From: a virus
Virus record (IMG/VR): IMGVR_UViG_3300010391_000135
Location: 1-28,903 of that record
Length of the DNA: 28,903 nt
Reading direction: 5' to 3' (one strand)
In this document: positions 1-28,903 of the stretch, piece after piece
Numbering within the stretch: the first letter of the stretch is position 1
How the letters are laid out: the number at the start of each line of letters is the position of its first letter
Translations under genes and position numbers: made by a program
Notes under the pieces: model-generated
The model's database searches: none
Told to the model about the DNA's origin: nothing
Seen by the model: the letters and a program-made list of their open reading frames with translations, nothing else

Positions 1-2509
1 CGGCGATCTGCTCGTCGGTCGCGCCCTCGCGCCGCATCCGCTCCCACTCGTTGGCGATCTCGGGGTGGCGAAGCGCGGCCTCGATCTCGGCATCCGTCGG
101 TTCGGCGGGGGGTGGCGTCGGTTGAGGGGCGGGTGACACCCCCGCCGGGGCCGCACCCGGCGGCGCCTTGCCCCCCGCCTTGCTGATAAGGATGAGCGCG
201 CGCTTGGCGGCGTCGGCATCGTCGCCCTTGAACTCGATCGAGCCGCGCACCAGCTCCTTCACGAACGCATCCGCGCCGCGCTGGTCGCCACGGGCCAGCA
301 GGTTCGCGTGGTCGGCGGCGTAGCCCTGGGCCTGCTGCTCGATGACCGCCGGAGCGGGCGGCTTGACCTCGCCGGGTTTTCCCTCACGCACCGCAGACTC
401 ACCGGGAGGGCTCGCGCCCGCTCGGACCTCTGGTTGCGCTTCGCCCTGACGAACCGCCCGCCCCGTGGGCTCGAGAATCCCCGGCAGCGTCCCCGCCGGG
501 CCGCGCTCCGGGAGCGGTGCCGCTGGCTCTGGCATGGCCTCGCCGAACGCCGCCGGACTCGCGTACCGCAGCGGCACCAGATCCCCGCTCGCCGGGTCCT
601 CGACCAGCACCCGGAACCCGCCCTCGCGGTCCCACGGATACCAGAACGTCTTGATGACCTTCGCCTGCACCTCTCCCAGCCCGAACTCGGGCAGCGTGAT
701 CGGGACAGTCTGTCCCACCAGCATCTCGTCGGTGCGCTTGGTCGCCGCGGCGTGCTCGGCCGCCTGACCGGGCGGAACGGGTGCGATGAGCGCTGCGCGG
801 ATGGCCTCCGCTTTCTGCGCGTAGCGGGCCGCCGCCGCCGCCACGCGGCCGACATCGCCCTCGGATGGCGGTTGGCCCTCGGGTAGCGCGGCGAGGCCCT
901 GGTGGAGCTTCGAGCGGTAGAGCTCGAGCTGGGAGCCTCCACCGAACAGGGGGTTCGCCGGACCACGCATCGGCCGCTCGTAGCGCGCCACGATCGCCAT
1001 GCCCCGGCCCGGCAGCGAGCCCTGCGGGAGCCCGCCCGGGCCGGGGGCCTCTGGCACGGTTTCACGTGGAACAGTCGGCGGCACCGCTTCGGGCGTTCCC
1101 TCCGGTGGAGCAATCTGCGCGGGCGGGGCGGTCGGTGGGCGTTCCGGGCCTTCTGTGCCGCGCGCCATCCCCCTCCTGGCTGCGGCTCCGGCCGCACCCG
1201 CACCGTGCAGGAACAGGTTGAACGCCGTGAGTTCGAGCGTGCCGCGAGCCATGTCCTCGCCGGTGATGGGCGGCAGGTCAGGCTCGCCGGTCTTGCGCCG
1301 CCAGTAGTTCTCGGCCCACGGCTGGGCCGCTCCGAAGGTGGCCCCGGCGGCGCCGGTCGCGGCCAGTGCCCGCGTGCGCCCGATGGTCCGAGCCGCCCCG
1401 GTGACGACCCGGCCCGCGGTCCCGCGGATCACGCTGCGAGCCAGCGCCGCAGCGACCTCGGGCGACTCACCGGAGGCGACGGCTGCGGCCTCCAGCGCCG
1501 CCGCCTGCTTCGCCGGGTCCACGAGGCCCTGCGCTTTCGCCGCAGCGCGAACCGCTCGATACGCCACCGACGCTGCCGCCACGTCGCCAGCGATCCCGGC
1601 GGCACCGCCCGCCGCCGCCATCGTCGTCCCGCGGATGCGGCGCTGGCGCCCCGTCCCTTCCTGAAGCGCGCCAGCGGCGCCGGGGGCGACGAACTGGCCG
1701 ATGAGCCGCGCCAGCCGCGCCCCGAGCATGGGCGTTGCCGCGCCCCCGGTCAGAACCTCGGCCGCGAAGGCGGTTGCCATGAAGCCGCCGACCGACCCCA
1801 CCACGCGCGCGATGCGCTCGGGCCTCGTTCGCGGCGGCGGGAGCGCCTCGAGGAACGCGAGCCGCTCCTTCCTGAGCGGGGCACCGGGGAAGCTCGGGAG
1901 CCCCTCGGTCGCGCCGCCGAGCACCTGCCAGCCGACGCCGCTTGGGGCCCGCTCGCGCTCGGCCGCCACTCGCGCCGTGGTGCCCGCCGCGCCAAGTGCC
2001 TCGGTCCACCGCTTCGCGCTCCTGCGCTCTAGCGCCTGAGCGATCCGGTTCGCGGCGATGGTGCCGGCGCGGGCTTGCCCATCGGGCGAGAGCGTCGCGG
2101 GAACCGGAGTGTCTACCCAGCGAGCGAGTGCCGGCGTCAGCGAGGAGCGGTCCAGGTAGACCGCTTCGGCGGGCGGGCGTTGCGCCCCCGCAGCCCCGGT
2201 TTCATCCTGCGGGCGCTTGAACCAGACCCGGCCCCTGTTGTCTTTGGGGATGATGTCCCACAGCGTTGCTGCCTGTCCGGTCGCTGTGTTGCGCCCGCCC
2301 AGCACGAGCCGCGGATGCCCTGGGCGCCTGAACTCCGACGGCCAGTGCCCGGCCGCATCGGGTTCGGCGCCTGCGGCGTGCGCCGCCCGGTAGTCGTAGT
2401 GGTGCTCTGGCGCGTCCGGGTCAGCGTTCAGCCCGAGGCGCTTCGCGCGCGCGCCGTACCAAGCCTTGAAGGCGGAGTCGCCCGCCGTCGGCAGCGCCGG
2501 GGCGGCCAC
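1..2509 (-). CDS. Large internal virion (ejection-type) protein, 3' end cut off
   Basis: The frame is open from a GTG at 2509 to the window edge (at least 836 codons). The GTG directly abuts the TAG of the preceding gene, whose last codons supply a GGAGGAG ribosome site. The N-terminus has an AFKAWYGARAKRLGL segment (about residues 13-27) followed by a HHYDYRAAHAAGA segment (36-48), a pattern I associate with large podovirus internal proteins. Around residues 235-320 lie Ala/Gly-rich hydrophobic stretches that could insert in a membrane, as ejection proteins do. A Pro-rich linker around residue 450 follows. It is the last visible gene of the virion operon, where such proteins sit. No enzymatic motif was recognised in the visible part; the ejection role is inference. 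Confidence 0.7.
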   Translation of the reverse strand, partial: MAAPALPTAGDSAFKAWYGARAKRLGLNADPDAPEHHYDYRAAHAAGAEPDAAGHWPSEFRRPGHPRLVLGGRNTATGQAATLWDIIPKDNRGRVWFKRPQDETGAAGAQRPPAEAVYLDRSSLTPALARWVDTPVPATLSPDGQARAGTIAANRIAQALERRSAKRWTEALGAAGTTARVAAERERAPSGVGWQVLGGATEGLPSFPGAPLRKERLAFLEALPPPRTRPERIARVVGSVGGFMATAFAAEVLTGGAATPMLGARLARLIGQFVAPGAAGALQEGTGRQRRIRGTTMAAAGGAAGIAGDVAAASVAYRAVRAAAKAQGLVDPAKQAAALEAAAVASGESPEVAAALARSVIRGTAGRVVTGAARTIGRTRALAATGAAGATFGAAQPWAENYWRRKTGEPDLPPITGEDMARGTLELTAFNLFLHGAGAAGAAARRGMARGTEGPERPPTAPPAQIAPPEGTPEAVPPTVPRETVPEAPGPGGLPQGSLPGRGMAIVARYERPMRGPANPLFGGGSQLELYRSKLHQGLAALPEGQPPSEGDVGRVAAAAARYAQKAEAIRAALIAPVPPGQAAEHAAATKRTDEMLVGQTVPITLPEFGLGEVQAKVIKTFWYPWDREGGFRVLVEDPASGDLVPLRYASPAAFGEAMPEPAAPLPERGPAGTLPGILEPTGRAVRQGEAQPEVRAGASPPGESAVREGKPGEVKPPAPAVIEQQAQGYAADHANLLARGDQRGADAFVKELVRGSIEFKGDDADAAKRALILISKAGGKAPPGAAPAGVSPAPQPTPPPAEPTDAEIEAALRHPEIANEWERMRREGATDEQIA

Positions 2510-3439
2510 CTACTCCTCCGGCGGGCCAGCCGCGATAGCCTGAAGGTAGCGCTCCTCGTCCGACTGCGGGCCGAGTGCCGCGTCCTCGAGAAGCTGGCGC
2601 AGCCGCGCGCGGCGCGGCGCGAGTTGCTGCTCGATCGTGAGCCTCCGCCGGGCCATGAAGCGGTCCACGATGCCCTTCGTGATTCTGTCGAAGTCGGACG
2701 TGCCGACCTCGCCGGCCGGCCCGTAGAACTTTCCGGTGCCCTTCTTGTAGGTCAGCCCGACGAACTCCTCGGCCTGCTTGCCGAAGTACCTGTGGGCGCG
2801 CTCGGACCGTGGCTTGCGGAGGTCCGAGATCGCCGAGCTCACCATGAGCGAGATGCGGTTGCCGAACGACTGCTCGCGCTGTTTCTGCTCGGCGTCGATG
2901 TCCTCCAGCACCCGGCCGGCGCGTGGTCCCATGTCGGGCGAGGGCGCGTTGCGGCGGCGCGCCATGAGGGCCTCGGCGACTCGCTGCTGGAGCGCGAAGC
3001 GCTGGCGCGAGAGGTCGAGTCGCTCGCGCTCGCCGGGCGTCATCTCTGGCTTCGCGGCACCCAGCGCGATGTGCGCGCGCTCGGCCGGCGTCAGGCCCTC
3101 GATGTGGACCGGCGGCAAGTTCGGAGCGTTCGGGCCTCTCTCGGACCCGGCGATTGAACCCGGCGCCTCGATGTCGACCGAGTAGCGCGGCTCCGGGGGC
3201 GTAGCGATGCGCTGCTCGAGGAGCTGCATCTGGAGGTCGCGGTAGCGCTTGTCCTGCGCCGCGCGGTCAAGCGCCACGCCCTGAAGTGCGCGGTCGCGCG
3301 CTCCGGCCATGATGGAGGCGGTGAGCTTGGCGACCGCCGCCGCCGGGCTGTACTCGCCGGGTCGGAACGGCGTCGGGCTCGGGTCGGGCCCGGCGGTGAG
3401 CCGCTGCGCGATGCGGAAAGAGACGGCCCTGGAGGCCAC
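2510..3439 (-). CDS. Putative internal virion or tail-associated protein
   Basis: 309 residues from a GTG that follows the stop of the preceding gene by 3 bp. The ribosome site is weak, so coupling to the upstream gene is likely. The protein is charged and predicted mostly helical, with a glutamine/arginine-rich region (about 145-195) and a basic Arg/Leu/Gln-rich segment near the C-terminus (about 265-290). No enzymatic motif or signal peptide is visible. Its position between a small helical protein and the giant protein matches the cluster of internal core proteins found after the tail genes in podoviruses. The function is inferred from position only. Confidence 0.7.
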   Translation of the reverse strand: MASRAVSFRIAQRLTAGPDPSPTPFRPGEYSPAAAVAKLTASIMAGARDRALQGVALDRAAQDKRYRDLQMQLLEQRIATPPEPRYSVDIEAPGSIAGSERGPNAPNLPPVHIEGLTPAERAHIALGAAKPEMTPGERERLDLSRQRFALQQRVAEALMARRRNAPSPDMGPRAGRVLEDIDAEQKQREQSFGNRISLMVSSAISDLRKPRSERAHRYFGKQAEEFVGLTYKKGTGKFYGPAGEVGTSDFDRITKGIVDRFMARRRLTIEQQLAPRRARLRQLLEDAALGPQSDEERYLQAIAAGPPEE

Positions 3440-3442
3440 CGC

Positions 3443-4054
3443 CTACGCCCTCGACGGGTTGAAGTCCGACCAGCCCTCGTAGCTGGGAGTGTTCTCCCAC
3501 TCCGAGGTCGTGGGCGACTGGCTGCCCTTGGAGAAGTAGGACGAGGCGTCGCGCGCGAGCGGCAGCATCGAGTTCCAGAACGCCGCCTGCTGCGCCTGCC
3601 GTCCGGCCTGGTCGTGCTGGAGCGCACCCAGTTCTGCGCCCCACGCCGTCATCAACTGGTTCTGAGCGAAGACTTCGCGTTCGCGCCGGATCCCGTACAG
3701 ACGGTCCTCAAGCGATCGGTTGAGGTCGGTCACGCCGGAGGCTTCTCGCTGATTCGCCTGCTCCATCAGGTACTCGGTGGCTGGCGAGTGGCCGAGTCCG
3801 CGCGCGACCTGCCGCGCGACCGTCGCCCCACGCTGGACGTTGCCGAGTGCGCCGATGGTAGCCGTGCCGCGGTCGCGCTGCCGTTCGGTGTAGGCGTAGT
3901 CCTCGGGCGTCAGGTAGCCGACCGGGCGCTCGGCGCGGAAGCGGTCGCTGATATTCCGCACCTTGCCGTGGATGCCGCGCGACCTGCGCCGTGAGAGCAG
4001 GGCTGAGGTGATCGACCCCGCCGCCTGAATCGCAGGAAGCACCAGCGGACCCAT
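3443..4054 (-). CDS. Putative small internal virion protein
   Basis: 203 residues starting at ATG 4054, with a near-perfect AAGGAGGTG ribosome site. The N-terminus (residues 1-20) is a short hydrophobic, glycine/alanine-bearing stretch followed by a basic RRRSR patch. The middle is Arg/Glu/Gln-rich and probably alpha-helical, and the C-terminus is Ser/Thr-rich. This composition resembles the small member of podovirus internal-core sets (analogous in position to T7 gp14), but I see no diagnostic motif. The gene lies immediately upstream of two larger candidates for the same complex. Confidence 0.7.
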   Translation of the reverse strand: MGPLVLPAIQAAGSITSALLSRRRSRGIHGKVRNISDRFRAERPVGYLTPEDYAYTERQRDRGTATIGALGNVQRGATVARQVARGLGHSPATEYLMEQANQREASGVTDLNRSLEDRLYGIRREREVFAQNQLMTAWGAELGALQHDQAGRQAQQAAFWNSMLPLARDASSYFSKGSQSPTTSEWENTPSYEGWSDFNPSRA

Positions 4055-4066
4055 CGCTACACCTCC

Positions 4067-4465
4067 TTATTCGCCTCTCACCAAGAAAACCGCCGTGCAG
4101 CCAGCGAGGTTGCCCGCGACCACGGTAATATCCACCTTCGCCATCGTCTCTGTCCACTCCGATTGCCGGATCGCCTGCGCGCTCGCGTGCGGGATGGGTG
4201 CGGCACCCTGCGGATAGCGCAGGTCCACGAGTTCTACCGCCACGGCCTTCGCGCCGAGCCGGTGCGCCAGATCATAGAGTCCGGCACCAGCGGCGACATT
4301 CACGAACGCCCACACCGCGTTGTGCTTGCCAGCCCGCGCCCCGTCCTGCGGCTGGCATAGGCCCCACGCGAGGTCCTGGGCGTTCGACTCGCCGAGCCGA
4401 CGACTCACGCCGGACCGCGGATCGGTCCGAGCGACGCTCGGCAGCGCACCGCTCGAGCGCGGCAT
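4067..4465 (-). CDS. Small structural or tail-associated protein, unknown
   Basis: 132 residues from ATG 4465, two bases after the TAA of the fibre-like gene. The frame stays open further upstream, but that part reads antisense-like and overlaps a better gene, so the short start is preferred. The second half is rich in beta-forming residues (for example AKAVAVELVDLRYP and a C-terminal VDITVVAGN...VFLV segment), suggesting a compact beta domain. There is no recognised family. Position between the fibre-like protein and the internal proteins suggests a virion part. Confidence 0.65.
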   Translation of the reverse strand: MPRSSGALPSVARTDPRSGVSRRLGESNAQDLAWGLCQPQDGARAGKHNAVWAFVNVAAGAGLYDLAHRLGAKAVAVELVDLRYPQGAAPIPHASAQAIRQSEWTETMAKVDITVVAGNLAGCTAVFLVRGE

Positions 4466-4467
4466 CT

Positions 4468-5106
4468 TTAGCTCGCCGCGATGTAGATGAGCTTCAGGGT
4501 CAGGCCAGCAAGCGGGATGTTGACTGCGGCTGGGATGCCACCAGACTCGTGCATGTTGCCGAGCGATACCCACCAGGTTGAGGTTGCGGTGCTGTAGAAC
4601 AGGCCACGACTGAGCCGATCTTCCAGCGCTGCTGCTCCGGCCGCGCGTTCCCAATGGAGCAGGACAGGAATGACCGTGGCCGCGAGTCCGGTGTTGAAGG
4701 CCGCAGCGCTGCCCGACGCTATCGTGGCCCCGCCGTGAGCGACGGTCAGCGTCGTCGTCTTGACCTTGCCCGCGATGACGGCCGCCGCCCCCAGCTTCGC
4801 CGCGACCACGGCGGCGTCCCGAATGTGGTTCGTGGTGACGGCGCGGTTGGCGTCCACGGCCGTGCTGTCGGAGAGCTTGGCGGCGTCCACGGCGTCGTCG
4901 GCGATGCGGTCGGTCACAACCTGCTTGCCGCTGGCGTTCGAGAGCTTGAGCCCTGAGAGCCCCATGTCGGTCGCGCAGTCGGCGTCGAGGATGCCGACAC
5001 CGGCCGTCTCGGAGAACTTGTTCCTGACGACCACGAAGTTCCCGTTGATGTCGACCGCGAGGAAGTCCTCGTCAGCGACCCATGTTTTCAGTGATCCGAG
5101 CGGCAT
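4468..5106 (-). CDS. Tail fibre-like structural protein
   Basis: 212 residues from ATG 5106, which abuts the TAG of the nozzle gene; AGGAG lies 7 nt upstream. Residues 65-106 contain two copies of a D-x-I-x-D-A-V-x-A-A-K-L type repeat (DRIADDAVDAAKL near 66-78 and HIRDAAVVAAKL near 94-105). Such repeats are common in the trimeric shafts of phage tail fibres. The C-terminal half is Ala/Thr/Ser-rich and ends in a beta-rich, tryptophan-containing domain that could be a receptor-facing tip. At 212 residues it is short for a full fibre, so it may be an appendage or fibre-attachment protein. Confidence 0.65.
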   Translation of the reverse strand: MPLGSLKTWVADEDFLAVDINGNFVVVRNKFSETAGVGILDADCATDMGLSGLKLSNASGKQVVTDRIADDAVDAAKLSDSTAVDANRAVTTNHIRDAAVVAAKLGAAAVIAGKVKTTTLTVAHGGATIASGSAAAFNTGLAATVIPVLLHWERAAGAAALEDRLSRGLFYSTATSTWWVSLGNMHESGGIPAAVNIPLAGLTLKLIYIAAS

Positions 5107-7032
5107 CTAGTAGCTCCTCTCCGGCAGCCGGATGACACCGAGACCGTAGCCGTAGATGGTGGGCCCGTCGGTGGACGAGCCCTGCCACGTGAGCGCGTGC
5201 GTGCGGCCGACCGTGTCCTGCGGCAGGCGCGCCTGCACGATAGCAGGCTTGGCGCTCGCAATCTTGTAGACGTAGGCCGCGTTCGATCCCGGCCCGCACC
5301 TGAGCGGAAACTTGGTGGCGGGCTGGACCCGTGCCCCGTTTACCGAGTAGCTCACCGAGAGCGACTGCGGCGGTCGCCCGGGCCCGAGGTCGAAGCCGAT
5401 GACGAAGTTGCCGCTGCCACCCTCAATGCGGCCCTCGAACCACTCGAAGTCCTTCCATGTTTCCGGCTCGCCGTCGTCCTGTACTGCCGTCTCCAGCATC
5501 CACGGGATCCCGGTTCCGCCGCTGCCGTCGCTCGCGCGACCGTCGAGCAGTCCGTCGAAGCCCGACCACACCTTGCGCGCCACCGGGTCGGCGAACAGCA
5601 GCGTCGCGTTCGAGAAGCCGCCGTCGCGCAGTACGATCGAGTCGCGCATGTTCCAACCCGTGAAGTGGGACCAGACCCGAAGCCGCAGGTCGTACACGAG
5701 CGCCTGATAGACTCCGGCGTTGTCCTTGTAGTTCACCAGCAGCAACTCGTTCTTCCAGTTCTCCAACACCACGTCCGCGATGCTCGCCGTCGAGAGGTCG
5801 TCCAGGTATTGCCCGACCTCGTTCCACCCGAAGGGCGTGACCTCGTTGCCGCGGACGATGTGGAGGCCACGGCTGCTGAACACGAACGCCGTCGATCCGA
5901 ACAAGGCCGCAGCGCGCGGGCCGACCGCGCCAACCCCCTCGAACACCGGGATCGGACGGAACGATAGCGGGGCGTCACCCTCCAGTGCGTGCAGGCTGCC
6001 GTACTTGCACACCAGCAAGCGGTCCGCCTGGTGAATCACGGTCTGGATCGCGTCGCCGTCGTCCGTCGCGAACACATAGGCGGCGAGTGGGTGGAAGTTG
6101 AACGGACCGGTCTGCTCGAGGTCGGCAACCGCCTGCGAGACGTAGAGGGTCGATCCGGCCCAGCCCATGAGGCGCCCAATGTGGTGAATGACGCCATCGA
6201 AGTGCGGAGGCTCGCCGTGGATGCCGTCATCGACCCTGTAGAACAGGTCGGCGTCGGCCAGCCCGTCGGTGTGAGAGCCTGCGGTGCCATCGTTCTTCAC
6301 GACGAAGTAGGGGTCGCTCGCCGAGACGTTCGCCTTCTGGCGTTCCAGCGTCCAGCCGAGGTAGTCGCTGCGGGTGCCGATCGGGATGGTGGTGATGGCG
6401 ACCTGCTGCTGGCCCGCGATGAGCGTAACGCTCTGCGCTGTCGAGAAGAGGCTGGAGCCGTTCTTGTGCCTCCAGCGCAGCCGGTAGCGGTAGGTGGCGA
6501 GCGCCGTGAGGCTGCCGCCTGCGCCTCCGGTCAGGGTCATGGTGGCGCCCGGCGTCGGCAGCACGATTGAGTGCCAGGTGTTCGCCGGGTTCGCGGTCTC
6601 GAAGAAGATGGGCTTCTCGCTGCCGCCGCGCTGGGCCCCGATCAGCGCCGCGTTCATCATGTCGAACCCCCACAACTCGGCGCTCGGTGTGAACGGTAGC
6701 GTCTGCGTGGTGATGGAGCCGGCGGCGACCTCGCGGAGGCGGCGGGTCGCGCCATCGTCGGTGCCAGCGAACAGCTTCGGACTCGATGCGCTGTAGAATC
6801 GACCGAGGCTGTGCGGAACCTCGGCTGGCGAGGCCGCGAAAGAGGCGCTCGTGATGCTCCGCGACCCGCCGCGCACCGTCATCGCACGCAGCGGCCGGAA
6901 CAGCAGGTTGTTGGCGCGCCGCAGGTGGCGCGGCCGAGCCTTGAGCGTGGACGCGCTGCCGATGACGCCGCCCGAGAAGTCGTACATCCCGGTGCGGTAT
7001 TCCTGCGTCGCCAGCCGCGTGCCGCGCGCCAT
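5107..7032 (-). CDS. Tail nozzle / DNA-stabilisation-like protein (beta-propeller type)
   Basis: 641 residues from ATG 7032, overlapping the adaptor stop as TGATG. The frame stays open upstream to about 7452, but that stretch is the shadow of the adaptor gene. The N-terminus carries an F-x-G-G motif followed by RANNLLFRP and a V-R-G-G-S block (about 19-57), a layout common to phage tail/neck proteins that begin this way. The body alternates short beta segments with repeated small hydrophobic blades, and a FSSRGLHIVRGNEVTPFG motif resembles a propeller blade of P22 gp10/T7 gp12-type proteins. It follows the adaptor gene directly, as nozzle genes do. The exact family name is inferred. Confidence 0.7.
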   Translation of the reverse strand: MARGTRLATQEYRTGMYDFSGGVIGSASTLKARPRHLRRANNLLFRPLRAMTVRGGSRSITSASFAASPAEVPHSLGRFYSASSPKLFAGTDDGATRRLREVAAGSITTQTLPFTPSAELWGFDMMNAALIGAQRGGSEKPIFFETANPANTWHSIVLPTPGATMTLTGGAGGSLTALATYRYRLRWRHKNGSSLFSTAQSVTLIAGQQQVAITTIPIGTRSDYLGWTLERQKANVSASDPYFVVKNDGTAGSHTDGLADADLFYRVDDGIHGEPPHFDGVIHHIGRLMGWAGSTLYVSQAVADLEQTGPFNFHPLAAYVFATDDGDAIQTVIHQADRLLVCKYGSLHALEGDAPLSFRPIPVFEGVGAVGPRAAALFGSTAFVFSSRGLHIVRGNEVTPFGWNEVGQYLDDLSTASIADVVLENWKNELLLVNYKDNAGVYQALVYDLRLRVWSHFTGWNMRDSIVLRDGGFSNATLLFADPVARKVWSGFDGLLDGRASDGSGGTGIPWMLETAVQDDGEPETWKDFEWFEGRIEGGSGNFVIGFDLGPGRPPQSLSVSYSVNGARVQPATKFPLRCGPGSNAAYVYKIASAKPAIVQARLPQDTVGRTHALTWQGSSTDGPTIYGYGLGVIRLPERSY

Positions 7033-7703
7033 CACACCATCTCCCGGGCCGCTCGGCCGCGCACTTTCGGCACCAGCGCCGAGCGGCGGTCGTCGCTGCG
7101 GTCGGTCAGGCGCGCAGCGTAGTCCGCCTCGCGCCGCTCCCAGCTCGCGTAGCGATCGTTCGCCTCCGCGATCTGCTTGAGCTTCCTGAGCGCGTGGATC
7201 GTCATGCCCTCCACCAGCCATTCGCGCAGGAAGTCCGGGAACGGAATGAACGTCCCAGTGGTGCTCAGGATCTCGTCCGGCAGGCCCCAGTATTCGAGCT
7301 TGCCCCCGAGCGCGATCTTCGCGGTCGGCTTCGGCACCACGCGGAAGATCGTGGCCTCCGGCAGGTACTCGCTCGGCAGGGCGGCGGTCGGGTAACGCAC
7401 ATTCACCCGATCGCGGAACTGGTCCTCGCGGATCTCGCCCACCCACCGCCACAGGTCGGGGTCGCTCGGGGTGTCAGTTACCCACAGCGCGATCATGCGC
7501 GTCATCTCGTCCGGGTAGTCGTAGTCGGAGTCGTTCTGGAGATCGAAGAACGAGGTGTAGCGAACGGCGTAGAGCCGCGCCCCGATGTCACGGGCCACGG
7601 CATTGTAGAAGGTGAGCCAGTCGGGTGCTGTCACCCGGTCCTTCGCGGGGTTTGAGATGTTGGTGGCGCACTGGGTCACCAGCGAGTCGATCAGGGCGCT
7701 CAT
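7032..7703 (-). CDS. Head-to-tail adaptor-like protein
   Basis: 223 residues from ATG 7703, overlapping the previous stop as ATGA, with GAGGG upstream. It has an N-terminal helical segment, a central region with acidic and aromatic residues, and a LREWLVEGMTIHALRKLKQIAE helix near residues 163-184. A long C-terminal charged helix follows. This profile matches podovirus adaptor proteins that sit between portal and nozzle, and the gene order (adaptor then nozzle) agrees. It probably forms a dodecameric ring under the portal. The assignment rests on layout and general sequence character, not on a catalytic motif. Confidence 0.65.
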   Translation of the reverse strand: MSALIDSLVTQCATNISNPAKDRVTAPDWLTFYNAVARDIGARLYAVRYTSFFDLQNDSDYDYPDEMTRMIALWVTDTPSDPDLWRWVGEIREDQFRDRVNVRYPTAALPSEYLPEATIFRVVPKPTAKIALGGKLEYWGLPDEILSTTGTFIPFPDFLREWLVEGMTIHALRKLKQIAEANDRYASWERREADYAARLTDRSDDRRSALVPKVRGRAAREMV

Positions 7704-8536
7704 GCCGCCCTCACGTACTTGGTCTTGGTGCGGGTCTGGCGCGCGTACTCAGTCTTGCGATACCAGCGGAACGCAGTCGAGATGTCGTCCGCCGAGGGCG
7801 ACCCCCACACCCGGGGCCACGCGGGCGGTGCGTATCGGCGGATCGTAAGTCCGAGCGTGTAGGCGTGCGTGTTGAGCGCGACGCGCTCGGGGTTGGGTGC
7901 CAGCGCCGTGCCGTACTTCTCGTTGATGTCCCACTGGGAGGTCTGGAAGTTCCCGACCTCATCGGTCGAGGTCGGCATGTCGGCGAAGTATATGGTGCAG
8001 GCGCAGCGGGTCTTGGCCTGAACCCCGTTGAAGAGGATGAACTGGCCCGGCCCGGCGCCAAGCCCGCCAGGAAGGATGCGGTCGCGCGCGTTCGCCGAGG
8101 TCGCGGTAAAGAGCCGTGGCGCGAATACGCTGTCGCCCAAATGAACGAAGAGCGCGTCACTTGGCGGATCGGGGAAGGTCTGGTTGCAGTCAAGTTGTAC
8201 GTAGATCCGCTGCTTGCCCTTGGTGAGCAGCCCCGGCGCGCTCTGCATGACGGGCGCGTTCGTGATCCCCGCCATGATGCGGCCGCTGGGTGAAACCCCG
8301 ATCCAGGCCATGTCGCGCCCGCCCGGGCCGGACTCGCCGTAGCTGAAAAGGATGTGGGCCTCATCGTCGCTGGCGAGTTTCACCGGAAGCGCCTCGAGCG
8401 AGAAGTGCAGGTCGAGCACGACGCTCGCCGAGCCGACTATGTTCTCCTGCGGCCCGTTGCTGCCGTCCATGAACGCGAGGCCGTCCTGCACCGCCGCGAA
8501 GTACGGCTGGCCGTAGGACCGGATGCCGTAAGGCAC
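7700..8536 (-). CDS. Structural protein of unknown role, beta-rich
   Basis: The end is certain (TGA overlapping the next ATG). The start is less so: no ATG is suitable. I choose GTG 8536 (278 residues), downstream of an AGGAGGGG ribosome site; a CTG at 8542 has better spacing to AGGAGG and is an alternative. The frame is open much further upstream, but only as the shadow of the preceding gene. The protein is rich in beta-forming stretches, such as SVVLDLHFSL, IYVQLDCN and LFVHLGD, and ends in a basic tail. It may be a lectin-like or jelly-roll decoration protein. It resembles its upstream neighbour (8554-9345) in general style. Confidence 0.7.
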   Translation of the reverse strand: MPYGIRSYGQPYFAAVQDGLAFMDGSNGPQENIVGSASVVLDLHFSLEALPVKLASDDEAHILFSYGESGPGGRDMAWIGVSPSGRIMAGITNAPVMQSAPGLLTKGKQRIYVQLDCNQTFPDPPSDALFVHLGDSVFAPRLFTATSANARDRILPGGLGAGPGQFILFNGVQAKTRCACTIYFADMPTSTDEVGNFQTSQWDINEKYGTALAPNPERVALNTHAYTLGLTIRRYAPPAWPRVWGSPSADDISTAFRWYRKTEYARQTRTKTKYVRAA

Positions 8537-8553
8537 ACTCAGCGCGCCCCTCC

Positions 8554-9345
8554 TTATGTCACGGTCTCGGCGAGCGGCCAGTAGAAGCCGGCGGTCGCGG
8601 AGGAGTTGATAGAGCAGCCCAAGATCAGACCGAGGCCCATCCCGAGCGCCTTCACGTTGTTCGCGTTGTTGTAGATGTCGAGCAGCGGATGGTAGGGGCT
8701 GAACTCCGAGTCGCGGAGGACGTAGACCACCGTTCCGCTCAACCAGAACTCGATCCGGTCGTTCGGGTAGTAGAGCACCTCGAGCTGGTAGGGCGCGACC
8801 CCGCCGCCCGCCGGATAAGTGTTGCCGACGCTGTTCGGAAGCAGCTTGGTGAAAGTGTGGTTCCCGGTCGGCCCGAAGGGGTTGTTGACCTGGCACACCC
8901 ACTTGGCGAGCGCGAGGTCGAACCAGTAGCCGATGTGGACTCTTTCGGAGGCCCCGCTGAGGACTGCGTAACTCGTGTTGTAACGCTGGCCGACCTGCAT
9001 CCCGAAGCGGTCTCCGTCGAGGGCCCCGGGGAAGAACTGGTTCGTCACCAGGACGCGATAGTAGCTCGGAAAGTGCCAGTAGGAGGGGACCGTGTCCTCG
9101 GTCCATCCCTCCGGTCCGCCGGTCAGGTCCTCGAACGCCTGCGCGATCTCGATGGCGCCCGCAGACGAGGCCGCCGCCCTGATGATCGGCCCGATTGTGC
9201 CGTCGGGCGGATCAAACGTGCCGTTCCCGCTGGACAGGTTGGTTCTGAGGTCCAACGACTGATTGTACTGGCGCGTGAGGAGCCGCGGGCGACCCCGCTC
9301 GAGCAGATTGCCCAGTGTGGTTGCGGCGAACGGGTTGAGTGGCAT
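8554..9345 (-). CDS. Structural protein of unknown role
   Basis: 263 residues from ATG 9345 with a TAGGAGC ribosome site; TAA at 8554. It has aromatic-rich beta segments (SYWHFPSYYRVLVTNQFF, VHIGYWFDLALAKWVCQV, YQLEVLYYPNDRIEFWLSG) typical of a concanavalin/lectin-like sandwich, and a hydrophobic glycine-rich C-terminal stretch. There is no signal peptide. It sits among capsid and tail genes, so it is probably a virion surface or appendage protein. I do not recognise the family, and the lectin-like reading is inference from strand pattern only. Confidence 0.7.
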   Translation of the reverse strand: MPLNPFAATTLGNLLERGRPRLLTRQYNQSLDLRTNLSSGNGTFDPPDGTIGPIIRAAASSAGAIEIAQAFEDLTGGPEGWTEDTVPSYWHFPSYYRVLVTNQFFPGALDGDRFGMQVGQRYNTSYAVLSGASERVHIGYWFDLALAKWVCQVNNPFGPTGNHTFTKLLPNSVGNTYPAGGGVAPYQLEVLYYPNDRIEFWLSGTVVYVLRDSEFSPYHPLLDIYNNANNVKALGMGLGLILGCSINSSATAGFYWPLAETVT

Positions 9346-9375
9346 GGCGCTCCTACTTTCTGGTTAGCGATGCGC

Positions 9376-9951
9376 TCACTGGTTCACGCTGCTGAACGTG
9401 GCGCCCTTGAGCCACGCCGATATGGTGTAGGCGCCCGAGACGCCGCTGGAGTCGGTGAGGATCCGGTACTTGAAACTCACCCCGTTCGCTCCGGGGTTGT
9501 CGATCACGAGCGCTGCGACTTGGCCGTTGTATCCGACCACTCCGGTCTGCGTAATGAAGAAGAGGACGTGCTCGCCCTGCCACGGAACGTGGCGCGAGCC
9601 GGCCGTGGCCCCGGCGATCGCCACCGAGTCAGCCGGATTGTACTGTCGGAAGTCGGGTGTGGTGTTGGTCGAGTCCGCCGTGCCGCTCGTGGTGTGCCAG
9701 CGCACAACTACTCCGAGCCGGAGCGTGCGCGCCGCCATCGCGTTCGCGGCGAGCTTGAAACTCACGGTGAAGCGGTCGAGCGCGTGGACATCGAACACGC
9801 CGGTCGAGTCCGCGCGGTTCATGCTGATCGAGACGGTATCGGTCGCGGCCCCGGCGATGACCGTCAGCGGACGAGCGTAGACCGCCGCCCGAGAGGGCGT
9901 CGCCCAGAGGATGGCGAACAGCGCCACGAGTAGCCACAGCCTTGCTCTCAT
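9376..9951 (-). CDS. Secreted-type protein with Sec signal peptide inside the virion operon
   Basis: 191 residues from ATG 9951; GGAGGG lies 3-4 nt upstream. The N-terminus is a textbook Sec signal: basic MRAR, hydrophobic LWLLVALFAILW, then a small-residue cleavage region (PSRAA, about 19-23). No lipobox cysteine is present. The mature part is Ser/Thr/Val-rich and beta-like, with regularly spaced valine strands, suggesting an immunoglobulin- or jelly-roll-like domain. It lies between the decoration-like protein and structural proteins. A signal peptide is unusual for a virion part, so it could act in the envelope of the infected cell (for instance superinfection exclusion) or be a decoration protein with a misleading hydrophobic start. 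Confidence 0.7.
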   Translation of the reverse strand: MRARLWLLVALFAILWATPSRAAVYARPLTVIAGAATDTVSISMNRADSTGVFDVHALDRFTVSFKLAANAMAARTLRLGVVVRWHTTSGTADSTNTTPDFRQYNPADSVAIAGATAGSRHVPWQGEHVLFFITQTGVVGYNGQVAALVIDNPGANGVSFKYRILTDSSGVSGAYTISAWLKGATFSSVNQ

Positions 9952-9965
9952 TGACCCTCCGAAGA

Positions 9966-9990
9966 GCGGGGGCCGAGTCGCAGCCCCCGC
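9966..9990 (-). other. Strong 8-bp hairpin between two virion genes
   Basis: GCGGGGGC and GCCCCCGC pair perfectly around a 9-nt loop. In the minus-strand transcript it lies after the decoration-like gene and just before the ribosome site of the signal-peptide gene. No U-tract follows on that strand, so it is not a canonical terminator. It may be an mRNA-stabilising or attenuating structure that sets different expression for the capsid genes upstream. Confidence 0.55.
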
Positions 9991-10017
9991 CCCGGTTTTC
10001 GTTCTGTTCGCTGGTTA

Positions 10018-10545
10018 CTAGACGACCGCCCCGGTCCCCACTCCGACGTAGACGCCAGCGAAGTATCCGCCGGCCCCTTCCTGCGCGTTCGCCTTGACGC
10101 AGACGCCGAGCAGTTCTCCGGCCAGCGGCGCCGCATCGCCCATGCACAGGCCCGCGGTTGCCGAACCCGTGATGGCGGCTCCGACCGCAATCCCAGCCGA
10201 CGTTGTCCGCACCGCGACGATGCTGCCCGCCCCGGCGAGGATGCCCTTGCTGCCACCGACCGCCGCGAAGGTGCCGAGCGCCACGCCGATCAGACCGACC
10301 GACGTGGCCGCCGCGACCCGCGCGACGACCAGTTTCTCCACGTACTCCGTGACCGGCACATACGGGCCGGCGATCACGGTGGCGCTGTTCACGATGGCCG
10401 CGACACCCGAGAGGATGCCGGTGACATCACCCGCAGCCGTCTCGGCCTCGATCAGCGTGCCGAACTTGCCCGAGCCCTCGTAGTACACCGTGCCGTCGGG
10501 CCCGGTGATCTTGAAGGGCTTCTCGAACGAGACGTAACCCGCCAT
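10018..10545 (-). CDS. Head decoration-like protein
   Basis: 175 residues from ATG 10545 with AAGGAGGA about 8 nt upstream; it ends in TAG with an in-frame-independent TAA next to it. The N-terminus (FKITGPDGTVYYEGSG) is followed by a long Ala/Val/Gly-rich, beta-type body with few charges. It lies directly downstream of the major capsid gene, and its size fits cement or decoration proteins. No signal peptide or transmembrane pattern is convincing despite the hydrophobicity. The role is inferred from position and composition. Confidence 0.65.
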   Translation of the reverse strand: MAGYVSFEKPFKITGPDGTVYYEGSGKFGTLIEAETAAGDVTGILSGVAAIVNSATVIAGPYVPVTEYVEKLVVARVAAATSVGLIGVALGTFAAVGGSKGILAGAGSIVAVRTTSAGIAVGAAITGSATAGLCMGDAAPLAGELLGVCVKANAQEGAGGYFAGVYVGVGTGAVV

Positions 10546-10558
10546 TTTTCATTCCTCC

Positions 10559-11581
10559 TTACGACACCGCGCTGGCGTCGAAGTCGGAGATGACGCCGTG
10601 GCAGCGCATCTCGTCGAAGCACAACTCCCCCGACCAGTCGATGTACCCGACCCGGATACGCTGGTCGAGCCCCTTCTGGAACGGGTCGAAGCTCATGTCT
10701 CTGAGCTCGTGGACGAACAGGTGGATGGCCGGCTCGTGCAGCAGGTAGATCTGCTCGTGCTTGCCGGAGGTCCGCGGTGCCCGCGCGTCGCCCACCCACG
10801 GCGCGCTCTTGTACATCACGTTGTCGAACCCCGCCTTCGCGAGATCCGAGTTCTGCTGGGGCCGCGGGTAGCGCTCGTTCTTCACGAGCTGGTTGTGGTA
10901 GCTCTGCATCGAGCCGTAGTTCGAGAGGATCATGGTCGGGGTCTTTTCGGCCGCGATCATGATCTTCGTCCACATGATCCCGATGGGCTTGAACTGCGCC
11001 GCCATGTCGGTGTCGGTGTAGGCGGTGTCGTCGCCCTGGTGGTTCCACCAGGTATTCGCCGACGAGGCGCCGCGCGCGATACCGCCGAAGGTCTGCGCCG
11101 GCATGGTGCCCGGTGCGGCTCCGGTGTAGGGCGTGAGCGCGTACTGGACGCCGGTGATGGCCTTGGGGTCGGACGCCGCGTTGAAGAGCGCCGTGCCGAC
11201 GCCGTCCACCGCCGTCCGCTCCGCGGTCGTCATCTTGGTGTCGACCAGCCTTGCGATCGCGGTGTCGCCGCGCACCGAATCCTCCTCGTCGCGGTCCACC
11301 ACGACGGGGACGGAGTAGTTCTTGCGGTAGTACACCGCCGCGTTGATGGTGTTGCGGATGCGGATGTCCATCTTGTCCGCACCGCTCCACCACTGGCCGC
11401 CGCCGCCCTCGGGCGCGAAGCCCAGCGAGACGACGATGGCTCGACCACCTGCGTAGTGCTTGACTCTCGGCTTGAGTCGGTAGAACACCGGGTTCTTGAG
11501 GAAGTAGTTATCCTTCACCCGGGGCATGTAGTAATCCTGAACCAGTGCCGAGACCTGGTCCCAGTTGATCGTGACGGACAA
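10559..11581 (-). CDS. Major capsid protein
   Basis: 340 residues. The best start is TTG 11581, with GGAG 7-8 nt upstream; the first in-frame ATG is 18 codons on and would remove conserved-looking sequence. The N-terminal helix (INWDQVSALVQDYYMPRVKDN), a basic loop region and a C-terminal beta-rich domain suit an HK97-fold shell protein. The order scaffold, capsid, decoration supports this strongly. It is probably the most abundant product of the operon and is preceded by a short 32-bp gap after the scaffold gene. The exact capsid family was not identified. Confidence 0.85.
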   Translation of the reverse strand: MSVTINWDQVSALVQDYYMPRVKDNYFLKNPVFYRLKPRVKHYAGGRAIVVSLGFAPEGGGGQWWSGADKMDIRIRNTINAAVYYRKNYSVPVVVDRDEEDSVRGDTAIARLVDTKMTTAERTAVDGVGTALFNAASDPKAITGVQYALTPYTGAAPGTMPAQTFGGIARGASSANTWWNHQGDDTAYTDTDMAAQFKPIGIMWTKIMIAAEKTPTMILSNYGSMQSYHNQLVKNERYPRPQQNSDLAKAGFDNVMYKSAPWVGDARAPRTSGKHEQIYLLHEPAIHLFVHELRDMSFDPFQKGLDQRIRVGYIDWSGELCFDEMRCHGVISDFDASAVS

Positions 11582-11613
11582 CGTCCGTCTCCAGCGGCTT
11601 TACCGAGCGCGGT

Positions 11614-12450
11614 CTACCGCTCCGAAATGACCGCCCTGAAGGCACCCGCGGCCTTCAAACGCTCGGTTACATCACCGACCCCCTTGCCGGGCCCGGGCTC
11701 AAACTTCTTGGGGGGTCCACCTCCGGTGCTGCGTGCCGGGATCGGAGAACCCGAAGGCTGGCTGGTGCGTCCGTTGGGGGCCGGGCGGCCCTCTCTCACG
11801 GGTGCATCGCCTTTCGTCCTTCGCGCCTCGAGTCCATCGTCGCCGTACATGCGGCGCGCGACTTCGTCGAACGACAGGGCCGTGGATCTCTCGTCCCGCT
11901 GGATGAGCCTCACATGGTACGCGCCGACCGACTCCAGCTCCTTGTCGGTGAAGCCAGCGTAGCGTTCGGCGAACTTCGTGACTCCGAGAGCGTACTGCTG
12001 CTCGTATTCCTGCTCGGCGGCGGCCACCTTCTCCGCATCCGTTTGCGTCCTGTGTGCCTCGAGTGCCGAAACCTTCTCGGACAGCTTCTCGATCGCTCCG
12101 ACGAGCTTGAGCACCGACTCGTCTTCGCTCTCGACCAGTTCCCGCAACGTCTTTTCCGGGCGCTCGTCGCCGGCCGCCCGGCGCGCTTCCACCTTGTTGT
12201 CGATCGTGGCTTCGAGTCGCCTGCTCAGGCCGTCGAGCAGGGTCTCGATGTCGTTCCCGCCATCGTCGTCGTCGCCTTCGGCTGCCGGCTCGAGCGGTCC
12301 GGGCTTCGGCTCGGGTTCCTTCTCGGGTGGCTTCTCCACCACCGGCTCGGCCACCACGCCCTCGCCCTCGGCGAGCCCGTGCAGGAAGCGCGACTTCGGA
12401 TCAATGTCGTGCTCGGCGCCCATCTCGAACAGACGGCTGTTGAGCAGCAT
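11614..12450 (-). CDS. Capsid scaffolding protein
   Basis: 278 residues from ATG 12450, abutting the previous TAA; a GAGGGG site is upstream. It shows the classic scaffold layout: a low-complexity Pro/Glu region (about 32-55), an acidic run (GDDDDGGNDIETLL), a long charged coiled-coil helix (about 65-145), then a basic Pro/Gly-rich linker and a short C-terminal helix that would bind the coat protein. It lies immediately upstream of the major capsid gene. No protease domain is seen, so it may be recycled or cleaved by an unseen enzyme. Confidence 0.85.
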   Translation of the reverse strand: MLLNSRLFEMGAEHDIDPKSRFLHGLAEGEGVVAEPVVEKPPEKEPEPKPGPLEPAAEGDDDDGGNDIETLLDGLSRRLEATIDNKVEARRAAGDERPEKTLRELVESEDESVLKLVGAIEKLSEKVSALEAHRTQTDAEKVAAAEQEYEQQYALGVTKFAERYAGFTDKELESVGAYHVRLIQRDERSTALSFDEVARRMYGDDGLEARRTKGDAPVREGRPAPNGRTSQPSGSPIPARSTGGGPPKKFEPGPGKGVGDVTERLKAAGAFRAVISER

Positions 12451-12774
12451 TTAGGGTCCCCTCTCATCCATCGGCGTTCCGCCGCCGTCGCCGTAGTCGG
12501 AAGTCGCGTCGGGTGGCGCCCCGGGCTGGCCCTGGGGGGCGCCGGGTCCGGCCGGTCCGGCCGCGGCCATCGCCTGCTGGATCATCATGTCCACGCTCTT
12601 GAAGGCGGCACCGATGACCCTCATCTCGTCCTGCGAGGCGCCGTCCATGAGCGCCCGGCGGACGTGGCCGACCCATTGATCGGCGGCGTCGGCAAGCGTG
12701 GTCGGGTTGCGGTCGGGTGGCTCGCCCAGCGGCACGGCGGGCCCATTCTCCGGCATGTTGGCCGCCATCGTCAT
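12451..12774 (-). CDS. Small protein upstream of scaffold, unknown
   Basis: 107 residues from ATG 12774; GGAGG lies 6 nt upstream, and a second in-frame ATG at 12768 is possible. Residues 30-70 form a probable helix (LADAADQWVGHVRRALMDG...VDMMIQQAMAAA), followed by a disordered Gly/Pro/Ala tail. It is placed between portal-side small genes and the scaffold, so it may be an assembly factor. There is no recognised family. Confidence 0.7.
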   Translation of the reverse strand: MTMAANMPENGPAVPLGEPPDRNPTTLADAADQWVGHVRRALMDGASQDEMRVIGAAFKSVDMMIQQAMAAAGPAGPGAPQGQPGAPPDATSDYGDGGGTPMDERGP

Positions 12775-12776
12775 TT

Positions 12777-12989
12777 TCAGCCTCCGTAGGCCGCGTGCGC
12801 CACGCCGCGCGCGATGCGCCGCGCCGGGCGTCCGCGCTTGCGGTCCGCGGCGAACTCGGCAGGCGTGTGGGTCTTGCCCGTGGAGAGGCTCTTCGCCTCG
12901 TTCACCTTGCCGCCGGGCGTGAAGTGGAGCCGCACCTTCTTGCCCGAGGGCGTGGTCTTGACGCGGAAGCGACCCGGGCCTGTCGGCAT
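12777..12989 (-). CDS. Small basic protein, unknown
   Basis: 70 residues from ATG 12989, which overlaps the previous stop as TGATG with GGAGG 6 nt upstream; a GTG at 12992 is the alternative start. It is strongly basic (Lys/Arg clusters at both ends) with a short beta-like middle, which suggests nucleic-acid or capsid-interior contact. It is part of a chain of tiny overlapping genes between portal and scaffold. Confidence 0.7.
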   Translation of the reverse strand: MPTGPGRFRVKTTPSGKKVRLHFTPGGKVNEAKSLSTGKTHTPAEFAADRKRGRPARRIARGVAHAAYGG

Positions 12990-13234
12990 CACCGTCCTCC
13001 AGCCTGGCGCACGCGCCGAGCGATCTTGCGCGCGTTCTTCACGCCATGCACCGCGATGGTGGCCGTGGGCTTGTTGCCGTCGTACTCGTCGAATCCGACG
13101 TTGGAGAGCGTGCCAGAGACGTGCGCGCTCACCGCGCCGCCCGGCTTCGTGCCGTGGAAGGGGAGTGCGTGTTTCCCCGTCAGGCGCACCGTGGACGGCG
13201 GAGACTTCGGCATCGGGACTGCGCCGTGCTTCAT
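12989..13234 (-). CDS. Small basic protein, unknown
   Basis: 81 residues from ATG 13234, overlapping the portal stop as ATGA. It is basic (theoretical charge clearly positive), with a beta-like centre (VSAHVSGTLSNVGFDEYDGN, ATIAVHGV) and an Arg/Lys-rich C-terminal helix. It could be a minor head protein. There is no recognised domain. Confidence 0.7.
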   Translation of the reverse strand: MKHGAVPMPKSPPSTVRLTGKHALPFHGTKPGGAVSAHVSGTLSNVGFDEYDGNKPTATIAVHGVKNARKIARRVRQAGGR

Positions 13235-15114
13235 TTCTGGCCCCCCTCGCCCATCGTCGTACTCACCTTGGAGGGCGCTGCGGCCTGAGCCGCCATGAGT
13301 GCGCCCACTTGCCGCCAGTTAGGATAGCGCGTGCGCTTCAGGAGTTCAATAGGAGGAATCGCGCCGGCCTGGAAGTAGGCGAGCCACCTCGCGTCGTCCT
13401 CCTGACGGCTCGACCTGAGCCCGCTGCCCTGGGCGAAGGCGAAGTCCCACTCCTCGAGAAACGCCCGCGGGTCGAAGTCCACCCAGTCGCCGTTGCGGGC
13501 CTGGAATCCGATCGGTCCGGTGTACTTGCGGGCCAGCACGCCCATGCACTTCTTGATGACCTCGGCCGACTCGCGCAGCGCCGCCGGCTCCTTGCCGCGG
13601 ATGCGCTTGGACGACTGCTGGATCAGTGCGCGGAACGCGGACGCCGCCTCGATGCCGGTCGGGCGCTGGCCGAGCTGGGCGTCGTTCATGCCGCCCACCA
13701 TCTGAGCGTCCTCCTTGCCGACCGCGATGAGCTCGAACTGCTGCTGCGAGGGTCCGTGGAACTCCATCCACTCGGCGTCGCTCCCGTGCTGAAGCTCGAG
13801 CACCTCGCCCGCGTCGATGCTGTCCTTGTCGAACTGGCGGTTGATGGGGCCCTTGGCCTTCAGGACCGGCGTGGACTCATACTCGAGGGAGCGGTTGAGC
13901 TGGTTCTTGCGGATATTGTAGTGGCGGTTCGGTGAGGCGATCTGGTCGATCTCGCCGAACTGGGCGTACATGCGTCCGGGATGTCGGTGGTCGCGGCCGA
14001 CCACGATCGGCAGGCCCCCGTAGCACGGGTCGACGGGCTGGACGCAACCGCCGAGGCCGGCCTTTTCGGGCTTCAGGAACTTGCCGTTCGAGAGCATCCG
14101 AATGACCGACCAGCCGGACTCGGAGCAGGCCCCGCCCCAGTCGGGGTCGTCGGTCTCGAAGTAGGCGCCCGGGACCTGAATCTTCTGCGTCGGGTCGCTC
14201 GGGTGTGGGATCTCGCGGTAGCCCTCGTAGACCGTGCGCCGGGTGCGGTAGTCGCGGATGTAAAGTTGGAGCAGGAACACCGTGCTGCCGGCCTCCATCC
14301 AGGCTCCGCCCGGACTGGCGATCGAGAACTCGGTGCTGCCGGGGCCGGCCGCCACCGGGTACACGCTGACGCTCGGTACCACGTAGCCCTCGCCGCGCCC
14401 GCCCTGGCGGTCGGGGTAGTTCTCGATGTAGGGGCGCACGTAGACGTCGTAGCTCGGGGAAACGTAGCCGTCGGGCTTGATGTCGTCCGCCATCCACGGG
14501 TACTTGGCCTTGAGCATCCGCACGTTGACGGGTGTGGCGAGGAAGAAGTGGTCGAGCGTCTTGATGTCGCTAGCAGACGGGTCGAAGTAGATGTCGAAGG
14601 GGTCCCACTCGGTCACGGACGGCATCCCGCTGGCCTCGTCCACCACGATGAGCCACACGCACCAGCCGAACTTGAGCTTGTCGCGGGTGGTGTCCTCGTG
14701 GGCCTCGTCGAATCCGACCCGGTCGCACACCCAGTCCACCGCCTCAGCCATGTTGTCCGCTTTGTCGGCGAGTTCGGGGCGGCGCGCGACCGGCTCGGGG
14801 CGCGGTCGATTCTCCACCAGCTCGGGCCACACCGACTCGACGGCGAGGAAAGCGAGGTTGGTGATTTCGTTCTCGCGGTTGAGCTGTGGGGTGTTGTAGT
14901 GAAAACCCGCCCACAGGAGTTCCAGCACCTTGAGCCGGTTCTGCTCCGGGCGCTTGGCGTAGAGCGCCTTCTCCCACAGGTCCTTCACCCACCCCGCGAG
15001 TTTGGCTTCGTCCTCGCAGCCCTCGAAGGGCGGGTCGTCCTGCTTGAACACGCCCTGCGCGTAGAAGGTGCCGCCGTCGTCGTGCGGCGCGGAGAACAGC
15101 GTCGGCGCCCTCAT
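13231..15114 (-). CDS. Portal protein
   Basis: 627 residues from ATG 15114, overlapping the upstream stop as ATGA. It is preceded by the large terminase two genes upstream and followed by the scaffold, the standard head-gene order. The length and sequence match podovirus portals: an N-terminal helical wing, a W-D-P-x-x-I-Y-F-D-P motif (about 170-179) typical of this family, and a Q/E-rich helical crown near the C-terminus (about 490-530). It would form the dodecameric channel at one capsid vertex through which DNA is packaged and ejected and to which the adaptor binds. Confidence 0.85.
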   Translation of the reverse strand: MRAPTLFSAPHDDGGTFYAQGVFKQDDPPFEGCEDEAKLAGWVKDLWEKALYAKRPEQNRLKVLELLWAGFHYNTPQLNRENEITNLAFLAVESVWPELVENRPRPEPVARRPELADKADNMAEAVDWVCDRVGFDEAHEDTTRDKLKFGWCVWLIVVDEASGMPSVTEWDPFDIYFDPSASDIKTLDHFFLATPVNVRMLKAKYPWMADDIKPDGYVSPSYDVYVRPYIENYPDRQGGRGEGYVVPSVSVYPVAAGPGSTEFSIASPGGAWMEAGSTVFLLQLYIRDYRTRRTVYEGYREIPHPSDPTQKIQVPGAYFETDDPDWGGACSESGWSVIRMLSNGKFLKPEKAGLGGCVQPVDPCYGGLPIVVGRDHRHPGRMYAQFGEIDQIASPNRHYNIRKNQLNRSLEYESTPVLKAKGPINRQFDKDSIDAGEVLELQHGSDAEWMEFHGPSQQQFELIAVGKEDAQMVGGMNDAQLGQRPTGIEAASAFRALIQQSSKRIRGKEPAALRESAEVIKKCMGVLARKYTGPIGFQARNGDWVDFDPRAFLEEWDFAFAQGSGLRSSRQEDDARWLAYFQAGAIPPIELLKRTRYPNWRQVGALMAAQAAAPSKVSTTMGEGGQK

Positions 15115-15434
15115 CCGTGAACCCGTTCGGAGCGCCTCAGTCGCCGCACCTCGCCGCCCTCACCGAACACATGCGACTGGCTCGCGCCGCGCATCCCTTC
15201 GTAGTCGCGGAACCCGTGGCGCTTCTGGAGGTCGGTCAGGTGCCGACGCGACCGCACCGGCATCCCGATCGTGATGTTGAAGTGCTCGGGAATGTCGGGG
15301 CAGGTGAGGATGGTCTTGGCGACGTGGCCGATGCGCTTGAGGCGCGTGGCGGGCTTCCCGGAGTCGGGGCAGAGCCGCGTGCGGAACGTGCGCCAACTGT
15401 TGTGGGGCCCGCAGTAGAAGCGCGGCGCCTTCAT
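15111..15434 (-). CDS. Small basic protein between terminase and portal
   Basis: 107 residues from ATG 15434, overlapping the previous stop as ATGA; ATGA also joins it to the portal gene. The frame is open further upstream as a shadow of the preceding gene. It is basic, with Cys10, Cys24 and Cys47 scattered rather than paired. A T-D-L-Q-K-R-H-G-F-R-D-Y-E segment near residues 68-80 looks helical. The function is unknown; position suggests a packaging or head-completion accessory. Confidence 0.7.
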   Translation of the reverse strand: MKAPRFYCGPHNSWRTFRTRLCPDSGKPATRLKRIGHVAKTILTCPDIPEHFNITIGMPVRSRRHLTDLQKRHGFRDYEGMRGASQSHVFGEGGEVRRLRRSERVHG

Positions 15435-15643
15435 CCGATGAAGATTCCCTTCAGTGATCGGCGGTAGAGATTCCTGATTTTGCGAACCGTGGCGCCGCGC
15501 GCGCACGACTCGTGCATGTAGAGGTCGAAGGCATCGCCGTGACCGGCGTGCCACGCTTCCGTCGCCGGCAGCGCCTTACCACAGATGAAGCACTTCACCG
15601 TCCTGGTGACGAGCGAGACGAGGTCGTGCGGGACTTCGTTCAC
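15431..15643 (-). CDS. Small zinc-finger protein
   Basis: 70 residues from GTG 15643, overlapping the terminase stop as GTGA, with a GGAGGG site in the terminase 3' end. It has Cys18-x2-Cys21, His35, and His44-x2-Cys47, a plausible zinc-binding site, followed by a basic C-terminal helix (RKIRNLYRRSLKG). It may bind DNA or protein during packaging. No exact family was recognised. Confidence 0.7.
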   Translation of the reverse strand: MNEVPHDLVSLVTRTVKCFICGKALPATEAWHAGHGDAFDLYMHESCARGATVRKIRNLYRRSLKGIFIG

Positions 15644-17466
15644 ACCAGCCCTCCGAGTCCGCGGCGCGCGCGTGAACTGGACCGCTTATACGCCCATTCG
15701 TCGATTTCTTCAAGCTCCGCCGCTGTGACGTTCAACCGATCCACCACGCCGGAGTGGATGTCGCCGCCCGCCGCGATCTGAGATTTGGCGTGCGACAGCA
15801 CCTCGAAGCGCTCGTGGAGCGTGAGCGGACGGATCGGCTCCTCGGGGTACGCCTTGCGGGCCTCGAGCGCCAGGCAGTAGGCCAGCAGCAGGTCGTCCTT
15901 GAAGCGCGGGTCGTCGTTGCGGTAGCTGCGCGGCTCGGCGCGCTCCTCGCCGCGGTCGTTCTTGCGGGTGAAGGCCATGCCTTCCATCTGCGACAGCAGC
16001 CAGGGGTCGCGGATCTCGCACCGGAACTCGCCCGTGCCGATGCCGCGGACCACGGTGCGGGCGTTGTCGAACAGGTAGATCCGGTTCTTGGGCGTGGTGA
16101 GGAATCCGAGTTTGTCGGTGACGGCGCGCGCGACCGACTCCTTAGAGGTCTGGCGGAAGTAGAGGTTGGGGTAGCCCAGGTCCTCGATCGTGATGCCGAA
16201 GGCGATGCCGTGGTTGTTGGCCTCCCACGCGACCTTGCCCTGGTTGTAGAGCAGCCCCAGCAGGCGGGCGACGCGCGCGAGTTCCTCGGGCGGCATCTTG
16301 CCGATCCAGGTCCAGACCGTGTTGAGCGTCAGGTTGTCGATCCCGCAGCCGGGCGAGTAGTCGCTGCCGGTGTCGCCGGCCGACGGGTCCCAGCCCGAAG
16401 AATAGACCCGCCTCCCGACCGGGTACTCGTAGATGCGGAGTCGGCCGCGGGCACCGAACACCAGCTTCGGCGCCTTGGCCGCCGCGTCCCACTCGATTTC
16501 GCACGGGGGATAGGTGGTATCGAACGCAGCCATGAACGCCTCGCCCGCACCGAACTTCTGCTCGAGTTCGCCGCGGACTATCTGGAGAGCGGAGGGCTCG
16601 AACACCGGCCGCCCCGAGACCATGAAGCAGGAGCGGTCGTCGAAGGGGTATTCCTGGCGGAACTTGTCCATGTCGCCGTAGCAGTTATTGGCGATGGTGT
16701 AGCGCATCCATTCGACCTGCTGTAGGTCGAGCCCGTGGGCCGCGACCATCGCCAGTTCCTCGGCCGTGAGGTCGTCTGGGGTGAGCCGGGTCCGCATCCG
16801 ACAGGTGGGGTCGTCGAACCATGCGATGAACACCGGCTGGAAGTCGTTCTTGCCGACCTTCGCGTTCACCCACAGGTCGTGGAACAGGTTGCCGATCCCG
16901 TTCGGGGTGGACTCGATCACCACCAGCGAGTCGGTCTGCGAGGGCACGGTGTTGAGCACCGAGGTCAGGGTCTCCTCCGGGGTCTTGTAGAACGCCATCT
17001 CCGAGAGGTGGACGTACTGGGCGGTGTAGCCGCGGGCCTCGCCCTCGACCTCCACCTGCATCCGCGAGTCGTTGGTGTCGAAGTGGATCTCGCGCCGGTT
17101 CTGGGCGCGCTTTTTCCAGCGGATCGCTTTCGGCAGGTGGGCGTAGAAGCGGTGGCTCATGCGGAACAGCGACCGCGCGGAGTCGTCCTTGTGGGCGAGC
17201 ACCAGTCCAGAACGATTCGGATTCAGGTGGCAGCGGTGGAAGATGCGTCCCTGGGCGTAGGTCGAGACCCCCACCTGGCGGCTCTTCAGCACCACGATGC
17301 GCGGCGGGCGGCCGTCGTGCACCGCGCGCGCGATGGCGGCCTCTATCTTCATCTGTGGCCCGTTCAGCAGGAACGGGATGACGTTGCCCTTCTTGGGCGC
17401 GATGCGGAGGCACTCGCGGGCGTAGAGTGGAAAGTCGCGGCGCAGCTCGCCGAGGGTGAGGCTCAT
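15640..17466 (-). CDS. terL: Terminase large subunit (packaging ATPase/nuclease)
   Basis: 608 residues from ATG 17466, overlapping the upstream stop as ATGA. The ATPase half has the Walker A-type LKSRQVGVST (60-69), a Walker B-like VHLSEMAF with Glu156, and the coupling-type ESTPNG (185-190). The nuclease half has an RNase H-like triad: GWDPSAGDTGSDYS with Asp360, WEANNHG with Glu415, and KDDLLLAY with Asp524/525. It docks on the portal, cuts concatemeric DNA and pumps it into the head. The family is clear; the packaging mode (headful or site-specific ends) cannot be told from the motifs. Confidence 0.95.
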   Translation of the reverse strand: MSLTLGELRRDFPLYARECLRIAPKKGNVIPFLLNGPQMKIEAAIARAVHDGRPPRIVVLKSRQVGVSTYAQGRIFHRCHLNPNRSGLVLAHKDDSARSLFRMSHRFYAHLPKAIRWKKRAQNRREIHFDTNDSRMQVEVEGEARGYTAQYVHLSEMAFYKTPEETLTSVLNTVPSQTDSLVVIESTPNGIGNLFHDLWVNAKVGKNDFQPVFIAWFDDPTCRMRTRLTPDDLTAEELAMVAAHGLDLQQVEWMRYTIANNCYGDMDKFRQEYPFDDRSCFMVSGRPVFEPSALQIVRGELEQKFGAGEAFMAAFDTTYPPCEIEWDAAAKAPKLVFGARGRLRIYEYPVGRRVYSSGWDPSAGDTGSDYSPGCGIDNLTLNTVWTWIGKMPPEELARVARLLGLLYNQGKVAWEANNHGIAFGITIEDLGYPNLYFRQTSKESVARAVTDKLGFLTTPKNRIYLFDNARTVVRGIGTGEFRCEIRDPWLLSQMEGMAFTRKNDRGEERAEPRSYRNDDPRFKDDLLLAYCLALEARKAYPEEPIRPLTLHERFEVLSHAKSQIAAGGDIHSGVVDRLNVTAAELEEIDEWAYKRSSSRARRGLGGLV

Positions 17467-17807
17467 TCGCGCGTGAGATCGACGGCGGCCGAGTCGTCGC
17501 CCGAGGCGTCAAGCCCGGCGGGCGGGATGGGCTCGGTCGCCGGGTGCTTCGCGACCGTCGTGCGCGGCTGGGTGAGCGCCAGATACTTGTCCACGAACTT
17601 CATGTGCTCGGGGTCCTTCACGTTGGTCGCGCGGCGCAGCACCGCCTCGAACACCGCGTGGCGTTCTCCGAGCCAGTGGCCCATGTAGCCCGCGACCGCC
17701 TCCATGAAGCCGTCCTCAGCCTCGAACATGGCGAGGTCCCGGAGCGTGACCTTCCACATCTCGCAGAACTCGCTCTCGCGCGGCGGGCGGCGGGCACCCG
17801 GCCCCAT
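17463..17807 (-). CDS. Putative terminase small subunit
   Basis: 114 residues from ATG 17807, with no strong ribosome site; the frame is open upstream, but no ATG or GTG sits close by. It overlaps the large terminase start as ATGA and lies directly before it, the usual place for the small subunit. A helical, charged core (FCEMWKVTLRDLAMFEAEDGFMEAVAGYMGHWLGERHAVF) is followed by VKDPEHMKFVDKYLAL and a disordered acidic tail. The DNA-binding helix-turn-helix is not obvious, so the assignment is mainly positional. Confidence 0.6.
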   Translation of the reverse strand: MGPGARRPPRESEFCEMWKVTLRDLAMFEAEDGFMEAVAGYMGHWLGERHAVFEAVLRRATNVKDPEHMKFVDKYLALTQPRTTVAKHPATEPIPPAGLDASGDDSAAVDLTRE

Positions 17808-17818
17808 CGAGCACCAGA

Positions 17819-18205
17819 TCAGATATGCCCGGCGCCCGGTCGCGAGCCGGAGATTGCCGGCGGCGACGTTTCCTGGAGGCCCGGGCGGGAGCCCACGATC
17901 AGCCCGTCGCCTATGCCCGCTACCTCTTGGCGGATCAGCCCTGCGCGCAGCAGGGCGTTCAGGATCTTGGCCTGGTTGCGGTCCATCGACTGGAGCCTTG
18001 CCGTCCACTCCAGCTCCGTCTTCTCGTGCGCCATCAGGAGCCGCAGGAGTTCGTCCGCTCGTCGGGACATTTCCGGGACCGACTCCAGCTTGCGGGCCGC
18101 CGTCAGGAGCGACCGGCCGGCCTGGAGCGCCGACCGGGTCGCCAGCATCCCCAAGCCGAATCCCAGCGCGAGCCAGCCGGGCCCGATCAGCGCTTCCCAG
18201 CTCAT
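17819..18205 (-). CDS. Small membrane protein (holin- or inner-spanin-like)
   Basis: 128 residues from ATG 18205, overlapping the previous stop as ATGA. The N-terminus has one hydrophobic segment (about 6-26: LIGPGWLALGFGLGMLATRSA), then a long charged helix (about 35-95) and a disordered tail. One anchor plus a coiled coil matches the layout of inner-membrane spanins and of some small holins, but no partner outer-membrane lipoprotein or endolysin is visible nearby. It may instead be a terminase-adjacent membrane protein of unknown role. Confidence 0.6.
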   Translation of the reverse strand: MSWEALIGPGWLALGFGLGMLATRSALQAGRSLLTAARKLESVPEMSRRADELLRLLMAHEKTELEWTARLQSMDRNQAKILNALLRAGLIRQEVAGIGDGLIVGSRPGLQETSPPAISGSRPGAGHI

Positions 18206-18522
18206 CCGACATTCGGCGTGCCGTCGGCCTGCATCGGCCACGTCCACTTGCCGGCCGCAGGTTTCTCGGAGAACCACGCCTCGGGCTTGGGGCCGTCGGC
18301 GCCGTCGACGTAGAACACGGCGAGCCGGACCGACCCGGTGCGGTGCCCCTCGCCGTCGCGCCGGACCTCGACCACGAGGGCCGGGTTGACCGCGAGGCCG
18401 CGGTTCATCACGGTTTCCCAGTAGTAGACGATGCGGCCCGGATGCAGGCCGTGGAGCGGGTCGGTGGCGGGGCCGGGGGGCGGGCTATGGACCGCTGGGC
18501 TGGTCTGGCTTTCGATTACCAC
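18202..18522 (-). CDS. Small protein, unknown
   Basis: 106 residues from GTG 18522 with GGAGG 7 nt upstream. It overlaps the 3' end of the preceding gene by 38 bp. It contains a Pro-rich leader, then a beta-rich core (ALVVEVRRDGEG, SVRLAVFYVDG) and a Trp-containing C-terminus. There is no recognised family. It belongs to the chain of small genes ahead of the terminase. Confidence 0.65.
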   Translation of the reverse strand: MVIESQTSPAVHSPPPGPATDPLHGLHPGRIVYYWETVMNRGLAVNPALVVEVRRDGEGHRTGSVRLAVFYVDGADGPKPEAWFSEKPAAGKWTWPMQADGTPNVG

Positions 18523-19000
18523 GTGCGGACCTCCGTATCAGGCGGTGAACGGCTTGGCGGCGCCGGGCCCGGACCGGGTGGAGCCGCGCCTTGTGCTCGT
18601 TGATGGCGTTCCGTGCGCGTGTGCGGGAACTCTTGGCGATACGAATACGAACGCTGGTCTCGTACTCGACCGGCTCTGGGATGCCGGTCTCACGCGCCAC
18701 CGCCTCCATGAACTCCCCCACCGGAGCCTGGATGATGGTCGCCATGAGCGCCAGTTCCGTCGGGCGCAGTTCCCTCACCCGCTCGCTCTCCTTGAGGCGA
18801 CTCGACCGGGTTTTCCAGTACGCCTTGCTGTCGGTCCAGCCCATCCGGCGGTACACCACCCACAGGCCCGAAGAGAGCGGCATCTTCAGCCGCGACGGCT
18901 TCAAGTACCGCTGGAGCACGCGCTTCCAGGGCGGATCGTAGGCCGACGGCAGCCTCTTCCGGGGTCTGGCCGCAGACCGGGCAGACGCGGGCGCCGTCAT
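18485..19000 (-). CDS. Basic helical protein overlapping a zinc-finger gene
   Basis: 171 residues from ATG 19000, chosen because GGGAGGA lies 7 nt upstream; the frame is open to 19120 but has no better site. The protein is very basic, with a compact core (about 20-110) holding YDPPWKRVLQRYL and a helical segment around ELRPTELALMATIIQAPVGEF, then an Arg-rich tail. A nucleic-acid-binding role is plausible. Its first 311 bp lie inside the 3' part of 18690-19304 in another frame, which is unusually long for this genome. The two frames could also be joined by a +1 shift. Confidence 0.65.
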   Translation of the reverse strand: MTAPASARSAARPRKRLPSAYDPPWKRVLQRYLKPSRLKMPLSSGLWVVYRRMGWTDSKAYWKTRSSRLKESERVRELRPTELALMATIIQAPVGEFMEAVARETGIPEPVEYETSVRIRIAKSSRTRARNAINEHKARLHPVRARRRQAVHRLIRRSARGNRKPDQPSGP

Positions 19001-19304
19001 CTCGGGTTCCTCCCGGCTGGATGCCGTGGGTGGGACAGGGGACGTAGGCTCCAGAGTGGAGTTCGAGCCAGCAGCCCTGGCAGATTCCCTCGCTCGAGAG
19101 CCCGAGCGGATTGCCCTCATCGGTCGGCCCCTGGGTGCCGGGGGCTCGCACCAGTTTCGGGTCGATCACGAGCTGTCCGGTTTCGGGGTTGACCGCCATC
19201 GAGACCAGGTGCGTGACGCACAGCATCTCGCCCGGCCGCATGTCGCGGTTTTCCTTCTGCGCGTTGATCGCGGTGGCGAGCGCCTCCTGATCTGCGAAGG
19301 ACAT
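18690..19304 (-). CDS. Zinc-binding protein with long overlap at its 3' end
   Basis: 204 residues from ATG 19304. The first half reads as a genuine domain: a helix, a beta segment (ETGQLVIDPKLV), then Cys75-x2-Cys78, Cys90-x2-His93 and Cys108-x2-Cys111, a credible double zinc site. The last pair falls after position 19000, so coding must extend into the overlap with 18485-19000. The remaining roughly 90 residues are Gly/Ala/Glu-rich and shadow-like. Function unknown. Confidence 0.6.
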   Translation of the reverse strand: MSFADQEALATAINAQKENRDMRPGEMLCVTHLVSMAVNPETGQLVIDPKLVRAPGTQGPTDEGNPLGLSSEGICQGCWLELHSGAYVPCPTHGIQPGGTRDDGARVCPVCGQTPEEAAVGLRSALEARAPAVLEAVAAEDAALFGPVGGVPPDGLDRQQGVLENPVESPQGERAGEGTAPDGTGAHGDHHPGSGGGVHGGGGA

Positions 19305-19310
19305 GCACGG

Positions 19311-19529
19311 CTACCGTTCGAGCGGAAGCGACTGCTGCACGGCGAAGTCCACGACCGCCGCCGAGCCGAACGGATACTTCCCGCGGTCAGCGCTGTCCAC
19401 GACCAGCTCGACCTTGAGGCCAGAGAAGTCGGTGCCCTTGAGCTTGACCTTGAGCAGTTCGATGCCCTGCTTCACGACGATTTCGTGTCCGACCACCTTG
19501 CACGCGAACTTCGTGGTGATGGCTGCCAC
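19311..19529 (-). CDS. First gene of the virion operon, small beta protein
   Basis: 72 residues from GTG 19529 with a strong AAGGAGGTG site. The sequence is strand-rich and Lys/Val-rich (TKFACKVVGHEIVVKQGIEL, KVELVVDSADRG), suggesting a compact beta barrel. It is the promoter-proximal gene of the minus-strand operon and is well translated by its ribosome site. There is no recognised family; it may be a small regulator or early structural accessory. Confidence 0.7.
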   Translation of the reverse strand: MAAITTKFACKVVGHEIVVKQGIELLKVKLKGTDFSGLKVELVVDSADRGKYPFGSAAVVDFAVQQSLPLER

Positions 19530-19576
19530 GCCCGCACCTCCTTCGGTTGAAAGCTACCAGCCCTCAAACTCCACCC

Positions 19577-19606
19577 ACGATAGTCCTTGCGCTCCACGCT
19601 CGTCAA
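19577..19606 (-). promoter_or_regulatory. Likely sigma70-type promoter of the virion operon
   Basis: On the minus strand TTGACG (19601-19606) and TATCGT (19577-19582) are 18 bp apart, good matches to -35 and -10. They face the GTG start at 19529 and lie in the divergent gap between the two operons. Transcription would begin near 19570. Confidence 0.5.
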
Positions 19607-19616
19607 GGGGTAGATT
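19587..19616 (+). promoter_or_regulatory. Possible plus-strand promoter of the accessory cassette
   Basis: TTGCGC (19587-19592) and TAGATT (19611-19616) are 18 bp apart, a weak match overlapping the minus-strand promoter. It is in the right place to drive the gene at 19647. If both are real they would compete for polymerase. Confidence 0.3.
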
Positions 19617-19646
19617 TTCGGCTGTCCCGAACCACGGAGGGTGCCG

Positions 19647-20039
19647 ATGGGCAGCGAGCAACGCGTGAAGCAGGGCGACCTGGAACTCTACCGGGCGATC
19701 GTCGGAGAGGTCGAAGTGTCGAAGAAGTACGACCACAAGGGCTGCCCCAAGTGCGGGGTCGGCCCGGCCTCGAACCAGCCGCCCAAGTTCGAGAAGAAGT
19801 TCTGCTACGGCCTCGAGCCCGGGCTGGGCCGTGTGCTGGTTGGATTCGCCGACTGCCGACTGGTGGGCCCGCACCTTCACGGGACCTGCGCGGTGTGCGG
19901 GTTCTCGTGGTTTGAGCGCTGCATGGACGACGACCTGATGCGGGACGGTCGCGGCGGGCTGCGGCACGATGAGTCGGTGGCGGATGACGGGACCACCGTG
20001 CGCGAGCGACCGAAGGTGCTGACGATGGTCCCGTCATGA
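19647..20039 (+). CDS. Phage zinc-ribbon protein
   Basis: 130 residues from ATG 19647, with GGAGGG 5 nt upstream; a GTG two codons earlier is disfavoured by spacing. It has Cys33-x2-Cys36 and a second pair Cys81-x2-Cys84 preceded by a His-x-His (about 76-78), in the order H-L-H-G-T-C-x-x-C-G-F-x-W that recurs in small phage zinc-ribbon proteins. It is the first gene of the plus-strand cassette. It probably binds nucleic acid or a host protein; no more specific role can be read. Confidence 0.75.
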   Translation: MGSEQRVKQGDLELYRAIVGEVEVSKKYDHKGCPKCGVGPASNQPPKFEKKFCYGLEPGLGRVLVGFADCRLVGPHLHGTCAVCGFSWFERCMDDDLMRDGRGGLRHDESVADDGTTVRERPKVLTMVPS

Positions 20040-20428
20040 GCTATTTCGTGCATCCGCGGTGGGCGCCGGGGCAGCAGCCGACAGAGGCCGAGTGCTACGA
20101 CCGGCGGTGTCTGGCGTGCGGCACCGACTTCGATGCGCTCGACCATCGCCGCGGCCGGCCGATTCAGTTCGCCTCGCTGGCGAGCTACGGGTTCGAGAAC
20201 CTGATCTGCTCCGGGTGCCACGACGAGATCGCGAACGGCCCGCTGGACGTAGCTGACGGGGCGCTCGGGCGTTTCCTGGTGGGGCTGGCGCTGGTGGTGC
20301 ACGCGCGGGCGAAGCTCGACGCGGTGGCGGACCCGACCACCGGGCTCTCGGCGGACGAGTGCCGCGCTTTCGCCGAGTACTGCCGGAAGATCGGGGCCGC
20401 CAAGGCCGCCCTCGGGAAGGCGACGTGA
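20036..20428 (+). CDS. Small zinc-binding protein
   Basis: 130 residues from ATG 20036, overlapping the previous stop as ATGA. Cys25-x2-Cys28 and a distant Cys58-x2-Cys61 (about 33 residues apart) form a four-cysteine zinc site. The C-terminal half is helical (ALGRFLVGLALVVHARAKLDA...ADECRAFAEYCRKIGAAKAAL). No family was recognised. The two neighbours on each side also contain cysteine pairs. Confidence 0.7.
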   Translation: MSYFVHPRWAPGQQPTEAECYDRRCLACGTDFDALDHRRGRPIQFASLASYGFENLICSGCHDEIANGPLDVADGALGRFLVGLALVVHARAKLDAVADPTTGLSADECRAFAEYCRKIGAAKAALGKAT

Positions 20429-20724
20429 ACCGGCGCTCGTTCCTCGGCCTGCTGGGGCTGGGCGCGGCACTGAGGTCGGCCCCGGCCGCGGCGCACGGCT
20501 CCCATCGGCACGAGGGCGGCGAGCCCGATGACCCGCGGCATTGCTGGCACTGGCGGGCGGGGCACGGGCAGGTCGAGCGAGGCGGGGCGTTCGTGGGCGA
20601 GACCTGGTGCTGCGGCTGCGCGCGGGTCGGACTACGGAAGCCACGGCCTCACGATCTCGTGCCGGGCCACCCGCTGCTGACGGTGGACAACGCAGACGCC
20701 AACGGCGCGGAGTTCGTGGCGTGA
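20425..20724 (+). CDS. Small protein with a twin-arginine (Tat) export signal
   Basis: 99 residues from GTG 20425, overlapping the previous stop as GTGA. The N-terminus MNRRSFLGLLGLGAALRSAPAA has the RRxFLG motif, a moderately hydrophobic core and an AAA cleavage region (about 21-23). The mature part is rich in His and Cys (HGSHRHE, HCWHW, WCCGC), suggesting metal binding after folding in the cytoplasm, which is the usual reason to use Tat. An exported phage protein in an early-type cassette is unusual. The frame begins further upstream but without a better start. Confidence 0.65.
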   Translation: MNRRSFLGLLGLGAALRSAPAAAHGSHRHEGGEPDDPRHCWHWRAGHGQVERGGAFVGETWCCGCARVGLRKPRPHDLVPGHPLLTVDNADANGAEFVA

Positions 20725-20756
20725 GCGAGTGGTGGACGCTGGAGGTTGCGACGTGA
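20721..20756 (+). CDS. Possible 11-codon leader peptide
   Basis: A GTG at 20721 overlaps the previous stop and gives MSEWWTLEVAT before TGA at 20754. It lies just upstream of the next gene, and its codons hold the GGAGG ribosome site of that gene, so it may act in translational coupling. It may also be fortuitous. Confidence 0.3.
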   Translation: MSEWWTLEVAT

Positions 20757-21001
20757 GCGCGGTGCTCGAGGTTCGGCACTATCCGCCGCCCACGGCGGAG
20801 GAGGCTCTGGTAGCGCGTCGTTTCGGGTGGGTCCACCACGCTGTCTGGGACCGCGGCGTGCTCGTGATGTTCATGGAGTTTCGCGGCAGGAATGTGGTCG
20901 AGGAGCACCCGTCGCAGAACGGGCCCGATTCGTGGACCATCAATGGTCGGCCGCCAGGTTGGTGGGCGCGACAGCAGAGCCAGGGGGAGGGGCCGCGATG
21001 A
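20753..21001 (+). CDS. Small protein, unknown
   Basis: 82 residues from GTG 20753, with GGAGG 7 nt upstream. It contains alternating hydrophobic and charged segments (VRHYPPPTAEEALVARRFGWVHHAVW) and an aromatic, Trp-rich C-terminus (SWTINGRPPGWWARQQ). No domain was recognised. It overlaps the next start as ATGA. Confidence 0.65.
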   Translation: MSAVLEVRHYPPPTAEEALVARRFGWVHHAVWDRGVLVMFMEFRGRNVVEEHPSQNGPDSWTINGRPPGWWARQQSQGEGPR

Positions 21002-21399
21002 ACGAGGGGTGGCAGGAACCGCCGCGTCTGATACCGTGGGGTCCGGGCTCGATCCGCCCGGAGGACCTGACGCCGATGACCGACCCGATGCGCGAGCGCA
21101 TCCGAGCGAAGCTGGCGGCCGAGCGTTCGACGCGCCGACTGGCGGAGATCCGGCGGCTCTACGAGGAGGCGCAGGCGGCGATGAAGGTGCGCGAAGGGCT
21201 GGTGACGGTGCAGCATGGCGGCTGGTGGCACCTGTGCGCGTTCTCGGGCGCCGGGACCTTCTGCGGGTTCTCGCCCGAGGAACTGGCTTCGGAGCCGGCG
21301 CCGCGTCCGAAGGATAACGACCGCTGCGCGCTCTGCGACTCCGTGCTCGGCGAGATCAACGCGATCGCGGCCGGCACCAAGCCCGGGAGCGCGCCGTGA
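20998..21399 (+). CDS. Small protein with cysteine pairs
   Basis: 133 residues from ATG 20998 with a GGGGAGGGG site. There is a helical middle (MRERIRAKLAAERSTRRLAEI), then H-x-C (78-80), Cys89 and a final Cys110-x2-Cys113, a possible zinc site. Function unknown. It sits two genes before the Acb2-like gene. Confidence 0.7.
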   Translation: MNEGWQEPPRLIPWGPGSIRPEDLTPMTDPMRERIRAKLAAERSTRRLAEIRRLYEEAQAAMKVREGLVTVQHGGWWHLCAFSGAGTFCGFSPEELASEPAPRPKDNDRCALCDSVLGEINAIAAGTKPGSAP

Positions 21400-21452
21400 G
21401 CGAGCCCATCCGCGACCGCGGCGACCACAAGCTCGACGAGGCGAAGGCGTGA
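21396..21452 (+). CDS. Possible 18-codon small ORF
   Basis: A GTG at 21396 overlaps the previous stop as GTGA and encodes MSEPIRDRGDHKLDEAKA before TGA at 21450. The charged composition fits a coupled micro-gene, but there is no independent support beyond the overlap style. Confidence 0.3.
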   Translation: MSEPIRDRGDHKLDEAKA

Positions 21453-21468
21453 ACCCGGGAGGCTCCTG

Positions 21469-21705
21469 ATGCCCGACTACCACGACGAGATCGAGCAGTC
21501 GTTCCGCTGGGCGCACCGCAACTACCACGCGCCGCAGCCTGACCGGCTCCCGCGCTACGAGGCGCTGCGCGACGGGGCGAGGGCCTTGGCGCACGGGATC
21601 GACGCCGCCTGCCCGCTCTCTCGCGAGAAGCTGATCGCCCTGGACCGGCTGGCGGAGTGCATCATGTGGGCGAATCGGGCGATCAGCGTGAACGAGGCGG
21701 AGTAG
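21469..21705 (+). CDS. Acb2-like cyclic-nucleotide sponge (anti-CBASS)
   Basis: 78 residues from ATG 21469, with GGGAGG 6 nt upstream. It reads like the small phage Acb2 family: a Y-H-x-P segment (NYHAPQPD, 18-25), a charged helix (RYEALRDGARALAHGID, 29-45), CPLSREK (48-54) and a C-terminal LAECIMWANRAIS (61-73) matching the CP-x-SREK and MWAN-x-I motifs I recall for this family. Acb2 proteins bind cyclic di- and trinucleotides made by CBASS cyclases, preventing effector activation and cell suicide. The gene lies in a run of accessory genes, as anti-defence genes do. The match is from memory of the family, not from alignment. Confidence 0.8.
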   Translation: MPDYHDEIEQSFRWAHRNYHAPQPDRLPRYEALRDGARALAHGIDAACPLSREKLIALDRLAECIMWANRAISVNEAE

Positions 21706-21927
21706 TTGGACCCGATCCAGAAGTTCGTCGTGGCGATGCGGGCCTACGAGTTCGTGTTCGGGATCGGGCTGGTCATCGGCGTCGTGGTCGGATGGCTCGC
21801 GGGGCGACTCGGAACGGGGAAGCGGAATGAGGCGGAGATCAAGCTGCCGGGTGCCGGGCCGGATCACGGCACGGCGCTCGGGGCTCCGCCCGATGTCGTG
21901 CCGGAGAATCCGACGCCCGACCCGTAG
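21706..21927 (+). CDS. Small one-helix membrane protein
   Basis: 73 residues from TTG 21706, the first base after the Acb2-like stop; GGCGGAG just upstream could serve as ribosome site. It has one clear transmembrane segment (about 15-36) rich in Gly/Val/Ile, then a charged, Pro-rich tail. It could be a holin-like or membrane-associated accessory, or act with its upstream neighbour. No family was recognised. Confidence 0.6.
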   Translation: MDPIQKFVVAMRAYEFVFGIGLVIGVVVGWLAGRLGTGKRNEAEIKLPGAGPDHGTALGAPPDVVPENPTPDP

Positions 21928-21932
21928 GATTT

Positions 21933-22007
21933 CGCCCCGTAGAGCAGCGGCAGCTCGCGTGGCTCATAACCACGAGGTCGCGGGTTCGAGTCCCGCCGGG
22001 GCAACCA
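21933..22007 (+). tRNA. tRNA-fMet-like (anticodon CAU), CCA encoded
   Basis: Complete cloverleaf: acceptor CGCCCCG/CGGGGCA, D-stem GAGC/GCTC, anticodon stem CGTGG/CCACG with loop CTCATAA, T-stem GCGGG/CCCGC with TTCGAGT, discriminator A and encoded CCA. The first acceptor pair is a C-A mismatch and the D-stem holds the A-U pair at 11-24, both hallmarks of bacterial initiator tRNA. The anticodon stem base has GG/CC plus one U-A, not the full GGG/CCC. It follows the small membrane gene by 5 bp and is in the same orientation. Confidence 0.9.
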
Positions 22008-22106
22008 ACGTGGCGTCCTCGACCGCGAGCAGAAACGTCAGCGCCGGTCTGTGCGGCGCATCGAGGTGAAGTCAGGCAGCGGAGCGGAGCAGCGCGGCGC
22101 CCCGGT
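22008..22106. other. Short convergent intergenic gap
   Basis: About 100 bp between the tRNA (plus) and the methyltransferase stop (minus). I see no gene here; its right edge holds the stem-loop described next. Confidence 0.6.
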
Positions 22107-22128
22107 CTACGACTGGGGCGTTGGCGTT
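22098..22128 (+). terminator. Possible terminator of the plus-strand cassette
   Basis: Stem CGCCCCGGT/ACTGGGGCG (22098-22120) with a 5-nt loop and one G-U pair on the plus-strand RNA, followed by TTGGCGTTT. The tail is only modestly U-rich. It overlaps the 3' end of the convergent methyltransferase gene and could stop both operons. Confidence 0.45.
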
Positions 22129-23546
22129 TGTAGGAGCGGCGCGTCGGCGCGGATGCGCTCGCGGGCCTCGACCTCGAGGATCCGCCGCCCGAGCCATTCG
22201 ACCACCGGCACCGCGACCGCGTTGCCGAGCATCTGGTAGCGCCGCGAGTCGCTGAGCTTCCAGTTCGCGTGGCCGAGCGTCCAGCCATCTGGGAAGCCTT
22301 GCAGGCGCTCACACTCGGTTGGCGTGAGGCGGCGGACGCCGACGCTCCCGGCAACGCTCATCCCTCCGGCGTGAAGCGTGGGCGACTCGCCGTCCAGGAA
22401 CCTCGTTCGATTGACTCCACTGGTCACGTTTCGAGGATCGAATCCGCCTGCGATAACCTCAGTGCTGGAGTTGGAACCCGGCCTCGGATGCGATCGCAAC
22501 GTCCCCGCCACCAGCGGAGTATTATCCGACGAGTCGCCCGCGCCCTTGTCGCGCCCGCCCACGCGCAGCGTCGGTGCCACGATCAGGTGCCCGTCCTTCG
22601 TGTCGGAGTCCGGGCCCTTCGCATCGCGCTCCTGAAGCGCCCACGCGACATCGGGCACGACGTACAGATTCCCGTTTCCTCGCTCGGTTGAAGATCCCGC
22701 TTGCAGCGGAGGCATCGGACCGATCGGCAGCGTCGAGTTCCAACCGTTGCCGGAGTTCGGACCCGTGCCGCGCGGCGAGCCGTTCAGCGTGTACGCGAGA
22801 TTGTCCGCACCATCGCCGCGCGCTCTGCTGTGCCCGTGGTGCCCGGCGCTCGCCGTCACGGGGCTGGCGATGAGTCCTCCGCCGCAGTCGGCATAGGTGC
22901 CAAGGCCGCCACCGCCTCTAGCGCGGTTTGCAAGCGATGGTCCAAGACGCGCCCTCGCCGCGCCGCGCGCCGCAGGATGCCGACGCACGCTCTCGGGCTC
23001 AAAAAGAACCTGAGCGGTGCGCCCGTCTCCAAGATGTCCGACAATGAACACGCGACGGCGCCGCTGTGGGACTCCGAAGTGCTGAGCGTCCAGAATCCGC
23101 CACGCGACGCCATACCCGAGTTCGACCAGCCCGCGAACGATGACGGCAAAATCGCGTCCTCCGTTGCTGGATAGAAGGCCGGGCACGTTCTCGACGACGC
23201 ACCAGCGCGGAGCAAGCTCTCCAAGAATGCGATGGAACTCCCACCAGAGGCCGGATCGCTTTCCAGCCAGGCCCGCGCGGCGTCCGGCCACGCTGAGATC
23301 CTGGCAGGGGAAGCCGCCGCAGATGAGGTCAACGTGAGCGAGGTTTGATCGTCGCGCGTATCGGACATCTTTCAGGACCCTCCGGTGGAACGTCTGTCGC
23401 AGGAACTTCCGGCACGCCCCGTCGCGCTCGACCTGCCACGAGCAGCGCATCCCGGCGCGCTCGAAGCCGAGCTCGAAGCCGCCGATGCCGGAGAACAGCG
23501 AGCCGAATCGTAGCGCGTCCCCCTCAATGATCTCGGCGACCCTCAC
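22107..23546 (-). CDS. DNA cytosine-5 methyltransferase
   Basis: 479 residues from GTG 23546, overlapping the previous stop as GTGA. All key motifs are present in order: I FGSLFSGIGGFELGF (14-28), IV GGFPCQ with catalytic Cys81, VI ENVPG (119-123), VIII QRRRRVFIVG (161-170), IX RRLTPTECERLQGFPDGW (405-422) and X GNAVAVPVVEWL (441-452). The target-recognition region between VIII and IX is long (about 230 residues) and Gly/Ser/Asn-rich. It transfers a methyl group from S-adenosylmethionine to C5 of cytosine in an unknown site. No restriction enzyme gene is adjacent, so it is likely an orphan used to protect phage DNA or alter expression. Confidence 0.95.
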   Translation of the reverse strand: MRVAEIIEGDALRFGSLFSGIGGFELGFERAGMRCSWQVERDGACRKFLRQTFHRRVLKDVRYARRSNLAHVDLICGGFPCQDLSVAGRRAGLAGKRSGLWWEFHRILGELAPRWCVVENVPGLLSSNGGRDFAVIVRGLVELGYGVAWRILDAQHFGVPQRRRRVFIVGHLGDGRTAQVLFEPESVRRHPAARGAARARLGPSLANRARGGGGLGTYADCGGGLIASPVTASAGHHGHSRARGDGADNLAYTLNGSPRGTGPNSGNGWNSTLPIGPMPPLQAGSSTERGNGNLYVVPDVAWALQERDAKGPDSDTKDGHLIVAPTLRVGGRDKGAGDSSDNTPLVAGTLRSHPRPGSNSSTEVIAGGFDPRNVTSGVNRTRFLDGESPTLHAGGMSVAGSVGVRRLTPTECERLQGFPDGWTLGHANWKLSDSRRYQMLGNAVAVPVVEWLGRRILEVEARERIRADAPLLQTPTPQS

Positions 23547-23737
23547 TTCGCCTCCGGCGCGAACGCGGCGACGAAGTGCGTCTTGAGGTGCGCGACCGCC
23601 GCGGCGTACACGGTGCGCCCGTCGCCGGTGACGAGGATCGTGTTCTTCGGCACCTCCGGCCGCGGGCCGCACCAGATCGCGTACTGGCCGGGCTGCTCGG
23701 TCTGCTCGATGCCTAGGATCAGGCGCTTCGCGCTCAC
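23543..23737 (-). CDS. Small protein upstream of methyltransferase
   Basis: 64 residues from GTG 23737, overlapping the previous stop as GTGA and the methyltransferase start as GTGA. A beta-alpha-like sequence (RLILGIEQTEQPGQYAIWCG, NTILVTGDGRTVYAAAVAHLKTHF) without known motif. The open frame extends upstream only as antisense-looking sequence. Possibly a helper of the methyltransferase, on position alone. Confidence 0.65.
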   Translation of the reverse strand: MSAKRLILGIEQTEQPGQYAIWCGPRPEVPKNTILVTGDGRTVYAAAVAHLKTHFVAAFAPEAK

Positions 23738-24234
23738 GCCTTCACCTTCACGGTCTGCGAGTACCATCCGCCACCGGCGCCGTGATTGCTCGGGAACATC
23801 CACGGAACCTTGATCGAGGCTCCTCTGGTGAGCTTGAATCGCGTGAGCATCCCACCGGACGCTCCTCGCTCGCGGTAGTCGGCCACGATCGCGCGCCACA
23901 CGACCCACGACTCCGCGGGCCCGAGCGCGGCCGCCATCTTCTGCCAGCCCGAGAGCCGACGCTTCAACTCGTGGCGCGCCGACATCGAGCGCAACCGAGC
24001 CGCCATCAGGCTCGGCTTCAGGATCGAGTCGCGGATCGCCGGCATGTAGTGCTCGAGCACCAGTCGGTTGAGTGAGTTCCAGTCCCTCCACGGCTTGCCC
24101 TCGTGCAGCACCCGGCGCCGGAACGGGATCGCCCACCGAATCCAGCGCGGCGGGACCCACGCCTCCGGCAGCCCGCGATCCACGAAAAGCGGCTGGCTCA
24201 GCATGACGCGCGCCGTGCGTTCAGCCTCGGTCAT
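23734..24234 (-). CDS. Hypothetical protein, helical and basic
   Basis: 166 residues from ATG 24234, overlapping the previous stop as TGATG; a GTG at 24237 is an alternative. Trp-rich N-terminal half (EAWVPPRWIRWAIPFRRR, PWRDWNSLNRLVLEHY), then a long helical basic region and a Trp-containing C-terminus. There is no recognised domain. It belongs to the operon that ends in the methyltransferase. Confidence 0.65.
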   Translation of the reverse strand: MTEAERTARVMLSQPLFVDRGLPEAWVPPRWIRWAIPFRRRVLHEGKPWRDWNSLNRLVLEHYMPAIRDSILKPSLMAARLRSMSARHELKRRLSGWQKMAAALGPAESWVVWRAIVADYRERGASGGMLTRFKLTRGASIKVPWMFPSNHGAGGGWYSQTVKVKA

Positions 24235-24473
24235 CACGCCGACTCCGTGAGCCGCTTCGCGACCAGCGCCTCGGCGAGCGCGCACTCGATGACGTGGCGC
24301 CGGTTGCTGCCGCGCATCGACCAGCGGTGCATCGCGCCCGGCAGCGCGAACGTGCCCCCGTTGCCGGGCTTGAACTGGCCGTCGTACTTCTGCACGAACC
24401 AGTCAGGCACCACCCACACATGCGCCGCGGTGTCGCCCTGAAGCGAGGTGATCGTGACGAAGGCGTGGTTCAC
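24234..24473 (-). CDS. Small protein, unknown
   Basis: 79 residues from GTG 24473, overlapping the previous stop as GTGA. Beta-rich N-terminus (FVTITSLQGDTAAHVWVVPDWFV), then a HRWSMRGSNRRHVIECALAEAL segment. No family recognised; translational coupling with both neighbours is likely. Confidence 0.65.
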   Translation of the reverse strand: MNHAFVTITSLQGDTAAHVWVVPDWFVQKYDGQFKPGNGGTFALPGAMHRWSMRGSNRRHVIECALAEALVAKRLTESA

Positions 24474-25024
24474 CGCTCCTCCGGTGGCGGATGACTCTCG
24501 CCGAACCCCATCGCCTCGAGCGGCCGGCGCACCTCACCCGACTCGACCGCTCCGGTGCGCGCGCTCTCGGTCTCGGACGCCGCGCGCGCCGCCAGTCGAC
24601 CGGGACTGCCTCGCACCTCGACCAGCTCCGCGCCCGCCTGGACCCCGGCCACCACCGAGTTCTCCGGCAGCCCGCCGTCCTCGTTCACCGCGCGCTCCAG
24701 CAGCAGTCCCGCCGACCTTATCCGCGCCAGATCCGCGATCCGCGCCTCGACCTCGACCCGAAACCCGCGCAGCAGCGCCAGTGTTTCCTCCAGCGTCTCG
24801 GCCGCCACCGTACCCATCACGATCCCAGCCCGCGCCCGCGGCGAGCGACCCACCCTCCGCGCCAGTGACACGCTCGCGGCATAGCACCCGCGGCACACCC
24901 CGCGCCGCCGACCAGCACCGCACGGCGAGAACTCCTCGAGCTCCAATAACTCACGGCACGCGCGACACCGCTTCTTGACCACGCACACCAGCTTACCATA
25001 CAGTGCAACAGCGCGCAACAGCAT
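24470..25024 (-). CDS. Zinc-ribbon protein, promoter-proximal
   Basis: Open from ATG 25024 (184 residues); GTGs at about residues 13 and 15 are alternatives, as no start has a clear ribosome site. Cysteines 20, 23, 35, 44 and 47 in a K-x-C-x2-C ... C-x-x-C spacing resemble the short zinc ribbons found before HNH nucleases in phages, but no HNH motif follows. The remainder is helical and charged (ETLEETLALLRGFRVEVEARIADLARI). It is first in the operon, so it could regulate it or bind DNA. Confidence 0.65.
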   Translation of the reverse strand: MLLRAVALYGKLVCVVKKRCRACRELLELEEFSPCGAGRRRGVCRGCYAASVSLARRVGRSPRARAGIVMGTVAAETLEETLALLRGFRVEVEARIADLARIRSAGLLLERAVNEDGGLPENSVVAGVQAGAELVEVRGSPGRLAARAASETESARTGAVESGEVRRPLEAMGFGESHPPPEER

Positions 25025-25049
25025 CTACTGGCGGCCACCAGCCGAGCAT

Positions 25050-25076
25050 GACAAAATGTCCTTGACAGGGGTCTGT
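25050..25076. promoter_or_regulatory. Operator-like site overlapping a TTGACA box
   Basis: GACA-AAA-TGTC (25050-25060) is an inverted repeat. It is followed by ACAG-GGGT-CTGT (25065-25076), which overlaps TTGACA at 25062-25067. A -10 at normal spacing is poor (TAGATG at 15 bp), while TATGAT at 25076-25081 is too close. This looks like a repressor-binding cluster just upstream of the minus-strand operon. Confidence 0.4.
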
Positions 25077-25734
25077 ATGATGTAGATGAAGGGGTACGGA
25101 AGTCCGCGCGAACCCACCCCTCGCGCGTGGCTCAATCTCGGCAGGACGCCCCAACCCCGACCGCCTCCGCCCTCACTACCGCCCGCGCTCGTATCCAACT
25201 CCCCAACCCCCACGACTCGAGCCTCCCTCCGCACTCCAGTTCCGCGCCGCCTGAACCCGCGGCGCCCCGCGTCAGATCCCGATCGTCACCATACCCGCGA
25301 AGCACCCCCACCAGAAGCCCGCACGAGAGCCTGCGCCCCTCTCGAGCCGCAGAGCCATCAACCAGCCCCACCGCAACAGCACCCCCCGCTATCCGGGCCC
25401 ACCCGGGACTCCTCCGCTCGAGCCTCCCCCACAGGGACTCCGAAGAACACACATCGAGCGCGGGGGAGTCACCCGTGAGGCGACACACGGCGCACGGTGC
25501 GCTGGTGCTCAAGGTGGCGCTCCCCGGGTGCGGTCGGGTGAGCACGAGCAGGGGCACGAGCACGGGGTGGCGCCGGCGGCGCGGGCGATGGTGGTGACTA
25601 GGTGTCGGCGCCGGCAGGACGCGCCGCGGGTGCTCGGCAGCCCGTGCCCAGCCTCGACGCAGGTGCGCGCGCAGGGTCGGCACCGCTCCGGCTACTGCGC
25701 CTGATCCAGGCTCCGGCCCGCGCTGGCGTGGCAC

Positions 25735-25751
25735 TGAGACAAAGTGTCTCA
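25735..25751. promoter_or_regulatory. Perfect 17-bp palindrome, operator-like
   Basis: TGAGACA-AAG-TGTCTCA, seven-bp arms around a 3-bp centre. Its core GACAAAGTGTC matches the 25050-25060 site in 10 of 11 positions, so both may be bound by one dimeric regulator. It lies about 140 bp upstream of the sigma54-like site. Confidence 0.5.
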
Positions 25752-25833
25752 CTCGTCTCTGGCCTGGGGCGGATGCTCATGGCACGGGTCGGGGCGTGGC
25801 TGGCGCAGCGCGGTGGGCTGGCTCGCAGAAAAA

Positions 25834-25860
25834 GCGAGTAACTCGCCGAAAGTTGCGAGT
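25834..25860. promoter_or_regulatory. GCGAGT inverted repeat plus half-site
   Basis: GCGAGT-A-ACTCGC (25834-25846) and a third GCGAGT at 25855-25860. Distinct in sequence from the GACA-type palindromes, it could be a second regulator's site about 50 bp upstream of the sigma54-like element. Confidence 0.4.
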
Positions 25861-25864
25861 GTGT

Positions 25865-25905
25865 TGGCACGGCGATTGTGTGGCTGTCTGGCACGGGTAT
25901 TGCGT
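25865..25905 (+). promoter_or_regulatory. Tandem sigma54-like -24/-12 elements
   Basis: TGGCACGGGTATTGCGT (25889-25905) fits the consensus TGGCACG-N4-TTGC exactly, with GG and GC at the right 12-bp step. A weaker copy, TGGCACG-N4-TTGTG, starts 24 bp earlier (25865). Upstream palindromes could serve as enhancer-binding-protein sites. No such activator gene is in the window, and TGGCACGR octamers also occur at 25780 and 25922, so an iteron-type repeat is an alternative reading. Confidence 0.45.
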
Positions 25906-25938
25906 AGCGGGGGCTGTGGGCTGGCACGAAAAGACCCC

Positions 25939-25967
25939 TTGACGCGCAGAGACAGCGGTGCTACCTT
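25939..25967 (+). promoter_or_regulatory. Sigma70-like promoter of the right-hand operon
   Basis: TTGACG (25939-25944) and TACCTT (25962-25967) are exactly 17 bp apart. The start would fall near 25974, about 45 nt before the first gene at 26019. Confidence 0.6.
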
Positions 25968-26018
25968 GTGGGTACAGCGTCTTGCATGGTGCGGGGCGCG
26001 AGGATGGAGGGCGGAGCG

Positions 26019-26207
26019 ATGAGGACCGACGCGGAACGATGGGCGGCGCAGTTGAAGCACCTTGAGGGCGTGCCGGGCGCGGGCGAGTTGCGAGGGGCGT
26101 TGCGGGCGGCGATTGCTCGGGCGAGTGCTAACGGCCCGTTGCCGCTCCCGGCTCGTCTGCGCGGCCCGGTCGCGGATGCGATCGAGCACGGGATGGGCTG
26201 GTCGTGA
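26019..26207 (+). CDS. Small helical protein, first of right operon
   Basis: 62 residues from ATG 26019; GGAGG lies 8 nt upstream. An upstream ATG at 26004 is possible but lacks spacing. Mostly helical and Ala/Arg/Glu-rich (ERWAAQLKHLEG, ELRGALRAAIARA), no motif recognised. Overlaps the next gene as GTGA. Confidence 0.6.
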   Translation: MRTDAERWAAQLKHLEGVPGAGELRGALRAAIARASANGPLPLPARLRGPVADAIEHGMGWS

Positions 26208-26437
26208 CCGCGCCGACCACGGGACGTGCCGCGCGATCGAGCCTGCGCCGCACTCGCCATCGCCTGCACACGCATGGGCTGTCGTGCAGCGTGGGCACGC
26301 GTGCCTGCGACTACTGCGGATGCCAGACCGCCCACTACTGCGGCGACGAGTCAGGTAGGCGCCGGTGCCAGACCTGCTGCGACGCCGGGCGCGGACCAGA
26401 CCGCAAGCCGCTAGCCTCGCCCGGGGGCGCGTCGTGA
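26204..26437 (+). CDS. Small cysteine-rich protein
   Basis: 77 residues from GTG 26204, overlapping the previous stop. The second half has Cys35, 38, 40, 46, 55, 58 and 59 (CDYCGCQTAHYC ... CQTCC), enough for one or two zinc ions. The basic N-terminus (SSLRRTRHRLHTHG) suggests nucleic-acid contact. Function unknown. Confidence 0.65.
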   Translation: MTAPTTGRAARSSLRRTRHRLHTHGLSCSVGTRACDYCGCQTAHYCGDESGRRRCQTCCDAGRGPDRKPLASPGGAS

Positions 26438-26865
26438 CGCCCCGCGCGCAGCACTCGCCGCAGCCGTGGCGCATCGTCGCGGAACGCTGCACCGGGCGCG
26501 ACCTGCGGCCCGGCGATCTGTTCTCGACCTGCGGTCCCGACTACTGGGCCGAACGCCCTGAGGTCTGGCCCAACAACGGCGCAGTCGGCGAGAAGGTCTA
26601 CATCTACACCGGCCAGCAAGGCCCGGACCCCGACACAACCGTTTACCGCATCCGCATCGAGCGCGCGATCGTGGCGGACCCGGCGCGCGACCTCGCGGCG
26701 CTGCTCGAGGCGGCGCGCGCGGCCCTGCCGCATCTGGCTCGGCGCGCGCACGACTACCTGTTGGCCGAGCACGATCCCGCGACGCCGCTGCACGATGGCG
26801 ATCCCGCCGTCGCCAATGCCACTCTCCGCGCCGCGCTGGCACGCTTCCCGGAGGTGACGCCGTGA
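26434..26865 (+). CDS. Hypothetical protein, N-terminus shared with gene at 28806
   Basis: 143 residues from GTG 26434, overlapping the previous stop as GTGA. It begins MTPRAQHSPQPW, nearly the same as the truncated gene at the window's right end. A beta-rich middle (EKVYIYTGQQG, TVYRIRIERAIVADP) precedes a helical C-terminus (LAALLEAARAALPHLARRAHDYLLAEHD). No recognised family. Confidence 0.65.
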   Translation: MTPRAQHSPQPWRIVAERCTGRDLRPGDLFSTCGPDYWAERPEVWPNNGAVGEKVYIYTGQQGPDPDTTVYRIRIERAIVADPARDLAALLEAARAALPHLARRAHDYLLAEHDPATPLHDGDPAVANATLRAALARFPEVTP

Positions 26866-27056
26866 TGGACTACGATCCCGAGCTGCCCGCTGGCTTTCAG
26901 GATGCGGACTTCGACCTGCGCGAGTTTGAGGAAGCCGTACGCGCCGCACGCCGCCGCGCCAAGCGCGAAGCCGTGAAGGCGGCAGACCCGATTCCCGACC
27001 CGCCCCCCGCGCCGCGACCGCGGCCGGGCGAGGCGGGCGAGCTGTTCGGAGGGTGA
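26862..27056 (+). CDS. Small acidic-to-basic protein, unknown
   Basis: 64 residues from GTG 26862 (7 nt after GGAGG) or 63 from ATG 26865; the previous stop overlaps both. An acidic start (MDYDPELPAGFQDADFDL) leads to a Lys/Arg helix (RAARRRAKREAVKAAD) and a Pro-rich tail. No family recognised. Confidence 0.6.
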   Translation: MMDYDPELPAGFQDADFDLREFEEAVRAARRRAKREAVKAADPIPDPPPAPRPRPGEAGELFGG

Positions 27057-27060
27057 AGCG

Positions 27061-27279
27061 ATGAACAACCGCCCCGCATATCTCGAAGCCTACAGGCTCG
27101 CGCGCGTCGTGTTCGGGACGCGCTTCGGAAAGGTGTGGCGCGCGCCGAGGCCAGACCACCACGGCGTGCGCTGGTGCTTCGCCGGCTTCCAGTGGGCGCA
27201 CGCCTTCGGCGCTGACTCGCAGACCATCAGCGCGCCTGACTGGGACGAGCTTTCGGACCAGCTCGCGGCCGAGTTGTGA
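27061..27279 (+). CDS. Small protein, unknown
   Basis: 72 residues from ATG 27061 with GGAGGG upstream. Compact, with aromatic-rich core (HGVRWCFAGFQWAHAFG) and acidic C-terminal helix. It resembles small single-domain phage proteins but no family was recognised. Confidence 0.65.
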   Translation: MNNRPAYLEAYRLARVVFGTRFGKVWRAPRPDHHGVRWCFAGFQWAHAFGADSQTISAPDWDELSDQLAAEL

Positions 27280-27282
27280 ACC

Positions 27283-27315
27283 CCCGCGCGCCGGTCGGCC
27301 CGGAGGCCGGCGCGC
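27283..27315 (+). repeat. 33-nt hairpin leader, copy 1
   Basis: Identical to 28091-28123. Nine-bp arms GCGCGCCGG/CCGGCGCGC (27286-27294 and 27307-27315) flank a 12-nt loop. It precedes the ribosome site and ATG of the gene at 27342. Confidence 0.8.
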
Positions 27316-27341
27316 TTCACGCCGGGCGGAGGGTCGAAACC

Positions 27342-27680
27342 ATGAGCATGAGCGAGCTTTTCGGAGAGCCGATCTACAGTTACACGTCGCGTCAGGCAAT
27401 CGAGGACGGGGTGCTATTCGAGCCGTTTCCCGACAAGTTTCCCGGCGCGCTGTTCACGGCGGGAGTGCACGCTGCAATCGAGCGGGCCATTCAGGGCTCG
27501 CAGCGCACCTACGCGCAGGCCGCGATTCCGCTGCTCATGGACGCGGCGATGGTTTGCCGGGCCGCGCCCAGCGAGGATCTGTGGACGGACGGCCTCCACG
27601 GCAACGTCACCGGCTCCGATGTGTGGATCGGCCGCAACGATCTCGGCTCCTTCACGATCATGTTTCCCGAGGAGAACTGA
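27342..27680 (+). CDS. Hypothetical protein behind a hairpin leader
   Basis: 112 residues from ATG 27342, with GGAGGG about 8 nt upstream; a GTG at 27276 is in frame but reads through the hairpin. Aromatic/acidic N-terminus (ELFGEPIYSYTSRQAIEDG), helical middle and a beta-like C-terminus (DVWIGRNDLGSFTIMF). No family recognised. Its leader is duplicated before 28151. Confidence 0.7.
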   Translation: MSMSELFGEPIYSYTSRQAIEDGVLFEPFPDKFPGALFTAGVHAAIERAIQGSQRTYAQAAIPLLMDAAMVCRAAPSEDLWTDGLHGNVTGSDVWIGRNDLGSFTIMFPEEN

Positions 27681-27682
27681 AG

Positions 27683-27838
27683 ATGAGCCTGCAACCGTTC
27701 AGTGGAAACCAGACCGTAACCGTCGAGGCCCGCACCCCGGAGGGTGCGCTGCGCTTCGCCTGCTCCCTGTTCCCCGCGCTGTTCACTCCGACCGAGCCCG
27801 CGGGCGGCAAGCACTTCCGCTCGCGGGCGAGCTGGTGA
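27683..27838 (+). CDS. Very small protein, unknown
   Basis: 51 residues from ATG 27683, 2 bp after the previous stop, with GGAGA upstream. Contains TVTVEARTPEGALRFACSLFPALF, a beta-then-helix pattern. No motif recognised. Confidence 0.55.
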   Translation: MSLQPFSGNQTVTVEARTPEGALRFACSLFPALFTPTEPAGGKHFRSRASW

Positions 27839-27842
27839 TCCG

Positions 27843-28088
27843 ATGACGTGGACCCCGGCACCATCCGCATTTCGCGCCTTAAACGGCTTGCGCTGCACCA
27901 CCCCGGTCCCCGGCGGCGAAGTCGGAATCTTCCGCGAACGCTACAGCGTGGCCGGCTGCTATTGGAGCCTCCGCGCCAGGCCGTGGGCCAATGGCGCGGC
28001 CTGCGATTCATGGGGGCGCGGCCTACCGTACCGCACCAAGCGCCACGCCATAGACGCGGCGGAGCGCGGAGTACGGCCGGCCCGCTGA
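27843..28088 (+). CDS. Small protein, unknown
   Basis: 81 residues from ATG 27843, 4 bp after the previous stop; the ribosome site is weak. Beta-rich with aromatic and Cys residues (GLRCTTPVPGGEVGIFRERYSV, CYWSLRARPWANG) and a basic C-terminal helix. No family recognised. Confidence 0.6.
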   Translation: MTWTPAPSAFRALNGLRCTTPVPGGEVGIFRERYSVAGCYWSLRARPWANGAACDSWGRGLPYRTKRHAIDAAERGVRPAR

Positions 28089-28090
28089 AT

Positions 28091-28123
28091 CCCGCGCGCC
28101 GGTCGGCCCGGAGGCCGGCGCGC
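28091..28123 (+). repeat. 33-nt hairpin leader, copy 2
   Basis: Exact copy of 27283-27315; both are followed by a shared CCGGGCGGAGGGT stretch with the ribosome site, then ATGAGC. Confidence 0.8.
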
Positions 28124-28150
28124 ACACCCCACCGGGCGGAGGGTGAGAAG

Positions 28151-28576
28151 ATGAGCGCATGGCTTTGCACCAGAACGCACGTTGCCGCGATCGTGCGGTG
28201 GGCGTTCGATAACGACCGCACCGCCTGCTCGTGGGCGGGCTTCGGCGAGGCGACACCGGAGGGGATCGCCACCATGCTGCACCAAGAGAACATCAAGAGC
28301 TTGGCCGGGCGCTACCCGGAGACGTTCGGCGAGTTCGGCGCGCCGCACGAGTTCAGCTACGCCGACATCCAGCGCGCTCCGCGCCTGTCGCCGGTCGTGT
28401 GCCTCAAGGCCGTCTCGTGCCTGCGCTACCAGAGTTGCGAGCATGACGGCTGGGAAGGCTCGCGCGCCGCTCGATTCTTGGAGGCGGTCGAGGGCGCCGC
28501 GATCTCCGCGCTCCCCGGCTACGACTCGGCACCGTGGGGGATTGACGACCCCGCGCCGGTGGGGGTGGCCCCATGA
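28151..28576 (+). CDS. Conserved-style hypothetical phage protein
   Basis: 141 residues from ATG 28151, following the second hairpin leader. A helical N-terminal part (TRTHVAAIVRWAFDND), then MLHQENIKSLAGRYPET, and a C-terminal region with spaced Cys residues (VVCLKAVSCLRYQSC). The style resembles a widespread phage and plasmid hypothetical family that I cannot name. It overlaps the next gene as ATGA. Confidence 0.7.
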   Translation: MSAWLCTRTHVAAIVRWAFDNDRTACSWAGFGEATPEGIATMLHQENIKSLAGRYPETFGEFGAPHEFSYADIQRAPRLSPVVCLKAVSCLRYQSCEHDGWEGSRAARFLEAVEGAAISALPGYDSAPWGIDDPAPVGVAP

Positions 28577-28809
28577 CCTCCCGCGAACTGTACGACGCCG
28601 CGAAGGCCGCGGGCGTGCCGATCGGCAACCACTATTCCGATCTGTACCTCAAGGCGACGCCAACGGCGCTCGCGCTGGTGAAGCAGTACGACCACAAACA
28701 GAGCGTGGCGTCGTTTACTTCGCAGATCGACGGCGCCCGGTGGCTGGACGTGCCTTTCGCCTTCATGCCCTACTGGGACGCGCGCGGCGCCTCGAAGGTG
28801 GCGCCGTGA
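28573..28809 (+). CDS. Conserved-style hypothetical phage protein
   Basis: 78 residues from ATG 28573. An N-terminal ELYDAAKAAGVPIGNH segment, then DLYLKATPTALALVKQY and a C-terminal SFTSQIDGARWLDVPFAFMPYWDAR, a compact pattern seen in small phage hypothetical proteins. No function known to me. Confidence 0.7.
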   Translation: MTSRELYDAAKAAGVPIGNHYSDLYLKATPTALALVKQYDHKQSVASFTSQIDGARWLDVPFAFMPYWDARGASKVAP

Positions 28810-28903
28810 CCGCCCGCGCGCAGCACTCGCCGGAGCCCCCGTGGACTCCGGCAGACGGGCTCTATCTGCACTCCGGGCACTCGCACCTGATCTCCTGGCT
28901 CAC
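28806..28903 (+). CDS. Truncated gene, N-terminus like that of 26434
   Basis: Open from GTG 28806 to the window edge (32 codons). Begins MTARAQHSPEPPW, matching the start of the gene at 26434, then GLYLHSGHSHLISWL. Continues beyond the window. Confidence 0.55.
   Translation, partial: MTARAQHSPEPPWTPADGLYLHSGHSHLISWL

What the first reader, a model, noticed from the sequence alone, without database searches (positions are those of the whole stretch)
21469..21705. Acb2-like anti-CBASS sponge gene
A 78-residue protein carries Y-H-x-P, CP-x-SREK and MWAN-x-AI motifs in the order I recall for Acb2 proteins, which sequester CBASS cyclic nucleotides. If right, the host range includes CBASS-bearing, high-GC bacteria, and the neighbouring unknown genes become anti-defence candidates.
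Basis: partly seen in the sequence, partly recalled or inferred. Interest (0 to 1): 0.8.

Follow-up and report, generated by a model that had tools for sequence, protein, structure and literature searches.

The report
Divergent phage Acb2-type sponge gene
A phage of unknown host carries a small gene related to known proteins that soak up the alarm molecules bacteria use against phages; the family is already known, but this copy has an unusual amino acid at a spot linked to holding the alarm molecule.

Summary
Window 21469-21705 (+) is a well-supported 78-aa gene with the stated motifs. It matches Pfam PF24729 (Acb2/Tad1 hairpin) at 55.2 bits, E 8.4e-15, cut-off 27. The proven sponges T4 Acb2, PaMx33 Acb2 and SBSphiJ7 Tad1 pass the same model. 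The AlphaFold2 model shows a short N-terminal helix (low confidence) and two long helices. Tad1 and T4 Acb2 are Foldseek's top two PDB matches, with weak E-values. The pocket Tyr is kept (Y19 = T4 Y8) and there is no Tad1 beta-domain. Best reading: a hairpin-only, Acb2-type cyclic-nucleotide sponge.

Two cautions. No binding was or could be tested. And this copy is divergent: Asp59 replaces the Thr found in 109 of 123 distinct homologues. That position equals T4 T68, where T68M is reported to lower Acb2 binding (PMC12657230, legend). It also has Arg70, Val74 and a five-residue insertion, so binding may be changed or lost. Host, CBASS content and any anti-defence role of the neighbours are not shown. 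Relatives are already annotated as Acb2 in actinophages, so this is a new, divergent member of a known kind.

The parts
21469..21705 (+). CDS of the 78-aa hairpin-only Acb2/Tad1-family protein
   Evidence: ORF; PF24729 E 8.4e-15; coding statistics
21457..21462 (+). GGGAGG, ribosome-binding-site-like run, 6 nt before the ATG
   Evidence: sequence read; by eye, function inferred
21523..21684 (+). PF24729 Acb2/Tad1 hairpin domain (residues 19-72)
21505..21519 (+). codons 13-17 (RWAHR), an insertion before the Tyr
   Evidence: no letters in these columns in 71 of 71 aligned relatives
21523..21525 (+). codon of Tyr19, counterpart of T4 Y8 / PaMx33 Y11
   Evidence: alignments; profile position 2 in all three
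21622..21624 (+). codon of Arg52 (SREK motif), counterpart of PaMx33 R67
   Evidence: Arg in 112 of 123
21643..21645 (+). codon of Asp59, where 109 of 123 homologues have Thr; counterpart of T4 T68 / PaMx33 T74
21676..21678 (+). codon of Arg70, where 118 of 123 homologues have Ala; T4 R79 / PaMx33 R85

Best explanation
The gene encodes a divergent hairpin-only member of the Acb2/Tad1 family. It most likely works like T4 and PaMx33 Acb2: copies of the small helical protein assemble (a hexamer in the proven cases), and pockets between them hold bacterial cyclic nucleotides without cutting them, so that CBASS-type effectors are not switched on during infection. Shown here: the gene, its family, the predicted helix order, the kept pocket tyrosine. 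Inferred: the hexamer, the ligand, the sequestration and the gain for the phage. Because Asp59, Arg70 and Val74 differ from nearly all relatives, the ligand set may not be the usual one.
For: PF24729 at twice the cut-off; T4 Acb2, PaMx33 Acb2, SBSphiJ7 Tad1 and PDB 9ptq 'Acb2 homolog 43' pass the same model. The match starts at profile position 2, as wide as for T4 and PaMx33 Acb2 (1-58), while Tad1 matches only 24-54. A family profile finds 9ptq at E 8.6e-9 and Tad1 chains at E 0.004. AlphaFold2 mean pLDDT 82.9, helices 4-13, 27-47, 52-75. Foldseek's first two of 79 PDB matches are Tad1-gcADPR and T4 Vs.4-cGAMP; the ten best viral-model matches are all named Acb2/Tad1 hairpin proteins, probability 1.00. 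Y19 and R34, counterparts of T4 Y8 (Y8A is binding-deficient, PMC12657218 and PMC12657230, passages) and PaMx33 K26, are kept; Y in 114 and R in 121 of 123.
Against: Asp59 replaces the Thr that T4, PaMx33 and Tad1 share; T68M at that place in phage Bas35 is reported to lower T4 Acb2 binding (PMC12657230 legend). T4 F82, which stacks on the nucleotide (PMC12657218), is Ser73 here (but Ala in PaMx33 and in 119 of 123). The single sequence found no sponge in the PDB, T4 Vs.4 is only E 0.3 to 0.7 from the family profiles, Foldseek E-values are 0.66 and 1.0, and VIA-align puts unrelated helical chains at or above Vs.4 (Z 6.2). Residues 1-20 of the model have pLDDT 53-61. No hairpin-only member of this branch was found tested in the papers I could search.
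Confidence: 0.62

Rival explanations
1. A retuned or site-dead sponge. Asp59 (with Arg70) changes or removes binding of the ordinary CBASS signals, either as decay or as an adaptation that avoids guard systems such as Panoptes, which fire when Acb2 empties the signal pool.
For: Asp at residue 59 in 1 of 123 homologues, this one. Non-Thr59 goes with non-Arg74 (11 of 14 against 13 of 109). The window protein has the second-longest end branch in the tree, 1.71 against a median of 0.33. T4-like phages alter Acb2 in nature: T68M in Bas35, and the annotated T2 Vs.4 lacks Tyr8.
Against: Frame, codon use and ribosome-site-like run are intact; Y19, R34 and R52 are kept. The counts are of sequences that share ancestry, so they overstate the association. 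A long branch can also mean missing near relatives.
Confidence: 0.2
2. A Tad1-type sponge whose main ligand is gcADPR of Thoeris rather than CBASS nucleotides.
For: The SREK...MW(A)N motif resembles the Tad1 hairpin, Tad1 is Foldseek's first PDB match, and family profiles score Tad1 above T4 Vs.4.
Against: No beta-domain: 78 aa and no strand in the model; Tad1 (142 aa) matches the Pfam model only from residue 91 on. A review says loops of that domain and the C-terminal tail line the Tad1 gcADPR pocket (PMC12043709).
Confidence: 0.07
3. A helical hairpin with another job in phage growth (scaffold, regulator), so that the family name overstates what hairpin-only members do.
For: Homologues sit in very different places: after a portal gene, between lysin B and holin genes, among DNA replication genes, 9 nt after a terminase gene. 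A genome announcement says the role in mycobacteriophages is unknown (PMC11953737).
Against: Residues aligned with pocket residues of proven sponges are kept across the branch, and variable residues change together. A solved member of the branch is deposited as an Acb2 homologue (9ptq), though I saw no paper on it.
Confidence: 0.1

Closest known systems
PDB 9ptq 'Acb2 homolog 43'
   Same: Nearest solved chain by family profile, E 8.6e-9; shares PEGREKS...TKLEEAM; passes PF24729
   Different: Has Thr where this protein has Tyr19, keeps Thr at the place of Asp59; ligand and paper not seen
T4 Acb2 (Vs.4, PDB 7uq2)
   Same: PF24729, Tyr8 = Tyr19, W76-A-x-R79-A = W67-A-N-R70-A, same helix order
   Different: 27-28% identical; longer loop between the helices; Thr68 instead of Asp59; Phe82 instead of Ser73
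PaMx33/PaP2 Acb2 (PDB 8h2j, 8h2x, 8h39)
   Same: PF24729; Tyr11, Lys26, Arg67 align with Tyr19, Arg34, Arg52
   Different: 16% identical; no SREK or MWAN; Thr74 instead of Asp59
Tad1 (SBSphiJ7; PDB 7uaw, 8kbb-8kbh)
   Same: Shares the C-terminal hairpin with CREN...TKLEEALMW
   Different: Has an N-terminal beta-domain, absent here
Hairpin-only Acb2/Tad1 proteins of Paenibacillus, Mycobacterium and Gordonia phages
   Same: 67-91 aa, YHxP / SREK / MWANxxI layout, up to 46% identical
   Different: They keep Ala70 and, in the seven phage proteins translated, Thr59; none has the RWAHR insertion

Membership tests
PF24729 Acb2/Tad1 hairpin | Score above the curated cut-off of 27 bits | tested here: met
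   55.2 bits, E 8.4e-15; also found in the whole record
Acb2 | Short N-terminal helix plus two long antiparallel helices, no beta-domain | tested here: met
   helices 4-13, 27-47, 52-75; the first helix has pLDDT 53-61, so that part is weak
Acb2 | Pocket tyrosine (T4 Y8 / PaMx33 Y11) | tested here: met
   Tyr19, profile position 2; need for Y8 from papers; Y11 and K26 as pocket residues are recalled
Acb2 | Thr at T4 68 / PaMx33 74, conserved in the family though not strictly defining | tested here: not met
   Asp59; Thr in 109 of 123, so 13 other members also lack it
Acb2 | Fold match to solved Acb2 | tested here: inconclusive
   7uq2 is Foldseek rank 2 at E 1.0; VIA-align Z 6.2 among unrelated helical rows
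Acb2 | Homohexamer | not testable with these tools
   only single chains could be predicted
Acb2 | Binds and releases cyclic nucleotides, blocks CBASS | not testable with these tools
   needs an assay
Tad1 | N-terminal antiparallel beta-sheet followed by the hairpin | tested here: not met
   78 aa, no strand in the model; compare the 142-aa SBSphiJ7 Tad1

The most novel reading that the evidence does not exclude
This sponge has been re-specified: Asp59 with Arg70 replaces the Thr/Ala pair of its relatives, so it either holds a signal outside the usual CBASS set or no longer empties the pool that guard systems such as Panoptes watch. A separate clade, found in one virus contig and in genomes of Acidobacteriota, Planctomycetota and Calditrichota, in which Arg52, Thr59 and Trp67 are replaced together (Arg59, Thr67, no Arg52), would be a second, independent re-specification of the same site.
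Probability: 0.15. Interest if true: 0.55.

Novelty: new member of a known kind. Interest (0 to 1): 0.3.

Why it matters
If it binds nucleotides, it extends a mostly untested hairpin-only branch of the Acb2/Tad1 family to a phage lineage with no close relative found here, and offers a natural variant at the Thr that a T4-like phage also alters. That makes a question testable: does one position set the balance between beating CBASS and waking Panoptes? If it does not bind, it warns against naming such genes anti-CBASS from the Pfam hit alone.

Tried and rejected
PADLOC and NCBIfam gave no family for this protein. A single-sequence search of the PDB gave only chance matches; profiles were needed.

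Tad1 membership was rejected for lack of the beta-domain. A long antisense ORF (20779-21867, minus, 362 aa) was rejected: codon score -130 bits, GC highest at codon position 1. A pseudogene was not my first choice because frame, codon use and ribosome-site-like run are intact.

Host: a terminase search for near relatives in viral contigs found none, and the best phage record is 27% identical. I then searched 10 hand-picked records out of the 203 loci on disk: 2 of 10 had a terminase match. One (38% over residues 10-293) is a contig in a deltaproteobacterial MAG that also holds an acb2 homologue with Thr59. That is a hint, not a host call.

VIA-align ranks unrelated helical chains at or above T4 Vs.4, so the fold alone would not have settled the family. 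A promoter/terminator scan gave one minus-strand promoter-like site and no terminator; repeats near the gene look like chance.

Limits of the counts: viral and genome loci were fetched by patterns over residues 63-72, so conservation there is partly selected; residues 19-59 and 74 lie outside. From the 80 loci the alignment for AlphaFold2 used 70: 74 distinct proteins, less three without a start codon and one over 115 aa; with the window protein and L001 that makes 72 rows. The 123 distinct homologues come from all loci on disk at E 1e-3, include the window protein and SBSphiJ7 Tad1, and the profile contained the window protein; T4 and PaMx33 Acb2 are not in it.

Full report
What is there. Window 21469-21705 (+) is an ATG-to-TAG ORF of 78 aa. 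A GGGAGG run sits 6 nt upstream. Codon use trained on nine ORFs of the structural region favours this frame (35.2 bits, best other frame 8.0), and GC at the third codon position is 0.96. It lies in a run of small plus-strand ORFs (about 19641-21927), followed by tRNA-Met at 21933-22007. The window is a 28,903-base IMG/VR virus record with terminase, portal and major head protein genes on the minus strand and a C5 DNA methyltransferase on the minus strand at 22107-23672.

Family. Pfam PF24729 (Acb2/Tad1 hairpin) matches residues 19-72 at 55.2 bits, E 8.4e-15, cut-off 27. PHROGs gives phrog_1454, function unknown, E 5.6e-14. As positive controls I took T4 Vs.4 (Acb2), PaMx33 ORF24 (Acb2) and SBSphiJ7 Tad1 from annotated records; they score 71.4, 66.1 and 34.2 bits on the same model. 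T4 and PaMx33 Acb2 match profile positions 1-58, the window protein 2-56, Tad1 only 24-54. The tyrosine (T4 Y8, PaMx33 Y11, here Y19) falls on profile position 2 in all three Acb2-type proteins. A profile built without the window protein scores it 83.2 bits against 10.7 for the best of 5000 shuffles.

Structure. AlphaFold2 on 72 sequences from the window and from fetched viral loci gave mean pLDDT 82.9 and helices 4-13, 27-47 and 52-75; residues 1-20 have low confidence, pLDDT 53-61. [quoted passage not shown] Foldseek's first and second PDB matches are Tad1 with gcADPR and T4 Vs.4 with cGAMP, but only at E 0.66 and 1.0. VIA-align gives 7uq2 Z 6.2, 2.5 A over 60 residues, fifth in the list among unrelated helical rows of similar Z. 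In the viral model library the ten best matches are all named Acb2/Tad1 hairpin proteins with probability 1.00. By sequence profile the nearest solved chain is 9ptq 'Acb2 homolog 43', E 8.6e-9, then Tad1 chains at E 0.004 and T4 Vs.4 at E 0.3.

How it most likely works. T4 Acb2 is a sponge: proteinase K frees the bound nucleotide again (PMC12657218, passages), and Acb2 is a hexamer (PMC10419184, passages). The same mechanism is the best reading here: a small oligomer holding cyclic nucleotides so that effectors stay off. Shown: gene, family, predicted fold, kept tyrosine. Inferred: hexamer, ligand, sequestration, gain for the phage.

What is unusual. Among 123 distinct homologues in the loci on disk (window protein and SBSphiJ7 Tad1 included), residue 59 is Thr in 109, Arg in 8, Ala in 2, Asn, Leu and Met in one each, and Asp only here. 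In T4 this is T68. [quoted passage not shown] Residue 70 is Ala in 118 of 123 and Arg in two, this one and L095, both without Thr59; T4 and PaMx33 Acb2 also have Arg there but keep Thr. Residue 74 is Arg in 99 of 123 and Val only here. Residues 13-17 are an insertion seen in none of 71 aligned relatives. In the tree the window protein has the second-longest end branch, 1.71 against a median of 0.33, and its place is unsure.

A second variant. Eight homologues (L001, a virus contig, and L113, L116, L117, L118, L120, L121, L122, genome contigs titled as Acidobacteriota, Planctomycetota or Calditrichota) carry Arg59 and Thr67 instead of Thr59 and Trp67 and lack Arg52 (Ala in six, Pro in L001, Gln in L120). 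They form one clade with support 100/97, so this is one event, and the Fisher p of 1.6e-10 for residues 52 and 59 is inflated by ancestry. It fits residues 52, 59 and 67 acting together, as a ligand site would; that is inference.

Spread and prior naming. In annotated phages, tblastn at E up to 1 finds 239 records, 138 named Mycobacterium, 59 Paenibacillus and 31 Gordonia; 12 of the 40 rows listed there carry a phosphomannomutase label. Relatives in actinophages have been called cyclic-nucleotide-sequestering proteins or Acb2 in genome announcements (PMC11953737 and PMC13348362, passages); the first says the role in mycobacteriophage infections is unknown. I matched the cluster E gene to this family by its neighbourhood in ChotaBhai, not from the announced genomes. 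A narrower pattern found 28 loci in the species-genome collection. So the kind is known. I found no paper testing a hairpin-only member of this branch in the searches, which cover open-licence papers only.

Verdict. The functional claim is likely but unproven, and this copy departs from its family at a position where a change has been linked to weaker binding. Host range and the role of the neighbours remain open.

Noticed in passing
L001, L113, L116, L117, L118, L120, L121, L122: A clade of Acb2/Tad1 hairpin proteins with Arg59 and Thr67 in place of Thr59 and Trp67, and no Arg52: a coordinated change at three conserved positions.
   Followed up: partly
L095 3368-3874 (-): A possible fusion: an Acb2 hairpin (residues 109-165, PF24729 58.4 bits) after about 100 residues (DFPEAN...PPVWLDG) with no Pfam match; it also has Ala59 and Arg70. 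The start codon is unsure.
   Followed up: partly
window 22107-23672 (-): C5 cytosine DNA methyltransferase (PF00145, E 1.5e-67), possibly anti-restriction.
   Followed up: no
window 21706-21927 (+): A TTG-started 73-aa ORF with one hydrophobic stretch follows the acb2 stop codon at once; coding statistics support it, no family above cut-off.
   Followed up: no
window 21933-22007 (+): tRNA-Met (CAT), 5 nt after the preceding ORF.
   Followed up: no
window 19641-20428 (+): Two small ORFs overlapping by 4 nt (19641-20039, 20036-20428), each with CxxC pairs that look like zinc ribbons, no family match.
   Followed up: no
L111 1199-3103 (+): In a deltaproteobacterial MAG contig a terminase related to the window's (38% over residues 10-293) is followed after 9 nt by an acb2 homologue with Thr59.
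   Followed up: partly
L204 2591-2851 (-): The annotated Vs.4 of phage T2 begins differently from T4 Vs.4 and lacks Tyr8, in line with a remark in PMC12657218 that T2 has a mutation probably disrupting the site.
   Followed up: partly
L004 2998-3213 (+) and other Paenibacillus phage records: 71-aa Acb2/Tad1 hairpin protein annotated as putative phosphomannomutase, very likely a wrong label.
   Followed up: no

Follow-up and report, generated by a model that had tools for sequence, protein, structure and literature searches.

A putative initiator tRNA gene with a U29–A41 pair in a tailed phage contig

The window (the whole stretch of DNA analysed here, a linear IMG/VR virus record of 28,903 bases with 68.8% G+C) contains only one tRNA gene, which was identified by ARAGORN as tRNA-Met(CAT) on the + strand at 21933–22007. 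Judged from its sequence, this is very probably a bacterial-type initiator, of the tRNA-fMet class. It belongs to a class of phage tRNAs that is already known but under-annotated, of which it is an unusual-looking example. The complete explanation that we favor, which includes a benefit to the phage, is likely; it is held less firmly than the identity alone because its last step, namely why the phage profits, is unproven.

The window comes from a tailed phage, as is shown by its genes for a terminase large subunit (15640–17466, − strand; phrog_2, E = 7.4e-20), a P22-like portal protein (13231–15114, − strand; PF16510, 54.5 bits) and a major head protein (10559–11581, − strand; phrog_9953, E = 5.6e-36). 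The tRNA gene lies on the same contig as these three genes, which supports its being phage-encoded. No relatives were confirmed in a search of viral contigs using the terminase and portal. Against cultured phages, the terminase had at most 27% identity among the matches listed, the head protein gave a single match (24%), and the portal gave none.

Structure and isotype of the tRNA

The gene including its CCA matches Rfam family RF00005 with 63.4 bits (gathering score 29), and its cloverleaf pairs fully except for C1×A72. The 5′ strand of the acceptor stem (CGCCCCG, 21933–21939) faces CGGGGCA, giving the C1×A72 mismatch (A72 is at 22003) followed by six good pairs, of which 4–69, 5–68, and 6–67 are all C–G. 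C4–G69 (21936/22000) is unusual for an initiator. Base 9 is A, and the D arm (GAGC-AGCGGCA-GCUC, 21942–21956) contains A11–U24 and G12–C23 and has a short loop of 7 nt. The anticodon arm (CGUGG-CUCAUAA-CCACG, 21958–21974) carries the anticodon CAU at 21965–21967 (ARAGORN anticodon position 33) and has the stem pairs U29 (21960)–A41 (21972), G30–C40, and G31–C39, so that the third G–C pair expected in an initiator, G29–C41, is replaced by U29–A41. A73 and the encoded CCA occupy 22004–22007. The features named in the sequence-only reading, including the C1×A72 mismatch, A11–U24, and CCA, are thus all present; the three C–G acceptor pairs, A9, and the short D loop are additional to it. The unconstrained minimum-energy fold is not a cloverleaf, with a z score of only −1.46; this is common for unmodified tRNAs.

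Many of these features are shared with E. coli tRNA-fMet, namely C1×A72, A73, G2–C71, C3–G70, A11–U24, G30–C40, G31–C39, and the CAU anticodon. The window tRNA differs from it in having U29–A41 for G29–C41, C4–G69 for G4–C69, and a shorter D loop. The minor determinants for the formyltransferase are A73, G2–C71, C3–G70, and G4–C69 (PMC9976931), and the window tRNA has all of these except G4–C69, which is not a defining one.

A11–U24 and an unpaired 1:72 occur together in 44/47 cellular initiators, in none of 54 cellular elongator or Ile2 tRNAs with a CAU anticodon, and in none of 469 non-CAU phage tRNAs having a standard four-pair D stem. Considered singly, A11–U24 is found in 0/54 elongators and in 47/47 cellular initiators, the latter figure being a consequence of the search design, while G30–C40 is found in all 47 initiators. 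Position 1:72 is paired in 54/54 cellular CAU elongators (and unpaired in 0/29 elongator tRNA-Met), and is paired in about 98% of the non-CAU tRNAs from the phage loci that were retrieved, with G–C or C–G there in 480/774 (62%). All 54 cellular CAU elongators have U12–A23, where the window tRNA has G12–C23. The marks of elongator tRNA-Met (a paired 1:72, and a GCUC/GAGC D stem with U12–A23) are therefore lacking in the window tRNA.

Isotype scoring, which had been proposed as a check on the initiator assignment, agreed with it in one form and was undecided in the other. Profile HMMs, trained on tRNAs from two phyla (Pseudomonadota and Actinomycetota), gave 34.8 bits for fMet, 26.0 for Met, and 25.4 for Ile2, a preference for fMet of 8.8 bits over the best elongator; the same difference is negative for 31/31 phage CAU elongators and for 55/55 cellular elongators. 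The initiator assignment is thus backed both by the hallmark pairs and by the profile HMMs. A paired position model gave −10.4 for fMet, −8.7 for Met, and −11.6 for Ile2. This does not settle the isotype, because the C–G pairs at 4–69, 5–68, and 6–67 resemble Ile2, and the tRNA is also atypical at 28–42, 29–41, and base 9. For most phage initiators the isotype can be called more firmly.

The acceptor stem raises the question of whether this tRNA looks like an initiator but functions as Ile2 (or elongator Met): an acceptor stem of Ile2 type would be carried on an initiator-like body, and the host TilS enzyme would modify the anticodon to read AUA. Initiators nearly always have G4–C69, and C4–G69 is found in only 2/249 phage initiator-type tRNAs, among the matches listed. 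C4–G69 occurs in 17/25 Ile2 tRNAs and C5–G68 in 25/25, both being rare in initiators, and C4–G69 is described as a determinant for Ile (PMC9976931). The scores from the paired position model can also be counted in favor of this explanation. We nevertheless regard it as improbable. C4–G69 is the only Ile2 mark present, the paired 1:72, U12–A23, and C29–G41 all being missing, and for this reason an initiator is retained as the best reading. The presence of A11–U24 and the 8.8 bits by which the HMMs prefer fMet also argue against Ile2, as does the rarity of AUA codons, at 1.7 per 1000 in the genes of the phage.

Initiator tRNAs in phages and the 29–41 pair

The sequence-only reading held that phage tRNAs are usually elongators, implying that a phage initiator would be rare. 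This is not what we find, as initiator-type tRNAs are common both in viral contigs and in deposited phage records. The pattern GAGCAG..GCTC..TCATA, and likewise each of two stem-specific patterns, was found in at least 120 stretches in viral contigs, these samples having been selected by their D-arm and CAU pattern and consisting of partial stretches, with some IMG/VR contigs possibly carrying host flanks. An exact match to 45 bases of the window tRNA was not found in viral contigs. BLAST detected a similar tRNA in 234 deposited phage records (130 of them mycobacteriophages), of which 22, together with the phiLM21 locus, were inspected for tRNA type. Initiator-type tRNA genes are found in cultured phages and in at least several hundred IMG/VR contigs, and occur in phages of Sinorhizobium, Variovorax, Pseudomonas, Alishewanella, Micromonospora, Stenotrophomonas, Xanthomonas, Mycobacterium, Gordonia, Caulobacter, Erwinia, and Cellulophaga. 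In tRNAs from phages of Bordetella, Erythrobacter, Rhizobium, and Mesorhizobium, the 1:72 mismatch is kept and the D stem is changed. The CAU tRNAs of PHB04, R6L, RR1-A, and MseS-P1 are initiator-like, having a mismatched 1:72 and G30–C40 without A11–U24, their D stems being GCGC/GCGC or GGGA/UCCC.

Most of the phage initiator-type genes that we inspected are annotated simply as tRNA-Met or not at all, those of QDWS359 and CcrSC being labelled fMet. Published mentions include phiLM21-like prophages with tRNA-fMet (PMC12429752), Erwinia phage pEa_SNUABM_47 (PMC9686651), and a Sinorhizobium prophage (PMC10460002). In their study of a Shigella case, van den Berg et al. considered that phages generally avoid encoding tRNA-fMet (PMC10264068).

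The departure of the anticodon stem from three G–C pairs, which had been pointed out from the sequence, is confirmed as U29–A41, and turns out to be the rule among phage initiators rather than the exception. Among the matches listed there are 88 distinct phage initiator-type tRNAs, unselected on the stem and forming 57 clusters at 85% identity. Within these listed matches, the 29–41 pair is A–U in 48, G–C in 21, U–A in 18, and something else in 1 (28, 14, 14, and 1 respectively when counted per cluster), so that G29–C41 is lost in 67/88. In the same listed set, G30–C40 is kept in 85/88 and 1:72 is weak or mismatched in 86/88; the 2/88 with a strong 1:72 pair compare with 480/774 among other phage tRNAs (p ~ 1e-30). 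Because a strong 1:72 is so scarce and G30–C40 is so well kept, we conclude that the phage initiator class is under initiator-type selection. None of the 88 listed tRNAs has C29–G41, which hints at a constraint. The U29–A41 pair of the window tRNA is, from its sequence, a change of the type common in phage initiators. No published account of the 29–41 pattern in phage initiators was found in the open-licence literature searched.

G29–C41 is a textbook feature of initiators, and is standard in cellular genomes but not universal. In Actinomycetota, the stem reads GGG in all matching genomes except the seed, and G29–C41 is lost in 1/112 genomes. Pseudomonadota have GGG, or AGG (A29–U41) in a group that includes Neorhizobium, with U29–A41 being found in the seed genome only, among the matches listed. 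In Saccharibacteria and Moranbacteria, U29–A41 is the chromosomal form of the initiator. Several other genomes have it in an additional copy next to an ordinary initiator, and in Neorhizobium this additional copy is identical to the tRNA of an IMG/VR virus contig. The textbook rule understates how widespread cellular initiators without G29–C41 are.

The body of the Saccharibacteria chromosomal initiator (positions 8–64) matches that of the window tRNA at up to 55/57 positions, among them those of the short D loop and U29–A41, which argues that U29–A41 is compatible with initiation. It differs in its acceptor stem (CGCGGGG/CCCCGCA, with G4–C69). We considered Saccharibacteria as the host of the phage on the basis of this similarity and judged it unlikely, since the G+C content of their loci is approximately 36–55% as compared to 69% in the window.

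The nearest match in the phage collection is the tRNA of the Sinorhizobium phage phiLM21 (86% over 69 nt), which has A11–U24, an unpaired 1:72 (G·A in this case), U29–A41, and an anticodon arm identical to that in the window; the likeness extends to the phiLM21-like prophages (PMC12429752). The phiLM21 tRNA has a different acceptor stem (GUCGGAG/CUCCGCA, with G4–C69) and a 9-nt D loop, and belongs to an unrelated genome. The tRNAs of mycobacteriophage Erdmann and its relatives, of the Caulobacter phage CcrSC and the Stenotrophomonas phage QDWS359 (both annotated tRNA-fMet), and of pEa_SNUABM_47 resemble the window tRNA in A11–U24, a weak or mismatched 1:72, and G30–C40. They differ from it in the identity of the 1:72 and 29–41 pairs and in having G4–C69 in every case, and many of them lie within tRNA arrays, unlike the single tRNA of the window.

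On the ribosome, A1339 of 16S rRNA makes a strong type I contact with G30–C40, while G1338 contacts the 29–41 pair via the ribose of residue 41 (PMC11497404). This offers a structural reason why a change at 29–41 could be tolerated. It could be proposed that phage initiators form a distinct and widespread class, retaining the identity pairs 1:72, 2–71, 3–70, and 30–40, in which 29–41 is selectively A–U or U–A as a means of evading a host defence or control that recognizes the host initiator, located in runs of anti-defence genes, with the window gene as one case. This proposal, taken as a whole, strikes us as improbable.

Gene neighbourhood and origin

From the arrangement of the predicted genes, the tRNA is the last element of a + strand run of small genes. 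It is preceded by an ORF of 73 aa with a TTG start and a hydrophobic segment (21706–21927, + strand), whose stop codon ends 5 nt 5′ of the tRNA. Beyond this, two genes away from the tRNA and 228 nt upstream of it, is a gene for a 78-aa protein with an Acb2/Tad1 hairpin domain (21469–21705, + strand; PF24729, 55.2 bits, cut-off 27), a domain of the anti-CBASS/anti-Thoeris family of nucleotide sponges. Downstream there is a convergent gene for a C5-cytosine DNA methyltransferase (22107–23672, − strand; PF00145, 228.8 bits; phrog_116). In this 521-aa protein, a long stretch separates the N-terminal catalytic part (approximately residues 52–218) from the C-terminal part (approximately 435–508), and pieces of it are matched (48% coverage, 61% identity) by a single phage record (Virus Rctr41k), which derives from a DAMO/AAA enrichment culture. 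A strong G+C hairpin, with no run of T, is found between the tRNA and the methyltransferase gene (22097–22122). A scan for promoters and terminators gave nothing at the tRNA gene.

It is common for phages to have tRNA genes at their sites of integration, and the tRNA might be a passenger, that is, a host initiator gene or attachment-site copy that was acquired by chance, is decaying, and has no function in infection. The fact that it is alone and its isotype score, which is below that of most phage initiators, would fit such an origin. The gene is however complete with its CCA, its cloverleaf is fully paired save for C1×A72, the acceptor and T stems are compensated, and the initiator pairs are conserved throughout the class. 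There is also no sign of a tRNA-derived attachment site (attL/attR): the tRNA is about 7 kb from the end of the contig, no flanking repeats were found within 21700–22200, and no integrase was found among the ORFs scanned, the contig being a fragment. A second copy of the tRNA was not found on the contig (the record being the window itself), and with no flanking repeats and no integrase found either, we rejected a host copy or prophage edge. Altogether a passenger seems highly improbable.

Proposed function

For the initiator that we favor, a route to function can be proposed. The tRNA would be transcribed as the final element of the run of small genes, starting 5 nt past the preceding stop codon, and would be released by the tRNA-processing enzymes of the host. 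It could then be charged by the host MetRS via its CAU anticodon and A73, and formylated by the host formyltransferase via C1×A72, A73, G2–C71, and C3–G70, without the help of G4–C69. It would be accepted by IF2 and bound in the P site of the 30S subunit, with G30–C40 making the main A-minor contact and U29–A41 standing in for a pair that is often changed in cellular and phage initiators.

Two benefits had been suggested from the sequence. The first was that a private initiator supports the many GTG and TTG starts in the window. When starts were filtered crudely for a Shine-Dalgarno sequence, the best were 13 ATG, 12 GTG, and no TTG, which looks ordinary for a phage of high G+C content; unusual starts are not in excess. 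The anticodon loop, CUCAUAA, is the standard one. Given this ordinary start usage and standard loop, the start-codon rationale is unsupported.

The second suggestion, replacement of host initiator tRNA that has been depleted, is plausible from the sequence context, although the loop carries no mutation such as van den Berg et al. (PMC10264068) proposed. The likeliest benefit would be that the phage has initiator of its own to draw on when the host pool runs short or has been depleted by defences that target tRNA. The host toxins VapC and AtaT target initiator tRNA. We consider the private supply to be the most reasonable idea because VapC cleaves tRNA-fMet, and because a gene of the Acb2/Tad1 type adjoins the tRNA.

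A stronger version would be that this is a true initiator selected as a counter-defence, with an altered anticodon stem that resists the nucleases or toxins attacking the host initiator, such as VapC; it would also cover the same stem change in most other phage initiators. VapCs from several bacteria do cut tRNA-fMet at the anticodon stem-loop (PMC8522696), and the loss of G29–C41 from most of the listed phage initiators, as against the single actinobacterial case, is in keeping with this. On the other hand, the loop where cleavage occurs is the normal one, and both A29–U41 and U29–A41 are found in cellular initiators too. We also know of no nuclease that reads the 29–41 pair. The position of the Acb2/Tad1 gene favors a counter-defence, and such genes are also found approximately 25–310 nt from an initiator-type tRNA in three further contigs of phages (L065, 803–1015; L402, 1696–1899, where the domain is about 310 nt before the tRNA; and L415, 7372–7572). 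However, tRNAs are frequently neighbours of small early genes, and when whole records were compared, 3/50 had an Acb2/Tad1 match over the cut-off as compared to 0/50 controls, which is not significant. The adjacency is therefore a lead, and selection as a counter-defence is possible, but on balance unlikely.

The initiator tRNA is the entry point for all bacterial translation, and the public label "tRNA-Met" hides initiator genes in phages. The part most worth following is the class-wide loss of G29–C41. That a weak 1:72 and G30–C40 are kept while G29–C41 is lost allows one to predict, in a way open to testing, what an initiator requires and which of its parts are possibly attacked. If many phages do carry a working private initiator, then translation initiation would be a contested step in infection.
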